From Brachionus manjavacas (lineage: Eukaryota; Rotifera; Eurotatoria; Ploima; Brachionidae): DNA of 64,000 nucleotides. The DNA lies in assembly GCA_019054805.1 (NCBI GenBank), contig JAHQIY010000006.1:4898001-4962000 (forward strand), written 5' to 3'. Made by a program: the position numbers and the translations under genes. Below the pieces are notes generated by a model that did no database searches, was not told where the DNA came from, and saw only the letters and a program-made list of their open reading frames with translations. Position 1 is the stretch's first letter. Every line of letters begins with the position of its first letter. Of this stretch, positions 1 to 64,000 are shown piece after piece.

Positions 1-119
1 ATGGACGAAGAACAGTTGCAAGTTTAGATAATCTTTGCGATCTCGATTAGTAATCGCATGCTAATTTGGCCCAAAAATTACTCGCTTTTAAATAACAAAA
101 ATAATACACATTTTTTTTT

Positions 120-136
120 TCTCTCTCTCTCTCTCA
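120..136. repeat. CT dinucleotide run in the T-box leader
   Basis: A short pyrimidine run of alternating C and T follows a poly-T stretch about 100 bases upstream of the T-box start codon. It is probably in the 5' UTR or promoter. No function can be assigned from sequence alone. Confidence 0.6.
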
Positions 137-231
137 ACATTGTCTCTTTTGATTAATGTTAATTTGAAATAAGAAAAAAATCTTGTTTGTTTTAGAAAAA
201 AAAAGATAAAAATAATTTTTTTGTTAACTCA

Positions 232-3084
232 ATGTCAATGGTAGTGAATAGTGGAGCGGCCAAGTCATCACAAAGCATGTCGGTTAGATCACTAGGCTTT
301 CAGTCGCAGATGCCGTACAACCCGGCATTTGCGAACATCGCAGCACTAATGGCTCAGCAGCAGCATCAGCACCAGATGAACCAGAGCAGACCCGAGTTGT
401 CGAGCTTTTTGAACGCGATGACCAATCCCTTTCTGATGATGTCGCAGAGCCAATATCGAGCGGGCAGAGGCGGCGATCTGATGCAGTCGTTTGGCGCGCC
501 CAACACACTGCCCATTTCGCCCTCCAGCTCGTCCTCGTCTTCCTCGTCATCCACTTCATGCAAGTCGTCGAAGCCCATGTCGCCACACAGCTCCAAGCTC
601 ACCTCCAATCCGTCCAACGTCAGCGCTGACAAGGACTCGTCTGACCAAGACTACAAAGCAGAGCTCATCGACAAGGACCTGTGGGACCAGTTCTACAAAA
701 ACGGCACCGAAATGGTCATCACCAAATCTGGAAGGTAGCAAATAAATCATTTTTTAGTAAGATAGTTTATTTTTTGTTGCTTATTTTTAGACGCATGTTT
801 CCTGCGTTCAAGGTAAAAGTGAGCGGTCTGGACAAACGGGCCAAGTACATACTGTTGATGGATGTGGTACCGGCCGACGATTGCCGCTACAAGTTCCACA
901 ACTCGAAATGGATGGTGGCTGGCAAAGCGGACCCCGAGATGCCCAAGCGAATGTACATACATCCGGACTCGCCGGCCACTGGCGAGCAATGGATGTCCAA
1001 AAACGTCTCGTTTCACAAGCTCAAGCTCACCAACAACATACAGGACAAGCACGGATTTGTAAGCTTATATTTGGAGGAAATTTTTAAATTTTTTAAAAGA
1101 ATTTGTTTAATCATCAGACAATTTTGAACTCGATGCACAAGTATCAGCCCAGGTTTCACATAGTCAAGCAAAGCGATGTCATGAGACTGCCCTGGAGTGA
1201 CTTTAAAACATTTGTGTTCAAAGAAACAGAATTCATAGCTGTCACTGCCTATCAAAACGAGAGAATAACTCAGCTCAAAATCGACCACAATCCTTTTGCC
1301 AAAGGCTTCAGAGACAACGGACAGGGAAAAAGAGACAAAAAGTAAGCCATTTTCTACTCTTTTATTTTGTCTTGTTGATAAAAAAATATTATAGAAAATT
1401 TTAAAGCCTATTTGATTTGGTTTAGAAAAAAAATTGATTTATTTTTTCTTGAATAATTGAGCCTTAGTTATTTAGTAAAAAAAAAATTTTTCCTAGATTT
1501 TTATTAATTTAATATTTTAAAGCCTATTTTATTTAGTTTAGAGAAAAAATTAAAATTTTATTTATCTTAATAAATACTTGAGCCTTTATTATTTAGAAAA
1601 AAAAAATTTTTTTCTTAAATTTTTATTATTTTGGAATTTTAAAGCCTATTTGATTTGGTTTAGAAAAAAAATTTAATTTAATTTTTCTTGGATATCTGAG
1701 CCTTAGTTATTTAGTAAAAAAAAAAAATTTTCTTAGATTTTTATTAATTTAATATTTTAAAGCCTATTTTATTTATCTTAATAAATACTTGAGCCTTTAT
1801 TATTTAGAAAAAAAAAATTTTTTTCCTAAATTTTTATTATTTTGGAATTTTAAAGCCTATTTGATTTGGTTTAGAAAAAAAATTGATTTATTTTTTCTTG
1901 AATAATTGAGCCTTAGTTAGTTAGTAAAAAAAAAAAATTTTCTTAGATTTTTATTAATTTAATATTTTAAAGCCTATTTTATTTGGTTTAGAAAAAAAAA
2001 TTTTAAATTTATTTTCTAATTTTTATTAATTTAAAGAATTAAGGGCAATTTTGTTTTTGTCTTAAAAAAAAAATTATTTATTTAATTTTTAAGAAGAATT
2101 GTGCCAAATTCGTCGATTAATAGTAGTGCTGGTTCTTATGCACAAATGCCAAGTGGTTCCAGCTTCATGGTCAATCACGGATTTATGCACACTGCTCATC
2201 AGTCGGCTTTCGACAGTCGGTATAGTCAAAGCGACTTGGTCAATCGAAGGAACGATAGCGACGACGAGCTAGAGGAGAACGAAGAAGAGGACGACAATGA
2301 AAACGAAAAGGCCAGAAGCAGGTCCAGATCGAGAAGTAGCACGTCCAGTCCGACCAGACAGTATTCGGCCAAAAGACAAAAATGTGAGCCTGTATCGCCA
2401 AAACCGCTAGCGGCACCCACCATGCCCTTCATGTACAATCAGTATACAATTCCAAATCAGCATTTTAACCCATTTGCACAGTTTGAACAACAAAAATACT
2501 TTCCGTTCCCGGGACTAATGCCGCACTTTGCGCCAACTAGTTCACTGGTTACTGGCGACACCAAGTCCAAGAGTCAAAGCTGCAAGCCCAAGTGTTCATT
2601 TGACATTGAGTCGTTGATTGAGAACAAACAAGACGACCCAACCCGGCCAGAAAATCAGACAACACTGTCGACTAGTTCGTCGGATCTAAGCTCTAATTCG
2701 TCATGTACAAATTCGCCATTGAAGAGCTCGAATCTGTTGATGCCAAATCAGCCGGCATTTGCTTCGTTTTCGCCCGAAGCCTTTTATCTTTTAGTAGCCA
2801 AGTATCAGAACTTAATAAGTGCTCAAAATCAGACCCAGAACGAGGCCACTAGGCTTTTGTCGCCGAATAGTCACATGGCGAGCAAACAAATTGAATCCAA
2901 ACAAGACGATGAAGAGTTGGCGCACAGTGACGACGATCACGACGAGTCCAGTGCTGAAGAGCCTAGAGTAAATGATAACGAAGAGACTCGACATGATTCA
3001 GATGACAAAGAACAAGTGTGTGTAGATGAGGAGACAGAAGCCGACAACAGCTTTCAGAAAAATGAGAGTGATCAATTGATGTGA
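232..3084 (+). CDS. TBX2: T-box transcription factor, Tbx2/3 (bifid/omb) subfamily
   Basis: Nuclear DNA-binding developmental regulator; vertebrate and fly members of this subfamily mainly repress. Four coding exons join in phase: 232-734, 791-1058, 1118-1341 and 2094-3084 (the last acceptor could be 2097), giving about 661 residues. The T-box starts at [19 protein letters not shown] and runs through [76 protein letters not shown] and NPFAKGF. The [10 protein letters not shown] and GEQWMSK stretches separate Tbx2/3 from Tbx4/5. The N-terminus is Ser-, Gln- and Met-rich. After the T-box comes an acidic run ([16 protein letters not shown]), a short Arg-Ser stretch and a low-complexity C-terminus ending in a second acidic region. 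ATG 232 is the first good start after a T-rich leader with a CT run. AATAAA lies near 3355. Subfamily call is secure; the exact start is less so. Confidence 0.95.
1391..2040. repeat. Tandem repeat filling intron 3 of the T-box gene
   Basis: The motif TTTTAAAGCCTATTTGATTT and its variants recurs at about 1400, 1516, 1636, 1755, 1847 and 1965, a spacing near 118 bases with one shorter unit of about 93. Alternate units are more alike than neighbours: one type carries GAATAATTGAGCCTTAGTTA and the other AATAAATACTTGAGCCTTTA. The array is therefore a dimer of about 236 bases. Each unit holds an A-run, a GAGCCTT block and a T-rich block. The array makes up most of an intron roughly ten times longer than the others in this gene. 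Confidence 0.85.
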
Positions 3085-6000
3085 AACTCAAGTTCCATTT
3101 AAAGTTGCAGCTAAATGTTTTTTAATAATTTTTTTTCCTTTTTTTAAAGAGCAATTTTAGACAATCATAAGTTATATTTTATTTTTTGTTACGGGACAAG
3201 ATTTTTTCTAAATGTTTAAAAAAAAGTGAGTTTTAAATGGAATCTCAATTATTAGGAGATTTTTTCTCTATTGTAACATAAAACATATATTTGTTTTTTT
3301 TTTTTTTTTGTATTTTTTTCTTATTATCGTTTCTACCTTTTTTAATTTAAATTTGAATAAAAAAATTTTCATAAAATGTATTGTTCAATTTTCACAGATA
3401 TCACACGCTACTTATCTTTGTGCAAATGGTGATTAAGTAATCTTGAAGAGTAGAGAGCGTTGTGTTTGCTCATGAAACAAACTTGAGGTGCCAAAACACT
3501 TTTTCAATCACGATTTATTTTATCAACTGAATTTCAAATAAATTTTAAAGCTCAAGTCTATTAGGATTTTGTTTTTTTTTTGCAAAATTTTAGTAAAATG
3601 AGATAAATTATTGTTGTTGTTGACAAATTTCAATAAACAGTTATTAGCATTTAAAATACTAATTCAAAAGGTATAATAAAACCTAAATATTAATTGTCTT
3701 AAATTTAACGATTATTGCTGAACCAAATATTTCTAATCCCGATGGTAAACACATATTTAAAATCGCAAATTAACATTGTCACATTTAGGTAAAAATGTTC
3801 TTTAAAAAATTTCAAATTGTTGAAATCTAATTTAATTAAATGTACGGCTATACTTAACTTTTAGAAGCATTTAACCTAGTAATCGTTTCATTTAATTCAG
3901 CAAAATCAACGATTATCGTGTCAAATTTAATTGATTGTAAATATTGGTCTTGAAAAAAGAAAGAAAAGTTTTACTTGTACTTCTCTAGGTACTTGAAGCT
4001 TTTTGAGAATTTGTAACGTTTCTTAATTACAAATAGATTTCAATAAGTTAATCTAGTTTTAAGTGGTTTTAATGAGATTTTGGCCACGAAAAGAACAAAA
4101 TGACTGAATACATGTTTATGTTGCCTATTTGCATAGCAATTTAGAGTCGATTCAAAGAGCTAGAAATCAACTAGACTAAGAAATCCGAGCAATAATCTTG
4201 ATTGTGTGCGCCGCATAAATTCGCCAAATTGATGATTTTTCTAAAGCTAGATTAAACTGGAATTTCTTCAATTAAAATTTGACATTTTTCTAAGCAAATC
4301 TGTTCTAAGTATTTCTTGTTTTAAATTTTAATTTGCACGCGAGACTATTTCAATTAAATTGAATATAAATTTAATTAACATTTTGGGTTTAAAATAGACA
4401 TAAATTCTTAGAATGAAATGAAGAAAAACACTGTCATAAATCATCATATCAAGTCTTTGGAAAATCAAACGTCAACCTTGCCTGAAAAAGCAAAAACCTT
4501 TTTCATCATTAAAATATCTTCAGCATCATTTTATAAACAATAGACTCAATTAAAACAAATATCTATTCTTAAATTTTTTTTTTCGATCAAAAAGAATTTA
4601 TGAACAAAAAAATGTTTTGCTTTTAAATTTAAACTTTTTTAGGTTTAAATAAAAAAAAAATTAGGCTTTGATTTCCAACTGAAGCCAAATAATCAACTTT
4701 TTAAAAGATCTAATTGATTTTTTTATTTATTTAAAATACAGTTTGGGTTTAAACCCCGGCAGTTTGGAATGGATCCTTGGTGGCATGAAAAAAAAACATT
4801 GTTTCTAGTAATTTCAAAAAAAAATTAGCAGATTGTGTGTAGAGCAAATCTTTAAGATCTAATTGAGAATGTCCGGAATACAATGAATAGATTTTATATA
4901 GCTTAAAAATTAGCTTTCAATTTCAATTTATAATTTAAAGTAAAAACTCAATTTTTTTTTTTTTTTTCAACTTTTCAATATGTAAAAATTTTGTGAACAC
5001 TTTCCTAACATGGGGCTGAAAAGAAGGCTATTGTCTTTCGGAACTGCCCAGGGTATCCACCCAAATTATTAAAAAAAAAAAAAATTAGCTTTTCACAATT
5101 ATTTGAAGACGATGAAAGTTAATTTTACCGACTTATATCATATTAGTAACAAATTCATACAAAGATAGACCTCAAATCATCTCTTTCTATTGCCTTATAT
5201 TTTATAATTTGTTTTTAATTATTGTTTTTTCATTTAAATAAACCAAAAATGGGGATAAATGAAACAAATTTTGATTTTTCAAGTTATATTTGATTTTTAA
5301 TTTGGGATTGTGAATTTTCATACCAACTTTCCAAAAAATATAAAATTTTAATTCTTCATCATTAATTTAAATTGAGCTTTTTAAACTTTGATGATGAAAC
5401 AATTTTTTTAAAAAATTTTAAATTAGCAAACAATTTGTTTAAAAAAATCAATTTATTGAATATTATTTATTTTAAACTGGACTGTAAAATAAAACATTGT
5501 TTGTTCCACCTTTTAAACCTTAAGTTTTAAACCTTAAGGAAACATTTGAAGTAAAAGATCCATTTTTTAATTAAGAATTTAAATTTTGTATTAGAATTTT
5601 TGTATGAAAATTCACAATACCTTTTAACATTCTATTTTATTAATGAATTAATTATCTTTATTTATTTATTTTCTCATCATTTGAGTTTTCAGATCGCGAA
5701 GAAAGCCAAAATTCAATGAGAACAAGCTTTCAGATTGATACTGAAATTGAATAAAAAATACATTTTTTAATAAAATATTTAAAAAAAAAATAAAAATAAT
5801 TAAAGAAAAATTCAAATGATAAGTAATATAACATTTTTTTACTCTATTATTTTGTTATTTTTCTTCTAATTTGAACCTTAAAGATAATCTGATTGATTCA
5901 ATCTTTTTTGTCATATTTTCCAATTCAATTATTTGACTTTTTTCACTTACATTTTTAAACTGATTTTTATTTTTGAGTTCGTTAGACTTTTATGGAATAT

Positions 6001-8780
6001 TATTTAAATTTGTCAATCATCCCTACTCATAATTGGATATTTTTTAAGTATTAGGCAAACAAAAAATATTTTTCAAATTTTAAATAGAAAAAGAAATTGA
6101 ATTTCTTTAAAATCAAATGTTTGCTAATTTAACTTTTTATTGCATCGTACTTTGCCCATTAGTCATCAAAGTACAATCTAAAATTGAGTAATAAAAGTGT
6201 TTATGTTTTTTATTATATCATCACAAAAAAAAAGACTCAATCAAATAATATTTTTTTAAATCATGCAAAAAATACAAAAATTAAAATATCACATAATTAA
6301 CTGTTCTTTCAACAAAAGGAAATCTAAAAAATCAAAGAAAACTGATTAAATCATTTTGTAAAAAATATCAAGAATTGAATGACTCCGAAACGCGATCTAA
6401 ATTTTAGCATGCAAACAAGTGTGTCCATCCATGTCTTTGATCTTGGCATCAACAAACAATTTCGGGTTCTCACTTTCCGATTAGAATCAGCTCATCGATC
6501 TCGAAAGCGTAGCTTGTAATTTGGCAGATTAAGTTCGCGAGACTACAAGTCAATTGTGTAACGCGGAATTCATTTTCGGGAATATCGGGATTATTTAGAA
6601 TTCAAATTAGTTGTACTCTGATTAAAGTGAATAATTAGAAAGTCAATTTTTACACAGTCAACTTGTCATATAGAACTCAGTCGGAGGTTTATTCTAAATT
6701 TTATTGCTCAAGTTAAATTGAGCATGAGATTTAGTTTGGAACATTACAATACTGGAGGCAGCAGTAACAATAAGAAATTAAATTAAGTGTAAAAATTGAT
6801 ATTAAATAAAGTTAAATATTTATTGTCGTGAAACGAGCTTAGACAAAACAATGAGATAATACTGTGTTCAATGATCGCGGATTATCTCAAATCGCTTAAG
6901 GTAAAAATAATTAGCTCGATGCGGATATAAACTCACTAGCCGTTAAATAAATTTATGTACTTGTTCTTGATTGTTTTGTCTATCTTTTGTTGTAAAAATC
7001 AACACAAGGATATAATCTTTGAACATACAATCAAGCGAGGATATAGTTTAATGAGTAAATATTTGCAGCGATTATTTGTCTATGATCCGTAACAATCGTC
7101 ACATGAAAAACAATTAAATACAATGAAATAAAAATAACGCTAAATTTTTTAATTATTTTTATGCTTGATAGGCAAATCCTCTGGGCAAATTAAATTATGA
7201 AATTTTAAGTTTTTATTTACTAAATAAAATTTTGATGCTTTAAGAAAAATTGCATGAGTATTCAATAAATATTGAACAATTATTAATTAAAATACTACTA
7301 ATAAAGAGCTCAATAAAATACTCTTGACATCTAATTGAATTAATTATCTCAAGAAGTTCTTACTTAATCACATTTTCCCAGTTGATATAACTTTAATGAT
7401 TTTTTAAGAAGATATTCCCTTTTAAATGGAAAAAAAATAAACCAAGTTTTTTCTTAAATAAATTTTAACATTGGACTGAAAGGAAGAATTAAGCTCTGTT
7501 CCAAACTACCAAGGCTCATCCTCAATTGTCTCTAAAATAAATAAAAATTGGAAAGAATTTAAAATTAGTGGTTAATAATAGTATATTGAAAGTCTAATCA
7601 TTCAGATATTTAAATAAAAAAATGTCATTTTAGTTTAATTTCGAATCAAATTTTTATTAAAAATCATATCTTTCATTACATGGTTTTAATAATAAGTTGA
7701 TCGACACAAAAAAAAATTAAATTTCTACTAAAAATCTCCATATTTTATGAATTAGAACATTCTTTTTAAAAAAATTATTTTTTAATTAATTTTTAATTTC
7801 ATAAAATAACTATAAATAAAAATTCATAAATAGATACTCAACTTTCTGAAGAAATTTTTTTAAATTATTCAAGATGAATCAATATATTTAAATCTGTTTT
7901 TAAATTCTTGTATCTTGTTATAAGGCTGCTTTGCTGGAATTTTAAGTCATTTTAAACTTTATTTTTTTTCATAGGCTTCTTTTTAAATATTTTAAAATAA
8001 GTTACAAGCATAGTGATATAATTAGTGTAATAATACGAAAATTTCTAAATATTTAAAAAAATTCAAACTCTTATCTTATTTAATTGAATAATCATATCCT
8101 TATTTTTCAATTTCAATACATTTTTGCATTTATACAATATTGAAAAATTTAAGAATAAAATAAATCACTTAAATAATTTTTTAGAATTTTCTTGACTGTA
8201 TTTAAATAAATAAAATAAATTTCAAAATTCTTTACTTTTTCGTTTTAATTTTAAAAAAAAATGAGGATTCAAAAATTTAATTTAATTTTCTTTAAACAAA
8301 ATAATTTTGTTAAATTTTTTTTTAAAAGAATTTAAAAATCTTTCTAATGGAGTCATTTAATTAATCAATACGTTTTGCTTTGTTTGACCGAAAAATAAAA
8401 TAACAAGTTTTTAAAAAAAAAATAGAAGAATTTGATTCATACAATCTATTTGACTCAAAATTAAAACTTATTAAAATTTTTTCATTAAAAAAATATCAAA
8501 TATTTTACCAAAAAAATTCAATTATTTTGACATTTTTCAATATATTGAAAAATAAAATTTGTTAATTTTTAAAAGAGATTAATTATTTCACTTTGATATT
8601 AAAAAAAAACAGTTCTAATTTCAATTCTAATAATTTAGAAGCCGAAATTTTAAATCTCATGTGTAATCATAAAATAAAAATTTTGATTTACTGTAATTGT
8701 ACATTACTAAATATCGATTAAACATTTAATTAAGAATTTTAAGATTTGAAATTTGAATTTTTTATAAGTATTAAGATAAT
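3085..8780. other. AT-rich gene desert downstream of the T-box gene
   Basis: No convincing coding exon was found on either strand. Most is A/T homopolymer-rich. GC-richer, less repetitive islands stand out at about 3390-3490, 4080-4260, 6380-6560 and 6820-7100. They contain words such as GATCGCGGATTATCTC, GTCTATGATCCGTAACAATC and CGAAAGCGTAGCTTG. Such islands beside a developmental regulator are plausible enhancers, but that is inference only. Confidence 0.5.
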
Positions 8781-9204
8781 GTTTGGTACCCTACTATTTG
8801 TTCATTGCATAAATGACCTCCCTGACCGCGTTTAAGATAAAATGGAATTTTTATACAAATGACTCAAAATAATTGGCATAGTAAATAAAGTTTATGAAAG
8901 GCAATGCATCAGAAAGATCTGGATGCAGTGTGTCAATGGAAAGAGGTTTGGCGTTTGGGACTGTGTGCCGATAAATGCAAAGTGATGCATTACGGTAGAC
9001 TAAATGCATGGCATAAGTATGTGACAAAAAGCGGGTTAGGTAACGCTAAGAAGGAATATTATTAGAGTCCAGAGAGAAAGTTAGAAACTCAAATTACAAA
9101 CGATTTTCAAACATAGCAATGCTGCATTGGAATGAGTTGCCAGAAAATGTGCTAAAATTCAAGTCAACCGCTGATGGTTTTAAAGCGGCTTTAAAAAGAT
9201 TATA
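8781..9204 (+). mobile_element. Decayed CR1-like LINE, reverse transcriptase fragments
   Basis: Conceptual translation with stops and frameshifts gives non-LTR reverse transcriptase pieces: an INDLPDRV block, an ADDSKI-like catalytic region, then DLDAVCQWKEVWRLGLCADK and CKVMHYGR. After a deletion comes the typical C-terminal block LHWNELPENVLKFKSTADGF and KAALKRL, ending at a TAA. The order matches the palm-to-C-terminus order of CR1/Jockey-type ORF2. It lies 90 bases upstream of MED28 on the same strand and is inactive. Confidence 0.8.
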
Positions 9205-9294
9205 AGTAAACTTTGATTTGCTCTTTAAAATAAAAATTGTTTAGAATTAAATATAAAATTAAAAAATATTATTGAAAATAAACAGCTTTCCAAA

Positions 9295-10017
9295 ATGATG
9301 ACTGACAATGACCAGAACCCATTCGATACTTACATAAATGATTTAGAAACTGCTTTTAAAGTATTTTTTCTATTTTAAAACTATGTAATTTAGTAACTAA
9401 ATTGCACTTGGATTTTAGAGTTTTATCTCGATTTATAATGTTGACCTAATAGAACATAAAACAAAGCACGAATCGGTTAAAAAACCTCTTGCGCATTCTA
9501 CTGAACAAACAAAATCAGGTTTATTTAAATTAGATTTATTTAATTATTTAACTTTTTTTTTTTTAAAAAGCTATCGACCAAACGGTCAATGAACTTTATG
9601 AAAAAGCACATGTTTTAGAGACACAATTTTTAAGACACAGACTAGAAATATCCAAAAATTGTCCTGAAGAATTTTTAAATGAAGTAATCTCAAATTGAAA
9701 TTTTATTATTAGATGCATTATATGTAATTATTAAGGAAATTGAATGTCTAAAAGCTGAATTAACTCGCAAAGATGAGTTGTTAACCGAGACAAAGAAAAA
9801 AATAGCTGGTTGTGAGCAAGTTTTAAGAAATTTAAGTACAAATTTAGACAATAAGTTTAAAAATCGAATAGAAATGACAACGCAAGGGTACATTCCGAAT
9901 GAGAATCAGCTAAATTTTCCAAATGTTCCATCAAATCAACAACCACCATCTGTTTCTGGAAATCAAAGTTTTGAACAACCATCTTCTCTTGATAACAGTG
10001 TCATTCTATTGCAATAA
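9295..10017 (+). CDS. MED28: Mediator complex subunit 28
   Basis: Small subunit of the Mediator head region, the nuclear coactivator bridging transcription factors and RNA polymerase II. Exons 9295-9360, 9419-9518, 9571-9683 and 9736-10017 join in phase to about 186 residues; the human protein is 178. Family landmarks in order: YINDLETAFKSFISIYNV (human LVDELESSFEACF region), AIDQTVNELYEKAHVLETQF, LRHRLEISKNCPEEFLNE, then EIECLKAELTRKDELLTETK and KKIAGCEQVLRNL, a predicted coiled coil. The C-terminal 60 residues are Asn-, Gln- and Pro-rich and not conserved. The third intron must end at the AG before 9736; the nearer AG at 9711-9712 breaks the frame. Two adjacent ATGs (9295 and 9298) could serve as start. 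Confidence 0.88.
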
Positions 10018-11958
10018 ATTTTTAATTACCCAAAATTTATTTAAAAAAATTTTTTTAATAACTGAGTTAACTTAAGTTTAATTTGGCTTATTATAAGTTC
10101 AAAGCCTTCTAATTCAAATAAATTACAAACAAATATGTAAAAGGTTTATTTGATTTTAATTCCAATGTGCAATGTGAATTTATTGAAAATATTATCTTTA
10201 GATTTAACAAAGTATCTCAAATCCAAAAATGTACCTCTGCACTAATTCTTTTTTAATAAAAACAATTAATTTGATAATTAAAAATTGATTTGATCATTTT
10301 GAGCATCAAAAAATGATCCTATACTTAAAGTTTCCCAGAATTTTATGTAAAGAACTAAAATTTTTTAATTTTTATAAAGCAATCATTAAAGTTAAAAAAA
10401 AACAAAACCAAAACTGATTATCTATATAATAAATTTTATCCAAATATCTTCACAAAAGTGTTAAAATTATAAAAAAATTATTGAAAAAAATCTTAATTTT
10501 TGAGATTGATAGTAAATTTTAAAATTTTATGATTGCAATAAAAAAAGATATTTTTATTGTAATAAAATTAACTAAAAGAAAATTCATAATAAACTGTTCA
10601 CCTAATTTCTATCCTAATCATATTATACAATCATTGATAACGTAATAAAATGGAAGCAATATTTAAAATTCATATTTTGAATCTATTAAATATTATTAGC
10701 TATAGAAAAATGAAAATAATGAACAGTAAATTAAAAAACTTTCAAGATTGAGATTATTTGAAATAATCAAATTCTTGCAAAACCTAATTTAAACAGATTT
10801 TTGCTAAGAATTTTTTAAAATTTTCAATGAAAATTATATGAAAACTATTTAAATTCAAAATTTTTATTTTTGAGTTATTTTTTTCAAATAGATTACAATT
10901 TATTTGATTAAAAATTCTAACAATTTAATTTGATTTTCATGATTAATCACCAGGCCAGTGCCCTTGTCATAAAATCATTATTTAACTACTTAAAAAATCA
11001 GATTTTAATTAGAAAATTTATTTATTTAAAATATTAAACGATAAAAAATTCGTAATTTTTTTTACTAAATCATTAAAAGAAAAATTGATATTAGAGACTT
11101 TTGAAAAATTAAATGTTGCAAACTATTAATAGCAAAATAGCCATTTTGTGTGAGAATTTGAGCTTTGAACTCAACAAAAAAAGATTGAAAAATATTCTGG
11201 TATTAAAAAATTTAAATATTACTGAATATGCAAAACAAATATTAAATGAATAAAATTCAATAAATTTTAAAATTCATCAAAGTCGATTTAAAATGATAAT
11301 TTTCTGTTTGATTTCTATATTTTAAAATTTATTATATTCCATGTTAACACAGATAAACATTTAAAAACTCTATATAAGTTTATAAACTTTTTTTGCAGTA
11401 TTTTAATCATTTTTGTCAAAACAGTTATGTTAAGAACCTATAATTTGTTTATTCGAAAGTATGAAAGAATCGAATAATCATTTTGTAAGCACTTTAAAAA
11501 TTATAAAATTAAACAAAGAGGAAATTTACTGGGCAGCTTTTCCATCCATTTTGTTACCAAGCTAATGCAAATTTTTGGTAAAAGCTAAATAAAGCCTTAA
11601 AGATAAATTTAGCTAATTTTGAATTTTTTTAAAATTATTATAATTTTTAAATAGAGTTTGTTGCTCAGAGTAATTTAAAAATTCAACGAAGATATTCGCA
11701 ACTAACGCGGGTTGGGCTCCAAAAATAACTTTTTATTTTATTGATAAAGCTAATGAATATTTCATCTTAAAATTGCAAATTTTGCATTACATTCAAAATA
11801 TTGTAAAAATCTGAGTTTACATGGTTATGTTAATATATTAATATAAGATAGCGTCGCTCGCATTTTTCCAATAAATAATATTTTAGCTTCAGTATTTTAG
11901 TTCATTTTTCAAATAGAGGAAAATTCTTTCAAACATAATCAAGCGAAATATTTCCAAG
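10018..11958. other. AT-rich intergenic region between MED28 and PGAM
   Basis: No ORF or exon with family similarity was seen on either strand. It is dominated by A/T runs. A slightly more complex stretch at about 11520-11720 shows no coding signal. The last 100 bases contain the presumed PGAM promoter and leader. Confidence 0.5.
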
Positions 11959-12978
11959 ATGTCATCTGTTTACAAAATTGTATTAGTTCGACACGGTGAA
12001 AGCGAATGGAATCTTGAAAATAGATTCTGTGGATGGCATGATGCTGACCTATCTACCAAAGGTGTCCAAGAAGCTCATCAAGCCGGAAAAGTAAAAATAA
12101 CAATTCAAAAATAAAAGGATTCTTAATTTTTTTTAAAGTCATTAAAAGAAGCCGGATTTTCTTTTGATATTGCTTACACCAGTGTTTTGAAAAGAGCAAT
12201 TAAGACATTATTTTTCATTCAAGAGGAACTGGACTTGCACTGGATCCCAGTTTTAAAGACATGGAGATTAAATGAAAGAATGTACGGAGGCTTGCAAGGC
12301 TTGAACAAATCAGAGACTGCTGCCAAGCATGGTGAAGAACAAGTCAAAGTAAAAAATATCTTCAAATCCAAAAACAGAAAAATATCTGTTTCTTTTAGAC
12401 ATGGAGAAGAGCCTATGATATCCCACCACCACTAATGGATGCCAATGACCCAGAGCTTCCAGAAAAAGACCCTAAATATGCCGTAATTTCTATCTCATCA
12501 TTTGATAAAAATATTTATTTCAGCCTTTTTAAGGATTATGACAAAGCAGTTTTGCCAAGAACTGAATGCTTGAAAGATACTGTTGAACGATTTCTGCCAT
12601 TCTGGCATGACAGCGTTGTCCCTCAGATCAAAAATGGCAAACAAGTATTGATCGCTGCTCATGGTAATTCTATAAGAGCTTTGGTAAAATACTTAGACAA
12701 CGTACCAGACAATAAGATCGTGGAATTAAATATTCCAACTGGTAATTTTAATATTTTTATTTTAATTTTTTTAAATTTTTTTTTAAATTTTTTTTTAAAT
12801 TTTTTTTAATTTTTTTTTTAATTTTTTTTAATTTTTTTCTAAATTTATTTTTTAAGGTATTCCTCTTGTTTATGAATTAGATGCCGATTTGAAACCAGTT
12901 AAACATTATTACTTAGCTGATGAAGCCACTGTTAATGCTGCCATTAACGCCGTTGCCAATCAAGGAAAAGCAAAATAG
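11959..12978 (+). CDS. PGAM: Phosphoglycerate mutase, 2,3-bisphosphoglycerate-dependent
   Basis: Cytosolic glycolytic and gluconeogenic enzyme interconverting 3- and 2-phosphoglycerate through a phosphohistidine. Exons 11959-12090, 12139-12348, 12399-12482, 12534-12741 and 12857-12978 give 251 residues (human 254). Seen: [10 protein letters not shown] with the catalytic His and its RHG signature, [41 protein letters not shown] with the conserved Glu, [24 protein letters not shown] and [15 protein letters not shown] with the second active-site His. All expected catalytic residues are present, so it should be active. Intron 3 ends at the AG at 12532-12533; the AG at 12522-12523 would throw the frame. 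Intron 4 is a T-rich tract of repeated TTTTTAAATTTTT. AATAAA occurs near 13115. Confidence 0.95.
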
Positions 12979-13642
12979 ATTTAAATTCAAGCAAATAATG
13001 AATGCTCACTACTTTTTTGTTTATCAATAGATTTTAAATTTATTAATAAGTATCTCAATTTGATTTTTTTAGATTATTTAGTATTCGATTTTAAAATATT
13101 TTAAATGTTCTTTTAAATAAATTAGAACTAGCATTATTTAAAAACCTTCAAATTTTAATTTTAACTCTCAGAAGAACGAGCATTTTTATCGTGTTTTTTT
13201 AATTGAAAATATTTATGAAAAAAATATAAGTAGTTTTACCAAGTAATATCTTTTTTAAGGAAAAAGATATAACTATATAATTCAAAAAGATAAATTTAAA
13301 TGAAAAATATATTTAGAAGATATAAGGATCTATGGCAGCCGATTTGTTTGATTGCTACTCACCCAGAAATCATTTCTTGTTTAAAAATGGTTAACTTTAG
13401 TTAGATGATTCAATTAATTCACTTGGCAATAAATTTACAAATCTAGTAAAGAAAAAATTCTCAATACTGGTTCTTCGTTATTTATCTATAATATTTTAGG
13501 CGATGTGCTCGGTTTTAGGTTTTTCTGAGATTTAACACCCTTAATTAGATCAAAATTTTTCTTTGAACTGCCAGCTTTAATAGATTCCAAATAAAAGTTA
13601 AAAATGCTCAATAATTATCTCTCTCAAATTATTTTTGATAAT
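12979..13642. other. Intergenic, with a possible short minus-strand exon
   Basis: Mostly AT-rich. On the minus strand about 13490-13590 reads as a Lys/Ser-rich stretch (KAGSSKKNFDLIKGVKSQKN) ending at a stop. It could be a second exon of the small membrane ORF at 13643-13891, but no convincing donor and acceptor pair joins them. Confidence 0.3.
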
Positions 13643-13891
13643 TTAAAATATAAAAAGACTGGTCAGTGACAATAGCAAACCAAAATTGAATGCTATTGAA
13701 GTTAATTTGGAAATAATGATTAAAAATGGGAGTAACAGTAAAATCATTTGCAGGATTTCTTGGTAAAGATGTATGAAATTAATCGGCTTTACACGCTTTT
13801 TTCTTCTAGTCTTAATTACACTGGCACGAGAGGTTTTTTTATCCATTTTTAATTTCCGTTCCAACCATTCTGTTCCATAAATTCTGATCAA
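13643..13891 (-). CDS. Small putative membrane protein, unknown
   Basis: 82-codon ORF that I do not recognise. An internal Met (MDKKTSRASVIKTRRKKR) begins a very basic segment followed by a helix with a strongly hydrophobic stretch, QMILLLLPFLIIISKLTSIA and FNFGLLLSLTSLFIF, enough for one or two membrane spans. Basic-then-hydrophobic layout suggests a small tail- or signal-anchored protein. In sequence this AT-rich, hydrophobic ORFs also arise by chance, so existence is uncertain. It may be one exon of a larger gene. Confidence 0.35.
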   Translation of the reverse strand: MIRIYGTEWLERKLKMDKKTSRASVIKTRRKKRVKPINFIHLYQEILQMILLLLPFLIIISKLTSIAFNFGLLLSLTSLFIF

Positions 13892-14211
13892 ATCATCACA
13901 GATTAAAACACTAAATTAATTTCAATCAATGAAATAATACCTTATTTTAGTATTTGAACAAATATAATTGAAAATTTTAAATATCAATTGATATTGAGGC
14001 TTAAAAGACCCCATTTTCATATCTATCGGAATGGTATGGTCGGAACGTTTAACTTTTGCACTTCTGTAGCAGCTGTATAGTCCAGTGGTTTCTTAATGAT
14101 ACTTTGAGTTAAAAAAAAAGAGTTTCAGAGCTCCTCTTGTCATTAATTATTAATAACTATTAATTGTTATTAATTAATTATTCCTTTTTTGTTAATTAGT
14201 TAAGTTATTAA

Positions 14212-14571
14212 CAGAGTTCTTTTTAAGTCACAAGTCTTAAGTCAAGTCAAGTCAATGACTTGAATGAAATTTTTTTTCATTGCTTATTATTTACGGTTTG
14301 TTGATCTCCTGCTGCTTTTTTTTTTAATTTTCAAATATTTTGAAATTTTTAAATAATAAAAAATTCTTTTTTTGGTCTAGGAACAAAATTTATTTAAAGC
14401 TCTATTTAAATTTATAATAAATATTAATGATTTTTTTTTGGATTAATTAAAGAATCATAATTATCTTTTAGTTTTAAAATCAGAAAATTAGTTGACTTGA
14501 CTAAACATCATTAAAAAAAAATAAAAAAAAATTTTAAGTCAAGTCATAACTTTGACTTAAAACATTATTAG
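14212..14571. mobile_element. MITE-like element, possible relative of the hAT MITE at 44.7 kb
   Basis: Starts CAGAGTTCTTTTTAAGTCAC followed by AAGTCTTAAGTCAAGTCAAG, close to the end of the well-defined element at 44675-44961. Near the far end GTCAAGTCATAACTTTGACT is an imperfect inverse of these words. The flanks GTTATTAA and ATTATTAA agree at seven of eight bases, which could be a mutated 8-base target duplication. The interior is A/T-rich and non-coding. Ends are approximate. Confidence 0.45.
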
Positions 14572-14659
14572 ATTATTAATTATATTTTATTTTTCTGCAT
14601 TCAAAGTTTAGAATTTAATAATAAAATTATTAAATAATATTTTATTAATTTGTTAGTTT

Positions 14660-17255
14660 TTAATAAGACTCTAATAAGTTAAGGTTTTGTTGTTTATTTT
14701 CAATCATATTATTTTCTAAATACAAAAATGTTTCTTCAACACTTAACTTATAAGCTGTTTGTTTTTGTTTTTTTTCGCTCATATTCTTACAAAACGAGTT
14801 TTGACTAGTTAAAATATTTTCTGAACAAGAAATTCTAGATCCAAATTTCATTTTTTCAAAGCATAATATTTTATCAATTGTTTCTTTTGAGATTTTGTCA
14901 ACACCTCCGAATATTTCCTTCATCTAGAGAAAAAATTTAACTACTTATTTTTAATAATTAATTAATTTAAGTTACTAATGGATCATCAGAGCAATAATTC
15001 CAAGCATTTTTATTACAAGTCAAATAACACTTTTTATAATTCTTATCAATTGTATCTTCGCAAAATGAATGTTCTATTTCTTGACTTATCTTTAAATATT
15101 TGCTATGAAAATTTGATGATTCAAGGAGTTCATTCATCGTCAAACTTTTTTCCTTCAAATTTTTTTTTTTTTTGTTCATCATTGTAAAAAATGTTAAATT
15201 AAGATAATCATAATCTAAATTTAGAGGAAAGTCATTTTCCAAATTTGGATCAGCACCATTTTTAAGTAGAATACTCGTAGATAAATAATTTTTATTTAAT
15301 ACCGCCAAATGGAGAGGAGTATAACCAGCATATGATTTAACATTGACATCTACTTTTTGGTTTTTGGTCAACATGTATAAGATTATTGTTCCATAGGGAT
15401 CCTTGGCAGCATAATGAAGTGCAGTAAAGCCAATTTTTTTATCAGTTGAGTTTATTTTTAGTTGATCGAAATACAACAGTTCTCTCACGATTTCAATAGA
15501 ATTTTTCAATACTGACAAATGAATAGGTGTATATCCTTCATGATTAGTGCAATTTATTACCTCATAGCAGCGGTTCCGATTAACAAATCTCAGAAATGTC
15601 TCTAAAAGTTTGAAATTTTTAATTTTACAGGCTATGTGAATAGGATTATTGCCATCATAGTCAGAAATAGAAATTTTCGCATTAGCCTCGAGCAAAAACT
15701 CACACAATTCCAACTCACTCAAATGTGCTGCAATCAAAAGAGGCGTCAGACCCATGTTATTTCTCGTATTTATAATATCTTGATCAGGTATAGTTCTTAC
15801 AATATCGACAAAAATTTCTGTTAAATCAAAATTTTTGTTCAATATACTTAAATGTATAGGTGTATTGCCATTGCCATCGGTATAGCAAAAAATATATCGA
15901 TATACTTTTAAAAGGTCATGAACAGATCTGTTCTTTGAAAATTTAAGAAGTGAATTTCCAATTTTTTCCGTAAGAAAATTCATTTTATCAATTAGAACTT
16001 TATTTTTGACATTTTCTAAATTTTGTTCATTTGCTTTCAATTTTTCACTGTCTCGGTTCAATACTTTGTCAATTCCAAAAGTTAATGTTTTATTTTTTTT
16101 TATTTTTTCGAATTCTTCGTCAAAGAAATTGTCTCTTTTTAAATTTGGTGTTACAATCGGCAAATCAAATTCATTATTTATGAACCGTGTAAATAGTGAT
16201 TTTAAAGAATGATATTTCTCTTTGTAATAATAAAAATCACGTTTTTCACTATAATAACCTGTGCTTGGTCGCAAAAGTCTGAAATAAACTTTTTTCTTTT
16301 GAAAATACAAATTTTGTGTTTTACCTGTATATTTTGGTGTATAAATAACCAGAGAAAAGTTCACATGCGAATCAAAAGCATCGAAATTGGCATTTGACTG
16401 CCAGACAATATTACCGTCTTTGTCGAGCTCAAAAAATTCTACTTTTAAATCATCTGGATCAAAATATGAGAGAAATAGAAAAATTTCCTCGTTGCCCTTA
16501 GTTGATCCGTGATTCTGGCTTACTCGAAGTATTCTCAGATCATTTACATTTGTGATGGTGGAATCAATTTTCTCTTCAAAATGGTATTTTCTTACTGAAC
16601 ATTGTGGAAACGAATCATAAATTATAGTTGAATAAATTGGATCTAATAGACGCTCAAAACTATGCTTAATTTTATCGTATGATTTTAGTTCTATTTTAAT
16701 TCTACATTTATCTGTTTGCTGTAAAAGAATTTCTTCGACCATTTTAAACTTTTCTTCACATAAAGTCACCTTATTAGAATCATCGTGTACACTGCTATTT
16801 TCAGTATCTAAAAGATCCCAGCTTACTTTTTCTACCAATTCTCTGAATTCATCTTGCGAGCATTTTACAATTTTAAAATTTTTAACTTCACAAATCATTG
16901 ATTCCAAATTAACAGGAATTAAGAATGCATGAGAATTTGAAAGCTTTTTTTTCCTCATTTCATAGTTAAGTAGTCTAATGTATCTATCACTGCATGACAA
17001 TAGATTGGGATTTGGAAGGTGTAAAAATTTTTCTTCTGTGTTCACAATTGAAATCATTAAAAATGGTTCTGCAAAATTAGGGAAAACTTCCAAATTAGGA
17101 ATATGAACTTTAAAGTTCAATTCCTCAAAATTATTGGGAAACTTTCCAATAAAACAGGCTGAAAACTTGATTGTACTACAAGGATCTTCTATAATTTGCA
17201 TTTTGTTTAAATCTTTTGTTAAATAACTTAAATTTAAAATTAAATTCAATAACAT
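14660..17255 (-). CDS. NFKB1: Divergent NF-kappaB p105/Relish-type protein (Rel homology + ankyrin repeats)
   Basis: Class I NF-kappaB proteins are latent transcription factors whose own ankyrin repeats act as inhibitor. A long exon (17255-14976) joins in phase to a last exon (14923-14660), about 847 residues. The Rel dimerisation (IPT) domain is clear at about 240-345: LRILRVSQNHGSTKGNEEIF, DDLKVEFFELDKDG, VWQSNANFDAFDSHVNF, VIYTPKY and RLLRPSTGYYSEKRDFYYY. Before it, the N-terminal Rel domain is recognisable but degraded: MQIIEDP, then KFSACFIG where RFRYxCEG is expected, and RLLDPIYSTIIYDS at 202-215. Six ankyrin repeats span about 460-675 (NTPIHLSILN, YTPIHLSVLK, FTALHYAAKD, YTPLHLAVLN). 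No KRKR-type nuclear signal follows the Rel domain. The 170-residue tail has no recognised death domain. Met19 may be the true start. Confidence 0.82.
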
Positions 17256-17577
17256 TTATTCATTCTATAACATTTATTTTATACATTTTTTAAATTGGAA
17301 AAATTACCAATAAAGATTAGATAGAAAACTTAGAATAAAAGATAAAACTTAATAATGATAAATAATTGTTTGCTTAGATTTAATTAATTATAAATAACCT
17401 TAATACTTGATTTTTGATTTGGGAAAATTACCAATAAAGATAACAAATTACTTAAATAGACAGAGACGTCTAATGTCAAGAGATCAATTACTTCATCTAA
17501 AAGATTTCTTAATTTTTACTATTTTTAAATTACTATTTAAGAAAACTAAAATGTAGTATTCCCTCAAACATTATATA

Positions 17578-18239
17578 CAGTCCCGGAAATTAACTTGTCG
17601 CATCATATCATCTGATATCATTTAATATCACTTTTTTAAACTTTACTCATTTGAGCTGATACCAGGTATTATCATTTGATATCATGTGAATTAAAATTTG
17701 AATTTCTATATGTAAAAATATGCAAATAATTATTTTTTAAGTTATTTTACGCACGTTTCGGTCAGCTTGCGTAATCTTACGTAAATATTTAAAGTTTTTT
17801 TAAAAAACGTTTTTTTGCATTTATTTTGGCATTCATATTTTCTTCAAATATCTTTATTCTGAAGCCTTAAAAAGTTACAAAATAAATTTCTTTTTTGAAA
17901 AACTTAATTAAATTTTACCAAAAATTGTGTAATTTTACGTTAAATCAAGTAAGAAACGGTAACGAATGTTGAATTTATTTATAATTTTTCATAATGAAAT
18001 TATTTAAATATTTTAGAAAAGAAGCCAATTTTTAATTTTTCGTACCAAAAAAAAATAAAATCCTCATTTTTTTGGCTGTAAGAATTTTTGAACGATTTTA
18101 CCTAAATTTAAGCTTACATAATTTTAAATTAATATACAAATCCTTACCGACCAATATTTATGTAAGATTACGCAAGCTGACCGAAACTTGCGTAAAATAA
18201 CGTAATTTTACCAATTCTGGGCTTTTTGTAGAATCACTG
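17578..18239. mobile_element. Tc1/mariner-like MITE with a long internal inverted repeat
   Basis: Both ends read TA-CAGT...ACTG-TA (TA at 17576-17577 and 18240-18241), as expected for Tc1/mariner insertion. Inside, about 17739-17788 (GTTATTTTACGCACGTTTCG, GTCAGCTTGCGTAATCTTAC) is repeated inverted at about 18154-18201 with only a few differences, an arm of roughly 50 bases. No transposase ORF is present. The outermost bases beyond CAGT are only loosely matched, and the right end seems to carry a short insertion. A region rich in ATATCATNTGATATCA-like words lies at 17600-17690. Confidence 0.6.
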
Positions 18240-18748
18240 TAAAAAAATAAAATTATTGTTTAATAAATGTGATAAAGTAAAGTATTGTTGGCAACATTTT
18301 TCAGGGGCAATGTAAGTAATGAAAAACACTAAATTGAAAAGATCCAATTAGCCGACTGTCAGTAAAGTGAACAGTAGGTAAATGATAAAGATATTTGTGC
18401 TTCATAAAATTTTCATTTCTTTTTTTGTCGAATTTAAGACTTGACTTTAATATTAAAGATTTGAAGTGAAAATTACATCAATGTCTCCTTCCGTATTTAA
18501 CTCTTCAGGTTATTAGCCTATTAGAAGGTGAAATTTTATTACTATAAGACATGCAATTTTTGCTGTTTTTAGATAAAAATAAAATTCAAATACTAATTAT
18601 ATTTTTTTATTATTAAAAATAAATAATTTTTAAAGCATTTTTCCTAATAAAAATTTTAATATAATTTCAAACTAAACAAAAAAAATGCTTATGTGACAAT
18701 TTTTTTCAAATTTTAAAATTGAGGATTAAATTAAATATCTAAGAAAAA
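18240..18748. other. Intergenic, 3' of the trehalose synthase gene
   Basis: AT-rich sequence between the MITE and the 3' end of the trehalose-6-phosphate synthase gene. No coding exon or repeat recognised. It should contain that gene's 3' UTR on the minus strand. Confidence 0.4.
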
Positions 18749-21046
18749 TTAGTTTTTTCTCCGAATCGCTTGAAGTCTTCGTTCAGTGACAGGTGTTTGA
18801 ATGGTTGACTTGATTCGATCCACATAGCCGATAGCCCATTCCAAAAAGATCTTTACCGCATCAGGATTAGCTAGTCTGTGTGAGGCTGCTGTCTTAACAT
18901 GTGGTTTGCCTACTCTGAAAGTTATGCCAAGACCGGACAAAGCTCGCATAGCGTCTTCGTCAGTTTCATCGTCACCAATGAAAACTGCTTTGTAAGTGTC
19001 GGCCCAAGTAACTCCATACAACTTTTCCAGAATGTTATACACTCCTCGACCTTTGTCCCATCCTATAGGTGGTCTTGCCTCCACAGCACAATGAGCCCTT
19101 GTTGCCTGAAATCCATATTTCTGCACTATCTCTGTCGCTTTTTGTATCATCAATTGCTTAAAGCTCGGATTGGTATCTCTCCAATGAAAAGTGACATGGT
19201 ATCTTTTTTCTTCTATCCAACCTCCATGCTCACACACATTTTCCCTCAGTTCTTTTACAAGATCGGGAATTTTGGCTCGGAATATAACCGCTTGTTCACA
19301 CTCTTCTTGGAGACCATTTGCCAAGCACAACTCCATTCCATGACTTCCTGACAAATTGATATTTTTTATTTTAATCAGTCTTTTCAAGTTGTCCATTGAG
19401 CGTCCTGACAAAATGGTCACGTCTATGTGCTTACACTCGGCCAACTTTTCCAAAAGGCTTTTGACATCGTCTGGCAAAACAGCCAGATCCGGATGCGTTT
19501 GCAATGGAACTAGAGTGCCATCATAGTCTAAAATAATGGACAAATTGTATCCTTTTAGAATCGGACCTAGCCATGATTCGTAATCGGACACATTCAAAGA
19601 TTTCATCTTCTTAAAGTTGTCTATCATGTCAACAGCATCGAAAAACGACTCGAGCCAAGTGTCCAAATTGAACAATCTTTCTCTGGTCTGTAAAGCATTC
19701 ATTCTTAATTTTCTCTCATAATACTTCATGTCATAAGCAGTCTTGATAGCATCGGCAATCAAATCCTGCTCAAGTGGGTTGACTAGCAACGCTTCGTTCA
19801 TTGTTTCACCGGCACCAGTAAATGGAGAAATAATCAAAACACCAGGATCATCTATTTGACAAGCAACATACTCTTTGGCAACTAGATTCATGCCGTCTCT
19901 GACAGGCGTGATTAGACCGATTCTGGCATCGCGATAATATCCTGCCAGGTCAAACTGGGATATGTTATTGCAAATGTATTTAATAGGGGTCCATTCAGCA
20001 GTGGCAAAGCGACCGCTGATACGACCAATTTCTCTCTCAAGCTCATCTTTTAAATTCCGGTAGTCTTCTACATCGGTTCTGGACGGCACGGCCACTTGAA
20101 AAAACACCACCTTTTCCCTACAATCAGGGTATTTCTCCAAAAAGCGTTCATAGCCGCGGACACGCTGAATAATTCCCTTGGTGTAATCAAGTCTGTCCAC
20201 GCCGAATATCACTTTTTCCTTGAAATTAAAAGGTTTGGGCGCGATTCGCGCATTTTTCTCAAACCAATCATATGGAATGCCAATGGGCAATGCTCGGACA
20301 ACACTGGTCTTGTTGCCATATTCAATAATCATCTCTTTGCGGTCAACTCGGGCGCCAAGAATGTAAAAACAACACTCGATAAAGTTACTGGCATAAGTGT
20401 TTGTGTGGAAAGCGATCAAATCACAGCCCAAGAGTCCGAGCAAAATTTCGTTTGCCCACGGGTTCAGACGGAAAATGTCCCATGACGGAAATGGTATGTG
20501 CAAAAAAAAGGCCAACTTACATGTTATATGTGCCTCGTCCAACATATTTCTGAGCATCATTGGCATCACCATCAACTGATAGTCTTGTATCCAAACAAGG
20601 TTGCTTTTTTCATTCAGATTATCGAACTGTTTCACCGCTTCAAAGGTTGAGCTGGCGAATAGCTCGTTTACGGCCACATAGGCGCTCCATTGGTCGCCTC
20701 TGAAAACAGCCAGCGAGGGTAACGAGTGCATCAAAGGCCACAATGTTCCATTACAAACGCCATTGTAGTACAAGTCAAATGTTTCTTTTGACAAATAGAT
20801 CGGAATTATTTGAGAGCTTTTGATTCCGTGAGCGATCGCTGTCGGATCGTCACTTTCGGGGATTTTCATATTTTCTGTCAAATCGTTTCCGGCCCATCCG
20901 ACCCAATATCCATCATTCTTTATCACGAGAGGCGCCAAAGCTGTCACCAGACCACCTGCTGAATTTTTGCGCACCGGATCACCATTCTCGTTTGTGTTAA
21001 TTACAAACGGCAAACGATTGGAAACAACTACCAAAGAACGCTTCAT
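18749..21046 (-). CDS. TPS: Trehalose-6-phosphate synthase/phosphatase, fused, intronless
   Basis: Makes trehalose-6-phosphate from UDP-glucose and glucose-6-phosphate and, through the fused phosphatase, trehalose; a cytosolic pathway tied to stress protection and blood-sugar function in invertebrates. One 765-residue ORF. The GT20 synthase half (about 1-465) shows SNRLPFV, GGLVTALAPL, WVGWAGN, WPLMHSLP, FFLHIPFPSWDIFRLNPW, GVDRLDYTKGI, PVRDGMNLVAKEYV and SPFTGAGETMNEA; the sugar-binding Arg and Lys (DRLDYTKG) and catalytic Asp (RDGMN) are present. The HAD phosphatase half (about 505-740) shows LDYDGTLVPL, ILSGRSMDNL, GSHGMEL and FIGDDETDEDAM, so both activities look intact. The usual VHDYHL motif reads WIQDYQLM, with Gln at both His positions. 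ATG at 21046 gives the family N-terminus directly. Base composition is GC-richer than its surroundings. Confidence 0.96.
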   Translation of the reverse strand: MKRSLVVVSNRLPFVINTNENGDPVRKNSAGGLVTALAPLVIKNDGYWVGWAGNDLTENMKIPESDDPTAIAHGIKSSQIIPIYLSKETFDLYYNGVCNGTLWPLMHSLPSLAVFRGDQWSAYVAVNELFASSTFEAVKQFDNLNEKSNLVWIQDYQLMVMPMMLRNMLDEAHITCKLAFFLHIPFPSWDIFRLNPWANEILLGLLGCDLIAFHTNTYASNFIECCFYILGARVDRKEMIIEYGNKTSVVRALPIGIPYDWFEKNARIAPKPFNFKEKVIFGVDRLDYTKGIIQRVRGYERFLEKYPDCREKVVFFQVAVPSRTDVEDYRNLKDELEREIGRISGRFATAEWTPIKYICNNISQFDLAGYYRDARIGLITPVRDGMNLVAKEYVACQIDDPGVLIISPFTGAGETMNEALLVNPLEQDLIADAIKTAYDMKYYERKLRMNALQTRERLFNLDTWLESFFDAVDMIDNFKKMKSLNVSDYESWLGPILKGYNLSIILDYDGTLVPLQTHPDLAVLPDDVKSLLEKLAECKHIDVTILSGRSMDNLKRLIKIKNINLSGSHGMELCLANGLQEECEQAVIFRAKIPDLVKELRENVCEHGGWIEEKRYHVTFHWRDTNPSFKQLMIQKATEIVQKYGFQATRAHCAVEARPPIGWDKGRGVYNILEKLYGVTWADTYKAVFIGDDETDEDAMRALSGLGITFRVGKPHVKTAASHRLANPDAVKIFLEWAIGYVDRIKSTIQTPVTERRLQAIRRKN

Positions 21047-23092
21047 AGTTTTAAATTTTTTTTTCTAAAGTACATTAAATTTTGTTTAATTAACTTGAAT
21101 CTAGGCCTAGTGTCCTGATCATTTAAAAATTTTTAAAAATTTCATTTTATCAAAATTTATTTTTTGCAAAATTTGAACGTGTTTTCAGTTTTTTTTTACA
21201 AAAATTTATTCAAATAAATTAGCTTTATTTCGATAAAGTCTAGGGTTGCTTCGATCACGTTCTATACAAGTGTTCCAATTGCTAAATATTTGTTATTTAA
21301 AATCAATTTTTCGCTTGAAATCTCATCAATAACATTAAATACTTTTTTTATTAAAATAAAATGCTAAAATGTTTATAACTGCGCAGTTTTTCTCATCAAA
21401 AGAGGAATGCCATGAATATAGCTAGAAAATTTCAGATAAAGAGATCTCTAATTTTAATAATTTATCGAAGCTATGAAAATTTTTTTTTATATTTTCAAAT
21501 ATTTTGCGCAATCTAAACAAAACTTCTGGGTATTTGTATTTTGAATGATTTATTTTCTCTTTTAATCGGCTTAATTTTTCTTTGTTTTTCAGTTTAAAAA
21601 AAAATAAAAAATTTATTCTAAGCTCTTAAATTTACTCTAAACAGGGAATCGGCATGAATCAACTCGTTAAATGGAATTCAATGGAACAATTCATTTTAGA
21701 CACTATATGACAATTTAAAAGAACACTTTCACATAGAGAAAAGTTTGCACTCTCATAGATGCCTATGAAAAGAAAATATTCAATTTTGGAAAATTATAAA
21801 AAAATGGCATGATAAGAAATTAATACCTAAAAATAATAATAATGTATGCATAATCGATCTCTCTTTCTCTCCCTCTCTCTATATTTTTAAAGTAAAATTT
21901 TAAAAAAAGTTATTTTTTTATTTCGTTTACCTTCGAGATAAAAAATAAAAAGAATATCAAAATTAAATTTGGTGCAATGCAAACTCGTTTAAATTTTTTT
22001 AACTTGAAATTTATATCGTTTTTCTATACAATAGATCATGTGATCACGATTTTTTAAATTTAAAAAGTATGAATTAGAATCTAAGCTAAATTAATATCCA
22101 AAAATTTAGGATTGACCATTTTTCAAAAAACTGATTCATCTTGCTAAAAGCGATCTAAAAAAGTTTGGTATCAAAATAGATTGAAAAATTGTCTTTAGAT
22201 ACAATTTTAGTTTACACGCTTAAGCAAATTCAAATCAGAAAATAAATTATTGAAAAACATAAATGCTTTTTAAAAATATTTGGTTTTAAGTGAATTTAAA
22301 AAGATTTAATCAAATCATAAAAATAAAAACTATATATCTATTAAAAAAAATAAAAATAAATATAAATTGATATTAAAAAACTTTTGCTTTGAAAAATAAG
22401 AATAAAATTTAGAAAAAAACTTCTTTTTATTTTATTTTAAAATTCAGCTGGTAATAAAAAAATTATGCTTCAAATAAAAGATTTGAAAAAATAATAATAT
22501 GAAATTTGTTTTTTTTTATAATGGCTTCTTAACTAGCGTGTTTGATATTAAATAAAAGTTAATGAGAGATTTATATTCTACAGAAAATTTAATTTCTAAA
22601 TTGAAAAATTAAAGCCTGAAAAATTGAAAATTAAACTCAGTCATGGACTTGTTTTTTTTAGCGCCTTGAACTCCCATGAATGATATATATTTTTCTTTAA
22701 ACGTTTTGATGAAATGATTAATCAAAAGAAAGATATTTAAAGGAATAAATAAAATAATGTTGATATAGATACCATGATTTTTTTATTTTAAATAATAAAT
22801 TAATAACCTTTTTTTATTTAGAACTTAGATCAGTACTATTGAATTTATGGAATAATTTAAATAATTTTTTATGATTCAATAAATAAAATAAAGTTATAAA
22901 GTTTTCTTTTTAATATTTTAACTTATTTTATTTAAAATTGCAAATAAGTCCTAAATTAATTAAACTTTTAATTTATCATATTTTATCACAAAAATTAAAT
23001 GAAACAAATTGAAATTAATTTACTCTTATGATTTAAGTTATAATAATAAAACTAATTTTACTTTATTCAAAAAATTGTTTTAATCTAATATT
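21047..23092. other. AT-rich intergenic region
   Basis: No ORF with similarity or convincing exon on either strand. A pyrimidine run lies at about 21861-21880. The first part carries the leader and promoter of the trehalose synthase gene (minus). Nothing else recognised. Confidence 0.45.
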
Positions 23093-23733
23093 TTATTTTG
23101 GGTTTTTGGCAATTTCTAGAATTTTTTCAGTAGCTGTTTTTTCTATAGAAACAGGCTTATTCAATTCGACTGAAGGAAAATTTTCCACAGCTCTAGAAGG
23201 GATTTTATTAGTAAATGGATTCCATGCTCCTTGAATACTTGGATTATGAGTTTTTTGTTTTTTAAGTATTCTAACAATAGTATCGCCTTTTCTTGTTCGC
23301 ATAAATTCAAGCCACTTGTTTAGTTTCTCCCGGCTATATTGATGCACGTCTAGATTCTGTTTAGATCCATTTACTAAACGAAATAATAGAATTATTTTCA
23401 TTTTTATTGTTCAAACCTACAATATTCAGCAAAAATTTTGGGTCGTCTATGACGCTTTGGCTGTAAGTAAACAACAATTCCAGGATTTTGTTTGGCAAAA
23501 TCAACTAAATCATTTTCAACAAATTCTCGTATGCCACGACTGCCCGGGTTTTCTTTACAAAACTTAAAAGTAACCCTCTGCAATTGACAAACATATCTAC
23601 CTAAACCATTTTCCAAATTAGAACTTATAAATTCAGCAGGCTGTGAATTGGAAGTCGAACGAATCGCTTGAAAGTTGAAACTTTTACTTACAAAATTAAG
23701 TACATTAGATTGTATTTTTCTAATAGCTTGCAT
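23093..23733 (-). CDS. MRPL43: Mitochondrial large-subunit ribosomal protein mL43
   Basis: Component of the mitochondrial 39S ribosomal subunit. Exons 23733-23421 and 23373-23093 give 197 residues. Family landmarks: NGLGRYVCQLQRVTFKF, SRGIREFVENDLVDFAKQNP, GIVVYLQ, then AEYLNG across the splice, and NPSIQGAWNPFTNK near the end. The donor must be the GT at 23420-23419, restoring AEYLNG as in human; the nearby downstream GT does not. The first 30 residues are basic with Phe and Ser, consistent with a mitochondrial targeting peptide. It lies 142 bases downstream of POLA2 on the same strand, and a run ending AAAAAAAG immediately precedes its start region, compatible with a cis- or trans-splice acceptor. 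Homologue call is firm. Confidence 0.93.
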
Positions 23734-23779
23734 TATCTTTTTTTAAAAAATGTTATTCATCCATTATTAATCATTTGCT

Positions 23780-23799
23780 ATGACCAAGCTATTGGTCAT
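23780..23799. other. Perfect hairpin between POLA2 and MRPL43
   Basis: ATGACCAA-GCTA-TTGGTCAT: eight paired bases around a four-base loop, in the 142-base gap between the two genes. Such short palindromes can occur by chance in AT-rich DNA, but this one is unusually GC-rich for the gap. A role in intercistronic processing is inference only. Confidence 0.5.
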
Positions 23800-23875
23800 T
23801 GAAGATATACAATCAAGATTAGTTTAAAAAAAATTTATTTATAAATTTACAAATTATTTGAAATAAAAATTTTAT

Positions 23876-25618
23876 CTAGATTTTATGAAAAGTGACTTCG
23901 ATTCCTGAATTTTTGTCCTGATCATTTTCTTGGATTTTGTTCATCTGAATGGTTATTTGAGCATAAGCGCCAGTAGCAGTTCCTCTGGCAAATCTACCTG
24001 GATTGATACAAACACAATTATTAACTTCCTAAAAATTAAAAGATGACTATAGTTTTATTTTATGCTTAGTATTTACTTTAGTGAATTTAGCCATGTCTGA
24101 CACAGCGATAAAAATTTTTGGATGAGTGTAAATTTTGGCGTGTTTGTTCCATGCTTCGTAGTCGATGCAAACATGATCAGGTGGAGGATAAATTGGATAG
24201 AAAGATTTTTGTCGTAGCATATGCACAAAATTTCGGGAAAGCTTATCACTAGACTGGGTCCTTGAAGAGAGAGATTAATTTGCAGAAAAAAAATGATTAA
24301 AATCAAATACTTTGAGACTGCCATTGAGGTCAAATCTTTGATTATATCTGTGGTGGTTATAGCAAATTGGATTCCATTTATTTTTATCATATTTGGTTCT
24401 TGCAAAAAATGAATGTTCTGTTAATAAAAAAATACATTAATTAAGAAAAATTTTTTAATATTTATTTTTTAATTTACTTTATATGTTTTTTGAAAATGAG
24501 CACTAGGAGTAAATGGATTAACTGGATATATTTGTTCCTGAGTTACATCGTTTACTGAAGGCTGTATTATAACTTGGGTTCGAGTGCTAAGAAAAAATTT
24601 AAAAAAAAATTTCGAAAATCTACAATTAAAAAGATACTCACTTTCCTAATTTAGAAGCGATTTGATCAAATATACTTTGTAATAATTCTTCAAATGTTGC
24701 TTGAATATTTCCTGATCCGATTAGATCATGATTTAAGTCCAAAAAAGGTCCAAGCTTAAATTAATTTCTAGTTTCTTTTTAAACTCAAATAAACAGTAAA
24801 TACTAGAATTAAAATGTGGGGATTATTTGATTTAGCAATGTCGAGAAGCTGATTAAGTGAATTTAAATCAGCTGAACTGGTTATCATGTAAGGACCGGAT
24901 GCAACCAAACAATCCATATTCTCATTGGGTTCTAATTTAGCCTCAATTGAGCCATCTTCACTGGCTAGCATATCGATATTTGGCGATTCAGTTTTGATCT
25001 CCTTTTTTATCTGTTTGTTCTCTTGGACATAATTTGGCTTAAAAAATTAGACAAATATGATTAAATTATTTAGAAAATAAAATTTTGAATTACTTCAACT
25101 ATTTCTTTGCAGAAAAAGCGTTTACCATCAGGGTTTCTGCCATTTATCATTACGATCTGAAACTGAAAATTCTAGAATGTATATTGATTGAATCCGGGTT
25201 AGTACCTGTCCCGGAAAAAGAGAGTATTCGTTGCAATGTGATAAATTTAAGGGAATTGAATGACTATTTGAACAAACATAAGATCCTTGAATGGCAACAT
25301 TATGCTCTGTTAATTTTCCTCCACCACTACCTGCATTTTCACTGAATATTCGTCCACATATCCAAATATCATCCTTTTAAAGTTTTGAATAACCTCTGAT
25401 TAATAAATTTTTAAAGTTTTTACTTGCGTCGGAACTGAGACATTATAAAGATTATTAATTTCATTTATTTTTACTAGCTGTTGTTCATTGAATTCGAGCA
25501 ATCTCTCTAGCACTTAATTTTTTATATCATTAAAAATTTTTTGAAAAAATACAAAAATACCATCTGATTTAGGCTTGTGTTTTTTGTAAAGGTAATCGTT
25601 GTAGAACAAATGAGCCAT
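23876..25618 (-). CDS. POLA2: DNA polymerase alpha subunit B (p70), N-terminus short or missing
   Basis: Regulatory B subunit of the DNA polymerase alpha-primase complex that starts Okazaki fragments in the nucleus. Ten exons join in phase: 25618-25561, 25512-25424, 25373-25206, 25156-25094, 25037-24804, 24754-24642, 24586-24478, 24417-24311, 24260-24077 and 24028-23876, giving 425 residues. Landmarks: DIWICGRI and NEYSLFPGQIVMINGRN (OB fold), VASGPYMI, HILILLGPFLDLNHDLI, RTQVIIQPSVNDV, ING-QFAITTTDI (phosphoesterase-like fold), RQKSFYPIYPPPDHVCIDYE and NNCVCINPGRFARGTATGAY at the C-terminus. Human POLA2 is 598 residues; the N-terminal polymerase-binding domain and Ser/Thr-rich linker are not seen. 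The MAHLF start is preceded by TTTTAAG, so it may be an internal exon with an unrecognised first exon upstream. AATAAA lies just after the stop. Confidence 0.9.
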
Positions 25619-26045
25619 TTTCTTAAAATTTTTCAAATTAGAATTTTAAGTAATCAAACTAAATAAAGAAATTCTTTAACTGTGTACATCGTTTATTTTA
25701 AAACAAATTCTTTGTTTAGTTAGCTTAGCTACATCAATTTCTGAAAAACTACTTCGGCATTTACAAAAAAAAAATTGGATTTTTGTTTTTTAATGATTTA
25801 TTTAAAAAAACTAAATAATTCGGCAACTTGAAGTTCATGATCATGATCACATGATCAAAACTTAATGGATTATATCTTAATAAATATGATGAAATTAGCT
25901 TTTTTTTTCCAATTAAACATAATATGTTTTAATATTTAATTTAAAAAAAAATATTTTTTTTGGATTGACCTTTTATTGATTCTACATAAACCTTTATTTG
26001 AAAAATGATATTTTAATAACATAAAGTAAAAAAAAATTGAATTTT

Positions 26046-26275
26046 TCATAGAAAAATTTTAAAATATCGATTAAATGAAATTAAAGCGGCACTACAATCT
26101 GATAAGAGAATCAGATGAAGAAAAATATTAGCTACCAATTGCTGAGATCTGAATATTTCAAACTTGTCTTTGAATGCATTTGTTGAATTCGCAGAAATGA
26201 CAGAGTGTGGTAGTACATTCCAGATAGAAGTTACTCTGTTAGTGAAGAATTTTTCTCTAGACTTTGACAAAAATA
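26046..26275 (-). mobile_element. CR1-like LINE, 3' end of ORF2
   Basis: Minus-strand translation gives the C-terminal block of a CR1/Jockey-type reverse transcriptase ORF: KSREKFFTNRVTSIWNVLPH then SVISANSTNAFKDKFEIFRS. Only this terminal part remains. It lies upstream of POLA2, where a missing first exon of that gene might be expected. Confidence 0.7.
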
Positions 26276-26351
26276 TTTTTTTTTAATAGAGAAAAAATGG
26301 GTTAGGGAGGTTAATTTTGATTAATAAAGTTTTAAGTTGATTTTAAAATAT

Positions 26352-26765
26352 GTGGTTTCATTCTTTGCCAAGGAACTAAAATGCTACTTTTGTGAAATAG
26401 GGGCACAACAAAGCAAATGCCGAGTTAAAAGTTCAATATGTTAAAAGGATCAGCAAAAAGTACACTTGACTAAAATATGTCCGATTGCCGGGAAACTCGA
26501 ATATATCGAGAGGAAAAAAATAGACTTCAGCGAGCTTGAATTATAACAACACGGACATGAATTTAAAAAATTAAATTAAATTGAAATTTTATAAATAAAA
26601 AGGAAAAATATACCATCTATTACATAACTATTTATCTTTTATTTCTTTTATTTAATCTTTTTTACTTTATTTTTATTTTAATTTATTTTATAATTTTATT
26701 TTATTTTTTTTTTAAATTCTGAAGGAGCTCAAGCTCCATACAGGAAAAACAAATAAATAAAAATG
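26352..26765 (+). mobile_element. Internally deleted copy of the Jockey-type LINE (ORF1 zinc knuckle joined to 3' end)
   Basis: 26352-26545 translates, with one stop, to KCYFCEIGAQQSKC...HLTKICPIAGKLEYIERKKIDF, a relative of the CCHC region of ORF1 at 58.9 kb (KCYFCDDEGHNIAKC, HLTKKCSIAEKLKSLERKKI). About 170 bases later comes TTCTGAAGGAGCTCAAGCTC followed by AAACAAATAAATAAA, the same 3' end as the LINE ending at 55284. All of ORF2 is missing between them. Confidence 0.75.
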
Positions 26766-27195
26766 TGAACAAATCTATCAAAATTAATCTAAATAATATA
26801 GAATTTTCAATTGAAATTTTCACATCAAATTAAAGATATTTCAAAATACGCAAATTTGCTCGTTTCTGCTTAAGCATTTTTCTGAAAAATTAATCAAGAA
26901 ATTGTGTGTGAGGCTATACCTTCCTACGTTTAAGTCCTTTCGGTTAATATTTGATAGAAATATTTTTTAAGGTTAGTGAATTTTTAAGAAATTCTGACTT
27001 TTCATTTCCAGATAAGCTTCCTAGTAAAGAAGACAAATGGAATTAAATAAAAGAAAAAAAATTAATTCGGCTATAGAATCATGTTTCCCTTTAAATGAAT
27101 TTAAAAGAAGAAAATATCAGCAAAGTCCTTGATTTGATTCTGAATTGAGAAACTTAAAAAATTTTTGGAACTTTTTTTTTCACTAATAATAACCT

Positions 27196-27345
27196 ACATC
27201 ACTCAAATAGGTGTACCATAAGGTTCAGTATTAGGTCCATTTATTTTCCTCATTTTTATAAATAATCCCCCTTATCTTTTAGATAAATTCAACATAAAAA
27301 TGTTGGCTGATGACACAAAAATTAGTCTTTTCAGATAAAGATTTG
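27196..27345 (+). mobile_element. LINE reverse transcriptase fragment
   Basis: Translation with one stop gives QIGVP-GSVLGPFIFLIFIN and later MLADDTKIS, the conserved palm motifs of a non-LTR reverse transcriptase. The flanking sequence is AT-rich and non-coding. A dead fragment on the opposite strand to its neighbour at 27.5-28.2 kb. Confidence 0.75.
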
Positions 27346-27515
27346 GAAAGTGCTTAAAAATTTTTTCATTAACAGTTAAATAAATAATGGTGTTCTTATA
27401 ACTAGATAAATATTAATTAGTTCAAAACAATTTGTACGATCTTTTCGAATAAACGAACTAATTTTCCTGACAAGGTAAATATTTTTGGAAAAGATATACA
27501 AGTCGTAGATGAAAT

Positions 27516-27516
<1 letters not shown>

Positions 27517-27547
<31 letters not shown>

Positions 27548-28240
27548 AAAATAATCTGCAACTTGAATAATATTCAAGCAAGCTCTGACTGAGCTGTAGC
27601 AGATACTTCGCGATTTTCAAAGAGCCACTTGTCAAGTTTCGATTTGAAAGAGTTCAAACTTCTTGCTTCGACCACATCCACCGGCAGACTGTTCCAATCG
27701 TCACAACCCTATTAACAAAAAAGTTAAATCTTGGTAAACAATTCCTAACTTGCTCTCGATGCATTGATTTTCTGTGCCTTCTTAAATTGTAGCTTGATTC
27801 ATAACCGATTTCAAGTCCATTTACAAAATTCACTTTCTCTAGATTGTTTGCCAATTTGTACATTTGAATTAGATCTCCTCGTAGTCTCCTTGTTTTTAGA
27901 TCACTAAGTCCAAGTTCTTTTAAACGTTGCGCATAGTCAAGGTTTTTAAGCCCTGAAATAAGTTTTGTGGCTCTTCTCTGCACCTTTTCTAGTTCGATAA
28001 CGTCTTTCTCGAGATACAGACACCAAGTGCTAATAGCGTAATCTAAGTGCGGTCTGACTAACGATGTATAAAGAAGCTTGATATTATTTTTTTCTCGGAA
28101 TTTAAATGCTTATCTAATCATGGCTAATATTTTGTTTGCTTTCGCTGTACAGTTTCGTATTTGGACGTTCCATTTTAAGTCATGATTTATATATATCCCA
28201 AGATCTTTCTCACAATCTGACTTGGTTAATGGTTAAGTCT
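27517..28240 (-). mobile_element. CR1-like LINE, ORF2 C-terminal half with trinucleotide 3' tail
   Basis: Minus-strand translation gives, in order, EKDLGIYINHDLKW, LLYTSLVRPHLDYAISTWCL, LEKVQRRATKLISGLKNLDY, RLKELGLSDLKTRRLRGDLI and FNFFVNRVVT, broken by at least one frameshift, typical of the CR1-type C-terminus. At its 3' end (27517-27547) is a pure TAC/GTA trinucleotide run preceded by AGTTGCAG, the same arrangement as the copy ending at 43934. 5'-truncated and inactive. Confidence 0.8.
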
Positions 28241-28614
28241 TTTAGTCTATAAGATTATAATCGATAAAATCTTATGAATCAATTTCTCAATTTTTTATTT
28301 ATTCTCAATAATAAAGTTAAAATTTAAAATATTAATTGCAGATTTTAAAAATTTCAAATTAGTAAAAACAAATTCTTTATTACAATTTCTTTATTAATTA
28401 AAAAAATTTAAAAGACTAAAATTTAAATTAATTCTGAACTAATTAGACACTGAAAATAAATGTTTGACATTTTAATTTATTTTTAAATATTGAGCAATCA
28501 GAAGTAAATCTAATAAAATTAATTTCTTATCTAGCTAAAGAAAAAATTAATTATTGACTAATTTACTGCTATTTGTTATGGAAAGAATACCTAATTTTAT
28601 AAATTATTAAGATA
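28241..28614. other. AT-rich spacer between LINE debris and lipin
   Basis: No coding exon or repeat recognised. Contains the 3' flank of lipin, which lies on the minus strand. Confidence 0.4.
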
Positions 28615-29934
28615 CTAGAAAATTTTTTGAATTTTTGGAAAAAATTCATCGATTCTATCATGAATCAAGCTGTAAGTTAGCTCACCATAAGTGCTATTTA
28701 CTATTTTACCGTAAGAATTAATCAAAAATATCGAGTTTTCATCTAACCCAATGGTCTTATATGTCAAAAGATCACTCAACTTGTTACCAAAACCAGCTAC
28801 AAAAGGACTTTGATCATCTTCAAACAAAGATTTCAACATGTTCAAGAAATTAACTTTAAATTCCTCTGGATTATTTTCTATCAATTCAGATTGAAATGCA
28901 ACCAAAAAATCAACTGGATTTACTAAAACTGGACAAATAGGCATTGATTGATCACTTTGAACCAAATTTTTGATCAAACTTCTGGTCAACTCACACTGAC
29001 AAATTGGACGAGCGCTTAAATACACAATTTTATAATCATTTTTTACAATCAAATTGAACAACTTGACTATTCCATCTTGATACCAATCTTTACCAATCAT
29101 GGACATTAAATGGCCTCTTAAATCGGATTTGGTAATTGTTCCATCGATATCAGACACGATCAGCTTTGCATTTGAGTCCCAAAGGAAAATGTTAGCCACA
29201 GTCGATTTATATTTCTTTTCTTTTTCACAATCGTATAATACAAATTTAATCTCATTTACTCCAGGATTAAGATGGAGCAATTCAAGCTTGCTTGAGCTTA
29301 AATTGATATTTTTTGATAGCTTTGATTTTTCAATCTTTATAACTTTGTCCCTTAGCTTTTCAAAATCGGGATCTGACTCTTGTTTTTCGTCAGAACATTT
29401 TGTATCTGTATTGTTATACTTGAGCAGGTTAACACATGATGAGCTTTCAATGTAAAACCTGGGAGCCAAAAGATCATTGTTGGTTTCATTTGTGTTCTCA
29501 TCGTTTTGCTCGATCATAAAATCCTTCAGAGTATTGGCTGCCTTTAGATATTCATCCATTTTTTTGGAATCAGCTCTGTGTATATTGGGAACACTGGCCG
29601 ATACTTCGATATGATTGCCAACTGAACATAGATGTGAAGCTACATTCGAAAATGAAGATTCACCACTGTCTTGATTGATGAAAAACGCTTCACCGGATTC
29701 GTCAAGCATCATTTGAATTTCCTCTATAGGAACATTATTGACTTCAATTTGAACGATTCTATCTCTGGGCTTTAGGACTCCAAGCTTTCCGAAGCGAACG
29801 TAAAACGGAGTGCTGCGCAAACTTCCATTTCTTTGACGAATTACGATCACATCCATAGAATCGGTAAAATTGGCTTTGTTGATCTCATCATAATAAGCCA
29901 CTACACGTTCAGCTAAATCATAAAGATTTTCCAT
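28615..29934 (-). CDS. LPIN: Lipin, phosphatidate phosphatase, short and intronless
   Basis: Lipins are Mg-dependent phosphatidate phosphatases making diacylglycerol at the ER, and in several animals also transcriptional co-regulators. One 439-residue ORF, about half the usual length. N-LIP at about 1-90: MDVIVIRQRNGSLRSTPFYV and RFGKLGVLKPRD. C-LIP/HAD at about 215-430: LNPGVNEIKFVLYD, KLIVSDIDGTITKSDLRGHL with the DxDxT catalytic pair at 262-266, MIGKDWYQDGIVKLF, IVYLSARPI, EEFKVNFLNMLKSLF and FVAGFGNKLSDLLTYKTIGL. Catalytic residues are intact. The long Ser-rich middle of other lipins is cut to about 100 residues, and no clear polybasic nuclear signal is seen. The C-terminus ends soon after the HAD fold. 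No intron interrupts it, unlike the flanking POLA2 and POLQ, so a retrocopy origin is possible. Confidence 0.93.
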   Translation of the reverse strand: MENLYDLAERVVAYYDEINKANFTDSMDVIVIRQRNGSLRSTPFYVRFGKLGVLKPRDRIVQIEVNNVPIEEIQMMLDESGEAFFINQDSGESSFSNVASHLCSVGNHIEVSASVPNIHRADSKKMDEYLKAANTLKDFMIEQNDENTNETNNDLLAPRFYIESSSCVNLLKYNNTDTKCSDEKQESDPDFEKLRDKVIKIEKSKLSKNINLSSSKLELLHLNPGVNEIKFVLYDCEKEKKYKSTVANIFLWDSNAKLIVSDIDGTITKSDLRGHLMSMIGKDWYQDGIVKLFNLIVKNDYKIVYLSARPICQCELTRSLIKNLVQSDQSMPICPVLVNPVDFLVAFQSELIENNPEEFKVNFLNMLKSLFEDDQSPFVAGFGNKLSDLLTYKTIGLDENSIFLINSYGKIVNSTYGELTYSLIHDRIDEFFPKIQKIF

Positions 29935-30995
29935 TTTAATTTTCTAAAAATTTTGAAATAATTTTATTGAAAAAATACTGAGCAAGGATTTTTTGAGGAA
30001 TTTTTTAATAATAAATGATAATGACGGGCTTAAAAAAATAAGCTGTTGAGCTTTAAGCTATCTTCAAAATGCACTCTAGCATCTCTGTTGATTCGTACCA
30101 GAAAAAAGAGCATTATAATAAATTATTGAAATTTTTTTACTAAGTTGTTTTCTAATAAATATTTTCATTTCAAAACTGACTGATTTGAATTGGAATCAAA
30201 TGTTTTTAATCAAAAAAAAAATTTATCAAATTTTAGAATTCATTCAAGTTTGATTCTATTTAAAAAAGATAATTAATACATTTTAAAAAACTATATTTAA
30301 TAAATATCCAAGATTTTTTAAATATATCCTTAAGAAACTGTCAAAAAGCATATTTACTCAATCGACATTTTAAATTAAAATATGTATTATTTTATAATCA
30401 GTTCTATGTTTTAAAAAAATATTATAAATTTTCTAAACAGGATGTAAATATAAATTCATAAATTAAAATTTCCTACTTTTAACTTTTGTTCCTTATAAAG
30501 AATTTAATTAAATTCATAAAAAAATTTATGATTAGAAAACGATATCTTTTATCAACAATAAAATTGGAATAAATTAATTAAAAAAAGTACAATAAAGTTC
30601 ATTTAGATAGTGCCGCAAAGCATAAGCTTAAATACGTAAAATCACAGCTAATTCACTTTAAAAATTTAAATTATAATAATAATGAAACTTTTGCTAAATT
30701 TCAGCATCAACTTTGATAATTTAAATATGAATAAAATAAGCCTTTGATTTAGATTAATTCAAATATCAAATCTAATTTATATTTATTTATTGATAAGAAG
30801 AATTGAATTGATTATCTAATTAATTCAAGCAAATATTATTTGTTAAAAAATACTTAAAGAATATAATAAAAAATTGATTACTTTGTGGTAATAAATATTT
30901 TAGTGTTTTCGAAATTATAAAATAAAATTTAAACTACAAAATTAAAATTTGTTTTACATAAAATATTTAGAAAAAAATTTAGAAAAAAAATTAAA
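29935..30995. other. AT-rich intergenic region between lipin and POLQ
   Basis: No coding exon recognised on either strand. Contains the lipin leader region and the POLQ 3' end (both genes on minus). Otherwise simple A/T-rich sequence. Confidence 0.4.
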
Positions 30996-39616
<8,621 letters not shown>

Positions 39617-41896
39617 CGTTTTTTGTATTTTTAAATTTTTTTATAATTTGAAAAATTTTGAATTTTTTTTTTGAAATCACGTGATATTTTTAGAATTTAC
39701 AGAAAATATTAGTAAAATTATTATTTTCTAAAAAAATTTGAACATTTTAAAAAGTACGTTTCATTGATTATTGTTTTTTCTTTTGATAAAAATAGGACTT
39801 GTAAGTTTTTGTCTAATTCAGAATAAAAAAAAAGAGAAAATTTTTTCAAAAATTTAGTTTTAGATCCGGAAGTCAAAAAAAAAACTGACAAGAATTTCTA
39901 AAAGAGTTATTTAAGGTTTGTAAAACTTGTGCAAAGTATCTATAAAAATCATCCTATTTTTTATAAAAATAATCATCTAAATAATAACTTGCAGATTTTC
40001 GCGAGATATGATGAAATTTAGTACAAAATTTATAGAAAAATATTTCTGCTAAGATCCTGAAAATGAATAAAAAGAGAAACTTATTAGTTTTTTTTCATCC
40101 ACTTTCAAAGTCTACAAAAATTCAGCAAATAAAAAAGGTATTTTATTTTCTATTTTTTAAAAATCATTTCAGAGAAATTTCTAGATTTAGAATCGTTAAG
40201 AAATTTTGTAAAACAAACGTTGTAAATTCAACATTTATTTTTGTAAATATAAATTTGTTACAACTTATTGCATTGACAAAATTTTTTAAATGTTAGAAAA
40301 AAGTGAAAAAGAAAGAATATTTTTTTGTACTCTTTCGTTCTAAAATTTTTTAAGTTTTTTTTTTAATTAAAAATTAAGCACTGATTTTTCTTAAAGGTTA
40401 GATTTTTGAAAAGCTCCTTATGGTTTTATTAGAATTAATTTATTTACTACATTTGAATAAGAAGTGCTCAAAAATTTATGAAAAAATAGGGTTTATGGTT
40501 TTTGACAAATTAAGAAAAATTGCTCTATTTAATATTTTTTTATTAAGAAGCACTATTTAATATTTTTTTTAAATAGTCAAAAAATATTTAAGAACTGTTT
40601 TTTACACAAAAAAATTTTATTTTAGATTTTATCAGCTTGAAAAGACATTCTCTCCAGCAGTACTTTTTTTAATTTAACTTTTTTATTTTTTTTATGATTT
40701 GGATTACCATTTTCGATAAATAAATGCATATCCAAAAATAATATTCAACGCGTTGGTAAATTGTTATTTTTACCTTAAAATTTGTTAATTTACGAAAAAT
40801 TACATTATTAAATCAGAATTGTACAAAATTAAAAGATTGAAAATTTAATTTTAAAGAATTAAATCTAACAATAACAAAAAATCTTAATAATAAATCAATC
40901 AAAGTATCATTTTAATGAAATACTTACTTCAATCAGCTGAGAAAAAATGATAAAGTTGAGAAAAATGTTTTTAAGGAAAATTACTTTTAATTGTGTGGCT
41001 CCAGCTACCACTTGTGAAAGGCAATCGATCGATTACTAGCTCTATCACTAGGATTTTTTTTTCTGATTTTTAATTACAGCTTTCAAATTTATCTAATGCT
41101 TTCAAAAAATCAGTTTCTAGAATTTTGAAAATTTTTTAATTTTTCATTTTTGCATTATTTAGTTAAGTATTAATTACTCTAAATCGTAAATTAGCAATTT
41201 TACTTCAATTTAATGAAAATCAAGAAAATTCTTTAACTTGTTTTAGATCTATTCAAAATTCTAGTTGTAAAATTTTCAAAAGTTGTCTTGAATGAATCAA
41301 GTTTTTGATGATCAAATGAAAAATTTCTGGAAAATTATTAATTATTAATTATGCAATTCTATTTCATCGTTTCAAATCTTTAAATGACATAAAATTACTA
41401 ATTCATCTCATTGAAATATCTTGACAAGTTCATAGTGATGATGTAATTTTAGCACCTTTTTAATCATTAAAATTTGCGTGGGACCACTAATCATTTAAGA
41501 ATAATCTCAAAAATAATGATTTTGAAATAGCCTATTTTTAGATATGAATATAAGTTAAGAATTCTTGGTTCAACTCATTTTATTATTAATTTTAAAATGT
41601 GTAATTTTTCAAATTTCTAGTTTTGATGTTTAATTTAGGGAAAATGTCTATTTTTTCTTATAAAACATGCGCCTAGCTTAGGCTGTAAAGACGTAACAAT
41701 TTTTTTTTAGATTATTGCGCCATTCAAAGCGTAATTTCGAATCTATAATGTTTTGTCTAGTGATAAAGCAATTTTTCACAAACATGTTTAGTATAAAGAG
41801 CTTTTATCTTTTGAAATTAAATTTGACTAACTTTTTTTTTAATTAATCTTGAATTTTTTTAGTTTAGAACACGAGAAATATTACGCCTAATTTCTA
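39617..41896. other. AT-rich intergenic region between POLQ and the GH19-like gene
   Basis: No family-related coding sequence. A 77-codon Lys/Phe-rich ORF at 40063-40296 has no domain signal and looks like chance. Contains the divergent promoters of POLQ (minus) and the GH19-like gene (plus). Confidence 0.4.
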
Positions 41897-42403
41897 ATGA
41901 TTTCGTTTCAAGAGTTTTGTAAGGCTCTGCGAAATAATGGCTATCAGACCTATGGCAGATACCAGGGATTCATGGAAGCATGTGAAATGGCATCAATTCA
42001 AGATCGTGACGAGGCAGCGATGTTCTTAGCTTCATTGATATATGCCTCAGATGGCTTAAAATACACCAAAGAATGTGACCCTAAAACTATTAATGAATCT
42101 AAACGAGTATACGGACGTTACATTAGCCGTGGTTTTTTTCCGCTTAAATCGATTGAAAATTATAAAGCAGTTTCGTTAGATTTAGGTGAAAATTATTATG
42201 ATAATCCAGAAAAAATTGAGAAGGAAGAGCATGCATGGAAAGTGAGCTGCTGGTTTTGGCAAATGTTTTGCAAAAAATATGTCTCAGATGGTTTTACAAA
42301 ACTGACCGATGTGGCTTTCAAGTTAAGTCCAGATTCAAGACCAAAAATTGATAATGTTTATACAATTGTTTGTAAATCATTTGGTATCGAAACAAAATTT
42401 TAA
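41897..42403 (+). CDS. GH19 chitinase-like protein lacking the catalytic Glu and a signal peptide
   Basis: 168-residue intronless ORF. GH19-family landmarks: FLASLIYASDGLKYTKECDP (chitinase FLAQxxHETGGL region), YGRYISRGFFPLKSIENYKA (YYGRGPIQLSxNYNY region), LGENYYDNPEKI (LG-x-NPE) and AWKVSCWFWQMFC (FKTAxWFWM). In active GH19 chitinases the first catalytic Glu follows the His of HET; here the aligned bases read YAS, so it is absent. The second acid and the C-terminal NGGxEC region are not clear. An in-frame TAA lies 9 bases upstream of the ATG and no signal peptide follows it, so the product should be cytosolic. Probably a non-catalytic relative, possibly sugar-binding. AATAAA follows the stop at about 42409. 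Family is fairly sure, function unknown. Confidence 0.6.
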   Translation: MISFQEFCKALRNNGYQTYGRYQGFMEACEMASIQDRDEAAMFLASLIYASDGLKYTKECDPKTINESKRVYGRYISRGFFPLKSIENYKAVSLDLGENYYDNPEKIEKEEHAWKVSCWFWQMFCKKYVSDGFTKLTDVAFKLSPDSRPKIDNVYTIVCKSFGIETKF

Positions 42404-42904
42404 ATTCAATAAAGTTGTTTTTTTGACTTTCTCAGAATAGATAATTTTATATTTGAATATTTAAAAAAATTATTTTTATTTATCTTTTTTGATTAGCTTT
42501 TTTTACAGTAAATTTTTTTATTTTGAAATTTAAAAAAAGTAAGACTGTGTTAAAAAATTAAAGGTTTATTCATGAAAAACTTCCTGAAAACTTAACTACA
42601 TAATATATTACTCTAATATAGCTTAGATTAGATATTTTTCAGATCAGAGTAAATTTGCATCCTATAATCCAGCCCATAAAAATATCCTGTAAAAATATTT
42701 TTTTTGGTTAATTGTATTTAAATCGATTTAAAAAAAATTTCATTTTTCAAATTTCCTGCAATATTTTTTGTATTCTAAATATTTTGACTTAAAATAATTC
42801 TATTGATAATAATTTCGTTATGAGAGGATACCAGAATTGGGAAAAGCATTCCTTTAAAGATTGATAGAAAATAAAAAATAATTCAATAATTCAATTTTTT
42901 TAAA
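42404..42904. other. Short intergenic region
   Basis: AT-rich, with the 3' UTR of the GH19-like gene at its start. Nothing else recognised before the LINE fragment. Confidence 0.4.
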
Positions 42905-43935
42905 TATAAATGTTCAGATTGGATATATGTGATAAGTGGAGTGCCTCAGGGGTCAGTACTTGGGCCATTACATTGCATTATTTACATTAATGACATGTTA
43001 GAAATCATCAAAAAAGAATGTGAAGCTTATGCAGATGATACAAAAATTATATCCGTTATCAAGAGTTTCAGCTCGATTCTTAGTCTACAATCTGATTAAG
43101 ACAACATATGTAGATGGTCAAAGGACTGGTCAGCATCACTGAATATTGATCACTGAATAAAGTTTTACTTATTGGCAACATGAACACAAAATTTGATTAC
43201 ACTTTGGATTCAAAACCGCTCAGCAAGTCTGTTTGCGAAAGAGACTTAAGTATATATATCCAAAGTGACTTAAAATAGAATTCTCAAATCAAAAATGTGA
43301 CTGTAAGAGAAAATCGTTTATTGGGAATGATCCGCAGATCTTTCAAATTTCTAGCAGCAAAAATAGTAAGACTAATGTACTGTTCACTTGTCAGATCTTA
43401 TTTGAAATATGCCATCAGCTCATGGTGTCCTTACTTAGAAAAAGATATAGATGAGATAGAAAAAGTGTAACGTAGGGCGACGCGGTTAGTACCCGAGCTT
43501 GCAAATTTGGAGTATCCACAGCGGCTATCTAGGCTGAAATTACCAAGTCTAAAAACGAGAAGGGTACGTGGAGATCTAACCCAAATGATCAAACTAGTGA
43601 ACAAAATGGAGATTGTGAATTTCAGTTAAAGTTTTAACTACAGCTCAAACACTAGACCTGACAGTAAAAAGTATAATCTTATAAGAAACTCCAAGAACTT
43701 GGTTCGAGAAAGATTAAGGAATTGGAGTCAGAGATTTAGTTATTTTACAAACAGAGTTGTTAGTGTATGGAATAAATTGCTAGAGGAAATTGTTAGTTCA
43801 ACTAGTCTAAACATCTTTAAAGCTTAGATTGACGTTTGGATGGCAAAGCAAAATGAATCGACTGCTATGGCTCATTAGAGCTTTGCTTGGGCCAGCTCCG
43901 AGTTGCAGTAATTAATACTACTACTACTACTACTA
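42905..43935 (+). mobile_element. CR1-like LINE, 5'-truncated, with trinucleotide 3' tail
   Basis: Translation with several stops gives VISGVPQGSVLGPLHCIIYI, NDMLEIIKKECEAYADDTKI (YADD catalytic motif), then a C-terminal region with LVRSYLKYAISSWCPYLEKD, EKV-RRATRLVPELANLEYP, LPSLKTRRVRGDLTQMIKLV and FSYFTNRVVSVWNKLLEEIV. It ends AGTTGCAG and a TAC/ACT run at 43916-43934. Same family and same tail type as 27517-28240. Inactive. Confidence 0.85.
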
Positions 43936-44093
43936 AAAAAAATAAAAAAATAAATCGTTTCAATAGAGTTTCTAAATTTTAATTTTAAATCTTTTTTTCT
44001 TAACTAATTAATTTATTTTAGACTGTGGTTGTCATGGTCAATCTTTAAGTGTGATTTAGATAAAAAAGGAAGATTCAAAAATTAAAGAAATTT

Positions 44094-45234
44094 ATTTATT
44101 CGTTTATTTGTATCAGGTTAATGCTCCTTCAGAATTAAAATTATAATTGGAATAAAGTTACATAAGATAAAATAAATTAAATAAATAGAAAAGGATTAAA
44201 AAGTCTTAGTAATAAAAATAAAATTAAAAACGATATATTAAAATAGCTTGAGGTTAAACATTTTTAAGTGTTTGATACTTCAGGAACAAAAGAAGAAATA
44301 GTAAGGTACCAATTACATAGTGGAGTTGGATATTCGATATATCTTGATTCCAAATCTTCCTTATATTCTTCCACCAGTATGACGACCATTGGAACAGAAT
44401 GACTCAGTCCTTCCCTGATATATCTCTCACTCAACTCAAAAAGTCAATTTGAGATGGTCAATAGTTTTAGTTTATTTAAAGCCTCCTGATGTAAAATGTT
44501 GGAGGGTATATCATATTTTAGCTTCAAGGGATTAAACTTCTGAATTTTGAATAAATTGTATTTTTTTAATGCTAACTAGTTTATTTAAGTTTAAACAAGG
44601 AGAAAAAAATCCAAGATTGGGCCTATCAAGAATTTGTAGAAATTCCTTAATATTTTTTATTTGAGAGATATTTTCAAAGTTGTTTAAAAGTCACAAGTCT
44701 CAAGTCAAGTTCAAGTCCGGACTTATGAATTTATTTTTTTTTCAAAAGCCAAAGGCTTTTATTTTGATTATTTAAAAAAAATAAAAAAATTTTAGTCAAA
44801 CATAAGTAAATAGCATCGGCAATTCATCAGTTAGAATCACGGACAAATGAAATTTCTGCGGTTCTAGGTAGTTATTGTGGCGGCTCAGCAAGATTAATGT
44901 CCGGATCTGGACCTTTTTTTTTAAAACTTGGACTTTAATTTGGGACTTTTAAACAACTCTGGATATTTTATTATATTTATTCTTGAAACAACGCTCATTC
45001 ATCCACCATTGAACTAAATGTAAGTTTTGAGTCTAACGCGATGCCTAAGAATTTGATTTATTCCTCATTATTTAAATTGTTATCTTTAAGATTAAGATTG
45101 ATTTTAATGTTTGTTTTTTCCCAAAGATCATATAACTTGACTTTTCCCACTCAGGACCTTAATAACTATCTATATGACTAAACTTGTTATTTTCCAGGAT
45201 TTTGGGACTTGGCCTAATTCCAAAGTGATTTAAA
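44094..45234 (-). mobile_element. Degenerate Jockey-type LINE copy carrying a nested MITE
   Basis: The plus-strand text from about 44270 (CAAAAGAAGAAATAGTAAGG, TTGATTCCAAATC, GACTCAGTCC) matches 55515-55760 of the full LINE copy, and later parts match 55860-56060 (AAGAATTTGATT versus AAACTTGATT). The 3' end has the shared word CTCCTTCAGAAT at about 44130. Frameshifts and stops make it dead. It is split at 44667-44969 by a hAT-type MITE. The 5' limit is approximate. Confidence 0.75.
44675..44961. mobile_element. hAT-type MITE with perfect 8-base target duplication
   Basis: 287 bases bounded by inverted ends CAAAGTTGTTTAAAAGTC (left) and CAGAGTTGTTTAAAAGTC (right, opposite strand), 17 of 18 identical. 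Flanked on both sides by GATATTTT (44667-44674 and 44962-44969). An 8-base duplication and CA-G-AG ends are the hAT superfamily pattern. No coding capacity. Sub-terminal words AAGTCTCAAGTC and AAGTCC recur. Inserted into an older LINE copy. Confidence 0.85.
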
Positions 45235-45239
45235 AGAGT

Positions 45240-45430
45240 TGACTTATTTAAAATAAAGTCTCTAAGAGTAAATTTTTTGGCATTAGCTGGGGATACGATC
45301 TTAACCGAACCCCGCTAATTCTTTTAGTCAATAAACTTAAACTACTTACAGTCTCAAATCGATTTTCTGAGTTCAGTGAGAGACATGCCAGGGCAGGACT
45401 GAGCTATTCTGCTCTGTTTTATTTTTTTAT
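45240..45430 (+). mobile_element. Inverted fragment of the same Jockey-type LINE
   Basis: On the minus strand this reads CTCAGTCCTGCCCTGGCATG, TCTCTCACTGAACTCAGAAA and CGATTTGAGACTGTAAGTAG, the counterpart of plus-strand 55645-55700 in the full copy. The fragment is therefore in the opposite orientation to the copy at 44094-45234, forming an inverted pair. Confidence 0.6.
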
Positions 45431-46477
45431 ATTATTATTTCAATTTATTAATTTTGATTTTCTTCTTTATTTTAACAATTTTTTATTACACTTTTTTTTA
45501 ATCTTAAAATAAAAAAATAAATAAATAAAATTGTCTAAATTATTTTAAGAAATAAAAACATCAGAAAAAAAGCACAAATAATCTTTAGGCTCCGTTAAAG
45601 ATGATTTACATTCTTTATCCATAGCCTTATCATCATTATCATATTTATTATGTATTGATCTAAAAGTTTATTTCTTTTTATCTTGAGTCTTAATAATTTA
45701 TTCTTTTATCTTATTTTTTTTTAAATTGTTATTTTTAGATTTAATTTTAAGGAAATAAGTGTTTAAAATAACAAAAAATTAAATAATTTAAAATTTTTAT
45801 TTTAATTCAACGATAACGAAACGGCAAATGCTGAGCTTGTAAAATCAAACGAAAAATCCTTGAAAAAAAATTATACTTTTTGTGAACATATTTAGTATTC
45901 TTTAAAATTAAGAATTTTTTTTGGTGCTATTGCGTTTAAGTGTACCTGTTTATTTTTATTTTAAAAAAAATGAAAATTTTAAATTTTGAAATATTTTACT
46001 AGATTTTGAACTAAATCAAGAAAAAATTAAAATTTTACCACCAGTTTGAAAAAAAATATAAATAAACAAATAAAGGGACAAAAATATTTTTTTTAAATAT
46101 TCCAGTTAATATTTATGTTTTCGAACATTTTCAAATTTCTCCTTTTAAATGGATTAAATAAACGTCAATAGTAAATCCAATTGACTCCAAAACTCACACC
46201 TTCAGTTTTGATTGGCATCAACAAAAAAAAACGATTTTACTTCGGTACAATTTGCCGACAATATTTTTTCCCGAATTTTCTGTCTAATCTTGCGTGACTT
46301 AATTTAAAAGAGTCCTATTTAAACAAAAAAAAAAGATTTCTAAAAATTTATGCGGGACAGCAAAATTTAGGAAAAAAACTTGTAATATTTTTGAAATTAA
46401 AAAAAAAGAAATATTTTTATTATTTTTTATGTGATTAAATGGTGTGGGTGATTATGTAAGGGCGTCTAATAGAGCGT
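45431..46477. other. AT-rich intergenic region downstream of G3BP
   Basis: No coding exon recognised. The last 200 bases hold the G3BP 3' UTR (gene on minus). A somewhat less biased patch at 46110-46320 shows no recognisable feature. Confidence 0.4.
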
Positions 46478-47968
46478 CTAAGATCTTCTGTATGTATTCG
46501 GCTTCCTTGAATCGACCTGTTCCTCGCGTCTACCGCTAAAGTCTTGGTAATTTTTTTTATTGCCTCTAGACCCGTTGCTCGACGATCGGGTCACCCTTGG
46601 CTTCGTGTTCTGGCCACCGTATACTCGGCCTTGACGAGCTCGCTTCTCCTCCACATTCAGTCTAAACTCGCCTTTCTCATTTTTGAACACCAAGTTATTC
46701 GACTTGGTACTGCCCAAAAGATTGTCCACATGCTGTTTTTCCTCGAAAACAACAAAGCCATAGTTTGGCAGTCTTCGACCAACTGGTTGTTTTGTATTTG
46801 TGTTTATTCTCACCTCCAATACTTTTCCGTATTGACTAAAAAATTGCTTCAGCTCTGCATCGGTAATTTCCTGGCTCAAATTTCCCACAAAAACCTGTTG
46901 ACCATCGGGATAGCGTCCAAAACGCTTCTCAATGTCGTCCACTTCATTGTTGTTTCCATTGAATTTTTCGACTGGCTGCCGCTGAGGCTTGGGTTCAGCG
47001 GGTGGCGTGGCTTTCACTTCTTCTTTCTTGTCCACAGGCCTGGGCTTCTGCTGTGGCTTGACAGTGCCATTCTGCTGCACTGTCTTTACTTGTTTTATTT
47101 CCTTTGGTCTTGGAGCAACCTGAACAGGAACCGGAGCTTGAACAGAATCACTTTTAGAAATTATTTTTGCCCACGAGTTGCTCTTGACCGGTTCTGGCTC
47201 CTGTCGAACAGGCTCAGTGTCTAGAACCTTGGCTTCCTCTACTGGTTCCGGCTCAACACTTGGCTTTTCCTCCTCCTTTTCGGCATTTTCGCTTGAGGAT
47301 GCCGATGAAGAAGAAGAATGCAGATGACCATTGAGAATGACAGGCTCTACACTTGGCTCGATTGCTTCCACTTCCACTGGCTCAGTACTTTGGGCTTCTT
47401 CCTGGACAAGTTGTTCTTGTTCAATTTGCTCGGGCTGAGGCGGCTCTACTTGCTCGCTTTCGGCTGGAAAGTACTCGCCACTGGACTCGGCCTGCTTCAC
47501 ATCGACTTGGGGTTCTTGTTGTTGAGCTGTTTCTTCGGATTCGGTGTCGGATACGTCCTGGTAAATCTCGTCTTGGTACCGGAAAATGTCGTTATGAACA
47601 TAGAACTTTTTGGGCGATTGTGGAGCAAGGACAAACGTTTGCATGAATCTCCTCATGGCCTCGCCGTTGTTGGACAATTCGCCGGTCACTTGGACCACAA
47701 CCCCGCTGCCAACCGTGAGCTGACTGTCAACTTGTCTGATCTTTGTGTGGCAGTCTTTGAAGCTGAGTTGGCGAATTTTTTTGTCGATCTCTAGTTGACC
47801 AATGACCGGCTCCTCACTCTGGCCCAAACGATCCACTCCGCCATGAACGAACATGCTTCCCGATGAGTAAAAACGGTGCAATAGCTCTGGCGCCTCGTGT
47901 AAAACAGTGTAGTATTGACGGACGAATTCGCGTCCAACTTGTTGTGGGCTCGGAGTTGCCATGACCAT
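46478..47968 (-). CDS. G3BP: Ras-GAP SH3-binding protein G3BP (rasputin), intronless
   Basis: RNA-binding scaffold that nucleates cytoplasmic stress granules and binds other proteins through its NTF2-like domain. 496 residues. NTF2-like domain at about 8-135: VGREFVRQYYTVLHEAPELL, HRFYSSGSMFVHGG, QLSFKDCHTKIRQVD, VVVQVTGELSNNG and RRFMQTFVLAPQ. An acidic Glu/Gln/Pro-rich middle follows (about 140-290), then a Lys/Pro region. RRM at about 357-440: QVFVGNLSQEITDAELKQFF (RNP2-like) and NYGFVVFEE (RNP1). The C-terminus has Arg/Gly with few RGG repeats. Domain order and length match G3BP/Rasputin. Starts MVMATPS; the second Met, two codons later, could be used. No intron, and GC-richer than the flanks. 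Confidence 0.95.
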   Translation of the reverse strand: MVMATPSPQQVGREFVRQYYTVLHEAPELLHRFYSSGSMFVHGGVDRLGQSEEPVIGQLEIDKKIRQLSFKDCHTKIRQVDSQLTVGSGVVVQVTGELSNNGEAMRRFMQTFVLAPQSPKKFYVHNDIFRYQDEIYQDVSDTESEETAQQQEPQVDVKQAESSGEYFPAESEQVEPPQPEQIEQEQLVQEEAQSTEPVEVEAIEPSVEPVILNGHLHSSSSSASSSENAEKEEEKPSVEPEPVEEAKVLDTEPVRQEPEPVKSNSWAKIISKSDSVQAPVPVQVAPRPKEIKQVKTVQQNGTVKPQQKPRPVDKKEEVKATPPAEPKPQRQPVEKFNGNNNEVDDIEKRFGRYPDGQQVFVGNLSQEITDAELKQFFSQYGKVLEVRINTNTKQPVGRRLPNYGFVVFEEKQHVDNLLGSTKSNNLVFKNEKGEFRLNVEEKRARQGRVYGGQNTKPRVTRSSSNGSRGNKKNYQDFSGRREEQVDSRKPNTYRRS

Positions 47969-49919
47969 GACCGCTCGATTTGTATATTTGACGATTTAGG
48001 GATTAAAAAAAATAATTGAATAAAAAATTCTAAAAATTAAATTTTATTTTTTTTCATTATATAGAAAATTATTTGGCTCAGTGTGGAGCGGAGATCCGAG
48101 TTTCCTTGAACAAAGTCTCTGAGTTTCTGAACGAATGATCGAGATTAGAGAAAGAGAGAGAAAAAACTATTCAAATTTTGTTTGATCATTTTTAGAAAAA
48201 AATTTAAAAAGGAAAAAGCAAAAATTTAAATCAAAGAAATTTTGGTAGGGACAGAAAAGAAAGAAAAGGCACAACTCAGGTACAACAACGCAGCTAGGCA
48301 AATGGACATGAGAAATTCGCAGAAATTTGCGAAAATAATTTCAATTCTGATGCATGGAGGCTTAGTCTAAAATTCGATAATTAATTTTCTTGCAATTTGA
48401 AATTTGCATTCAAAATTTGCAATAAATGAATGTATCTCATTAATAAATTTATTTGAAATATATGAAAATAAAAAAGAAAAGAAATGCATTGTTTCTGTGT
48501 GTTTCATTGCAAAAAAGGGGGAATTTTTGGTTGCTTGTTCTCGTTTATATTTAGTTTATGTTGTCGTGGTTGTTGATAAAAGAAAAATTCAACACTTGGT
48601 TATACGAATAAGAAGAAGTGTATTATAATATTCATGTGATTTATAAGAGATTAAAATTCATTGCTATGCATTTTAATACAAAGAGCATATTTTGTGCTCT
48701 GTTCTCTGAGGTTTTTTATTTGGCTAGAAAAATAATTTAAATGCTTTTTAAATAAGATCTGAATATATTAAAAACAATAAAGCATGAGATTTTTTTAATA
48801 GTAAATTCCTAAAATTAAAGAAAAAACTTAGTCGTTTGCTAATTTATTTGTCTTTGTCACAGATTATTAAGTTAACATTGGTCATGGTTGGATTTATCTG
48901 CAAAAAATTGATAAAAAATTTTGAACTTGAAAGCTGCTGCTGTTGATTATCTAAAAATAATAAAAAATTAATTATTTTTTTTTTCAAGAAACAAAAATAG
49001 ATAATATGATAATAGATTTAGTATGTAACAATGATAAAATTAGCTTATTGATGATTATAAACAAAAATTTTTGGAATCAATTTTAAAATTATATAAAATT
49101 TATCTTATGTTAAAGGAATACAATAGATAAAATCATTTTAATGAATTTATTATTAAACTTAGAAATTAAAAAGCCTAAAATGCTTTAGAATAATTTTGAA
49201 TTTTTCGAATAGCTAGTTTTATTTCAATTAAATTTTTCTAAACTAATAAAAAAAATTTCAAATCAATCTAATAATCCAAATTCATTTCATATTTATTCTA
49301 TCATAAAAATTGAGATTTATAAAACTTTAATGAATTTTTTTTATACTTCGGTTTTAGTTTTTAAGTTCTTTTGTTAGCAATAAAATTAATTTTACAAAAA
49401 ATTTTCGAAAAGTCAATTGAATTTCTTTTAATTTTCTTTATATGGTAAATGCGGTTTTTTATTTATGTTAAGCATTTATTAATATTCCAAAACAATAGTA
49501 AATTTTTTTTATTTTTTATGTTTGATTCGTATTTTAAATAAACAATAGAATTTTTCAAGAAAAAACTTTTATCTTCTTCTCTCTATATAATTTAATTTTT
49601 TAATTTTTATATTATTCCCCTGTTTAAAAATCCACATACTAAATTAAAGATGTATAGTGTAAAAAATGTTTAAATTTATAATTCAATTTTTTTAATTAAT
49701 TATAAAAAATACCATTTCTAAAAATAGATCACATATTTAAGTTGATTTTAGTTTAAAAAATAAATAAATAAATACAAAGTTAAGTTTATTATGTCTAATT
49801 TCGAATTATACAGGCTGTTTTTTCTGATATTTTGAAATTGTTAAATTTTAAAAATTATATCATAATATGAAAACAAAAATCTGAAGCATTTTAATCTACT
49901 TAGAATTAATTATTTTTAA
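47969..49919. other. Intergenic between G3BP (minus) and NUBP2 (plus)
   Basis: The first 400 bases are less AT-biased and probably contain the G3BP leader and promoter, with GA-rich words (AGAGAAAGAGAGAGAA near 48145). The rest is A/T-rich. A 74-codon ORF at 48404-48628 has no domain or composition support and is not called. Confidence 0.45.
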
Positions 49920-50951
49920 ATGGAAGTTGACGATCAAAAATCAAATGTTAAAAAGGTATTTTTGGTCTTATCTGGTAAAGGCGGTGTGGGTAAATCTTCT
50001 GTAACTACACAACTAGCTTTTGCGCTTTATGAAAAAGGCTTTAAAGTAAGGATTTAAATAAAAGAAAGCCTTATCTTTTACTGTAAAATTGTTTCATTAG
50101 GTTGGAGTATTAGACGTTGATTTATGCGGGCCAAGTATCCCAAAAATGTTCAACTTGGAAAATGGGATAATAAATCAGAGCGAAACTGGATGGATACCTG
50201 TTTATTATGATAATGAACAAAGACTCGGAGTTATTTCAATTGGATTTTTACTTAACTCTAAATCAGATGCTGTTATTTGGAGAGGACCAAAAAAAAATTG
50301 TAATTTTTCTTATTCACAAATATATATTTTCATTTTAAAAAAAAACATTCAAATAAACTATTTCATAGCTATGATTAAAAAGTTTATGACAGATATTTGC
50401 TGGGGTGATCTTGATTATCTTTTAATCGATACACCACCCGGAACAAGTGACGAACATTTGGCTGTTATGGAAAATATCAAGACTAGCAATTATTGTAATT
50501 ATTCAGCCATTTTGGTCACAACTCCCCAAGTAATTAAAAAAATTAAAATAAAATTTTAGCATTGGTGATTTAAATAAAATTAGAACTTATCTGTTAATGA
50601 TGTACGAAGAGAGATAACTTTTTGCCGAAAAGTTGGTATACCAATAACTGGAATCATCGAAAACATGAGCGGATTTACTTGTCCTCATTGTAAAGATTGC
50701 ACTTATTTATTTACAAAACAAGGAGGAAAAATTTTGGCTGATAAATCAAACTGTAATTTTCTAGGTATTTTCAATCATTTAAATTAAAATATTTCAAGAT
50801 TATTATTTAATATTTTTGTAATTAAGGTGCAATTCCAATTGATCCAAATTTAACCCAATGCATTGAAGCTGGTCAAGAATTTTTGACGACTCTTAAAGAT
50901 TCACCTTGCTATACAAACATTAAAGAATTAGTAGAAAAAATTATTGAATAA
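49920..50951 (+). CDS. NUBP2: Cytosolic Fe-S cluster assembly factor NUBP2 (Cfd1)
   Basis: P-loop scaffold ATPase that with NUBP1 assembles and transfers 4Fe-4S clusters in the cytosol. Exons 49920-50045, 50101-50299, 50369-50529, 50584-50764 and 50827-50951; 263 residues (human 271). Seen: [19 protein letters not shown] (deviant Walker A), [42 protein letters not shown] (Walker B region), [20 protein letters not shown] with the CPxC cluster ligands, and IPIDPNLTQ. The absence of the N-terminal four-Cys region of NUBP1 supports NUBP2. The stop is 126 bases before the CPSF3 start on the same strand, with AATAAA near 50964. Confidence 0.95.
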
Positions 50952-51077
50952 TTTTTTCAATTAAATAAATCTTTTGTATTAGACTATTATTTTTTCCTTA
51001 AAAATTATATGTGTTAAAACATATTTATCAAACCATAGATTCTGGTATTTAAAATGTTTGATATTTAGAATTTTAAA

Positions 51078-53713
<2,636 letters not shown>

Positions 53714-54083
53714 ATATTTTTTCTTCTTAATTTTCAAATTCCGGATGTATTTTTTTTTCAAATTCAATAAATATTTTTTTTTCAAAAATTAAAAAACAAT
53801 AAAATTAATCTAAAAAATTTTCTTAATTTATAAAACTCTTTTTTTACGCTCAAAGACCGGAAAGGGTTTTAAAGGCCTTTATTGGTACTTATTTTGCAAT
53901 TTTCTAAATAGATTTTATCGTTTTTGATTTTTTTTTACATCAAATCTGAAATAAAAAAAAATTGCAAAAAGAAACACTAATTTTACTTAATTAAATTTTG
54001 TATATTAAAAATCTTAGTCATTTTTATCTGTTTAAAAATTGAATTTTTCACTTAATTGTAAGTAAATTTTTATTGATTTTTTC

Positions 54084-54151
54084 TAGTGTTGGGATCCGTG
54101 GCAATGTGAAATATTAGTACAAAAATTACAGTACAAAAAATAAAAACACTA
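54084..54151. repeat. Left arm of an inverted repeat, hAT-like end
   Basis: TAGTGTTGGGATCCGTGGCA then AATGTGAAATATTAGTACAA. The second part is repeated inverted at 59738-59787 with few changes, and TAGTGTTGG is mirrored at 60074-60082. It stops exactly at the TA where the pogo-like element begins, so that element appears to have inserted into it. TAGTGTTGG is a common hAT terminus type; the flanks (ATTTTTTC and ATTTTATT) are a poor 8-base duplication. Confidence 0.5.
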
Positions 54152-54711
54152 CAGTCAATCCTCGATATAACGACAAAGTTGGGCGGAAATTTTTATATTC
54201 GTTGTATCGAAATTCGTTCTATCGAAAATCCCATACAAAAGCATTGAATAAATTTTAAGATTTATTATTTTGAATTTTTTATGTCACACCCGCTTACAGT
54301 AAGGTTGTTATATTTTTGAATTTGATCGAACCAATAAATTACAGCTTTATTTACGTCATCGTAGCTCGAAAGTTTCATTCGTTTTTTTTCTGGTCCAACT
54401 AAATTTTTCTCATACATTTCTAAAAGCTTTGATTTCGATGCTAAAATTTTTGAAATTGTTGAGGGGTTTGCGTTATATTCTTTTGCAAGAGCAGTAATCG
54501 TTATTTTTTGGTCTGTATGCTTTTTTATTATTTCAATTTTTGTTTCAAGTGAATAACATTTTCGTTTTTTTGGGACAGGATTAGATAAATTTTCACTCAT
54601 TTTAATAAAAAGATTAACAGATAAAATTCTTACCTGTAAATATATATTTTTTATTGAAAGAATATAGATAAAGTCAAATAAAGAACAATTAAATTTTTGC
54701 TTTATTTCCAA
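54152..54711 (-). mobile_element. Pogo/Tigger-like transposon end with CENP-B-type DNA-binding ORF, DDE domain missing
   Basis: At 54152 the sequence CAGTCAATCCTCGATATAAC, preceded by TA, is a pogo-type terminus, with CGAAATTCGTTCTATCGAAA just inside. The minus-strand ORF 54711-54265 (probable start MSENLSNPVPKKRK at 54600) encodes a CENP-B/pogo N-terminal helix-turn-helix: KRKCYSLETKIEIIKKH, ITALAKEYNANPSTISKILA, then VNKAVIYWFDQIQKYNNLTV, the start of the second CENP-B domain, and stops. The catalytic DDE domain, which should lie between here and the terminus, is deleted. The other terminus was not found. Confidence 0.7.
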
Positions 54712-55283
54712 TTAGTTAATTAAGAAAATATCTTAAAGTGTCATTTATTTTGATTAATTAGTCAGCATAAAAATTAGTCAATTGAATGTATGAATCGTAA
54801 ATTAAAAGTAATAGTTGTCATTTTAAGTAATTAGTTATCACATAATAAAATTAAATGATATAAAGTAAAGAGTCACAAAAAAAAATTTTAATCATAAAAA
54901 AATTAAGAAAATATTTTCAATTATTTCATTACTAATGATTTTAATTCTTTTTTTGGTCGTCCTACTCCTCTTTATTTTCCTAAAGGTTGTCGCAAGCTTC
55001 AGCTGGAAAGGACTAGAATAATCCTTGGCTTTAATCAACACCAATTATATGCTTCCACATTATTAAATGGGATTACAGCGCTATTGTAGGAATTTGCTGC
55101 TAGGGTAGTCTCATTATTACCTTCTTCTACCTCAGTTTCAATTAAAGTGTTCCTTAAGTTGTCTTGAGCTTCGATTTATTCGTCGAAAGCCTCATGAATA
55201 TCTTCATAACCCCCCGATTCCCCATAAAATTATTTATTGGGGTCGTAAGATTCGAGCCATGGTTCATTAAAATAAGTTACCAT
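54712..55283. other. Spacer with a decayed minus-strand coding-like stretch
   Basis: Between the pogo fragment and the LINE tail. On the minus strand about 55270-54960 reads, with stops, YGESGGYEDIHEAFDE and later NNETTLAANSYNSAVIPFNN. It is acidic and GC-richer than the surroundings, which suggests remains of a coding sequence. I cannot assign it. Confidence 0.35.
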
Positions 55284-55508
55284 TTTGACTTTTATTTATT
55301 TTATTTATTTATTTGTTTTCTGTACCGAGCTAAAGCTCCTTCAGAATAAATTAAAAATAAAATAAAAAAAATAATAAAAATAAAATTAAAGTTAATAAAA
55401 TTAGATAAAAAAAAAAGAATCAAAATAGAGTAAATAAGCTAAAAAAAATTAAAGTTGAAAAGACATAAATTGGAAAAGATTGTTTCATGTGGCACATGTT
55501 TCAATAGT

Positions 55509-58329
55509 TCAAGTTTCAGGAAAAAAAGAAGAAATAGTAAGGTAGCAATTACACAATGGAGTTGGGTATTCAATATATCTTGATTCGAAACCTTCTTTGT
55601 ATTCTTTCACCAGTCTTTCAACCAATGGAATAGAATGACTCAGTCCTGTCCCAACATATTTCTCGCTCAACTCAAAAAGACGATTCGAGACTGTTAGTAA
55701 TTTTAGTTTATTAAAAGCTTCATGTTGCACGATGTTGGAGGGAGTATCATATTTTAACTTAAGGATAGATCTTACTGCTGTATTCTGAATTGCTTGTAGT
55801 TTTTTGATATTATTTTCTGAAAATGAATATAAGCAAGGAAAAGAACAGTCTAAAATCGATCCGACTAAAGATTTATATAAATTTCCTAGTGTGTTTTGAT
55901 TGAGACCCCATTTTTTGTTTGACAGTATCTTAATAATATTTAGCCTTTTGTTGCAGCGTTCTTTAATTTCGTCTACTAGTGTATTAAAGTTTAACTTAGA
56001 ATCAAATTTAATACCAAGAAACTTGATTTCTTTTTGGCTCACTATTCTGTTTCCATAGATTTTTAAGTTAAGATTATCACCCTCTTTTTTGTACCTAGAA
56101 AAGACTACTGAACATGACTTTTAAACTGATATCTTCATTTTCCATTTAATAAGCCATTGTTCTAGTTCGTTGGTGTATTTATTAATCTTATTTTCAAGGT
56201 TCCCTTTCTTGTTATAAATGAAGAATGTAACTAGATCATCTGCGAAAAGCAGAGAGTATTCATTATTTGTTTTGTTTCTTTTTGGGATGTCATTAATATA
56301 AATACTAAATAAAAGAGGACTTATTACTGAGCCTTGAGGAACACCTGCAGTTATTTGATATTCGTCGCTCAATTGGTCATTCACATTTACCTTAAATGTC
56401 CTACTATCTAAAAAGGATCTAATCCAGTTAGTCAAGTAATGAGGTGGATTCATTTTAATCAATTTAAAAAGTAGACCTCCATGCCAAACCCTATCAAAGG
56501 CTTTAGAAATATCAAAAAAAAGGCCACAAACTCTTTTTTTTCTATTAAATGATTCCACAATTTTTTGAATTAAAAAGAAAAGATTATCTGATGTTGGCCG
56601 GTGTTTCCTAAATCCAGATTGCTCCTGGATAAGGAGTGAATTTTGTTCCAAATAATTGTATAATCTTGAAAATACTATGCGTTCCTAAACTAGGAGCTTT
56701 CCTAAACAACTCGTTATACTAATTGGTCTATAATTTAAAGGATCTTGTAAAGAAGAGGCTTTTTTTTGAATCATAGTAATGTTCGATGTTTTCCATACTT
56801 TAGGGACTCTACCTTCTCGAAGAGATAAATTAAAAAGTTCTATAATTTCTATTAATGAATTTCTAGGTAAGTTTTTTAACATTAGATTATGAATTTGGTC
56901 AGGTCCTGATGCCGCTTCATTTTTCAATCTTTTTAGAGCCATAATTAATTCATTTAAGCAAATTGGATCATTAAAATTAGACTGATCATAATTTCTAAAG
57001 AATTCAGAGTTAGAATTAAGTATTTCGAAATCTTTATCACGATCAATTAAATCAGAATCAGGACTAAATATTGAAGATAGGAGTTCTCCAAAGCATTTTC
57101 CCTTTTCTTCATTAGTTTTGAATTCCTTGTCATTTAAAAACAAATTTGGGATTAAATTTGATCCTTTTTTTGATCTAAATTTATTTATTTTTTTCCAGAA
57201 TGGTCTACTTGTCAGTGGGTTTTTTCCCATTTTCTCAATAAAATCAGACCAATTTTGATTCCAGAATTTTTTTAAAGAGGCCTATAACTCGAATGTAAGT
57301 TGATTAATTTTTTCTTGAGATTTTGACAGCGAGTTTTTTGAAAGTTTCTTCTTACTTTCCTACGTTCTTTTATCAGAATAACAATGTTCGGGGGAAGACT
57401 GGTTTTGTAGATTTTCTGCGAATGATAAGGAATGCTTTTATGTGAAGTAGAAATAATTTTTTCTGTAATTTTATCATTTAGTTGATCTATTGTGAGGGAA
57501 CTTTCAGTGATATTCACTATTTGAGAATTTAAAATCTCGCTGAATAATTGCCAGTTTGCTTTCTTATAGTTAAACTTTTTAGCTGCTGATTTATTTTCTA
57601 ATTGATAGCCCATTGAAATCGATGCTTCGATTGGGAAATGGTCACTAGTCATGTCTTGACTATTTAGGACACAAAAGTCGGTAATTTTGTCAATTAATGA
57701 AGATGAAACTAAGAAAAGATCAAGAATTTCAAAGTAATTCCTATTAAAAATATTGAAAGTAGGACGCTTATCATTAATTACTGAGAAATCTAACTCATTG
57801 ATTATTCTTTCCAACATTATGCCGTTTTCATTTTCCCCTACGCAGCCTATTTGCTTTGTTCTGGCGTTAAGATCACCACCTAAAATGTAGTTTCTACATT
57901 TTTTATTAACAGTTTTAAAAAACTCAAAGTTCAGAAGCATATTGGGTGGATTATAAAGACTGAATATAAACAATTCATTATTCTTTCCTAAGTTCATTTT
58001 TATACAAAGGAGTTCGGAATTGAATTCCTCATAAGAGAAATCTTGTATAAATTCAATTCCTTCTTTAATTAAAATTGCTACTCCTCCTCCATACTTGTTG
58101 CGTGGTTTTGTTATGAATTGATAATTGTGAAAATCAAGATAAATATTTCCTCACTTAAATCTATCTTTAGTTCATTGAGCAAAACAATGTCTGGACATTT
58201 TTGAGCTAAAAAATTGGCTAAGAGATGAACCCTACTAGGTAAATGAAGACAATTCCAGTGTGTAATTACTAACCTTGTTTTATTAAGAGGTTTTGTTCTT
58301 AAAGTTGATTTATTTATCTTCTTGTTCAT
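55509..58329 (-). pseudogene. LINE ORF2, endonuclease-reverse transcriptase, disrupted
   Basis: APE-type endonuclease followed by reverse transcriptase, the enzymes of target-primed reverse transcription. Seen: THWNCLHL and LLNELKID (endonuclease Asn and Glu), GGDLNARTKQIGC, TSDHFPIEASI, then NEAASGPDQIHNLMLKNLPR, LNYRPISITSCLGKLL, FFDISKAFDRVWHGGLLFKL, TAGVPQGSVISPLLFSIYIN and LLFADDLVTFF (FADD catalytic motif). Breaks: frameshifts at about 58150 and 57275, in-frame stops at about 56685 and 56121. It ends with a Jockey-like C-terminal domain (LYKSLVGSILDCSFPCLYSF). Not functional as it stands. Confidence 0.88.
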
Positions 58330-58471
58330 TCTAAATTTTCTTCAATGCTGTTTTGATCGGCAGTTTGCTGACCAATTTCGTTAGATGATTGATCTACTTG
58401 AATTGAACATTCAGTTGTTGAACTGTTTGATTCAGACTCGAAGGTACTGTCGTTTTGATTTTCTAAGACAA

Positions 58472-59602
58472 CTAATGGTTTCTTTGATTCATTTTCGGTG
58501 AGCTCTTTTCATTTGGATCAGATTCGGGAAATCTCTTGGTTTGATTTTTGGTTTGGAAAAAATTCTCAGTCTCATTCTGATCATTTGAGCGTACATTGAC
58601 AGGTGACTGGCATAGTGGTAGAAAATCGTTTAAACGACTTACCAAAGCTTCTTCTAAAACTGGAGTTTTAAGGTCTTTTGGGCTAATTTGGGATATTACG
58701 TCATTTAAATTTGTTGGCTGATATCCAGGTGTTTTTGGCATCACATTTTCATCATTATCTTTTTGGTCAGCTTTAAATAATGATTGCGTTTCTTCTTGGT
58801 CAATGTAAAGATCACTGTAGTCAATCTTTTTCCTTTCAAGCGACTTAAGCTTTTCGGCAATGGAGCATTTTTTTGTCAAATGTCCTTTCTGATGACAATT
58901 TTCGCATAGTGTTTCTTTGACAGGGCATTTAGCAATGTTGTGTCCTTCATCATCACAAAAATAGCATTTCTGCTTTTGTCCAACAATTGACACAAGACAC
59001 TTTAAACCATACATTATTGTGGGGCCTGACAAGCTTCCAATAATATTCTCAACTTCTTTTGGAAATGATATTCTCACCCTTCTGACACCATTTTTCCTCT
59101 CGGGTCTATCTTTATATTTTTCTTCGGTAATGTGTTCAATATTGAGTCCATCAATTCGAACAGCATTAAAGAAGGTTTCAAGTCTATGATTCTCGAAATC
59201 AGAGGGCAAGAAGTGAAATCGAAAAGTACAATACCTTCTGAGATCCAGGACTTTATTTGCATCTTCAAGTCTGAAAATGGTTCCATTGATATTGATGTCA
59301 CGATCGAAAACTTTGGCAACATTAAAAGCAGCATTAAACTCTATTATCCAAACTTTGTTTGAAGAGAAATTGTAGATACTTGTGATCGCATCATTTTCCA
59401 CTTGGTTCAGGACGACATCAAGTGCACTAAATAAGACTTTATGGCTAATCGGTTTGTCTATCCTCTTCAAGTTTAGCTTGACCGAATTTTTAAATATCCA
59501 CCGTCGGTTTTGGTTTGTTTTGTTGAGCGACATTGCCAACACACAACTTTCAACGGTTTTTAAATCACGTGAAAAAACTCTGCATTTTTCTGTAAAATGC
59601 AC
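58472..59602 (-). CDS. LINE ORF1, CCHC zinc-knuckle nucleic-acid-binding protein
   Basis: Intact 376-codon ORF upstream of ORF2 in the same element. An N-terminal RNA-binding-like region (about 25-215) precedes two CCHC knuckles: KCYFCDDEGHNIAKC and LCENCHQKGHLTKKC. A Lys-rich helix follows (AEKLKSLERKKIDYSDLYID), then an acidic, Asn/Gln/Pro-rich tail. Knuckles after an RRM-like region are typical of Jockey-clade ORF1 (Gag-like) proteins, which coat the element RNA. It could still be translated even though ORF2 is broken. Confidence 0.85.
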   Translation of the reverse strand: MHFTEKCRVFSRDLKTVESCVLAMSLNKTNQNRRWIFKNSVKLNLKRIDKPISHKVLFSALDVVLNQVENDAITSIYNFSSNKVWIIEFNAAFNVAKVFDRDININGTIFRLEDANKVLDLRRYCTFRFHFLPSDFENHRLETFFNAVRIDGLNIEHITEEKYKDRPERKNGVRRVRISFPKEVENIIGSLSGPTIMYGLKCLVSIVGQKQKCYFCDDEGHNIAKCPVKETLCENCHQKGHLTKKCSIAEKLKSLERKKIDYSDLYIDQEETQSLFKADQKDNDENVMPKTPGYQPTNLNDVISQISPKDLKTPVLEEALVSRLNDFLPLCQSPVNVRSNDQNETENFFQTKNQTKRFPESDPNEKSSPKMNQRNH

Positions 59603-59665
59603 ACCATCAAAAACTTTATGATTAATATATGCAATAAATTGCAGAGTTTTTGCAGAGCTTGGTAT

Positions 59666-60082
59666 TCGTTTCTAAAAAATTTTTACAATATTGTACTGTT
59701 TACAGAACCATTTTTACACAATTAGAAAAAAAATTATAGCGTTTTTACTTTTTGTACTTTAATTTTTGTACTAATATTTCACATTGCCGGATCCGTACAA
59801 GCGGACACTCAACCGGCCGAAATTTTCAGAAATCGTGCCCGTATCCGCAATTGCCGGACTACCTTTAACCGGGCGGTAACAAAAAAATTTTTTCTTTTTT
59901 TATCATTTTTACTAAGTTATTTTTTTTAATTTAAAAGAATTTTTCAAAAAATCCATCAATTTATGTGGCGAATCCTTTTGTCCTTATTTTTTTGTGGTCC
60001 AAAAAATATTGTTGACTGGCCAAATGACCACCAAAAACCGTCCGTGTTTTGGACCGGTTTGTCTTGACCGTATCCAACACTA
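59666..60082. repeat. Right arm of the inverted repeat, with a GC-richer TIR-like block
   Basis: 59738-59787 (TTTTTGTACTAATATTTCAC) is the inverse of 54104-54151. It is followed by a GC-richer block with CCGGATCCG, CCGGCCG, CCCGTATCCGCAATTGCCGG and GGACCGG, and ends CCGTATCCAACACTA, the inverse of TAGTGTTGGGATCCG at 54084. The part 59666-59790 is also present, in the same orientation, at 63112-63232. No coding sequence. Confidence 0.5.
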
Positions 60083-60738
60083 ATTTTATTACTTTTTTTA
60101 AATAAAATCATATCTAAATTTTTGGGACTTGTCCTATAATTAAATAAAAAAATCAATAAATTTATCAATTTTGTCTTAAAATATCTTATTTCCTTCGATA
60201 TAATGAAAAATTTCTAAGCTAAGACCGAAGAGAGTTTTTGGAACTCACCAAGAAAATTAAGTTATAAATTATATTCTAAGTTATAGAAAAAAAAATAATT
60301 TAAAGACCAAAAGAAAAAAATGTTTATTTTTATTGAGAAAGTTTGATCAACAAGCTATGTTACACGTGAGATAGATGAGAGCAAACTTTCGGAATTTTTC
60401 ATCATAGTTGACTTGTCGGTGATAAATTTAATATTGAATTGTAATAATTGTCTAAAAAAAATATTAAAGGAATTTATGCAGTAAAATTCGAAAAAGAATT
60501 TAGCACGAAATTTTATACTTTATTTTAATTTTATATTTTATATTTTATTTTATTCAAGATTCTTTGTATCAAACGTTGTTTAATAATCTCAATTTTTTTT
60601 AAAAGAAATAGTTTTAATTTGAAACAAAAAGATTGAAATAATTAACTAATGCAATATTTTTTAATAAATTATTTTAAAAAATTTTATTTAAATTAATAAG
60701 TCTTCTTTTTTTGCTTTTTTTAGAAAAAAATAATATGT
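60083..60738. other. AT-rich spacer downstream of the carboxypeptidase gene
   Basis: No exon recognised. Contains the carboxypeptidase 3' UTR region (gene on minus). Otherwise A/T-rich. Confidence 0.4.
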
Positions 60739-62605
60739 CTAATTTTGTCGATTAAGATTTCGAATAGCATTAATCATAGCAATAAGTCCTACATAAGTTT
60801 CTTCTCCAACCGCCGGTGCTCCTAAAAATTTTCATTCTTAAAACAACATAAAAAATTAAACAAATTTTACTATCTTCTGGCAGAACAAATCCATAATTAT
60901 AGTCAGATTCACCACGACCCGGTCTCAATTCTAAAGCAATTGAGTACTTAATATTTGCAACTGCATAAGTCCAATCGAAGCTTCCACCCGCAGCAGAATC
61001 TAATATTTATTTTTATTTTTTTTTAGTTAATTTAAATTAATTTTATCATACATAAAAGATTTGAAGGTGAACCAATTGAATATTTTGTACCATAAACTGA
61101 TTTTAAAGCATCAGCTCCTATTTTGCTAACAGAATATAAATCGTTATAATCAGGAATTTGAATTGAATCCCATCCCCATGGAACCATCCTAATTTATGAA
61201 TTTTATTAATTTAAGAGGAAAAAAAATATTTACCAAAAATTTCCATAAGAATGAATTGTTACAAAAGTGTCCCATTCACCTTGTCTATCATTAATTGCTT
61301 TCTCGACTGATTTTGTTTCTATTTCGGAATCTGCTGATGGACCAGCATATGTATCTGAACAAGGGTTCAAGCTAAATCATTTTTTTAGATCTTTGAATGA
61401 ATACTACAATCTGTTTACCTGGCTCCCGCAACCATCCATTTATAGCCATAATTTCGATTTAAATCAGTTCCGACACAACTTGAGCCAGAGTTTGGTCTTC
61501 TATTTTTTCGCCATAATCTGAACTTGAATACATTTTTTTTTTAAATTTCAATTTCAATTTTCGAAATTTACTGTTGAATGAGTGTATTCATATCCATCCG
61601 GATTAACTAAAAAAAAATTTGAAATAAATATTTCTAAGAAATCGATGCTAAATTTTAAACCTTTAAAGCTAGAAAAAATTCAAAAATTTATTTACCTATT
61701 GGTAAGATATGAAATTCATAATAGTTCAATAGATCTGTAGCAACTGGGTCAGAATTCTTGAAATCTTTTACTAGCTATTAAATAATCTTTAACATTTTAT
61801 TTTTTGATTATTAAAAAATTACTCTGTCTATGAACCAAACACAAGTTGACACAGATACCCATTCACGCTTTTTTTAAGGTATTAATAGATTTTTTTTTTA
61901 TTTTGATTATTTACTGAATGTATGCCACAATCGATCCAAACGTTTTTTTGTGATGTACTTGTTTTTAAAACTAAGACTTTAAGATCACGATTTTCGAAAG
62001 TTTTTCCAATGGAATAAGTTGATGCAATATCTGGATTGTCAACTTCTATGTTAGAAATAAAACTCATCACCTTAATACCAAATAGTTTAGAATTATTTTT
62101 ATTAATAATTTATTGTAAATTTTTTTAGATACTTCAGTATATCGAGCATATTTTCCAACAATACTTCTACTGCCTACATTTCTTGTCATTGATTCTTGCT
62201 CTCGATCCAAAAGTCTACTCGGTAAACTTAGACCAAAAAAAATATCTAACAGATAAATTTACTTTTGAATGTTATCATTGATGATTGTGAACGGAAGACT
62301 GGCCAACTTTAATAAAGACTTATAATGTTCAAATGCTTTGGGAGATAGTGCCACATCTACACTTTCTTCAATTGATTTTATTCGGTTCCATACATCAAAC
62401 TTAAAATTGTATTTAAAAAAGATAGTAGTTAATGATGAAATACGATTTTTACATCGGGATTGTTTTCCCAAGAGTTAAGGAGTTGGATGTGATGAAAAGA
62501 CTTCGGTGTGATTTGGATCAGCTTATATCCTTCAAAAGAAAATTTTTCGTTTGCGCAAAGACCCGAAGATATCAATATTAGAACTGTCGCAATTTGTATA
62601 GACAT
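60739..62605 (-). CDS. Secreted M14 zinc carboxypeptidase (A/B family proenzyme)
   Basis: Probable secreted digestive exopeptidase removing C-terminal residues. Twelve exons join in phase: 62605-62453, 62399-62263, 62226-62133, 62070-61915, 61867-61823, 61774-61696, 61606-61572, 61522-61419, 61371-61234, 61188-61052, 60999-60871 and 60821-60739; 429 residues. Signal peptide [18 protein letters not shown], then a propeptide ([20 protein letters not shown] to about 105). Catalytic domain: [28 protein letters not shown] (zinc HxxE, across intron 4), [20 protein letters not shown] (substrate Arg), TIHSYGNFW (zinc His), [20 protein letters not shown] with the catalytic Glu. Position 248 (usually Tyr) seems to be Ile and the specificity site Leu by eye alignment, suggesting A-type preference. 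Confidence 0.92.
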
Positions 62606-63493
62606 TTTTAAGAAATTGACTATAATTAAAAGCTTATATAACCTTTTTTATTTTTCATGTCAAAACTACATATTTTTTCTAAGACACATATGGATAAATT
62701 TCGTGTTTTCTCAAATGGTAAAGCTTTTTTCTATAATCTTTATTTATATTTGTTAATTGATAACATGTATTCATTATTACAATTTAATATGATCTAGTAA
62801 TTTTAACTAAAACTTAATTATTTTAATTCCATAAACCTAATCAAAGTTGAAAAAATCATCAAAATTGTACGTTTAGCAAAAAGATATATTACATAATAAA
62901 TGTATTTATGTTTAAACTATTAGTTTATAGCAGTGAATGATCTTAATTCAACTCAGCAAAAAATTTAGTTGTTTGACAGTAGAAACTGTTGTTCTATGTA
63001 GTGTTTGAGAGACTACATTTCGAGTCTGTTGTCCACACACTAAAAAAGACATTTATTGCATATTTTGATCGAATATTTTTTGATAAAAAATTTACAGAAA
63101 AATGAAGAGTTATTTAGAATTCGTTTGTACAAATTTTTTACAATATTGTACTGTTTGCAGAACCATTATTGAACAAATAAAAAAATCTTATAGCGTTTTT
63201 CCTTTTATATAGTAACTAAGATTTCACATTGGTAAATTTATCTAAATGATAAATTTTAATAAATTTTATTCATTTCGTTTTTAAAAACTAGATTGCTTTT
63301 TGTCTCCCGAAAAATCGACTCTTTATTTTAGTTTTAGACTCTTTATAATTTCTGTTAAAAAAATAAAACAAGAAAAAAATTTTAAAAAATCTTCTTTTTA
63401 TTTATAAAACTAAAGCCTAAAACGATTAAATGTAAAACAACAAAAAATTTAAAACAATAAATAAAAATAAAATCTAGAATAAATTTCTATAAA
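62606..63493. other. Intergenic with a third copy of the 59.7 kb repeat
   Basis: Mostly A/T-rich. At 63112-63232 TTCGTTTGTAC, TTTTTACAATATTGTACTGT, TTGCAGAACCATT, TATAGCGTTTTTCC and GATTTCACATTGG match 59666-59790 in the same order. The preceding 100 bases (63000-63110) have no match that I could follow. No coding sequence. Confidence 0.5.
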
Positions 63494-64000
63494 TTAAACA
63501 ACACATTTTAAATTGTTCTCTTTAGTGTCTACCAAGCATTTCGAGGTACCAGGACAAGTGACACTCTTGAAAAAAAAATTTAATTCTAAAAGCTTTTATT
63601 TTTTAATTATTTTTACCTCACAGCTAGGTTTCACTGCTTTGGTTAAATCAAATTGATTTGGTGGAAAGCATAATGGACTACATGTTAAACAATTAGTTGC
63701 TTCAGCACAAATAAGTCCTGTTGGACATTTTACCATCTAATTTTATTAATTAAAATTTTATTTTGAAAAAATATTTATTCTTACCGAGCATCTTCTAATG
63801 ATAAAATTTTCATCAATAAAGTGGTCGGCCACCATTGGTGAAATCATTTCAATTGGCTCAGTGGTAGTTGTTGTAGCTGGTGAAGTGCTTGTAGTAGTTG
63901 TGGTGGACCTTGTTGTTGTAGTTGTAATTGTAGTTGTTGTTGTAGTTGTAGTTGTAGTTGTAGTTGTAGTCGTAGTTGTAGTTGTTTTAGTAGGAGCAGT
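63494..64000 (-). CDS. Thr-rich mucin-like protein with Cys-rich C-terminus, 5' end outside the window
   Basis: Partial; continues beyond the right edge. Exons seen: 64000-63785 (open at the edge), 63736-63617 and 63565-63494. The first is almost pure Thr (a TTGTAG hexamer repeat on the plus strand) with few Ser and Pro, typical of an O-glycosylated stalk. It ends MVADHFIDENFIIRRCS. The following exons encode a compact Cys-rich module with about 11 Cys: KCPTGLICAEATNCLTCSPLC, spaced as several short loops, then SVTCPGTSKCLVD and a last Cys before VV-stop. Likely secreted or surface. I do not recognise the Cys module's family. Confidence 0.7.

Follow-up and report, generated by a model that had tools for sequence, protein, structure and literature searches.

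A p105-type gene of Brachionus manjavacas without the canonical kappaB-recognition loop, a candidate precursor-type IkappaB and dimer partner

The class I precursors of NF-kappaB (p105/NFKB1, p100/NFKB2 and Relish) share one order of domains, in which an N-terminal Rel subdomain (RHR-N) is followed by the Rel dimerisation domain (RHR-C) and by ankyrin repeats. Both p105 and p100 count as IkappaBs: through their ankyrins they bind Rel subunits and keep them cytosolic, and p100 is described as also building larger assemblies, in which RHD dimerisation and ankyrin contacts both take part (PMC8286839). The base contacts of p50 are given as Arg54, Arg56, Glu60, His64 and Lys241, with Arg56 described as universally conserved among NF-kappaB proteins (PMC10527052). 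Outside the vertebrates, As-NF-kappaB1 of the choanoflagellate Acanthoeca spectabilis is described as a Rel protein without ankyrin repeats that binds little DNA alone, which is attributed to a lack of homodimers, and a heterodimer has been proposed (PMC8677719). Furthermore, one sponge NF-kappaB is named as being without a glycine-rich region (PMC13042239), and neither Platyhelminthes nor Nematoda have p50/p105 according to one survey (PMC11432056). Our literature search, which covered mostly papers outside subscription, returned no paper on Rel homology proteins in rotifers; judged by title, none of the listed matches for rotifers and NF-kappaB concerned a rotifer Rel gene, and the papers that combine Brachionus with Relish, Dorsal and Toll were, again by title, aquaculture reviews.

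Our analysis concerns a gene of the rotifer Brachionus manjavacas that lies in what we call the window, the whole stretch of 64,000 nucleotides that was analysed (4,898,001-4,962,000 of contig C6). Its product has the domain order of the class I precursors and an RHR-C that is closest to p50. Unlike those precursors, it has no Pfam DNA-binding Rel domain, an insert between the Rel subdomains, and no R-x-R-Y in exon 1, a motif that is also absent from exon 1 of a paralog described below. In addition, exon 1 has no glycine-rich region (no 20-residue stretch with at least six Gly), and the spliced tails of gene and paralog gave no Pfam match at E<=1, to a Death domain or otherwise. The ankyrin domain resembles those of IkappaBalpha and IkappaBbeta; in contrast to the IkappaB proteins, Cactus included, the product contains a Rel dimerisation domain, and the DSGxxS degron was not found in exon 1, where there are loose D/E-S..S strings only. 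Nor does it look like a class II (Dorsal/RelA) protein, having ankyrins and lacking the loop. By descent and layout it would belong with the class I precursors, but it fails the feature of reading DNA, and we have not filed it as an NF-kappaB transcription factor.

The gene comprises two exons (Table 1), a model that fits the range of the original prediction and yields a product of 847 aa. An open frame of 762 codons (14967-17255, minus strand) has zero internal stops in DNA of about 25% GC. When the genome (114.17 Mb in 61 contigs, the scope of all genome searches) was searched with the window RHD, one paralog was returned (C6:6133521-6134492, plus strand; E 8.6e-57 at 41% identity), which lies in a frame of 819 codons. 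The paralog protein has 884 aa and the same layout, it shares the intron and the linker insert (20 residues after YDS), and its exon 2 (MREIFNS...) aligns with that of the window gene. The long frame at this GC content, the paralog of like layout and a dN below dS together indicate a real, constrained gene.

Table 1. Positions in the window of the p105-type gene, of its parts and of neighbouring genes
Feature	Position	Strand	Basis or remark
Exon 1, codons 1-760	17255-14976	minus	open frame and gene model
Alternative start M19 of exon 1	17201	minus	
Eroded N-terminal Rel subdomain, residues 19-215	16611-17201	minus	no RHD_DNA_bind match; p50 alignment; weak hhalign match
Recognition-loop equivalent KFSACFIG (canonical RFRYxCEG), residues 30-37	17145-17168	minus	
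Insert of about 17 residues (216-232) between Rel subdomains, after YDS	16560-16610	minus	MAFFT alignment
Rel dimerisation domain (RHR-C), residues 237-345	16221-16547	minus	Pfam RHD_dimer, phmmer
Basic patch KIKKNK, residues 384-389, possible weak NLS	16089-16106	minus	aligns with paralog KKKKNLR
Pre-ankyrin helix and six ankyrin repeats, IkappaB/p100 type, residues 425-680	15216-15983	minus	Pfam Ank, 4ot9 alignment, Foldseek
Intron, GT..AG, 52 nt, phase 0	14975-14924	minus	paralog: 57-nt intron, same protein position
Exon 2, 87 codons (MKEIFGG...LLESY) and stop	14923-14660	minus	stop at 14662-14660
T-box gene	681-1127	plus	Pfam
Lipin-like gene	28615-29934	minus	Pfam
NTF2+RRM (G3BP-like) gene	46478-47968	minus	Pfam
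NUBPL/ParA-type gene	50146-50559	plus	Pfam
CPSF73-like gene	52774-53355	plus	Pfam

Other genes of the window include, 1.5 kb upstream of the Rel gene, a fused trehalose-phosphate synthase/phosphatase in a single ORF (18749-21046, minus; 765 aa; Pfam 3.4e-122 and 3.5e-33), a type of gene that has been reported from B. manjavacas (PMC8277472). Pieces like those of DNA polymerase theta (family A polymerase, POLQ helical domain and helicase) lie at 31620-36716 (minus), and a non-LTR retrotransposon at 55509-59602 (minus) has a reverse transcriptase (1.2e-29) along with ORFs that, on reading, look like an endonuclease and a zinc knuckle.

The dimerisation and ankyrin domains are clear. Pfam RHD_dimer (PF16179) matches residues 241-344 at 2.1e-18 and ranges from 2e-18 to 6e-20 across the window gene and its paralog, while Pfam Ank families reach 7.7e-29 over what we count by hand as six repeats; both domains had been predicted, and the gene is borne out as an intact one for a p105-type protein with a divergent N-terminal Rel half. 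With phmmer against PDB sequences, the dimerisation domain was the only portion of the Rel part to align (best p50, 1.1e-13). The C-terminal domain of p100 (4ot9) aligns as a single stretch of about 250 residues, the helix that precedes repeat 1 included. In a sequence search with the ankyrins of the window gene, p100 and IkappaB score below ankyrin-1, NOMPC and DARPins, so that the ankyrin sequence alone does not point specifically to IkappaB. The exon-1 protein was modelled with AlphaFold from two sequences, with confidence chiefly in the ankyrins (10-residue means of 58-89 over residues 461-670), and Foldseek placed IkappaBbeta from its p65 complexes (1oy3 and 1k3z) on top of the matches to this part, with E 3.9e-14 and 1.8e-13 and target TM 0.82-0.85. 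Designed ankyrin fusions ranked next, p100 fifth, IkappaBzeta tenth and IkappaBalpha 32nd (target TM 0.85). When human IkappaBalpha ankyrins were used as the query against the genome, the window gene came first of 77 pieces (2.4e-17, query 2-184), ahead of a C2 ankyrin array and, in third place, the paralog (1.9e-15). That search ran exon by exon, so an intron-split gene could escape it, and three other loci of the 77 pieces were inspected as candidates for a stand-alone IkappaB/Cactus; by eye, two look like Mindbomb (L023, L044) and one like ANKRD54 (L043). There may be a separate, stand-alone IkappaB elsewhere in the genome.

The N-terminal half of the Rel region is of a different character. 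No Pfam match to RHD_DNA_bind (PF00554) was reported for residues 19-347 at a threshold of E 10, a setting under which the HMMER filters still drop most matches above E of about 0.1. Hhalign against three canonical RHR-N domains gave a weak match to the first 58 residues only (E 0.0019, probability 14%). Preceding RHR-C is a stretch of the length expected; it starts with MQIIEDP, for which the canonical sequence is LQILEQP, and ends with RLLDPIYSTIIYDS, the join of the Rel subdomains (p50 equivalent RRLEPVVSDAIYDS), which is kept as the original prediction had it. It is likely, mainly on position and edge motifs, that this half descended from RHR-N. The predicted reading of the loop was also correct, in that K30 F31 S32 A33 C34 F35 I36 G37 stand in register against RFRYxCEG. 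MAFFT and hhalign both insert a gap that puts Cys34 on the canonical Cys; Arg56, Tyr57 and Glu60 are missing in both registers. The divergence spans the whole of this half, beyond the loop, the window protein and p50 being identical in 37 of 174 aligned columns. Its net charge is -6 (paralog -1, Dorsal-type +3, p65 +4), and a basic run, RKKK, occupies residues 101-104. A structure model of the RHD was poor (pLDDT 48) and uninformative on the loop, with p50 and p52 ranked first by Foldseek over 311-331 columns; in the exon-1 model, RHR-N had a pLDDT of about 20-32.

Identity to p50 at individual positions was read in every case off one MAFFT alignment. At the five base-contact positions the window protein retains none and the paralog one (Glu60), and the Dorsal-type protein of this genome and p65 retain three each; with Tyr57 and Cys59 added, the counts become 1/7, 2/7, 4/7 and 5/7, respectively. 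Lys241 is not kept in the window protein. For the positions that we take to be DNA-backbone contacts (144, 145, 305 and 306 of p50), the window protein matches at 0/4, the paralog at 1/4, the Dorsal-type at 2/4 and p65 at 3/4, R305 and Q306 being V and N in window gene and paralog alike. At nine positions that we take, from the p50 structures, to form the dimer interface, the corresponding counts are 5/9 for the window protein, 6/9 for the paralog, 2/9 for the Dorsal-type and 6/9 for p65. With so few positions, the contrast between base contacts and interface is not significant (one-sided Fisher 0.06 for the window gene and 0.13 for the paralog).

A normal loop could in principle be supplied by an upstream exon. 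We consider this unlikely, on the grounds that the loop and its flank MQIIEDPCSTIKF share one uninterrupted ORF, that the flank matches the start of the canonical domain (LQILEQP..FRF), and that the paralog has the same layout. An acceptor-like site, TTTTCAG, falls within the loop codons; the part upstream of it already fits, in a single frame, the way the canonical domain begins. None of the six unspliced frames of the 64-kb window contains the pattern R/K-[FLMIVY]-R/K-[YFH]-x-[CSAGT]-E. Relaxing it to R-[FLMIVY]-R-[YFH] gives 12 matches, one of which, RYRFLLDLT* at 17964 (minus), falls between the window gene and its upstream neighbour and has no loop-like continuation.

The paralog resembles the window gene in its losses. 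Its loop reads IKFVDSCENLSN and keeps the Cys and Glu; I29, K30 and F31 are kept in both genes, and both have lost the equivalents of Arg56, Tyr57, Lys241, R305 and Q306. The original suggestion that sequence-specific DNA binding may be lost is thereby strengthened as far as the canonical DNA-reading residues go, most of them being gone from the paralog too, and weakened by the loop Cys and Glu that the paralog keeps. Between the two genes, RHR-N is 35% identical over 178 aligned residues (dN 0.64, dS 1.61), RHR-C 54% over 109 (dN 0.37, dS 1.59) and the ankyrins, the best-kept domain, 58% over 256 (dN 0.31, dS saturated); dS is near or at saturation, so dN/dS ratios are rough. The gradient from RHR-N to RHR-C is not by itself a sign of erosion, for p50 and p65 have a similar one (40/58%). 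In the three segments with an estimable dS, dN was less than dS, which for RHR-N suggests that the N-terminal half keeps some task, possibly DNA contact.

Elsewhere in the genome, scanning with PF16179 returned only the window gene and the paralog above the cut-off, and scanning with PF00554 only two near-identical copies of Dorsal/RelA type on C6, at 2.22 and 2.24 Mb. The product of one copy, spliced by hand as far as the end of the Rel domain, matches RHD_DNA_bind at 1.9e-28 and RHD_dimer at 6.8e-10, with p65 as its best PDB match (1.4e-29). In the loop of this copy, RMRYEAENRS, the Arg, Arg, Tyr and Glu persist and Ala stands in place of Cys, a replacement that should be tolerable since the DNA-bound p50 crystal 1svc has Ala there; the dimer interface of the copy is divergent from p50 and p65. 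The copies span 2222892-2226035 and 2234341-2237493 (loci L002 and L001; larger loci L012 and L013), about 11.45 kb apart, and are near-identical over the Rel exons, diverging just past the Rel domain and in intron 1. All 6 pieces found with a full p50 query fall within these four genes, as RHR-C in the window gene and paralog and, per Dorsal-type copy, as one RHR-N piece and one that runs from the end of RHR-N into RHR-C. A Dorsal-type query gave 10 pieces in its own two copies and one 27% match (E 0.86) on C4. Two further loci were rejected as Rel genes: L007, with PF16179 at E 0.5 only and four stops, and L010, with PF00554 at E 1.17 and, by eye, a retrotransposon-like ORF beside it. A DNA-pattern scan of the genome for the canonical loop came up empty on both strands (4 and 2 matches for the control), the pattern covering mainly Cys and TCY-coded Ser within a single exon and, through omission of the Ala codons GCA/GCG, missing the Dorsal-type loop. 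As to a second, canonical Rel gene in this genome, one of p50 type was not found, and the two Dorsal/RelA-type copies have most of the loop. The IKK-specific domain PF18397 had no match genome-wide, which is a weak test, the domain being helical and diverged. TIR domains had only four matches in the whole genome. These results would fit an upstream Toll/IKK pathway that is small or diverged.

Our best reading is that the gene descends from an NF-kappaB class I (p105/p100/Relish-type) precursor in which the kappaB-recognising residues were lost and the dimerisation and IkappaB-type ankyrin domains kept. With moderate confidence, we propose a p105 descendant that would no longer read kappaB DNA itself and would act as a precursor-type IkappaB and dimer partner. 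The window protein would pair through RHR-C with Rel proteins, either the paralog, the Dorsal/RelA-type copies or both, and its ankyrin repeats would hold the paired proteins inactive, in the fashion of p105 and p100, until the window protein is degraded. Since no glycine-rich region was seen, it would escape trimming to a DNA-binding p50. We infer that the gene is expressed, that the protein has dimer partners, that it acts by cytoplasmic retention and that it does not bind DNA. The human p105 variant R57C, which is likewise broken at the first loop Arg, is described as non-decaying and trans-inhibitory: the p50 level was mildly reduced, DNA binding was lost and, as p105, it almost completely blocked a RelA-driven reporter (PMC9465457). 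R57C is a single disease mutation, however, whereas the losses in the window gene are many and mostly common to two genes. A broken loop need not inhibit, moreover, given that the human loop variant G64V lost DNA binding and yet, as p50, slightly raised the reporter (PMC9465457). Partnership with the Dorsal-type is not assured either, because its interface is itself divergent.

Alternatively, the protein could be the silent half of an obligate heterodimer, entering the nucleus with a DNA-reading Dorsal-type partner and tuning site choice or transcription rather than inhibiting it. This is the main rival, and we think it unlikely. A partial precedent exists in As-NF-kappaB1, which is described as barely binding DNA alone, forming no homodimers and pairing with relatives (PMC8677719). 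The Dorsal-type copies, with most of the loop kept and the interface divergent, are the converse of the window gene, and the original statement that no basic nuclear signal follows the Rel domain is weakened by KIKKNK, about 40 residues past that domain, even if no other basic signal was noted there. Set against a nuclear heterodimer, the well-kept ankyrins and the want of a glycine-rich region in exon 1 favour retention. That converse pattern of residues also prompts a wider and more speculative idea, a long shot in our view, in which the NF-kappaB of this lineage would be split between Dorsal-type DNA heads with a decayed interface and two RHD-ankyrin dimer/inhibitor proteins, neither working alone and the RHD-ankyrin pair being the animal's only IkappaB. 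A rebuilt loop that reads a changed DNA motif, as the original prediction also allowed, is improbable. RHR-N is retained and constrained, I29, K30 and F31 persist in both paralogs, and the basic run RKKK also speaks for it; beyond IKF, and the Cys in the MAFFT register, the two loops share little, the equivalents of Arg56, Tyr57, Lys241, R305 and Q306 are lost in both, and RHR-N is acidic in net charge. Of the readings offered earlier, an IkappaB-like inhibitor or dimer partner appears the better supported. That the locus is a pseudogene, an assembly error or a mis-read gene model is hardly credible: beyond the divergent domain and an expression that we infer, little speaks for it, and against it stand the intact 762-codon frame, the intron common to the paralog, an exon-1 protein 44% identical to the paralog along its whole length, and dN below dS wherever it could be estimated.

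If the gene is a precursor-type IkappaB and dimer partner, it would be a candidate case of a transcription-factor precursor evolving, within a single protein, into something closer to IkappaB. A pair of intact genes in which the canonical loop is broken would let nature show which Rel functions can do without the reading of DNA, and describing them would be a step towards an account of NF-kappaB in rotifers.
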